From a virus: a stretch of DNA of 22,891 nucleotides. The position numbers and the translations under genes are program-made. This document shows, in pieces, positions 1 to 22,891 of the stretch. Every line of letters begins with the position of its first letter. Within the stretch, counting starts at the first letter, position 1. The stretch spans positions 1 through 22,891 of IMG/VR virus record IMGVR_UViG_3300018015_000154. One strand, 5' to 3'. The notes under the pieces are model-generated. The model saw nothing but the letters and a program-made list of their open reading frames with translations. It ran no database searches and was not told the origin of the DNA.

Positions 1-609
1 CGGCCAGCCATAATGCGTCTTCAGCTCGTAGATGGCCCATTGGTCGCCCCCGTTTGCCTGCTTTGCAAGCTTTTGCATGGTCATCCTGTCCATGGGGTTG
101 TCTATCGAAGTGGCAGGTTGCGTTCCAGGCCGCAAGGCCACGGCGCCGACGCGCGCGACGTACTCACACCGCAGGAGGTAGAGTTTAATGGGCTTTGCCT
201 CTTCGTTGGTGCTCTGCATGGCCGCTATGAGGAGCGCTTTGTACTCCAATAATATCGAGCGGTTATCGTCGGGGTCGAGGCTAAGTGCTTGTTTTATTTG
301 GATACGTACAGAATGTATAAATCCCCCCACCATTACCCCCGAAATACCATACCGATCGAGCAAATGTAGGAGGCCTTGGGGGTTTTTGTACCCCAAAAGT
401 TTGGCAAGATGGGCTGCGGAGGCCCTTCTGACCCCCTGGATTTCCACTGTCGGGAACCCGAAGTGCTGCCCTATGACCCTAAACATCTCGTTCGAGGTCT
501 CCCGGTCGATCCTCTCCAAATAGGTTTCTACCGCACTTTTGTTTTCTTCCATTAGGGCTATTTCCAGGCCCGTCATGTTGCTGATCGTAAAATCCGTGTT
601 CTTTTCCAT
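1..609 (-). CDS. Phage protein with BRO-N/antirepressor-like segment (partial, runs off left end)
   Basis: This minus-strand frame is open from an ATG at 607-609 to base 1 (203 codons), so the C-terminus lies outside the window. A Shine-Dalgarno AAGGAG sits 8 nt before the ATG. The protein begins MEKNTDFTISNMTG. Residues 61-88, around RRASAAHLAKLLGYKNPQG, resemble the DNA-binding start of BRO-N type antirepressors, in which an Ala-rich helix precedes a Leu-Gly-Tyr-x-Asn turn. That family is common in temperate phages and often acts in lysis-lysogeny control, but the match is by eye and moderate. The gene is last in the row 2288 to 1 that follows promoter 2437-2465. The frame has good codon structure, whereas the overlapping plus-strand frames look random. 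An unrelated phage regulatory protein is the alternative. Confidence 0.75.
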   Translation of the reverse strand, partial: MEKNTDFTISNMTGLEIALMEENKSAVETYLERIDRETSNEMFRVIGQHFGFPTVEIQGVRRASAAHLAKLLGYKNPQGLLHLLDRYGISGVMVGGFIHSVRIQIKQALSLDPDDNRSILLEYKALLIAAMQSTNEEAKPIKLYLLRCEYVARVGAVALRPGTQPATSIDNPMDRMTMQKLAKQANGGDQWAIYELKTHYGWP

Positions 610-644
610 GGTGATATCTCCTTCCTGATTTAGTGTTAGATGGT

Positions 645-920
645 TCATTGGGATTGCATGGGTCCGTTTCCCATGGCCTGTGCGAAGAAGACAAGAAACT
701 TCTGCATCCTGACGGCCTCGTCTATCATCGCCTGCGTCACCGTGATCCCGACGAGCACGTCTCCCGGCTTGGCGGCTATCATGTCCGCGAGGCGATCAAG
801 CGACCTTTCGCGAAAGCCAGGGTCCTCAAGCCAAAGTTTTAAAAAAGCCTCGTCGACTTCCTGCGCACTTGCATCATTGAAGGGATTGCCGCCGCCGTCT
901 CGCATGTTATTTTTGTTCAT
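645..920 (-). CDS. Small hypothetical phage protein
   Basis: This encodes 91 residues starting MNKNNMRDGGGNPFND. It is mostly helical and acidic in the first half, with no Cys, signal peptide or membrane segment. I do not recognise a family. The start lies 2 nt after the stop of the 923-1276 gene, so translation is probably coupled to it; a weak GGAG lies about 11 nt upstream. Met6 is a possible alternative start. The gene is part of the short-gene row 2288 to 1. The frame continues cleanly through the region and the opposite-strand frame has poor composition, which supports the minus strand. Confidence 0.65.
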   Translation of the reverse strand: MNKNNMRDGGGNPFNDASAQEVDEAFLKLWLEDPGFRERSLDRLADMIAAKPGDVLVGITVTQAMIDEAVRMQKFLVFFAQAMGNGPMQSQ

Positions 921-922
921 TG

Positions 923-1276
923 CTATAGGCTCCGAGCTCTTATGGCTTTAGCGACGTCTTCCAAGAAGGCCGCTGCTGCGTCCCATGCCTCTTTCTCTGT
1001 CTCGTAGAACCCGGAGACCCTGCCCATGCGCCCGTCCATGTGAAGTTCCTTGAGACCTAGAACTTCTCTTTCAATGGGTTCACCGGCCCCGCCGGATTCC
1101 CCTGGCGCGGGCATGATCATATTTATCGAGTAGATTATGTGTCCATGATCGTTCTCCGCGTCAGGCATTAACACTGCGCCGGCATTATCGAGAACCGTGT
1201 ACATCGCGCCCTTAAAGAAAAACGTCTCTACCGCGTTTGATCTGCTGGTGTACCTTATCTCCTTCTGCTCCTCCAT
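923..1276 (-). CDS. Hypothetical phage protein (117 aa)
   Basis: The protein is 117 residues, starting MEEQKEIRYTSRSNAVETFF. A good Shine-Dalgarno (AGGAG, about 7 nt before the ATG) fixes the start. The N-terminal half alternates hydrophobic and polar residues (FFFKGAMYTVLDNAGAVLM), suggesting a beta-rich fold, and the C-terminal 35 residues form an amphipathic helix rich in Ala and Glu. No signal peptide, Cys motif or membrane span is visible, and I do not recognise a family. It sits between the 1310-1717 gene (33 nt upstream) and the 645-920 gene (2 nt downstream). Confidence 0.7.
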   Translation of the reverse strand: MEEQKEIRYTSRSNAVETFFFKGAMYTVLDNAGAVLMPDAENDHGHIIYSINMIMPAPGESGGAGEPIEREVLGLKELHMDGRMGRVSGFYETEKEAWDAAAAFLEDVAKAIRARSL

Positions 1277-1309
1277 GCTTCTCTCCTCTTGGTTTGCCCC
1301 GACCGCGCG

Positions 1310-1717
1310 TCATACACCGTCGGGCAGGCAAAGTTTCTTCGTAACTTCCCCGGCTTCGCATCCCTTGCAGACGAAGCGGTGCTCTTCCTGGCCCGAATAA
1401 TCAAGGCACTCCCCCCTTTCGATCAGCACGTTATCCTGAGCACGGCACAGTATCTTTTCCGTCTCATGCGTCGGTGTTATCTCTATCGCCTCCCCGTCGC
1501 CTATCAGGTTGGCCGCGACGAGGCGCTTATAGGCGTTATTCCCCTTCTCGGCATACTTAGCGGCCAAGGCGACGGACTGTAGGAACTGGTTGGTCCTTTT
1601 CTCGATCTGGCTGTATACCTTTATCTGAGCATCCAGTTCCTCTCCGGTTATGCGCTTGGCCTTCACATCCGCCAACAACTGCCGCAGTTCCTTTATTTCC
1701 TGCTGAATCAGACCCAT
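1310..1717 (-). CDS. Hypothetical coiled-coil and Cys-motif phage protein
   Basis: The 135-residue product starts MGLIQQEIKELRQLLADVKA. GGAGG lies 7 nt before the ATG. Residues 1-60 form a charged amphipathic helix likely to be a coiled coil. The C-terminal third holds Cys residues (LC, ECLDY, then VCKGC), consistent with a small zinc-binding knuckle. A role in protein-protein or nucleic-acid binding is inferred only. The first 161 bases are also read in another frame as the tail of the upstream 1557-2288 gene. The reading here is better supported because the Shine-Dalgarno is strong and the composition is normal, whereas the overlapping tail looks like an out-of-frame translation. Confidence 0.75.
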   Translation of the reverse strand: MGLIQQEIKELRQLLADVKAKRITGEELDAQIKVYSQIEKRTNQFLQSVALAAKYAEKGNNAYKRLVAANLIGDGEAIEITPTHETEKILCRAQDNVLIERGECLDYSGQEEHRFVCKGCEAGEVTKKLCLPDGV

Positions 1718-2288
1718 GCATAGCCTCCTTGATCTGTTTTATAAGCCGTCTCAATTGCAGCTTCTCGCGTTCAATCTCTATTGTCTGTGGAGTTGGATCT
1801 ATGCCCCGCCGCCTTAGAACGAACTTAAGGTAACAGTCCCGGAGCTCGCCCCGCGATTTGGCGTCGCCTCTGCGGGTAGTCTCTGGATGCCGCTCGTGCG
1901 TTGCGCGGCAGTGCTCGCGGCGCCTTTCCGGGTTCGCGGCGCACCAGGCTTTTTGGATGCGGCGCTTTTTGTCGCGCCATTCCGGATTGCTTTTTCTGTA
2001 TTCCTTTTGCCTTTCTATGGACTGCTTAATGAGTTTCCTGCGGTTTTTAAGGTAATAAGTATGGCTGTGTTTCTTAAGTTTTGCAGCATTCTTTGCTCTC
2101 CATTCCTTAACCTTTTCTTTATTATTCGCGTACCATTCATCATATCCAGCCCGGCAGCATTCTTTGCATTTCCGCCCTCCTCGCCTCATGTACCAATATT
2201 CAGCCGTGAATGGCTTTTCCTTTCCGCATTTTGTGCAGGTTCTTGTTTGATCTATGGCCTTTTTGTAGCCGTCATCCGCTATGGGCAT
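1557..2288 (-). CDS. Zinc-ribbon, basic helical phage protein (HNH-associated type)
   Basis: The product is 243 residues starting MPIADDGYKKAIDQ. A CxxC at 18-21 (CTKC) and a second at 41-44 (CKEC) form a probable four-Cys zinc ribbon. They are followed by a long Lys/Arg-rich helical region with repeated Tyr/Trp-x-x-Asn motifs, then LRDCYLKFVLRRRG and TIEIEREKLQLRRLIK. This layout is common in phage proteins that resemble HNH-endonuclease accessory proteins, but no HNH catalytic motif is visible. The last 53 residues (from about 1717) overlap the next gene and look like an out-of-frame reading of it, so the original stop may have been lost. The gene is preceded by a promoter (2437-2465) and the structured leader element 2326-2394. 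Only a weak AGG lies before the ATG. Confidence 0.7.
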   Translation of the reverse strand: MPIADDGYKKAIDQTRTCTKCGKEKPFTAEYWYMRRGGRKCKECCRAGYDEWYANNKEKVKEWRAKNAAKLKKHSHTYYLKNRRKLIKQSIERQKEYRKSNPEWRDKKRRIQKAWCAANPERRREHCRATHERHPETTRRGDAKSRGELRDCYLKFVLRRRGIDPTPQTIEIEREKLQLRRLIKQIKEAMHGSDSAGNKGTAAVVGGCEGQAHNRRGTGCSDKGIQPDREKDQPVPTVRRLGR

Positions 2289-2325
2289 CTTTGCCTGTCA
2301 CTTGCTGAATTGTGATAATAAAAGA

Positions 2326-2394
2326 TTTCCCCGAGTGTGGAATCGGCCCAGACAAGCCGGCCCAGGCCTCACCACATGGGCGCACTCGGGGAAA
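2326..2394 (-). ncRNA. Structured leader element A (three-way-junction RNA-like)
   Basis: A perfect 12-bp inverted repeat (2326-2337 with 2383-2394, core CCCCGAGTG/CACTCGGGG) encloses two smaller helices: CGGC...GCCG at about 2344-2359 and GCCCA...TGGGC at about 2359-2381. The same arrangement, with shared unpaired bases (GAGGC before TGGGCCGGCTT, read on the minus strand), recurs at 2978-3060. The element lies in the leader of the 1557-2288 gene, about 40 nt after the predicted -10 and 37 nt before the start codon. I do not recognise it as a known riboswitch. It could be a regulatory leader, an attenuator or a bidirectional terminator. Confidence 0.55.
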
Positions 2395-2436
2395 ACATGT
2401 ATTTGTAAATGTACAGTTCTGGTTCATTCCGCAGAG

Positions 2437-2465
2437 AGTCTAACCTCCATAAAACCCCATGTCAA
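2437..2465 (-). promoter_or_regulatory. Sigma70-type promoter for the 2288-to-1 gene row
   Basis: On the minus strand a consensus -35 TTGACA (2460-2465) is followed after 17 nt by TAGACT (2437-2442, 4 of 6 matches to TATAAT). The predicted transcript would start near 2430 and carry element A in a leader of about 140 nt. Weak dyad symmetry (CATGTA...AATG, about 2396-2414) just downstream could be an operator, but is not strong. Confidence 0.6.
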
Positions 2466-2480
2466 GGGGTAATTTGTCGG

Positions 2481-2520
2481 AAAAGTGCGGTAAGGGCTAA
2501 TTATTTTATACCGCACTTTT
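2481..2520 (-). terminator. Intrinsic, probably bidirectional terminator
   Basis: A perfect 12-bp inverted repeat, AAAAGTGCGGTA (2481-2492) and TACCGCACTTTT (2509-2520), surrounds a 16-nt AT-rich loop. Read on the minus strand it begins 18 nt after the stop of the 2539-2928 gene and ends with a T run, as expected of an intrinsic terminator. It separates that unit from the next promoter at 2437-2465. Confidence 0.75.
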
Positions 2521-2538
2521 CGCAAATATGCGGTACGG

Positions 2539-2928
2539 TCACCGGCCGCCAGGCCCCCTCGGTGCCAGACCGCCCATGACCAGCGTGAGCTCCGGCCGGA
2601 ACCGGTCTGCCTCGGGGGCGCCCTCGGGCCTCCAGGGCTCCGCTAAGAGATGTGCGGCGGCGTAGGCATCGGCCTCGTCTTCGGTCATGCTTTGTGTCCT
2701 GCGGACATGGAAGGCCGAGGCGGCCTCCTCGATCTTGAAGAGGGGGACGAGGACATCGTATAGAATCTCCTTCGGCCAGACTATCCAGCCATTCGGCCGG
2801 GCCAGGCCGTAGAGATTGAGCCGAAGATTGTTCGCGTTGGCCCTGACGATACGCTTGAGCCTGTCACAGAGCGGGCAATGGTGAATATGCTCGCACCGCC
2901 CCTTTACCACTCCTTGCAGTTGCCTCAT
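2539..2928 (-). CDS. Small Cys/His zinc-motif phage protein
   Basis: The 129-residue product starts MRQLQGVVKGRCEHIHHC. The start is set by GGAGG seven nt before the ATG at 2926-2928; a longer frame from 2970 lacks such a site. Residues 12-21 (CEHIHHCPLC) form a compact Cys/His cluster likely to bind zinc. The middle contains GLARPNGWIVWPKEILYDVLVPLFK and the C-terminal 40 residues are Pro/Arg-rich and probably disordered. I do not recognise the family; the zinc motif suggests nucleic-acid or protein contact. It has its own promoter (near 3133-3161), its own structured leader (2978-3060) and a terminator just downstream, so it forms a monocistronic unit. Confidence 0.75.
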   Translation of the reverse strand: MRQLQGVVKGRCEHIHHCPLCDRLKRIVRANANNLRLNLYGLARPNGWIVWPKEILYDVLVPLFKIEEAASAFHVRRTQSMTEDEADAYAAAHLLAEPWRPEGAPEADRFRPELTLVMGGLAPRGPGGR

Positions 2929-2977
2929 ACTGCACCTCCGATAGTTTTTAGCCTCGGTTTTAGCCGGCACGCAAAAA

Positions 2978-3060
2978 GCCCGAGTGCTGCTACGGCTCTA
3001 TCGGAAGCCGGCCCATGCCTCGCGGCCCGGTCAAAAACCGGTTTTATGAGCGCACTCGGG
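2978..3060 (-). ncRNA. Structured leader element B (second copy of the three-way-junction RNA-like element)
   Basis: A 9-bp outer stem (2979-2987 CCCGAGTGC with 3052-3060 GCACTCGGG) encloses CGGCT...AGCCG (about 2993-3010) and GCCCAT...ATGAGC (about 3011-3051, one mismatch). The second helix is extended in this copy by an inserted CCGGT-CAAAA-ACCGG hairpin. Stem sequence, junction bases and order match element A at 2326-2394, while loops and linker lengths differ. On the minus strand the final stem is followed by CTTTTT, so it may also work as a terminator or attenuator. It lies 50 nt before the start of the 2539-2928 gene. Confidence 0.55.
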
Positions 3061-3120
3061 ACACTTCAGCCCTTAAAATAGAAAATCCCTTTCGTGAGGC
3101 CAAGGGCAGCCCCGATAGAT

Positions 3121-3161
3121 CGTAGCAATAATAGGCTACGGCAGCTTAGAGGCTATGTCAA
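3121..3161 (-). promoter_or_regulatory. Promoter and dyad operator for the 2539-2928 unit
   Basis: On the minus strand TTGACA (3156-3161) is followed after 17 nt by TAGCCT (3133-3138), or after 22 nt by TATTAT (3128-3133). A perfect 6-bp dyad, CGTAGC (3121-3126) and GCTACG (3135-3140), straddles the -10 region, as expected of a repressor operator. The -35 and spacing match the promoter at 2437-2465. The rest of the interval to 3190 shows no gene. Confidence 0.45.
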
Positions 3162-3190
3162 GAAAATAATGAGCGCGAACTGCCGCCGGC

Positions 3191-3712
3191 CTAGTACAGC
3201 ATCTTGTAGCCTCGGTTTATCATGCAATTGTACAGGAGAGTATCAACCTGATTAACCACGGATGCGGCCCCCGTTATACCACCCGCTGCAGCACCGCTGG
3301 AGGCCCCTGCAGCGGCTATTCCGCCAGATGCCGAGTTGCCCAGACCGACGGCGCGACCCGTTGAATATCCGAGGCCCGCGCCGAGCGCGGCGCCGACCAA
3401 GGAGCCAACCGCCGCGCGCCTGCCTTGTTCCTCTAGCACTCTGCGGCCCTCGGCCGCACCTAAATTATTGCACACATTGAGGTCAAAAAAGTACAGCGGC
3501 CCCTTTGATATAGGATCTACCCTGTTGTCTAGTTTTGCAAGGGACCTAAAGACTTTAGCCTCATCGAACCTGTCCGCTGCTACCTTCAGCTCGTCAAGAG
3601 AGTAGACCGTTAACATTGGTGCCGCGGTTATTTGAAATGTCATCTCCGCTTCGCCTCTTACTACCTTAATTGAATACGTCCGATCGGCCACGGCGGGGGC
3701 CAAGGCGGCCAT
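3191..3712 (-). CDS. C-terminal part of an interrupted PDZ-like lipoprotein (glycine-zipper region)
   Basis: The 173-residue frame starts MAALAPAVADRTYSIKVV. Its first 30 residues (TYSIKVVRGEAEMTFQI) look like the last two strands of a PDZ domain. The first part of that domain is the C-terminus of the 3722-4108 frame. Both frames are in the same register, separated by one TAA at 3722-3724 and three codons, and there is no Shine-Dalgarno before this ATG. I therefore read the two as one lipoprotein gene broken by a nonsense codon. Residues 100-150 form a Gly/Ala zipper (for example AVGSLVGAALGAGLGYS) likely to insert in or associate with a membrane. Translation restart at the ATG is a less likely alternative. 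Confidence 0.6.
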   Translation of the reverse strand: MAALAPAVADRTYSIKVVRGEAEMTFQITAAPMLTVYSLDELKVAADRFDEAKVFRSLAKLDNRVDPISKGPLYFFDLNVCNNLGAAEGRRVLEEQGRRAAVGSLVGAALGAGLGYSTGRAVGLGNSASGGIAAAGASSGAAAGGITGAASVVNQVDTLLYNCMINRGYKMLY

Positions 3713-3721
3713 GTCGCGTAT

Positions 3722-4108
3722 TTAGGTAATTGGTATGCCACCTATTTCTATAATTCTATCCCCGAGCATTACCCCGGCGGTCTGCGCCGGCCCGCGGACC
3801 TTCCTGACGAAAACGGGCGCGTCTAGGTCTACAGCCTGTATTGTTACGCCTGGAGGCCACCAGCCTATTCCCGTTACGGCTGCCTGATCCACGGGCCGCA
3901 GCCCAAAGGTCGACAGCCACCGGCCGGGGCAGTCATCTGCTCTGCAAGCAAGTAGGAGCCCGGCCCCATCATAACGCATAACCTGCTTTACGGAACCGGG
4001 GTCAGGTACATAGGTTCCTGCACCGCAACCGATTAATATTATGAGGATGCTTCCAGCCAAAATTGCTCTACCCAGACCCAGCCAGGATTTTTTTGAGATT
4101 GGCCGCAT
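3722..4108 (-). CDS. N-terminal part of an interrupted PDZ-like lipoprotein
   Basis: The 128-residue frame starts MRPISKKSWLGLGRAILAG; GAGGAGG precedes the ATG at 4106-4108. Residues 12-28 form a hydrophobic signal ending in the lipobox LIGC (Cys28), so the protein should be lipid-modified after export. The C-terminus (VRGPAQTAGVMLGDRIIEIG) has the typical middle of a PDZ domain and then stops abruptly at GGIPIT with TAA. The rest of the PDZ fold follows in frame in 3191-3712, so a premature stop is likely. In prophages such lipoproteins are often moron genes that alter the host envelope; that role here is inference. Confidence 0.65.
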   Translation of the reverse strand: MRPISKKSWLGLGRAILAGSILIILIGCGAGTYVPDPGSVKQVMRYDGAGLLLACRADDCPGRWLSTFGLRPVDQAAVTGIGWWPPGVTIQAVDLDAPVFVRKVRGPAQTAGVMLGDRIIEIGGIPIT

Positions 4109-4277
4109 ATTGTCCTCCTCTATTGCTTTTCTCACATTCTACCAGAAGCGCATTCAAGAGGGAATTACAAAATAAGTCCCTTTTGGAATGACGGAATTAT
4201 TGAATCGTGCAATTAATGAATTGGGGCCGGAGGAAATTTCGACTGGGCTACCCACGCCCAGGCATGGGTCGTGCACC

Positions 4278-4769
4278 TCACTTGTTTATCAACTTCGCTA
4301 TTTCCTGCTCGATCGGCGTGGTGACGCCTACCTCCGAGCTGAATGCCGTAAACCCGTCCGTCAGGTAATCCCGCGCGCCGTACTTTGCCGATGAGCCGGT
4401 GCCCTCGCGGATGACGCGGGCATATAACGCGGAGTCGAAGATCACCGTCTCGAAAGGGCCGGCTGTGAAAGAACCCGCGTCGCCCGACATTGATTCGCCC
4501 GGATGCAGCCAGTTGAGTGATTGGCGGAGCCATCCCGTACGTACCGGGACCGGGTAGCCCCCTGGATCGATCTGTTGGGGCGTCCACTTTCGGTTTTTCG
4601 TAGTGCCTTTGGCCCCCGTGCCGCTTAGCCAGGCTCGCGCCCGGTCGAATATGCCGGCACCAATTGTAGTGAGGCCCCTGTTCACGGCCTCGGGTAGTTC
4701 GTCGGCGATACGCTCCAGATTGTTGATGACTATCTTATCACCATCAATAGTAATGTTAAGGTCAAGCAT
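4278..4769 (-). CDS. HK97 gp10-like phage morphogenesis protein (second copy)
   Basis: The 163-residue product starts MLDLNITIDGDKIVINNLER. The start has GGAG about 7 nt upstream. It is closely related to the 22080-22604 product: about 45 residues around ETVIFDSALYARVIREGTGS are almost identical, and YPVPVRTGWLRQSL matches YPVPARTGFLRQLL. The N-terminal beta strand and helix, then a tail-completion core, fit the HK97 gp10/virion morphogenesis type, which joins head and tail. This copy lies far from the other structural genes, between two lipoproteins, and lacks the heptamer repeats of the right-hand copy. It may be a duplicate or the remains of another phage module. Confidence 0.8.
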   Translation of the reverse strand: MLDLNITIDGDKIVINNLERIADELPEAVNRGLTTIGAGIFDRARAWLSGTGAKGTTKNRKWTPQQIDPGGYPVPVRTGWLRQSLNWLHPGESMSGDAGSFTAGPFETVIFDSALYARVIREGTGSSAKYGARDYLTDGFTAFSSEVGVTTPIEQEIAKLINK

Positions 4770-4923
4770 CGTTATTCTCCTTTGATGATTTTTACGGAAC
4801 TATCGGCCATGCTTCAGAAATAGCAGAAAAAGAGGAAATCGTACGGCAGGGGATTGCAAAAAAGGGCGCCTCAAAACAGAGATTGCTTTTCATCGCTGTC
4901 CGTGCAACGATATAAAATCGAAT

Positions 4924-5448
4924 ATGAAAACTTCTTGTGGTGTTCCTGTCGCGAATTTGATGCTACTTGCCGCCTGTCTTATCATTTTAGCGGTCTCTTG
5001 CGTTCCCTCTCATAGAGTGGTGATGAGCGAATACACCCAGAGACCCCCATCATGCGGTCCCAGTGAATACCCAGCCAGAGGCGAGACGAGCCTTTTGTTC
5101 AGAACTTACGCGGGCGAGCTGCTTTACCAGATCAGTCCGGCAATAGAGACAATCGTGGCCCACAAATTATGCGGCGACAGCAATTTAGCCCGGCAACTGG
5201 ACAATGGCAGTCTGCGCGTCATCATAACCGGAATCAACCCTGAGTTTGGGAGAAAGTGGGCAGGCTTCGACATCATGCTCGGATATTCCGGCTATATGCT
5301 TGTCAACGGCAACGCGCGCCCTTTTAATGTGAGTACGATGCAACGGGTGCCCGGCAACCTGGAAGCGAAAAAGTTAGGGCCCGTCATAGAAGAAAGCACG
5401 GAGCAGTTTGCCGCTGAGATAGCCCGCCTGATCTCAGGAACGCCGTAG
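4924..5448 (+). CDS. Predicted lipoprotein, only clear plus-strand gene
   Basis: The 174-residue product starts MKTSCGVPVANLMLLAACLI. A hydrophobic signal ends in AVSC (Cys26), a type II signal peptide. The mature part is about 149 residues with two early Cys (PSCGPSEY and KLCGD) and an even beta/alpha pattern. I recognise no family. TATAAA at 4911-4916 lies 8 nt before the ATG with no Shine-Dalgarno, so the message may be leaderless. The orientation opposes all neighbours and the stop converges on the 5457-5753 gene. It fits a moron-type accessory gene with its own transcription, or a host gene. Confidence 0.7.
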   Translation: MKTSCGVPVANLMLLAACLIILAVSCVPSHRVVMSEYTQRPPSCGPSEYPARGETSLLFRTYAGELLYQISPAIETIVAHKLCGDSNLARQLDNGSLRVIITGINPEFGRKWAGFDIMLGYSGYMLVNGNARPFNVSTMQRVPGNLEAKKLGPVIEESTEQFAAEIARLISGTP

Positions 5449-5456
5449 AAAATTGA

Positions 5457-5753
5457 TTATTTCTTGAAGAAACCCTTTATGATGTCAAGGACTGTGCGTC
5501 TTTTTCGCGGCTGGGCAGAAACTCCGTATGTTTCCGAGTGGGCCGGTGTGTACGAGCAACGGCAGCCAAGATGCGTATCCAATACGGGGATGGGGCATTT
5601 GGCTATTGGATATTCCTTTGCCATGGCCATGCATAGCGGGCATGCATCCGGAGCCGGAACAAACAGCATCGCATTGACCCACGGGCCAGGCCAGCAGTTC
5701 TTCCTCTCGAGATGTATCTCAATGGACTGAAGGCCGTAAGGCAAGTACCTCAT
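5457..5753 (-). CDS. Short Cys-rich protein resembling the zinc end of a phage minor head protein
   Basis: The 98-residue frame starts MRYLPYGLQSIEIHLERKN. It holds CPLC (38-41) and, 19 residues later, HLGCRC (His61, Cys64, Cys66). This spacing resembles the C-terminal CxxC...HxxCRC motif of SPP1 gp7/Mu F-type head morphogenesis proteins, but the rest of such a protein (over 200 residues) is absent. The stand-alone motif could be a remnant or a separate zinc-binding miniprotein. The start overlaps the end of the 5719-5997 frame by 35 nt, and there is no strong ribosome binding site. The tail GFFKK is basic. Confidence 0.5.
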   Translation of the reverse strand: MRYLPYGLQSIEIHLERKNCWPGPWVNAMLFVPAPDACPLCMAMAKEYPIAKCPIPVLDTHLGCRCSYTPAHSETYGVSAQPRKRRTVLDIIKGFFKK

Positions 5754-5997
5754 CCTGTGCGGACTCGTTGACCAAACCGGAGGAAGTGAGATGGTCTTCG
5801 CGATGGGCCCACATCTTTGCGCCGACTTCTTTTGCGGTCATGGGCCTTGGTAGCCGAACAGTCCCTTTTCTTGGCGTCGCATGTGTCGTTATAATCGTAT
5901 TAAGTAACTTGATGCAGGTCTTTATGCTCGATTTGCGGTCTTTCCATATCGTGGGGTCCATTAATTCGGCCAGTTTCCTAATCTGGTTAGCATTCAT
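5719..5997 (-). CDS. Small hypothetical helical protein
   Basis: The 92-residue frame starts MNANQIRKLAELMDPTIW. It is helical and basic with no Cys, signal or membrane span, and I recognise no family. The ribosome binding site is poor. The frame is preferred over the overlapping plus-strand frame because that one has no recognisable features and ends in a repeat. A promoter was not seen; the 15-nt-unit repeat at 6027-6075 lies just upstream. Confidence 0.45.
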   Translation of the reverse strand: MNANQIRKLAELMDPTIWKDRKSSIKTCIKLLNTIITTHATPRKGTVRLPRPMTAKEVGAKMWAHREDHLTSSGLVNESAQDEVLALRPSVH

Positions 5998-6026
5998 ACA
6001 GGCCCCTTTGGGCTGTCGAATATGTA

Positions 6027-6075
6027 CTTTCAGATATATTACTTCAGATATATTACCACAAGGTAAGATAGCGGA
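6027..6075. repeat. 15-nt-unit intergenic repeat, short copy
   Basis: The stretch CTTTCAGATATATTACTTCAG, then ATATATTACCACAAGG and TAAGATAGCGGAT, recurs at 12311-12375 with the same flanks and one additional 15-nt unit (TATATTACTTCAGGG). The unit number therefore differs between the two loci. The following bases (6076-6135) contain the run TTGAGCGGGAATGACAG but no gene. Confidence 0.65.
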
Positions 6076-6135
6076 TTGCCGCGCTTGAGCGGGAATGACA
6101 GATAAAGTGAAGGCGGGGGCCGGATGGTGCGCCTT

Positions 6136-6339
6136 TCATGGTAACTTATCAGAGAGAACTTGCACACCTCCATTTGTGCAGTAATTCATTAAACGGTCAA
6201 CCGAGGTTTGATTTTGACAGGGACACTTGAAATATTTCGCGGGGGAAAAGATCATGTCAAATGTGGCAAAAAGAATATAGATTCCTATCCTCCTCTTGCA
6301 GTAAGGGCAAATCCATTGAATCGGTAGCTCTTTTGCCAT
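6136..6339 (-). CDS. Small zinc-ribbon protein
   Basis: The 67-residue product starts MAKELPIQWICPYCKRRIG. CPYC near the N-terminus and CPC 30 residues later (KYFKCPCQN) suggest a four-ligand zinc ribbon with a hydrophobic middle. Function is not recognised. The ATG at 6337-6339 lies only 8 nt after an extended -10 (6348-6356), so translation may start without a leader; no Shine-Dalgarno is visible. A longer frame starts from TTG at 6348, inside that -10. Confidence 0.5.
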   Translation of the reverse strand: MAKELPIQWICPYCKRRIGIYILFATFDMIFSPAKYFKCPCQNQTSVDRLMNYCTNGGVQVLSDKLP

Positions 6340-6347
6340 GATTTTCA

Positions 6348-6356
6348 ATTATAGCA
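6348..6356 (-). promoter_or_regulatory. Extended -10 promoter for the 6136-6339 gene
   Basis: The minus-strand sequence TGCTATAAT is a perfect extended -10 element. No convincing -35 is visible, as is usual for extended -10 promoters. The predicted start of transcription falls at or next to the ATG at 6339, suggesting a leaderless message. Confidence 0.45.
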
Positions 6357-6426
6357 TACGCCGGGACGTTAGAAAACAGAAATTATTGCAGTGCTCGCAC
6401 GTCCAGTTATGCGGCGATCGGCGTGC

Positions 6427-6867
6427 CTAAAACCGCTTTAGCCAGGGGATATGTTTTACTCTCCGGTACCTGCAAGGAAGTGTTAGGACCTTGCCTCCCC
6501 GTGCCCAGGCAGTAAAGGTCCACCGGGGCGGTCGGCCGGGACGATCCTGGTCCGCGTCGGTAGGGAGCCGGTCGACCTGCTCTGTCCCGATGTGGACAAC
6601 ATACGGCGAGTCGCTCCTGTCCTCGAACAGGATCTCTATCGCATCCGCCCGGCCTTTTTCCGGCCACGGGCCGCGCGAGACTATCACCTCCCGGGCAGTC
6701 CTCCATTCCTCGATCTCACCGACGAGCGCCGGAGGGACGAGCAGACGGAACGTCCCGGCATTAATGGAGAGGTAATAGGCGCCCCTCGCCGCGTTCTCTG
6801 TCTCCCAGTAGTCGGTAGAAACGATGTCGGCGGCGTCATTGACAATGGAGATAAAGGCGGGTGTCAT
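6427..6867 (-). CDS. Hypothetical phage protein closing the SNF2-Ibr operon
   Basis: The 146-residue product starts MTPAFISIVNDAADIVSTDY. The ATG overlaps the TGA of the 6864-7040 gene (ATGA), so translation is coupled. The protein is mixed alpha/beta with a basic C-terminus (CRYRRVKHIPWLKRF) and no signal or membrane span. I recognise no family. After its amber stop (6427-6429) the frame remains open for 25 codons and encodes a WTCEHCNNFC knuckle; see findings. It is the last gene of the tightly packed operon starting at 12129. Confidence 0.7.
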   Translation of the reverse strand: MTPAFISIVNDAADIVSTDYWETENAARGAYYLSINAGTFRLLVPPALVGEIEEWRTAREVIVSRGPWPEKGRADAIEILFEDRSDSPYVVHIGTEQVDRLPTDADQDRPGRPPRWTFTAWARGGKVLTLPCRYRRVKHIPWLKRF

Positions 6868-7040
6868 TTGTCTTCCCCCTTGCCCTTCCGCGGCTTGGCA
6901 TGCAGGTCATGCATCCGGAAGGCCATTTTCCGCGCCTCATCGGATGAAAGGGTGCGTTTTGACCGGCGCCCCTGGATCCGGGCGGCCTCGGATATGATCA
7001 AGTGCTCGGCGATGTCTTTACTGCAATGGGGACATTTCAT
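6864..7040 (-). CDS. Zinc-ribbon miniprotein
   Basis: The 58-residue product starts MKCPHCSKDIAEHLIISEAA. CPHC at 3-6 and a basic C-terminus (HDLHAKPRKGKGEDK) point to a small zinc- and nucleic-acid-binding protein; only one CxxC is visible, so His residues or dimer formation may complete the site. GGGAG 8 nt before the ATG at 7038-7040 decides this start over the longer frame from 7097. It begins 4 nt after the stop of the IbrB-like gene and its own stop overlaps the next start (ATGA). Function unknown; an accessory role to the Ibr pair is inference. Confidence 0.65.
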   Translation of the reverse strand: MKCPHCSKDIAEHLIISEAARIQGRRSKRTLSSDEARKMAFRMHDLHAKPRKGKGEDK

Positions 7041-7044
7041 CGGT

Positions 7045-7689
7045 TCACTCCCATGCCCGGGAATATTCGTGATCTTTGAACAATTCCGGAAGGCCACTCG
7101 ATTGTTTGAATCTTAGCACTTCGTCGGCGTCCATGCCAAGCTCTTTTGCTATCTCGCCGTCGGTCCACCCTTGCCGAATGAGCATTGCGACGATATCGAC
7201 CATGGGGATGACGCCGTGCACGCCGCGCGCCCGGTTGTGGCGGATAGTGGCCGCCATGCGGTCCTTGATGTCATGCCGCCGGTCGTTGATTGTGGACACG
7301 GGGATGTAGTCGTAAAGGCGTTCCCGGAGCTTGCGGCATTCCTTGCAGACGCGGGTGCGGTGGAAGCCGTCGATCACCGTGTAACCGGCGGCGGCCGCCT
7401 CGGCGTAGGCTACAATAGGTTGCGTTATTCCATCCGCGACCATTGAATGCTCCAGCAGGCGCATCTCCGGGGGCGCGACGCGGTTGGGGTTGTAGTCGTT
7501 GCCCCTGACGCTGTCCGCCTCGACCCAGAGCACGCAATCCACGGGCTCATCGGCAAAAGGGCTGGCATCGTGCAGCCTCTGCCTGATCGCGTTCAGGGCC
7601 TCCACGCGGTCTTCCAGCGGCATCAGGTCCAACAGGCTGCATATCTTCTCCAGGTGCTCTGAGATGGCCGATTCGAAAAGATTGTTCAT
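7045..7689 (-). CDS. ibrB: IbrB-like ParB-fold protein
   Basis: The 214-residue product starts MNNLFESAISEHLEKICSLL. A ParB/Srx-fold domain covers about residues 55-120: NDYNPNRV, then DGITQPIVAY and VIDGFHRTRV, where GFHR (108-111) is the ParB box II position. It is followed by TIRHNRARGVHGVIPM and a helix-turn-helix-like segment (about 176-196, DGEIAKELGMDADEVLR). This order, and its place just after an IbrA-like gene, matches IbrB. In E. coli, IbrA and IbrB are prophage or island proteins needed for expression of eib immunoglobulin-binding genes; the biochemistry is unsettled. The ATG overlaps the ibrA TGA (ATGA at 7686-7689), so the two are co-translated. Confidence 0.8.
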   Translation of the reverse strand: MNNLFESAISEHLEKICSLLDLMPLEDRVEALNAIRQRLHDASPFADEPVDCVLWVEADSVRGNDYNPNRVAPPEMRLLEHSMVADGITQPIVAYAEAAAAGYTVIDGFHRTRVCKECRKLRERLYDYIPVSTINDRRHDIKDRMAATIRHNRARGVHGVIPMVDIVAMLIRQGWTDGEIAKELGMDADEVLRFKQSSGLPELFKDHEYSRAWE

Positions 7690-8894
7690 AGGTCCGCGTA
7701 CCTCTCTTTTATCTCCATTAGGCGGTTCGTATCGCCCCGGTGAAAACCGAAACTGAGACCTTTTCCCATATCCATCTTCAGGATCGAGACTGCTACCCGG
7801 CGCCATGAGGGCTGCAACTTCTTTCCCTCCAGCTCGCGGTCGCCATCGTCGGGGACCGCGCTCAAGGGGTAACCGTGCTCCGCCCACCAGCCAAAGAAAA
7901 CATCGATGCGGCGCTGGAACACGGCCGCCAGGTCGGGAGGCATGGTGCGCAACAGGAATTCTGCATATTGCTGCCAGGTCGCGAATGTCGGCGGCAGGCC
8001 GAGGCCCCCCTTATAACCTAGGAATTTCTGCCGCGCGTAAAGAGCGCCCCAGTTTGCGCCCTCGACGCGCTGGACTATGCGGAACCACGTATCGGGCTCG
8101 ATTTTATGGAACATATCGAGGCCTTTGCGCTGGTCGTCGCCGTAGGGCTGGCAAATGCGCATCTCGGCCGGGGGCGTGCCGGCGAGGTACATATAATCGT
8201 AAAGCTTGTTGTACGGCAGCCCGCGCTTGCCGATATAGGCCCAGATGTCCTCAAAACGCCAATCGTAGATCGGATAGAAAGTGACCGCGCGGCTTTTTGT
8301 CTTGTGCATGGAAGACCAGTAGATGTCCTTATAAGCGCACTTCTTCTTGGCGGCGGATTTGCGGACCGCCTTGAACCTGTTAAGGCTTTCATCCGCCCTG
8401 ATGGCCACCACCGTGGCGCCGCCCTCGTCGCCTGCGAACCACTCGTTGAATTCCGGCACGAACTCTTCAAATTCCATTCGGTATTTGTAAAAGGGGAAAT
8501 AGCCCTGGTCGCTGATGACCGATGGGTGGTCGGGCATGTCGCGCACCCAATCCGCCTCGCGGCCGGGCTCCCAGGCGCACCAATAGGGGAAGTACGCGGA
8601 TACGGCGTTGCGCAGGTTGAGAGGCAGGCACATCCAGTAAGAAACGAGATCCGGCAGGGCGAACATTTCCCTGATGTGGTCGATCGTGCTTTTGTACTGT
8701 CCCTCCAGGTCGAGGAACATCGCATAGACGGGTGCAATGTTGCGGCGGCGGGCGACCTCGAGGGCGAGGTGGAGCAGCACGGTCGAATCCTTGCCGCCGG
8801 AGAAGGCGACGCAAACGCGGGGGAACTCATCGAACACGAGATTCAGCCGCTCGATTGCCGCGTCGTAGACGTTTTTGGTGAGGTACCGTTTCAT
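7686..8894 (-). CDS. ibrA: IbrA-like PAPS-reductase-family protein
   Basis: The 402-residue product starts MKRYLTKNVYDAAIERLNLV. A PP-loop SGGKDS (32-37) in AFSGGKDSTVLLHLALEV marks the adenine nucleotide alpha-hydrolase/PAPS reductase fold. It continues with a long family-specific region containing FPYWCAWEPG, YKDIYWSS, FYPIYDWRFEDIWAYI and PPAEMRICQPYGDDQRKG, typical of IbrA/DUF3440-type proteins. The family uses the PP-loop to activate substrates with ATP; DndC and SspD, which act in DNA phosphorothioation, share the fold. The true substrate of IbrA is unknown. It overlaps the SNF2 helicase gene (ATGA, 8891-8894) and ibrB (7686-7689). Length and motifs look intact. Confidence 0.85.
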   Translation of the reverse strand: MKRYLTKNVYDAAIERLNLVFDEFPRVCVAFSGGKDSTVLLHLALEVARRRNIAPVYAMFLDLEGQYKSTIDHIREMFALPDLVSYWMCLPLNLRNAVSAYFPYWCAWEPGREADWVRDMPDHPSVISDQGYFPFYKYRMEFEEFVPEFNEWFAGDEGGATVVAIRADESLNRFKAVRKSAAKKKCAYKDIYWSSMHKTKSRAVTFYPIYDWRFEDIWAYIGKRGLPYNKLYDYMYLAGTPPAEMRICQPYGDDQRKGLDMFHKIEPDTWFRIVQRVEGANWGALYARQKFLGYKGGLGLPPTFATWQQYAEFLLRTMPPDLAAVFQRRIDVFFGWWAEHGYPLSAVPDDGDRELEGKKLQPSWRRVAVSILKMDMGKGLSFGFHRGDTNRLMEIKERYADL

Positions 8895-10306
8895 AGGCTT
8901 TTTATGAGGTCCTTTAGCTTGCCCTTGCCCTTCACCCGGTCGATCTCCGCCTTGAATTGTTGCACGATATTGCCCTTGGATGCAAGGGCGTCGTCGATGC
9001 GCGTGTCAATCGAGTCCGAGCAGATGATATCGATGTAGGTGACCGGCGCGGCCTGGCCGATGCGGTGACAGCGGTCCTCGGCCTGGAGGCGCTCCGAGTA
9101 TTTGAAGCCGTTATTGTAGAAGATCACCTGGTGCGCCTCGTTCAGCGTGAGGCCATGGCCGCCGCAGCTCTGCGTGGCGAGGAAGAAGCGGGCGGAGGCG
9201 CGGAAAAGGGCAACTTGGGCGGGACGCTTCGCCTCCGGGATGTCGCCGTAGAAAAGCGCGGCGCAGCCTTGGCCGAAGCGGGCGGTAAGCTCGCGGGCGA
9301 TCTCCTCTATGTCGTGCCGGTACTTCGCCCAGATAATGATCTTCTCGCCCTCCGGGACGCGGCCTATCAGATCCATGAGCATATCGATGCGGCAATGGCT
9401 AAATTCCTCAGTCGTCACGGCGCGGGTCTTCGGGTCGATATGGTTGAGGAAGCCGCAGACGATCTGCTGCAGGGCGGTGAACAGGCGGAAGATCGTATAC
9501 GAATTCCAGTCGTCCTCGGAGATGGAAGCAAGGATCTCGTCCTTCGCCCGCTCGTACGCGTCGCGCTGCTCCCAGGTCATCGAGAAATAGCGCGAGGAAT
9601 AGAGCTTGTCCGGCAGGTCCAGGCATTCTTTCTTGGTGACCTGGTAGACATAGGGCTTGATCTTTGCGGCGAGATAGGCCGTGTTGTGACTGCGGACGAT
9701 CAGGCCGGGGAATTTCTCGGAATATTCCAGGTGGTTCGCCGCGAAAGAATAAAAGGAGCTGTAGCCGAGTATCTTTGGAGAGAGGAAGCGCATCTGCGCG
9801 AACAGATCGACCACGCCCTGGGAGAGGGGCGTACCAGTCAGGATGAGCCGGTAGCGGGCGCGCTCGGCGATGCGCGTTATCCAGTCCGTACGGGCCGACC
9901 GGTGGCCCTTGATGTAGCTCGATTCGTCGACTATGACCATGGAAGCCTCGTCAACGATCGCGTTCACCGTCAGGATCACGCGGCGCGAGGCGCTCATAGA
10001 TTCTATCCCGACGATGTACCAGAATACGCGCGGGACGGTGCGCTCGTTTGTCTTGTCGGTAAAGACGTGGATTTTATCGGGGGGCGCGTCCGTGTGCTTC
10101 AGGATCTCGTGGCGGATGGTCTCCTTGAGGGATACCGGGCAAAACCAGATGACGCACGAGATGCGGCCCTGGCGGCGGGAGATCAACTCTATGGCCGTGA
10201 GGCTCTTGCCGGTGCCCATCTCCATGAAGGCAGCGCCTATGCGGGCGGGCAAGAGGCGGGAGACCGCGGCGGCCTGGTGGGGCAGGAGGGGCGTGAGAAC
10301 GGTCAC
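8891..10306 (-). CDS. SNF2-family helicase/ATPase
   Basis: The 471-residue product starts with GTG at 10306 (MTVLTPLLPHQAAAVSRLL) after GGAGGAG, overlapping the previous stop (GTGA). Superfamily 2 motifs are in order: LLPHQ (7-11), Walker A EMGTGKS (29-35), motif II VDES (125-128), motif III LTGTP (155-159), motif V GGHGLTLNEAHQV and motif VI QAEDRCHRIGQ (408-418). The RxHRIGQ end identifies the SNF2 family, double-stranded DNA translocases that remodel protein-DNA complexes. It is compact, as in phages, without extra domains; the preceding gene may supply the missing N-terminal part. Likely roles are replication, recombination or DNA modification together with the IbrA/IbrB-like proteins. 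Confidence 0.9.
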   Translation of the reverse strand: MTVLTPLLPHQAAAVSRLLPARIGAAFMEMGTGKSLTAIELISRRQGRISCVIWFCPVSLKETIRHEILKHTDAPPDKIHVFTDKTNERTVPRVFWYIVGIESMSASRRVILTVNAIVDEASMVIVDESSYIKGHRSARTDWITRIAERARYRLILTGTPLSQGVVDLFAQMRFLSPKILGYSSFYSFAANHLEYSEKFPGLIVRSHNTAYLAAKIKPYVYQVTKKECLDLPDKLYSSRYFSMTWEQRDAYERAKDEILASISEDDWNSYTIFRLFTALQQIVCGFLNHIDPKTRAVTTEEFSHCRIDMLMDLIGRVPEGEKIIIWAKYRHDIEEIARELTARFGQGCAALFYGDIPEAKRPAQVALFRASARFFLATQSCGGHGLTLNEAHQVIFYNNGFKYSERLQAEDRCHRIGQAAPVTYIDIICSDSIDTRIDDALASKGNIVQQFKAEIDRVKGKGKLKDLIKSL

Positions 10307-11448
10307 GGCTCCTCCTCCATAAATTCATCGGCTATACCGACGTCGGCGGGCACGGCGAGCTCGGACGGGACCTCCCCGGGCGCGGGTAGGCGGCGGGCGG
10401 AAGGGACGGAGGGAGAGGCCGTGAGCGCCTTCTCGCGGACCTGGCGGGCCGCAGCGATAACTCTTTGAGCACCGGCGCTTATCCCGAATTTGTACATCTC
10501 CGCGAAATCAAGGACTTCCGCGAACTGCTCGGGCGGGACGATGATGGAGGGTTTTGCATAGCGGGCGCCGTGGATGCGCTTGGCGGCCTTGTAGAAGTCC
10601 TCCTCCCTGGGCCACTTGATTATAAACCAGCCGACATGCGAGCCGGATGTAAGCGCCATCACCCAGCGCTTCGCCTCGGGCTCGTAGGTGCCGTAGACGG
10701 CACGGACACGAAGGCTGTCATCGAAGATGCGGATGGAAAAACCTCCCGCCAGGAGGCGGTTGCCGGCCTCGGCCGCACGGTCCTCGGGAGTACCGTTGAT
10801 GAGCTCGATCTGACGGCGCCAGCGCGTCTCTGCCCATGTGTAGCCGAGCTGAAAACGCACGATCTGGCGAAAATCTTCGCGCTTCTCAGAAAAAAGGATC
10901 TCCACGACGGGGCCGGAGATGCGGATCTCCGCGACGGTCTCGGTGACAGGTTTCGGCGGCCGGACCGTGGCCTCTGCCAGGGCCTCGGCCTTTGCTTCCT
11001 CTGCGGCCTTCTTATCCTCGGGCGGAAGGGGCTTTTCCGTGACGGCATATTCTTCCCGGAGGAGCTGTTCGACGTGGCGGTCACGGTTGTCAATCCACCA
11101 GCGGGCGGATGTGCGGTTTTTCAGGCCGCCAATAGCGGCTTGCAGCCGCTCATCCAGGGGATGATGTCCGGTGTATCGCTCGATGTAATCATCGATGGTG
11201 ATGATTTTCTGCTTCCGGATGGTCTCCGCCCAGGCGATCATTTTTTCCGAACCGGTGAGCGCGGGAAGGCCGGAAGCGGCGTTTGCCGCGCTTGCTGCAG
11301 CGTTCTCCTCGGCCTGGGCTTTCTCGCGGCATTCGTCGCAGGTCCAATCGAAATTGTCGAGCTTCCATTCACGGTCGCGGGAAGGGCCGATGAGATCTAC
11401 CCGGTAATCTGTTTCACATCGGGGGCAGGTGACGGTGTATTTAGCCAT
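10303..11448 (-). CDS. Zinc-ribbon protein, possible SNF2 accessory
   Basis: The 381-residue product starts MAKYTVTCPRCETDYRVDL. Two CxxC pairs (CPRC at 8-11, CDEC at 37-40) form a zinc ribbon, followed by an Ala/Glu-rich helical stretch. A middle domain around EILFSEKREDFRQIVRFQLG and AVYGTYEPEAKRWVMAL resembles the beta-rich substrate-contact region found N-terminal to some phage and SMARCAL1-type SNF2 motors. The last 40 residues are Pro/Ala-rich. AGGGG lies before the ATG and the stop overlaps the helicase start, so it may act as a separately encoded targeting subunit. That role is inference; the zinc motif is seen directly. Confidence 0.7.
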   Translation of the reverse strand: MAKYTVTCPRCETDYRVDLIGPSRDREWKLDNFDWTCDECREKAQAEENAAASAANAASGLPALTGSEKMIAWAETIRKQKIITIDDYIERYTGHHPLDERLQAAIGGLKNRTSARWWIDNRDRHVEQLLREEYAVTEKPLPPEDKKAAEEAKAEALAEATVRPPKPVTETVAEIRISGPVVEILFSEKREDFRQIVRFQLGYTWAETRWRRQIELINGTPEDRAAEAGNRLLAGGFSIRIFDDSLRVRAVYGTYEPEAKRWVMALTSGSHVGWFIIKWPREEDFYKAAKRIHGARYAKPSIIVPPEQFAEVLDFAEMYKFGISAGAQRVIAAARQVREKALTASPSVPSARRLPAPGEVPSELAVPADVGIADEFMEEEP

Positions 11449-11457
11449 GGCGCACCC

Positions 11458-12129
11458 CTACGCGAGGTATATCCTGCCGCCCTTGATAGCCGCGGCCTGA
11501 TCGAGCCATGAATTATCCATGTAAAAGCGCTGCCAGGTACCTCCAAGGTGTGCATCCGAGAGGGGGACAAGCCGCTCTACCCTCTCATGCTGTTTCCTCA
11601 GTTTGGACAGGGCATATCCTGCCCGTCCGGTGAGGCCGCGCCACCATGCGGGCTTCTTGTATTCCGAAAGACACCATGCGAAATCCAACGTCCTGGAATA
11701 GTCGTTCCATGCGTCCCCGACGTCTCTGAGAACATCCCGCATGCCCCTTTCTCGCCGGCAGCGGCTATCGGCTATCATCTTGTCATCGCTCAATACCTGG
11801 AGGTCGCCGGCGAAGTAATGCGTGTTGACGCCTTTTATCATCTCCACCATTTCCAGGGCCTCTTTGTGTCGGTAACCGACTATGGGGGCGTGAGGATCGG
11901 TCTCTAAGTCGCGGACAATTGATTCCGTGTCGATGTGCAGGTACCCGTCCACAACGGACTGGTACGGGCGCTGCCGGTCGGTATCGATGCCGATGTCGAT
12001 TACCTCGGGATGGCCTATTGTCACCCGTACCGTCGCTCTTCGACCGCTGTTGTAGACGCAGGGGATGCAGACCCTGTGCAGATATCCGTCATTGCTCTCG
12101 TGTTTTGGAAGTCTGTCGAGTGAACCCAT
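11458..12129 (-). CDS. Hypothetical first gene of the SNF2-Ibr operon
   Basis: The 223-residue product starts MGSLDRLPKHESNDGYLHRV. AAGGAG 7 nt before the ATG at 12127-12129 sets the start; a TTG in the same frame at 12153 is less likely. It contains two Cys near the N-terminus (CIPC), the segment VTIGHPEVIDIGIDTDRQRP, and a Trp/Arg-rich C-terminal half (YKKPAWWRGLTGRAGY). No signal, membrane span or known motif was recognised. It is the first gene downstream of the promoter at 12181-12210, 10 nt before the 10303-11448 gene, so it is probably expressed early with the helicase and Ibr proteins. Confidence 0.7.
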   Translation of the reverse strand: MGSLDRLPKHESNDGYLHRVCIPCVYNSGRRATVRVTIGHPEVIDIGIDTDRQRPYQSVVDGYLHIDTESIVRDLETDPHAPIVGYRHKEALEMVEMIKGVNTHYFAGDLQVLSDDKMIADSRCRRERGMRDVLRDVGDAWNDYSRTLDFAWCLSEYKKPAWWRGLTGRAGYALSKLRKQHERVERLVPLSDAHLGGTWQRFYMDNSWLDQAAAIKGGRIYLA

Positions 12130-12180
12130 GATTTTCTCCTTGTCTGAGGCCAAGGCGGCCTGTATTTTGTATCTGTATAT

Positions 12181-12210
12181 AGTGTATGCCTAACAGTTAC
12201 GCATTGTCAA
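12181..12210 (-). promoter_or_regulatory. Promoter of the SNF2-Ibr operon
   Basis: On the minus strand TTGACA (12205-12210) is followed after 18 nt by TACACT (12181-12186). A 9-nt palindrome, TAACAGTTA (12191-12199), lies between the two elements, where a repressor would block RNA polymerase. The surrounding DNA (12154-12235) is much richer in A/T than the genes around it. Confidence 0.65.
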
Positions 12211-12310
12211 GAATTATTTTTTGGTTTTTAGAAAGAAAGTGCGGCTGGAGGAAATTCCGATGATAGGCACCTACGTTGCCGGTAAAACAGTAAGGTATGT
12301 CAAGTATATC

Positions 12311-12375
12311 CTTTCAGATATATTACTTCAGGGTATATTACTTCAGGGTATATTACCACAACGTAAAATAGCGGA
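12311..12375. repeat. 15-nt-unit intergenic repeat, long copy
   Basis: This is the same element as at 6027-6075, with two full TATATTACTTCAGGG-type units after the first TTTCAGATATATTACTTCAG and the same end (ATTACCACAA, TAAAATAGCGGAT). It sits between the tail chaperone stop and the early promoter. A short GCTCCAT-type heptamer run follows at 12388-12412 and overlaps the end of the chaperone extension. Confidence 0.65.
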
Positions 12376-12397
12376 TATCCTGCCCTTGCTCCATGCT

Positions 12398-12811
12398 CTA
12401 CGCTCTATGCTCAGCCGGCCGCCTTCGCGCCGGGTTTTCTTCGCAGTGCTCGCATGTCCAGTCCAAATAACTGCCGTATTGAAAGGCGCAGGCCTTGCGC
12501 TTTGCCGGCGTGCAGCGCTTCGTGCCGCCGTCGGCGAGGATGGAGACGACCTCGGCCTCGAACGTCCGGAGGTTGCGGAGGAATGCAGGGCCGGCAACGA
12601 TGCCCAGGGAGCGGGCGGCGGCGAGCGCGGCGGGCAGATCGAAGCCGAGATAGCTCGTGCGGACCTCGACAAAGCCCTGCCCGGCGACGGCCTGGACTGC
12701 GGTCCTCCACTGGCCGGCGCAGATCTCGATGACGGACCAGACTTCCGCGTTGCCCGGGAGGACTTCGACCGGCTCTCCCTCACCGCAAAAACCTGCGGCG
12801 AGGGCTAGGAG
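12398..12811 (-). CDS. Tail assembly chaperone extension made by -1 frameshift (DUF1799-like, GT product)
   Basis: This frame has no start codon of its own. It is open from the slippery site at 12811 to TAG at 12398-12400 (137 residues) and has good coding quality: LLALAAGFCGEGEPVEVL at the start, then EICAGQWRTAVQAVAGQG and SYLGFDLPAALAAARSLGI. QWR and the later GxDxxAxxxAxxxxGI resemble the DUF1799/T part that follows the G protein in lambda-like tails. Near the end is a WTCEHC knuckle. With the 12805-13206 frame it gives a fusion of about 269 residues. In tailed phages the low-level G-T fusion helps load the tape-measure protein. Its last codons read into a heptamer repeat. Confidence 0.85.
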   Translation of the reverse strand, partial: LLALAAGFCGEGEPVEVLPGNAEVWSVIEICAGQWRTAVQAVAGQGFVEVRTSYLGFDLPAALAAARSLGIVAGPAFLRNLRTFEAEVVSILADGGTKRCTPAKRKACAFQYGSYLDWTCEHCEENPARRRPAEHRA

Positions 12812-12817
12812 TTTTTT
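12777..12817 (-). promoter_or_regulatory. Programmed -1 frameshift signal
   Basis: On the minus strand the in-phase slippery heptamer A AAA AAC (12817-12811) is followed by a 6-nt spacer that contains the zero-frame TAG (12810-12805), and then a stem CCCTCGCCGCA (12804-12794) with TGCGGTGAGGG (12787-12777): 11 base pairs with one G-U and a 6-nt loop. Heptamer type, spacing and stem all match known -1 frameshift signals. Confidence 0.9.
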
Positions 12818-13206
12818 GTTTCTTCCTCCTGGACGATGAAGGCTGCCTGGTTGGCGCGGTCGAAGACCCAGACGAAGTTCGACTGCTCGCCGAAGGGGAC
12901 CTCCATGAAGAGGATCTTCTTCTTGGTCTCGAGATTGACATCGAAGGGCTGGACGGATTTGTCGGGCAGCTCCTCGCCGAAGCCTTCGAAGTCCTGGAGG
13001 ATGGTGTCCAGCACGTCGTCGGAGATCTTCTCTTCGTCGTAGACATCACGGCCATTGATCTTCTTCTTGTGCGCGTTGCGGATCTTCTCGACGAGGGCCT
13101 GCGTGCGGGCCCTGATCCTGAAGCGCACCTTCGCGCCCCATATCTGGCGCTCGTACCACTCGCCGTCCGGCGGCGTCTCCACATTAATGTCGCGGAATAC
13201 AAGCAT
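12805..13206 (-). CDS. Tail assembly chaperone (G-type, zero-frame product)
   Basis: The 133-residue product starts MLVFRDINVETPPDGEWYER. AAAGGAG lies 6 nt before the ATG. It is small, acidic at the C-terminus, and follows the tail tube gene directly, the usual place of the chaperone. The segment PFDVNLETKKKILFMEVPFG is a beta-rich core. It ends EEETKNS just past a slippery site that sends a fraction of ribosomes into the -1 frame. The normal product is predicted to bind the tape measure during tail assembly. No tape-measure gene follows here, which is odd for this module. Confidence 0.8.
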   Translation of the reverse strand: MLVFRDINVETPPDGEWYERQIWGAKVRFRIRARTQALVEKIRNAHKKKINGRDVYDEEKISDDVLDTILQDFEGFGEELPDKSVQPFDVNLETKKKILFMEVPFGEQSNFVWVFDRANQAAFIVQEEETKNS

Positions 13207-13221
13207 ATTCGCTCCTTTTGT

Positions 13222-13437
13222 TGTTCAACGTTCAATGTTCAAGGTTCAATGTTGCCCCCTTTGGGGGCGTTCAAGGTTCTATGTTCAATGTTCAATGTTG
13301 CCCCCTTTGGGGGCGTTCAATGTTCAAAGTTCAAAGTTCAATGTTGAAAACCTCCCAAGCCCTGAACCCTGAACCTTGAACCTTGAACAGCCCTTTGTTG
13401 AACCTTGAACATCCTCTATGCTCCCTGCTCCCCGCTT
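13222..13437. repeat. Composite heptamer repeat with two palindromes
   Basis: Runs of GTTCAAN heptamers (13222-13345) are interrupted twice by the palindrome GCCCCCTTTGGGGGC (13254-13268 and 13300-13314). After a short spacer the runs reverse as TTGAACC heptamers (13362-13411), so the whole can fold into a long hairpin. A GCTCCCT-type run (13412-13437) closes it. It fills the gap between the tail tube stop and the chaperone start; no gene is seen in it. Confidence 0.85.
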
Positions 13438-14719
13438 ATCCTGCCGCCGTGGCTATCTTGTTCCCTATATTGACCATAATGCTGCCATACGTCGAGTCCT
13501 GGAGCACCTGGATGTCGCCTTCCTCGCCCAGGAACTTGTTGTCTATCTTGACAGGCGCCTTCAGGATGTTGCAGCGGGGGAAGATCAGCTCGACGTAGTA
13601 GCTCTTGCCGGCCTCGAAGGTCGAACCGGTAGCCTTGATGTGGACGCCGAAGTACTCGTTGTCCGCGATGGCCTGCTGCAGGATGTACTCGCGGGCCTGC
13701 CGGTCGAGCTTGAGGCTCTGCTGCCTGCCCTGGCGCTGGGCGAAGTTGGCGTAAGTGCCGGTGCCCCCGGGGCGGTACTCCACGTCCACCTGGTTCTTGA
13801 AACTGTGCTCGATGGTGGTGATCTCGCTGTCGATCGTACGGCCGCCGACGAAGGCACTGCCGCTCCACATGCCGCCGAGCGTCACGACGAGGTCGGTGAC
13901 GCGGAGCGGCGGTTCGACGACGTAGACGGGGAATGAGCACCAGGCAGGCTCGACGGGCGTGTAAAGGACCTGGTAGGTGGTGCTTGTCGCGGGAACGCCG
14001 GGGGGGGTGATGGTGATGACGGCCGGGACCGCGCCGGAGACTACCGAGAAGGAGACTTCGTCCCACTCGTTCGGCGCTGACGGGTTTACCACCCTTATGC
14101 GGTGGACGTTCTGGAGCCTGGTGGGCGCGTCGGCGCCCTGGACCCCGTTGGCCGCGAGGGTCAGGGTCGCCGCGTCGTAAGCGGCCGTGATTGTCTCCTC
14201 CGTCATGTTCGCGGTATATTTCCCGGTGCCCTTGAGGGCGGTGACGCACTTGGCCCAGGAGTCCTTGGTGAAGGTGGAGGTGATCGAGTCGACGAACATG
14301 GAGGCCATGCGCCACTTCCAGATCGTCTTGCCCATGCGCTGGGCGACGGTCATGGAGGGCAGGTTCATCTGGGCGGTAGGCATGATGGCGTGCTGGTAGC
14401 CTCCGCCCCAGGCGGCGGGCGTGTCTATCCCAAGGCCGTAGGCGTAGGAGAGGAGAAAGTCCTGGGCCTTCGCCTTGTTGAAGGTGAGGTTCATGGAAGA
14501 CTCTGCGCCGAGGTTGTAGACGATGTCGGGCTCTTCCATCCCCGTCAACTCGCCCGCGTCTGTCTCGCGCTTGGGCGTCAGGACCATCAGGTCGCCCTGG
14601 TCGACCATCATGGTGTGGGAAAGGGCCTGCTCCGTGTTAAGGGCCGTCTCCTGCAAAAGCAGGGAGACGGCGAGGAGGTTAAAATCGGGCTTGTAGATGC
14701 GCTGGGTGTCATAGCTCAT
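13436..14719 (-). CDS. Phage tail tube (major tail) protein
   Basis: The 427-residue product starts MSYDTQRIYKPDFNLLAVSL with GAGGTG before the ATG. It is soluble and rich in beta structure, with Ig-like stretches (VVSGAVPAVITITPPGVPA and TTYQVLYTPVEPAWCSFPVY). Its C-terminal half is typical of long tail tube proteins: ITTIEHSFKNQVDVEYRPG, then YVELIFPRCNILKAPVKID. The gene immediately precedes the frameshifting chaperone gene, the usual order in siphophage and myophage tails. It follows the linker-rich 14870-15199 gene across a heptamer repeat. The stop lies inside the edge of the next repeat. A sheath protein is less likely because of the length and the neighbours. Confidence 0.75.
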   Translation of the reverse strand: MSYDTQRIYKPDFNLLAVSLLLQETALNTEQALSHTMMVDQGDLMVLTPKRETDAGELTGMEEPDIVYNLGAESSMNLTFNKAKAQDFLLSYAYGLGIDTPAAWGGGYQHAIMPTAQMNLPSMTVAQRMGKTIWKWRMASMFVDSITSTFTKDSWAKCVTALKGTGKYTANMTEETITAAYDAATLTLAANGVQGADAPTRLQNVHRIRVVNPSAPNEWDEVSFSVVSGAVPAVITITPPGVPATSTTYQVLYTPVEPAWCSFPVYVVEPPLRVTDLVVTLGGMWSGSAFVGGRTIDSEITTIEHSFKNQVDVEYRPGGTGTYANFAQRQGRQQSLKLDRQAREYILQQAIADNEYFGVHIKATGSTFEAGKSYYVELIFPRCNILKAPVKIDNKFLGEEGDIQVLQDSTYGSIMVNIGNKIATAAG

Positions 14720-14737
14720 GGGTCACCTCTCTTTTTT

Positions 14738-14869
14738 GTTCAAGGTTCAATGTTCAAGGTTCAAAGTTGCCCCCTTTGGGGGCGTTAAAACCATTCAAGG
14801 TTCCATGTTCAACGTTCAATGTTAAATTCCTCTCTTTCCTCAACTTTGAAACTTGAACCTTGAACATCT
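14738..14869. repeat. Composite heptamer repeat with one palindrome
   Basis: GTTCAAN heptamers, the palindrome GCCCCCTTTGGGGGC at 14769-14783, a second GTTCAAN run, a pyrimidine-rich spacer (CCTCTCTTTCCTCAAC) and then TTGAACC heptamers. The spacer is nearly identical to the one at about 15811-15826, showing that the element is more than a simple tandem repeat. It separates the 14870-15199 gene from the tail tube gene. Confidence 0.85.
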
Positions 14870-15199
14870 CTATGCTCCTTGCTCGGCACCCGGCGCTTCC
14901 TGACCCGTCGCTTTCGTCTCGGGCGTAGGAGGCGGCGGAGGAGGCTCCGGGGCTGCCCCCGCTCCCTGCTCCATGCTCCGTGCTCCCTGCTGCTTTTGCT
15001 GCCCCTGCTCCTTGCTCTCTGCTCCATGCTCCATGCTTCCGTCAGGGGGATCGGGCACCTGCTCGAAGCGGCGGGCCTCTTCGGGCGGGATATCGGCCGG
15101 CGCGTATGTCCGGTCGAGATGGTACTGCCTGTTGGCGAAAGGTCCGTCGACGACCCGGAAGTTCTCCTCGTTGGCTTTGAGCCTGTAGCGCGTCTCCAT
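14870..15199 (-). CDS. Small phage protein with repeat-derived C-terminal linker
   Basis: The 109-residue product starts METRYRLKANEENFRVVDGP. The first 50 residues look like a normal small phage domain (FANRQYHLDRTYAPADIP and EEARRFEQVPD). From about residue 52 the frame is a translation of GCTCCAT-type heptamers (DGSMEHGAESKEQGQQKQQG), then a poly-Pro stretch, and it ends on another heptamer run (EAPGAEQGA). The intergenic repeat has therefore expanded inside a coding frame and made a low-complexity tail. It lies 3 nt after the tail-terminator-like gene and before the tail tube gene, so a tail-assembly role is likely but unproved. Confidence 0.65.
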   Translation of the reverse strand: METRYRLKANEENFRVVDGPFANRQYHLDRTYAPADIPPEEARRFEQVPDPPDGSMEHGAESKEQGQQKQQGARSMEQGAGAAPEPPPPPPTPETKATGQEAPGAEQGA

Positions 15200-15202
15200 C
15201 TG

Positions 15203-15667
15203 CTATCCTCCCGGAATGTCCCGCAGGGCGTCTATCTCGACGCTCTTAACGAGAAAATAGACGGGGGCCTGCGTGCCCTCGTCGTTGATCGCATCTGCCG
15301 GTCTTATGTCCTGGACGCCGTCCGGGAATACCCCCGAGATGCGGAAAGAAAGGAGGGCGTTCTCGATCAGCTCCTCGAAGGCCATCAACTGCGACTGCGC
15401 GGCGTACGGGTCCTTCTGCTGGAAGCCCGCGTAGAGCATGGCCGTGTACGCTTCCTCGATTTGAAAATCCATGTAGCGCCCCGGCACCTTCTTCGGGCAG
15501 GTGAGCAGGCAGATCGGCAGATCGGCCGTCGATATCTCCACCCTGCGGCGGAAGGTGCGCAGGACAGTGAGGGCCTTCCCCCACGCGGCCTGGCAAAAGG
15601 CGGAAAGGGGGGCGTCCGACCCGAGGGCCGTAACTACGGCGTCAAGCGCCGGGTTGATGCTGGTCAT
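15203..15667 (-). CDS. Tail-terminator-like phage protein
   Basis: The 154-residue product starts MTSINPALDAVVTALGSDA. A GGGGCAG lies before the ATG at 15665-15667; a TTG at 15688 would add 7 residues. The core (ADLPICLLTCPKKVPGRYM, EEAYTAMLYAGFQQKDPYA, AFEELIENALLSFR) has the mixed alpha/beta pattern of small tail-completion or terminator proteins, and its position two genes before the tail tube fits. It follows a heptamer repeat and a run of tiny genes, so it may begin its own module. Assignment is by layout and pattern, not a firm family match. Confidence 0.6.
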   Translation of the reverse strand: MTSINPALDAVVTALGSDAPLSAFCQAAWGKALTVLRTFRRRVEISTADLPICLLTCPKKVPGRYMDFQIEEAYTAMLYAGFQQKDPYAAQSQLMAFEELIENALLSFRISGVFPDGVQDIRPADAINDEGTQAPVYFLVKSVEIDALRDIPGG

Positions 15668-15682
15668 CGCTGCCCCGGCAGC

Positions 15683-15891
15683 GAGCAAGGAAGCATGGAG
15701 CCCGCGCCTCCGGCGCTCTGGAGCATGGAGATGTTCAAGGTTCTATGTTCAATGTTCAATGTTGCCCCCTTGGGGCGTTCAAGGTTCGAGGTTCAAGGTT
15801 CAATGTTAAATTCCTCTCTTTCCCCAACTTTGAACCTTGAACCTTGAACATCCGTAAGCCTTGAACCTTGAACCCTGAACCTTGAACATCA
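15683..15891. repeat. Nested GCTCCAT and GTTCAAN composite repeat
   Basis: GCTCCAT-type units flank the palindrome GCGCCTCCGGCGC (about 15702-15714). They are followed by GTTCAAN heptamers, a shortened palindrome GCCCCCTTGGGGC (15764-15776), further GTTCAAN units, the conserved pyrimidine spacer and two runs of TTGAACC heptamers up to the stop of the 15892-16041 gene. No gene is seen inside. Confidence 0.85.
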
Positions 15892-16041
15892 TTACTGCGC
15901 GGCGTTCGCCTGATCGGTGATTGCCTTGAGCGCATCCGCCGTAGGGGCTGCCGCAAGCTGGTCTTTCAACGTCTGGTTTTCGGCCTTGAGCGCGTTGAAC
16001 CTTGCGATCAAGCCCTGTACTGCCTGAGTTAATTCGTCCAT
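15892..16041 (-). CDS. Tiny coiled-coil protein (49 aa)
   Basis: The product reads MDELTQAVQGLIARFNALKA, then a heptad-like AENQTLKDQLAAAP and ends in ITDQANAAQ. Leu spacing gives a short coiled coil. GGAGG 9 nt before the ATG at 16039-16041 supports translation. It is the last of the four tiny genes after the lysis-type proteins; similar small helical proteins are common there and may be lysis or assembly accessories. Function not recognised. Confidence 0.65.
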   Translation of the reverse strand: MDELTQAVQGLIARFNALKAENQTLKDQLAAAPTADALKAITDQANAAQ

Positions 16042-16054
16042 GATATATGCCCTC

Positions 16055-16330
16055 CTATTGGGTTTGGTTTACTGCGTCCGTAAGCGCTTTCATCGCCTGG
16101 TCGGCGGGAGCGGCGGGAGCGGCCGGTATGGCCGGCTGCTTAGGCTGCGCCCACATCTCGATGAGATCCCGGACCTTGTCCGTCTTCACGCTCGGGTGAT
16201 AGATCGCGATGATCTTGAGGATGAAAAGGACGGCGCCGGGGATTGCCGCCATGAACAACGAATAGTTGGCTGCCACGTAGCCCATCCACTGGTTTGTAAA
16301 GAGGGCCGGTAAGGCCGCTACGGGTGGCAT
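16055..16330 (-). CDS. Small membrane protein, possible holin
   Basis: The 91-residue product starts MPPVAALPALFTNQWMGYVA. One strong membrane segment (about 20-43, NYSLFMAAIPGAVLFILKII) is followed by a Pro/Ala-rich hydrophilic tail (QPAIPAAPAAPADQA). One-span proteins beside endolysin genes are often holins or membrane accessories. The ATG lies 4 nt after the stop of the 16335-16499 gene. The holin idea rests on topology and neighbours only. Confidence 0.65.
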   Translation of the reverse strand: MPPVAALPALFTNQWMGYVAANYSLFMAAIPGAVLFILKIIAIYHPSVKTDKVRDLIEMWAQPKQPAIPAAPAAPADQAMKALTDAVNQTQ

Positions 16331-16334
16331 GGGA

Positions 16335-16499
16335 CTACACCGGGTCCGTCGGCACGGCGGCCTGGGCTTGCTGTATCTGCGCGATGAGCTGGGCCTGCGT
16401 CTCGGCGGTCAGGTTCTTGTTGTTCTGGATCTCCGTTACTATGGCCTGTGTCAACTGCACAAGCCCTCCCACTGCGATTGCTAAGGTTGCCGGATCCAT
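16335..16499 (-). CDS. Tiny helical protein (54 aa)
   Basis: The product reads MDPATLAIAVGGLVQLTQAI, then VTEIQNNKNLTAETQAQLIA and ends VPTDPV. GGAGG is 8 nt before the ATG at 16497-16499. A hydrophobic N-terminal helix and a Gln-rich amphipathic helix are visible. It lies 4 nt before the possible holin gene and 33 nt after the 16533-16733 gene. Role unknown; a small lysis accessory is possible. Confidence 0.65.
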   Translation of the reverse strand: MDPATLAIAVGGLVQLTQAIVTEIQNNKNLTAETQAQLIAQIQQAQAAVPTDPV

Positions 16500-16532
16500 A
16501 ATACGGTCCTCCTTTAAAGTGCCCCGAAGGGC

Positions 16533-16733
16533 TTAAAACGCATAGTCCATGCTCGACGATGCCGTATTGTTGATGATGTCGAGCTTGATGGTAATGAATT
16601 GCGTGCGCTGGTCCTCTCCTACCTCCGCTTCCTTAAGAGCCTGGACGAGCGCCTTCAATTCGGGAGAGAGGATCACCATTCTCGCCAAGGCGTTTAGCGC
16701 ATCGCTGTACTTCATCACCGCCGCTCCGTCCAT
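16533..16733 (-). CDS. Small hypothetical helical protein (66 aa)
   Basis: The product starts MDGAAVMKYSDALNALARMV and continues ILSPELKALVQALKEAEVG, a pair of amphipathic helices. The ATG directly follows the TGA of the lipoprotein gene 16734-17117, with GGGGTGA just before it, so translation is coupled. No membrane span or Cys is present. Function not recognised. Confidence 0.6.
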   Translation of the reverse strand: MDGAAVMKYSDALNALARMVILSPELKALVQALKEAEVGEDQRTQFITIKLDIINNTASSSMDYAF

Positions 16734-17117
16734 TCACTTCACCCCTTGAATAAACGTTGCTACCTGGGTCACGAGCGCCGCGAGTTGCATAGTCAGTGTC
16801 CCGATGTTGGCCTGAATCTGGCCCTGCTTCGCCGCGTCGGTCGTCTCGATGGCGAGTATGAGCGCGTCGCCGAGGGCCTTGTAGGCCGTCACCGCCTGGG
16901 CGTAGATCGTGTTGAACTGCGCCTCCTGCGCCGCGCTGAGCTTCCCTGCCGCCTTCAGTGCCACGGCGCTTGCATGGACCTGGGAGAGCACGGAGCCCGT
17001 CGCCTGGTAGGAAGTGACGGCTACGCTCTCCGTCTGCTGGGTCGTCGCGCACGCCGAGAGAAAAGCCATGCTAAAAACGATGAGCACGAACACTGCACAA
17101 AATCTAAATAGTCTCAT
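16734..17117 (-). CDS. Predicted phage lipoprotein, possible spanin-like role
   Basis: The 127-residue product starts MRLFRFCAVFVLIVFSMAFL and ends its signal in LSAC (Cys23), a type II signal peptide. The mature part is helical and Ala/Gln-rich (ATTQQTESVAVTSYQATGS and similar). GGAGG 4 nt before the ATG at 17115-17117 decides this start over a longer frame from 17228. It sits between a cysteine hydrolase and small lysis-type proteins; an outer-membrane spanin is one idea, but typical Rz1 proteins are shorter and Pro-rich. Confidence 0.7.
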   Translation of the reverse strand: MRLFRFCAVFVLIVFSMAFLSACATTQQTESVAVTSYQATGSVLSQVHASAVALKAAGKLSAAQEAQFNTIYAQAVTAYKALGDALILAIETTDAAKQGQIQANIGTLTMQLAALVTQVATFIQGVK

Positions 17118-17125
17118 AAATCCTC

Positions 17126-17617
17126 CTATAGTTTGATGGGCGGCCCGAAGATCGCCAATTTTGAAAGGTCGCCCGGTGTCAGAATATCCCCCTGGATTCC
17201 GTAACATCTTTGAAGCATTTCCGAGCATACGGTATTCTTGGGATTAATTTTTACCCGCTCCACGGCCAGCTTGAAAAGGTCCGTGTAGTCGTAACTCATG
17301 CCGAGGAATTTCAGGGCACAAAGCCCTATCTCGTGTCGCTTGGCTTCGTATTCGGGCTTCAGCGGAAAGACCGTACACTTCTTCGTCTCCCTGGCCAGCT
17401 TCCCGGCGAGGTCATACATCACAACGCCCGTTGCTTCGGCCTCCACGGTGAGAACAATGTCAGGGTATTCCGAAAAGACCATCACCATCCCGGCATGACA
17501 ATACTCGCTGTGCGAGAGCTTTTCTATTGCTTCGGACAAGAGGTCTTTGCCGCTGTAGAGAAGGCAATCGCCAGCCCGAAGGGTGGATTTAATGCGGTTG
17601 AAGGTTGTAAGGTCCAT
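17126..17617 (-). CDS. NlpC/P60-like (YiiX-type) cysteine hydrolase
   Basis: The 163-residue product starts MDLTTFNRIKSTLRAGDCLL. RAGDCLLYSGKDLLSEAIE, then LSHSEYCHAGMVM (His41), an acidic VEAEATG (59-64) and TVCSEMLQRCYG (Cys131) give the His and Cys dyad of permuted papain-like YiiX/YebB proteins. They cleave amide bonds in peptidoglycan peptides or lipids. The start is set by AGGAG, which lies in the AGCGAGGA edge of a heptamer repeat. It follows the SleB-like gene in the lysis region, so a second wall or envelope hydrolase is the best inference. Confidence 0.75.
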   Translation of the reverse strand: MDLTTFNRIKSTLRAGDCLLYSGKDLLSEAIEKLSHSEYCHAGMVMVFSEYPDIVLTVEAEATGVVMYDLAGKLARETKKCTVFPLKPEYEAKRHEIGLCALKFLGMSYDYTDLFKLAVERVKINPKNTVCSEMLQRCYGIQGDILTPGDLSKLAIFGPPIKL

Positions 17618-17625
17618 CACTTCTC

Positions 17626-17803
17626 CTCGCTACGCTCGAAGCAGCATGGAGCACGCTCGCTGTGCTCGCTCTGGAGCATAGAGCATAGAGCAGAGAGCAA
17701 AAGGCCGTTCAAGGTTCGGTGTTCAATGTTAAAACCCCGTCTGTTTTTAAACCTTGAACCCTGAACCTTGAACATCTCTATGCTCCATGCTGCCTTTGCT
17801 GTT
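17626..17803. repeat. Nested composite repeat: GCTCCAT outer arms, GTTCAAN inner arms
   Basis: The outer left arm (GGAGCATAGAGCATAGAG, then CAGAGAGCAAAAGGC) pairs with the outer right arm (CTCTATGCTCCATGCTG, then CCTTTGC) around a GTTCAAN/TTGAACC inverted repeat (about 17707-17774). The whole fits a long nested hairpin. It lies between the SleB-like and NlpC-like genes; its left edge supplies the latter's ribosome binding site. Confidence 0.85.
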
Positions 17804-18310
17804 CTATCGCCCGCGATAGAACAAATGCTTGCCGATCTGCGCCGGCGATGCCGGCTGCAACTTGTCCGCCCAGGAAGGCTTCGGGCTGCCCTGGGCGTAG
17901 TACATGAAAACGTCGCCGGTCGAGAAGGGGCTCGGGATCCTGCCGGCCCAGACATCCCGGAAAACCGCGAGACACTGAAAGAGTGCGCCGGCGTCTGCGG
18001 GGCCCCACTTGAACGGCGTGAGGACGTGCGTCTTCGGGTCGGCAAAGGCGTCGAAGTTCTGGGCGATGGCCCGGGCCTTGAGATACTCGGGGTTGTCGAC
18101 CGAGAGGTAGCAGCTGAAGGCCGCCTGGTGAAAGCAGACCGTAGCCACGTCGTTGCCCTGAAAGCTCGGATGGTCGACGCGGTTCTTGACTACCCAGGCC
18201 ACGGCGACTTTGCCTTCCGTGCTCTCCCCGCCGGCCTCGAGGAAGACCGTCTCCCCGCCGATTCGGTCCGCAGAAAGCGCATGGAAGTATTTCATATCTT
18301 CCGGTCTCAT
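17804..18310 (-). CDS. SleB/CwlJ-type cell wall hydrolase (endolysin)
   Basis: The 168-residue product starts MRPEDMKYFHALSADRIGGE. The segment TVFLEAGGESTEGKVAVAWV (Glu25 at the usual catalytic position) and the later AAFSCY (63-68) match the SleB/CwlJ hydrolase core, a lytic transglycosylase-type fold that cuts the glycan strand. It lacks a signal peptide, so it would need a holin or similar for release. GGAGG before the ATG lies in the arm of a palindrome (AACGCCGGAGGCGTT, 18311-18325). It heads the lysis-type cluster with the membrane protein 18474-18752 just upstream. Confidence 0.8.
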   Translation of the reverse strand: MRPEDMKYFHALSADRIGGETVFLEAGGESTEGKVAVAWVVKNRVDHPSFQGNDVATVCFHQAAFSCYLSVDNPEYLKARAIAQNFDAFADPKTHVLTPFKWGPADAGALFQCLAVFRDVWAGRIPSPFSTGDVFMYYAQGSPKPSWADKLQPASPAQIGKHLFYRGR

Positions 18311-18473
18311 AACGCCTCCGGCGTTAGCATGGAGCAGAGAGCATGGAGCAGAGAGCGTGGAGCTTTAAAAACTCTATGCCCTATGCTTTCTTTGCTCTTT
18401 GCTGCGCCTTTGGCGCGGGCTCCATGCTCTATGCTGTCTCTGCTGTCTCTGCTGCTTCTCGCGTCGGAGGGTT
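18311..18473. repeat. GCTCCAT heptamer array with GC-rich palindromes
   Basis: A palindrome AACGCCTCCGGCGTT (18311-18325) is followed by GGAGCAGAGAGCAT-type units (to about 18362). After a short spacer comes an oppositely oriented GCTCTAT/GCTCCAT run that contains GCGCCTTTGGCGC (about 18405-18417). The two runs can pair. No GTTCAAN array is present in this copy. No gene is seen inside. Confidence 0.8.
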
Positions 18474-18752
18474 TCATTTCGTTAACCTCTGCAGTACCTT
18501 GTCTATCTTGCCGTCGAGCTTCTCCAGGCCGTCTTTCATATCCTTTCTCAGTTCCCCTACCTGGCCGACCCAATTACCCTTACATTCTGTGCAAGTGTCC
18601 TTAAACACGACCTTAGCTTCCATTTTCTCTTTCCACTCCTCCAGGGCCTCGACCTTAACCTTGAGGATGTTAATGGTGATCAGAGATCCTATTGCCCCGC
18701 CAAAGATTGCTACGAGAAAACCAACCGCTATTTCTACGATCACCGTTGCCAT
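18474..18752 (-). CDS. One-span membrane coiled-coil protein, holin-like
   Basis: The 92-residue product starts MATVIVEIAVGFLVAIFGGA. One membrane segment (about 3-28) is followed by a charged coiled coil (VKVEALEEWKEKMEAKVVF), a CTEC pair and another amphipathic helix (GLEKLDGKIDKVLQRL). GGAGG lies 5 nt before the ATG at 18750-18752, better than the longer frame from 18776. Its place between the tail fibre and the endolysin fits a holin or lysis regulator. The order membrane then coiled coil is the reverse of XhlA-type proteins. Confidence 0.7.
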   Translation of the reverse strand: MATVIVEIAVGFLVAIFGGAIGSLITINILKVKVEALEEWKEKMEAKVVFKDTCTECKGNWVGQVGELRKDMKDGLEKLDGKIDKVLQRLTK

Positions 18753-18793
18753 CTCATCCTCCGCGTGCCGCTTCAAGGGTGGTCATGGGGGCC

Positions 18794-21595
18794 TTATCCT
18801 GCCGTCCCTGCTATCAGTTCATCCGGGGTCACAAACTGCGCGTCCCCACTGTTGACCATCGAGGCGAAAGCATCGGCGTCGAACATGCCGTTTGCTAATG
18901 AGTTAGTTGAGTTGACATGCCCGCCCCAGGACCACAAGCCCCTGCTCTTAATCAATGCATAGACCCTCTGCCCCCATGCCGGGTCGGGTGTCGAAGTAAC
19001 CGAAACATTTGTGCCCGCGCTGGCAAACGTCATCATGTTCGTGCCGGCTACCGCGTCATGCGCCGTAGGGTAGATATTACAGGTCTGGTTGGTGAGCATT
19101 TCGGCCCAGTATATCGCGCCTGCCGTAATCCCCGTAGGCATCACATCCCCGCTGAATTTGACGGGCTTCGGATAGCCGATTGTCCATGTAACGGTAGAGC
19201 CGAGGGTGACGACATTCGTTGATGTGTTGACCGTCGCCGTTAAGGTTTGGAGACCGGCAGCGGAATAGACCCATGAAGCGAAAGGGGCATACCGCTGGTC
19301 CCAGAGAGACGTTATGTGAGTAGACCCGCCGAAGTTCTGATGGCCCACAACTATATCGGCATACTGGCCGAGGAAGGTATAATGGTCATAGGAGGTCCAC
19401 CCGTAGTCACCCACAAGGCTCATCACCCGCGCTCTCGGCAGGTTATTTGCGGCAAAATAGTTCTGTGCATAAGCTATGGCCGCAAGTTTTTGCGAGGCCG
19501 TGAGGCTTATCCAGTTTGTCGAGCTTGGCTGCGCCGTGTAGAGGCCAAGGCTGTGACCCGATGCAATGAGGTCTTGAAACTGCGCGAGCGTCAGATGGCT
19601 CGCCACACCCACTTCCAGCGGGCAGGTGTTGAACGTTACGGACGCCTTGCCGTGAGCGCCGGATGCCGTAAGCGGCAGGGAGCGCAGATAGGCCGCGAAT
19701 GCATATTGTTGAGAATACGTGCCGTCCGTATAGGCAAGGACGTACCCGGTAGAGTTGCGGCTTTTGAAGGCAAGTAATTCATCGAACGTGACCGATGGTA
19801 TGTCGCCTATCGCGTTGACGGTGAGATAGTAGTCTATCTTTGAGACGGTTGTAAGTGTAAACCCCGAATCCTGAGAGTCTGGATCATCGAAAACAATAGG
19901 CGCTTCGTACCAGGAAACACCCGGCGTGTGAGTCGAGTCCCAGAGAATGTACGTCGCGGTCTTTGCTCCGCCGTCCGTCAGAATGACTTTAATTCCCGTG
20001 ATCCTCAAAAAATCTGTAGTCTGCCCTGTAGTGCCCGGCCAGATGTAAAAGCGGAGCATTCCCTGGCAGCCGCTAAGATTTGTTGCCGAGATGGTCTTGT
20101 AAAAATGGTTGTTAGTCGCCGTCCCGTCAGGCGTTGCCTCTAATGCCTGTGTGCCGACCTTATAATTGGTCGCGTCTGCCGCAAGGGTCGTCGTGGCAGC
20201 CGTCCAGCCACCCGTAGAGGAAAAGGTTTCCTGATAGATTTGCTGGCCGACATAGTTGTACCGGGAGGTAAGGGTTTTGCGATCCATGAGAGGCTGCACG
20301 TCATAGCCCATGGCTTCCGTGCCGACGAAGAAATAGCCGCCCCCGATCCAAGCCGTCACAGTGGCGTTGTTCCGAAAAGCGAGGCCACCCGTCGATGTGC
20401 CTTCACGGTATATTTGGCTCGTAAAGCTGTCAGTCGAATAGAAGGTCAGACCGCCCCCGCCGTCATTTGAGCCTTGCTGAATAAGTAATTGGCCAGCAGA
20501 AGCACTCGGGATTATGCCTACGCCCACCTGCCCGTTGAGGATGTAAAGGGTTTCTGTCGCGTTATTTCTGAAGGTCAATGCTCCGGAACTTGTCGCCTTG
20601 CGGTATATCTGCGCTGTGTTGCCGCTGAGGGACTGGAGGACGATACCACCGTTGCTATCATCGGAAGGCTGGACCTGCAAAAGACTGTAGCCGCCGACGC
20701 CCCAAGTATGGGAGCCGGTAGACTGAAGGGGGCGGCCCGCCGTGGTCCCTGAATCGGGGACCGTGCCGGAAGGGGGAGCTTGCCAAGACGAGTTTCCGTT
20801 GCTATCGGACGTCTGAACTTTTCCTGTGCCTGCGCCCGTCGCTAAATCAAGTGTTGCACCGCCTGATGGTGCCGTCAGGGTAAGCGCCCCGCCAAGAAAA
20901 GTAAACGTCCTTGGTGTCGTGCCACCGGCAAGGGAAAAGCCATCGGCGTTGGATGTCAAAGTAAGACCGCTAACCGTTGTCCCGCTTATCGTCCCTCCAG
21001 TGATGGCGACATTTGCCGAATTGTTCACCGGCTGCCCGTTTGACCAGCCGCCGACAGAGGCAGAGACAGGAAAATCGGCCGAGGTGAAATACCCGAGGGC
21101 GGCCTTGAGCTGGGCGGCGTTGAGGAATGACCAGGTGCCGGCGGAGAGGGAAGGATAGCCGGAGAGCGCGGAGGAATCTACGCCAATCCCGCCCTGGGCG
21201 GGCGTCACCTGGGACTCCCACGTGGGGGGTGCGGCAGGGCCGTTCGAAGTAAGCACCTGTCCCGCTGAGCCGGCCCAATTCCCGTCAAGGACCTCCCAAT
21301 CGGCCCCTATCCAGTCCGGATCGGCGACAACAGCGGCGGGGAACAAAAAGAGCAGAGAGAATAAAAGTAGCATGGAGCTCGCGCCTTTGGCGCTCCGGAG
21401 CAAACGGCTGTTCAATGTTCGATGTTCAACGTTCAATGTTGCCCCTTCGGGGCTGTTCAAGGTTCTATGTTCAACGTTCAATGTTGAAACCCTCGTCTTT
21501 TTCCCAACCCTGAACCCCGAACCTTGAACCTTGAACAGTTCTTGGGAACTTTGAACTTTGAACCTTGAACTTTGAACATTCCTTTTAGCTTTCAT
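18794..21595 (-). CDS. Large tail fibre with NodB-like domain
   Basis: The frame encodes 933 residues from an ATG that overlaps the preceding stop (ATGA at 21592-21595). The first 74 residues are translated heptamer repeat. A hydrophobic leader then begins at Met75 (SSMLLLFSLLFLFPAAVVA), which is an alternative start (21373, 859 residues). Counting from there: an N-terminal fibre region (GQVLTSNGPAAPPTWES), two related beta modules (about 258-355, QIYRKATSSGALTFRNNAT and QIYREGTSTGGLAFRNNAT), a jelly-roll-like part (375-535), and a NodB-like region (540-690) with YTDG at about 549. The motif-2 position reads GHSLGLYTAQ and lacks the usual histidines. Predicted role: host surface glycan binding, perhaps processing. 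Confidence 0.75.
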   Translation of the reverse strand: MKAKRNVQSSRFKVQSSQELFKVQGSGFRVGKKTRVSTLNVEHRTLNSPEGATLNVEHRTLNSRLLRSAKGASSMLLLFSLLFLFPAAVVADPDWIGADWEVLDGNWAGSAGQVLTSNGPAAPPTWESQVTPAQGGIGVDSSALSGYPSLSAGTWSFLNAAQLKAALGYFTSADFPVSASVGGWSNGQPVNNSANVAITGGTISGTTVSGLTLTSNADGFSLAGGTTPRTFTFLGGALTLTAPSGGATLDLATGAGTGKVQTSDSNGNSSWQAPPSGTVPDSGTTAGRPLQSTGSHTWGVGGYSLLQVQPSDDSNGGIVLQSLSGNTAQIYRKATSSGALTFRNNATETLYILNGQVGVGIIPSASAGQLLIQQGSNDGGGGLTFYSTDSFTSQIYREGTSTGGLAFRNNATVTAWIGGGYFFVGTEAMGYDVQPLMDRKTLTSRYNYVGQQIYQETFSSTGGWTAATTTLAADATNYKVGTQALEATPDGTATNNHFYKTISATNLSGCQGMLRFYIWPGTTGQTTDFLRITGIKVILTDGGAKTATYILWDSTHTPGVSWYEAPIVFDDPDSQDSGFTLTTVSKIDYYLTVNAIGDIPSVTFDELLAFKSRNSTGYVLAYTDGTYSQQYAFAAYLRSLPLTASGAHGKASVTFNTCPLEVGVASHLTLAQFQDLIASGHSLGLYTAQPSSTNWISLTASQKLAAIAYAQNYFAANNLPRARVMSLVGDYGWTSYDHYTFLGQYADIVVGHQNFGGSTHITSLWDQRYAPFASWVYSAAGLQTLTATVNTSTNVVTLGSTVTWTIGYPKPVKFSGDVMPTGITAGAIYWAEMLTNQTCNIYPTAHDAVAGTNMMTFASAGTNVSVTSTPDPAWGQRVYALIKSRGLWSWGGHVNSTNSLANGMFDADAFASMVNSGDAQFVTPDELIAGTAG
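21345..21591. repeat. Composite heptamer repeat inside the 5' end of the tail fibre frame
   Basis: TTGAACC-type runs (21505-21590), a spacer, GTTCAAN-type runs with GCCCCTTCGGGGC (21441-21453), then GCGCCTTTGGCGC and GCTCCAT-type units (about 21363-21405). All of it stays open in the tail fibre frame. The final GCTCCATG contains the alternative ATG at 21371-21373. Confidence 0.85.
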
Positions 21596-22083
21596 TCGCA
21601 GCTCAACTGGATGGACGTTATCGAGCCGGAGGTGATCGCGCTCGTCACGTAGAGCGACGTGATGTGGTGCATCGTCGCCAGCTTGGTGGCTCCGGCGCTC
21701 GTTATCGTCAGGTTCTTCGTTGCCGCGCCGTTCGCGTCCTCGTTGACGGTGACCGCGATATTGACCGGCGAGCCGGCGGTATCGATCTCCAGGACCTTCG
21801 ACCCCTTGCAGTACTGGACGTTGACGGCGGTCTCACTCGCCCCGGATGACGTCTGGTTCGTGGCCAGCACCCAGGAGTAAGAGTACGTGTCGTGCCGCTG
21901 GACCTCGGTCATGGAGACGTTGCCGGCGAGGGCGGGGCAGAGAGCCAAGAGCAGCAAAAGCAGCATGGAGCAGGGAGCAAAAGCCTGTTCAATGTTCAAC
22001 GTTCGACGTTCAAGGTTAAAACCGCTCTTTTCCCAACTTTGAACTTTGAACCTTGAACCTTGAACATCCCCTGACCTTCTCAT
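21592..22083 (-). CDS. Small late protein with internal hydrophobic leader and repeat-derived N-terminus
   Basis: The 163-residue frame starts at an ATG that overlaps the gp10-like stop (ATGA) and has AAGGAG 5 nt upstream, a strong signal. Residues 5-38 are translated repeat (GDVQGSRFKVQS and NLERRTLNIEQ). Met40 then begins a hydrophobic leader (MLLLLLLALCPALAG). The remainder, about 109 residues (YSWVLATNQTSSGASETAV, then KVLEIDTAGSPVNIAVTVN), is beta-rich with a final Cys. It may be exported or membrane-anchored. I recognise no family; its place between gp10-like and tail fibre genes suggests a virion or tail-tip part. Start at Met40 (21966) is the alternative. Confidence 0.65.
   Translation of the reverse strand: MRRSGDVQGSRFKVQSWEKSGFNLERRTLNIEQAFAPCSMLLLLLLALCPALAGNVSMTEVQRHDTYSYSWVLATNQTSSGASETAVNVQYCKGSKVLEIDTAGSPVNIAVTVNEDANGAATKNLTITSAGATKLATMHHITSLYVTSAITSGSITSIQLSCE
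21944..22079. repeat. Composite heptamer repeat at the 5' end of the 21592-22083 frame
   Basis: TTGAACC heptamers next to the gp10-like stop, a spacer (CGCTCTTTTCCCAAC), GTTCAAN heptamers with one GTTCGAC variant, then GCTCC-type units ending in the GCTCCATGCTG that begins the hydrophobic leader. It lies between the start codon and the leader of the same frame. Confidence 0.85.
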
Positions 22084-22604
22084 TTCGTCTCCTTTTCGAT
22101 CTCTTCCTCAAAAATCGCCTTTATCGCGCCGCCTGAGTCGAAGCGCGTGAGGCCGTCCGTGAGGTAATCCCTGGGACCGTACTTGCGGGACGAGCCGGTG
22201 CCCTCGCGGATGACGCGGGCATAGAGGGCGGAATCGAAGATGACGGTCTCGAAAGGCCCGGCGGTGAACGAGCCGGCAGGACCGGATTTCGCTTCACCCG
22301 GATGGAGCCAATCGAGGAGCTGCCTCAGGAAGCCTGTCCGGGCAGGGACAGGGTAGGCGCCCGCGCCTTCGTAACTTCGGAACATGACCTTATCGCCGGA
22401 TTTCTTAGTGAAGCCGACATAGTCCGTGCGCTGGTCTTTCGATGCGCCGCCTGCCCCGCTGAGCCAATACTGGGCGTTTTCGAAGACGCCGGTGCCTACG
22501 CGCGTGAGGGCGCGGTCTATGGCGGCGGGGATCCTCGCGGCGTGGGCATCGAGGTTCTCGATCACTACCTTGTCGCCTTCGACGGTCACGCTTATGTCGA
22601 GCAT
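22080..22604 (-). CDS. HK97 gp10-like phage morphogenesis protein (main copy)
   Basis: The 174-residue product starts MLDISVTVEGDKVVIENLDA. It shares its N-terminus and its C-terminal core (YPVPARTGFLRQLLDWLHPG, then ETVIFDSALYARVIREGTGS) with the 4278-4769 product. The region between (ASKDQRTDYVGFTKKSG) is longer here. The family joins the head to the tail in siphophages. Its Shine-Dalgarno, GAGGA, comes from the AGCGAGGA edge of the repeat upstream, and its stop overlaps the next start (ATGA). Its place before tail genes supports its being the functional copy. Confidence 0.8.
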   Translation of the reverse strand: MLDISVTVEGDKVVIENLDAHAARIPAAIDRALTRVGTGVFENAQYWLSGAGGASKDQRTDYVGFTKKSGDKVMFRSYEGAGAYPVPARTGFLRQLLDWLHPGEAKSGPAGSFTAGPFETVIFDSALYARVIREGTGSSRKYGPRDYLTDGLTRFDSGGAIKAIFEEEIEKETK

Positions 22605-22611
22605 CAGGGTT

Positions 22612-22738
22612 CCTCGCTGCGCTCAAAACCGTTCAAGGTTCGATGTTCAACGTTCAAAGTTGAAAACCCCCTGTTTCATAAAGCCGTTCAATGTTCAAAG
22701 TTTCTAACCTTGAACCTTGAACCTTGAACATTGAACGC
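22612..22738. repeat. Heptamer repeat upstream of the gp10-like gene
   Basis: TTGAACC-type runs (about 22707-22738), a second GTTCAAN pair, a spacer (CCCCCTGTTTCATAAAG) and GTTCAAN heptamers with one GTTCGAT variant. Its last bases (minus strand GAGCGCAGCGAGGA) provide the ribosome binding site of the gp10-like gene. Confidence 0.85.
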
Positions 22739-22739
22739 C

Positions 22740-22891
22740 TCATCGTCCCCATAAAAACCCTTCACGCCGGCGGAAGTGCGTCGTCACGAGCACGCCGGAG
22801 GCGAAGTCGCCCGATTCGGTGCCCCTGCTGGTGGTCAGCACGAGCAGGTTCTGGTTGATGATCCTCTCCGCCTCGGCCCGGTAGTCGTCCC
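22740..22891 (-). CDS. C-terminal end of an unknown phage gene (cut by the window edge)
   Basis: The frame is open from the right edge to TGA at 22740-22742, and the last 49 residues include DDYRAEAERIINQNLLVL and end FRRREGFLWGR. The sequence looks like a real protein end with normal composition. It directly precedes the gp10-like gene across a repeat, so a head-tail joining protein is likely. No family was recognised. Confidence 0.65.
   Translation of the reverse strand, partial: DDYRAEAERIINQNLLVLTTSRGTESGDFASGVLVTTHFRRREGFLWGR

Follow-up and report, generated by a model that had tools for sequence, protein, structure and literature searches.

This locus carries two copies of one structure, each placed between a promoter and a gene. 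The window analysed here (an IMG/VR virus record, 22,891 bases long) contains, on its minus strand, two homologous three-way-junction elements, E1 at 2326-2394 and E2 at 2979-3060, as an earlier note on this DNA had described. Common to both are an outer stem P1 (CCCGAGTG/CACTCGGG), a helix P2 (GCCCA or GCTCA/TGGGC), a helix P3 (CGGC..GCCG) and the stretch GAGGC-N-TGGGCCGGCTT; the extra hairpin reported for one copy belongs to E2 (3027-3043), and the TTGACA-17-TAGNCT promoters and the element-to-start-codon distances of 37 and 50 nt are likewise as first described. The explanation favoured here is that E1 and E2 are, very probably, C4-type antisense RNAs, in which a short RNA derived from a gene's own transcript would silence the gene downstream. 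All parts of E2 are textbook C4-type, and E1 is weaker, as may be seen from the following features:

3156-3161, minus strand: -35 box (TTGACA) of the E2 promoter
3133-3138, minus strand: -10 box (TAGCCT) of the E2 promoter, spacer 17 nt
3122-3127, minus strand: E2 a1 (TGCTAC), 5 nt past the -10 box, complementary to linker a'
3110-3119, minus strand: E2 b1 (TCTATCGGGG), complement of loop b' (decoy/target copy)
3075-3106, minus strand: E2 leader hairpin (CCCTT..AAGGG) and then a U-rich run; its 5' part extends the anti-core complementarity
2979-3060, minus strand: E2, very probably a C4-type antisense RNA; stem P1 CCCGAGTGC/GCACTCGGG, P2 with GNRA hairpin 3017-3026, extra hairpin 3027-3043, P3 2993-3010
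2998-3007, minus strand: E2 b' (CTTCCGATAG), 5' side and loop of P3, antisense to b1 and b2
2988-2993, minus strand: E2 a' (GTAGCA), last P3 base and linker, antisense to a1 and a2
2973-2977, minus strand: U-tract, terminator-like, immediately 3' of E2 stem P1
2949-2952, minus strand: E2 a2 (GCTA)
2935-2944, minus strand: E2 b2 (CTATCGGAGG), which includes the Shine-Dalgarno of ORF2
2539-2928, minus strand: ORF2 (129 aa), which matches no family and is the gene that E2 is predicted to target
2480-2521, minus strand: terminator separating ORF2 from the E1 promoter, a 13-bp inverted repeat without mismatches plus a T-run
2460-2465, minus strand: -35 box (TTGACA) of the E1 promoter
2437-2442, minus strand: -10 box (TAGACT) of the E1 promoter, spacer 17 nt
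2426-2430, minus strand: E1 a1 candidate (GGAAT), 6 nt past the -10 box
2418-2422, minus strand: E1 b1 candidate (CCAGA), short
2326-2394, minus strand: E1, very probably a C4-type antisense RNA; stem P1 TTTCCCCGAGTG/CACTCGGGGAAA, P3 2344-2359
2349-2355, minus strand: E1 b' (TTGTCTG)
2339-2343, minus strand: E1 a' (ATTCC), linker
2315-2325, minus strand: U-rich run (TCTTTTATTAT) 3' of E1 stem P1
2291-2297, minus strand: E1 b2 (CAGGCAA), where the Shine-Dalgarno of ORF1 putatively lies; 7 pairs, one of them G-U
1557-2288, minus strand: ORF1, which opens the E1 operon; Cys-rich, with weak similarity to endonuclease VII
1-609, minus strand: 5' portion of the gene for a ~325-338 aa protein, starting near 609, further along the same-strand gene run after E1

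An RNA on the minus strand is favoured because two pairs in each element are G-U there and mismatched on the plus strand. Folding beats that of dinucleotide shuffles in each element (z -3.9 and -3.3), and the junction is the predicted minimum for E2 and one of two near-equal folds for E1 (-38.2 vs -38.4 kcal/mol). Both copies are found also on two near-identical contigs. A coding reading of E1 (as a 51-aa ORF at 2272-2427) was dropped because there is a stop in the same frame of E2, and readings of the elements as ribozymes or put-type antiterminators found no support. The E2 -10 region lies inside a short inverted repeat (CGTAGC..GCTACG, 3121-3140), which is a possible operator. Elsewhere in the window (13200-22700), short repeats of the GTTCAATGTTCAAGGTTCAA type recur between and at the ends of many late genes and translate as FNVQGSRFKVQ.

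A scan with 4227 Rfam models, riboswitch families included, gave no match for E1 or E2 in the window. The family had at first been called an unrecognised one, which holds insofar as no Rfam model matches it, but it is built like the C4 antisense RNA of phage P1. Homologs were sought, along the lines that the earlier note had suggested, with a covariance model (R1) for which E1 and E2 were the sole input; it was run on genomes from the phyla of two MAGs (titled Nitrospirae and Deltaproteobacteria) that carry relatives of the phage's helicase gene; phylum labels of members rest on the titles of the centre MAGs of each search. In one phylum R1 matched 6 of 396 genomes; a second phylum gave 4 of 395 (of these four, the last two are weak, and one of those two is false). 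Its best matches were strong (up to 61.6 bits, E = 1.1e-11 per genome). A model refined from 11 sequences (R2) then matched 16 of 230 genomes in the class of G387 and 12 of 345 in the phylum of G718, with one marginal match among 199 genomes from the phylum of an Acidobacteria MAG and none among 200 from the phylum of a Dechloromonas MAG. The roughly 40 homologs are nearly all in Nitrospirota- and Desulfobacterota-type genomes and, judging from neighbouring genes, probably in prophages. L276 and L286 (the latter inside a GidA-like gene) were treated as false and left out of the member set, and L315 is probably false; the working alignment (A6) holds 40 sequences.

A later pattern scan added one further viral member (L296); exact-pattern scans of viral contigs and genome contigs returned near-identical contigs or chance matches only, and no new element copies were found with relatives of ORF1 and ORF2 or in 1.3 Mb of helicase-related phage loci. 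In the window itself, a PAPS reductase/DUF3440-type gene adjoins a SNF2-family phage helicase (7689-8894 and 8894-10306, minus strand). A pattern selected on P1 led also to a different leader at L174:2489-3167 (minus strand), which was rejected as a member, being probably unrelated though alike in logic: two copies about 600 bp apart precede paralogous genes of ~100 aa in an integrase-bearing element, a compensatory change distinguishes their P1 stems, and part of a loop can pair without mismatch, over 11 and 13 nt, with the region around the start codon.

Across the 40 members, 95% of cells are paired and 21 of the 23 pairs show double-sided changes, counts that lean towards the covariance model because the alignments were made with it (the antisense tests given below are independent of that). 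Double-changed cells number 188, vs 47 in shuffles (0/500), and none of five covariation measures was reached by any of the 500 shuffles; when partners are slid by one column, pairing halves and the signal collapses. The first 11 sequences gave the same outcome. Because the covariation extends across other genomes, the homology of E1 and E2 goes beyond chance, and the early reading of them as a functional structured RNA—phage-borne, regulatory and upstream of small genes—is borne out by homologs with compensatory changes. In nearly all members a GNRA hairpin caps P2 and a U-rich tail follows stem P1. Such a tail is what plain intrinsic terminators with elaborate loops would have, but the elements are sited between promoter and gene, and neither a conserved, covarying inner structure nor complementarity to a member's own target would be expected of a terminator; this explanation is thus very improbable. 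From the earlier suggestion of a terminator or attenuator, then, an attenuator-like element survives, whereas plain termination is refuted as a sufficient account.

The P3 loops (b') are hypervariable, with 39 distinct loops in 40 members, and each tends to fit its own targets rather than those of other members. Scored against a member's own ribosome-binding site, b' reaches 281.8 vs 193.8 ± 6.0 (0/20,000 permutations), shuffled loops attaining at most 203; against its own upstream copy near the transcript 5' end it reaches 291.5 vs 209.5 ± 5.8 (0/20,000). A b' score of 7 or more is seen in 26 of 40 members vs 3.7% of mismatched pairs. The linker a' behaves similarly when members with a clear b2 match are considered (100 vs 64 ± 4 for a1 and 101 vs 73 ± 3.8 for a2, both 0/50,000); an initial test, whose windows were set loosely, gave weak signals (p 0.05 and 0.011). 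Of 29 members tested, 17 have a1 4-8 nt past the -10 box of a TTGACA/TAnnnT-type promoter (control 2.5%), and this spacing suggests that transcripts probably begin with a1-b1. At the other end, b2 lies over or next to the Shine-Dalgarno in 23 of the 28 members with a match. Within the window, E1 matches its a1 and b1 over 5 nt only and its b2 with a wobble, and its downstream region has no clear a2; a cross-comparison matrix shows that the loops of E1 and E2 match each other's targets poorly, and the two recognition codes are different.

About a third of the members (L283, L284 and L325, for instance, near integrase or unrelated genes) have no clear b2 match. Integrase-like genes adjoin the RNA in L283 (there beyond a small ORF), L284, L320, L323 and L325, several of them without a clear b2. 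These members are possibly orphan antisense RNAs whose targets lie at other loci, or decayed copies.

These patterns also bear on whether the elements could be leaders that bind a metabolite or a protein, either as riboswitches or through autoregulation by a zinc protein, as had been proposed. A three-way junction with a conserved core and the Cys-rich ORF1 would suit such a leader; the loops that would form its pocket, however, are hypervariable and track each gene's own ribosome-binding site, the downstream genes are unrelated among members, and no Rfam family matches. We give this idea next to no credence, and autoregulation by a zinc protein in particular fails, for what lies downstream varies among homologs and a loop-complementary ribosome-binding site is their sole common trait. 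Nor does each element precede a Cys-motif gene, as had been thought: ORF1 is one (endonuclease VII-like, PHROG E = 8e-4), but ORF2 matches no family.

In members and in E2 alike, the leader continues past b1 as a near-complete antisense of the P2-P3 core. Across members, the leader:core duplex is predicted at -28.1 vs -20.2 kcal/mol (0/20,000), and the full-length E2 leader is predicted to fold in this way. One may ask whether the locus is a switch that works solely in cis: pairing of the P3 loop with the 5' copy would give anti-termination and leave the ribosome-binding site open, pairing with that site would block it while the P1 terminator forms, and no free RNA would act in trans. The presence of all three segments on one transcript and the specificity of the duplex across members speak for this; yet the layout is that of phage P1 C4, whose action in trans is established (PMC8546580 and PMC12197685), and the exposed, conserved a' and b' and a self-contained RNA with its own terminator suit trans action. 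We regard a cis-only switch as quite unlikely.

For a C4-type antisense RNA, we infer the following course of events. The transcript would begin with a1-b1 and proceed into the three-way-junction RNA, and stem P1 together with the U-tract would end most transcripts there as a short RNA. The P3 loop b' and linker a' of this RNA would pair with b1-a1 at the transcript 5' end and also with b2-a2 at the downstream gene's ribosome-binding site; because b' and a' are antisense to that site, the short RNA, presumably acting in trans, would silence translation of read-through transcripts, while the cis duplex between b1-leader and core could withhold it. Its likely use would be to keep the prophage quiet, favouring lysogeny, and to give the cell immunity against phages whose a/b code is identical, since the genes that would be silenced in relatives are often antirepressors or a small ORF before one. 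Alternatively, the antisense RNA might direct transcription termination instead of translational repression, as does the CI RNA of phage P4 with seqA and seqC. Many members have a leader hairpin with a U-run between b1 and the RNA, a U-tract follows stem P1, and P4 CI pairs with upstream and downstream copies (PMC4825925); but the position of b2 at or adjoining the Shine-Dalgarno in those 23 of 28 members indicates translation. Termination in place of repression is therefore unlikely, though the two may coexist.

Antirepressor-class genes lie immediately downstream in 10 members (Bro-N in 4, AntA in 2, pRha in 2, and ORF6N and P22_AR_N), and in 2 further members a small ORF is followed by a Bro-N-like gene; other direct downstream genes encode a resolvase, HNH, integrase or unknown proteins. 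In the window, neither direct target (ORF1 or ORF2) is a recognised antirepressor. The ~325-338 aa protein whose gene starts near 609 is also encoded at L326:6024-7040 and matches nothing in Pfam or PHROG. Two relatives were found in other genomes (L282 and L299, 44% identity each), and in each case a C4-type RNA and then a small ORF precede the gene; the protein is a candidate new antirepressor or immunity effector. An AlphaFold model of the 325-aa form (pLDDT 35) is uninformative.

The family looks like a previously uncatalogued set, numbering at least some 40 RNAs, in prophages of Nitrospirota and Desulfobacterota, and Nitrospirota is the likeliest guess for the host of the phage carrying E1 and E2. 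It would extend C4-type antisense immunity logic to two further bacterial groups, it points to candidate new antirepressor-like genes (the ~325-338 aa protein included), and it provides some 40 natural antisense RNA/target pairs with readable recognition codes, from which immunity groups could therefore be predicted.

Among known systems, P4 CI immunity RNA (seqA/seqB/seqC) is alike in layout, in that a single transcript yields the antisense RNA and both of its targets, upstream and downstream, but CI works by transcription termination (PMC4825925). The sar RNA of P22 and IsrK of Gifsy-1 are also prophage RNAs that set antirepressor or early-gene expression; compared by description only, no C4-like junction with paired a/b targets is given for them in the available portions of PMC12197685 and PMC4825925. 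The closest counterpart is C4 of phages P1 and P7, which has three stems with loops a' and b', is cut by RNase P, and covers a ribosome-binding site with b' (PMC5320573); it acts in trans on the antirepressor gene ant (PMC8546580 and PMC12197685), and the catalogued C4-type RNAs come mainly from Proteobacteria and the phages of that group (Weinberg 2010, PMC2864571).

The Rfam C4 model RF01695 (gathering score 45 bits) gave no match in the window and none above cut-off in the homolog genomes (phage P1 c4, the positive control, scored 68.8 bits), c4-a1b1 (RF03163) matched neither the window nor those genomes (phage P1 control 51 bits), and R2, conversely, did not match phage P1 C4. Unlike C4, the E1/E2 family has a GNRA rather than a UUCG loop on P2, a stem P1 of 9 bp rather than about 17, an a' usually of 4-6 nt rather than 7, an a1 usually 5-6 nt past the -10 box, and a U-tract immediately 3' of stem P1 that phage P1 lacks; and it occurs in Nitrospirota- and Desulfobacterota-type genomes, with none in the 200 sampled from the Dechloromonas phylum. 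Because of the missing Rfam match, the GNRA loop and the 3' stem running into a U-tract, the family is named C4-type and placed outside RF01695, even though it would work like C4. One might go further and propose that this class of phage immunity RNA evolved independently, with the logic of C4 but its own fold and a built-in intrinsic terminator, widespread in Nitrospirota and Desulfobacterota, targeting several kinds of gene and present in one phage as two RNAs of different recognition codes; we think this less likely than not. Likenesses to C4 are as follows. Both have a P1/P2/P3 junction with a P2 tetraloop, b' in the P3 loop and a' in the linker before the 3' strand of stem P1; both have a1-b1 in the 5' leader, a T-run leader hairpin between b1 and the RNA, and a2-b2 at the ribosome-binding site. 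Complementarity of b' to b1 and b2 is clear in E2 and weak in E1, that of a' to a1 and a2 is found for the family and for E2 (for E1 with a1 only), and the phage P1 C4 locus shows the same a/b pattern in the same complementarity test. Several members repeat the gene order of phage P1 (icd, then ant), with a small ORF and then an antirepressor. Whether C4 and the E1/E2 family share a common ancestor or have converged is thereby raised as a testable question.
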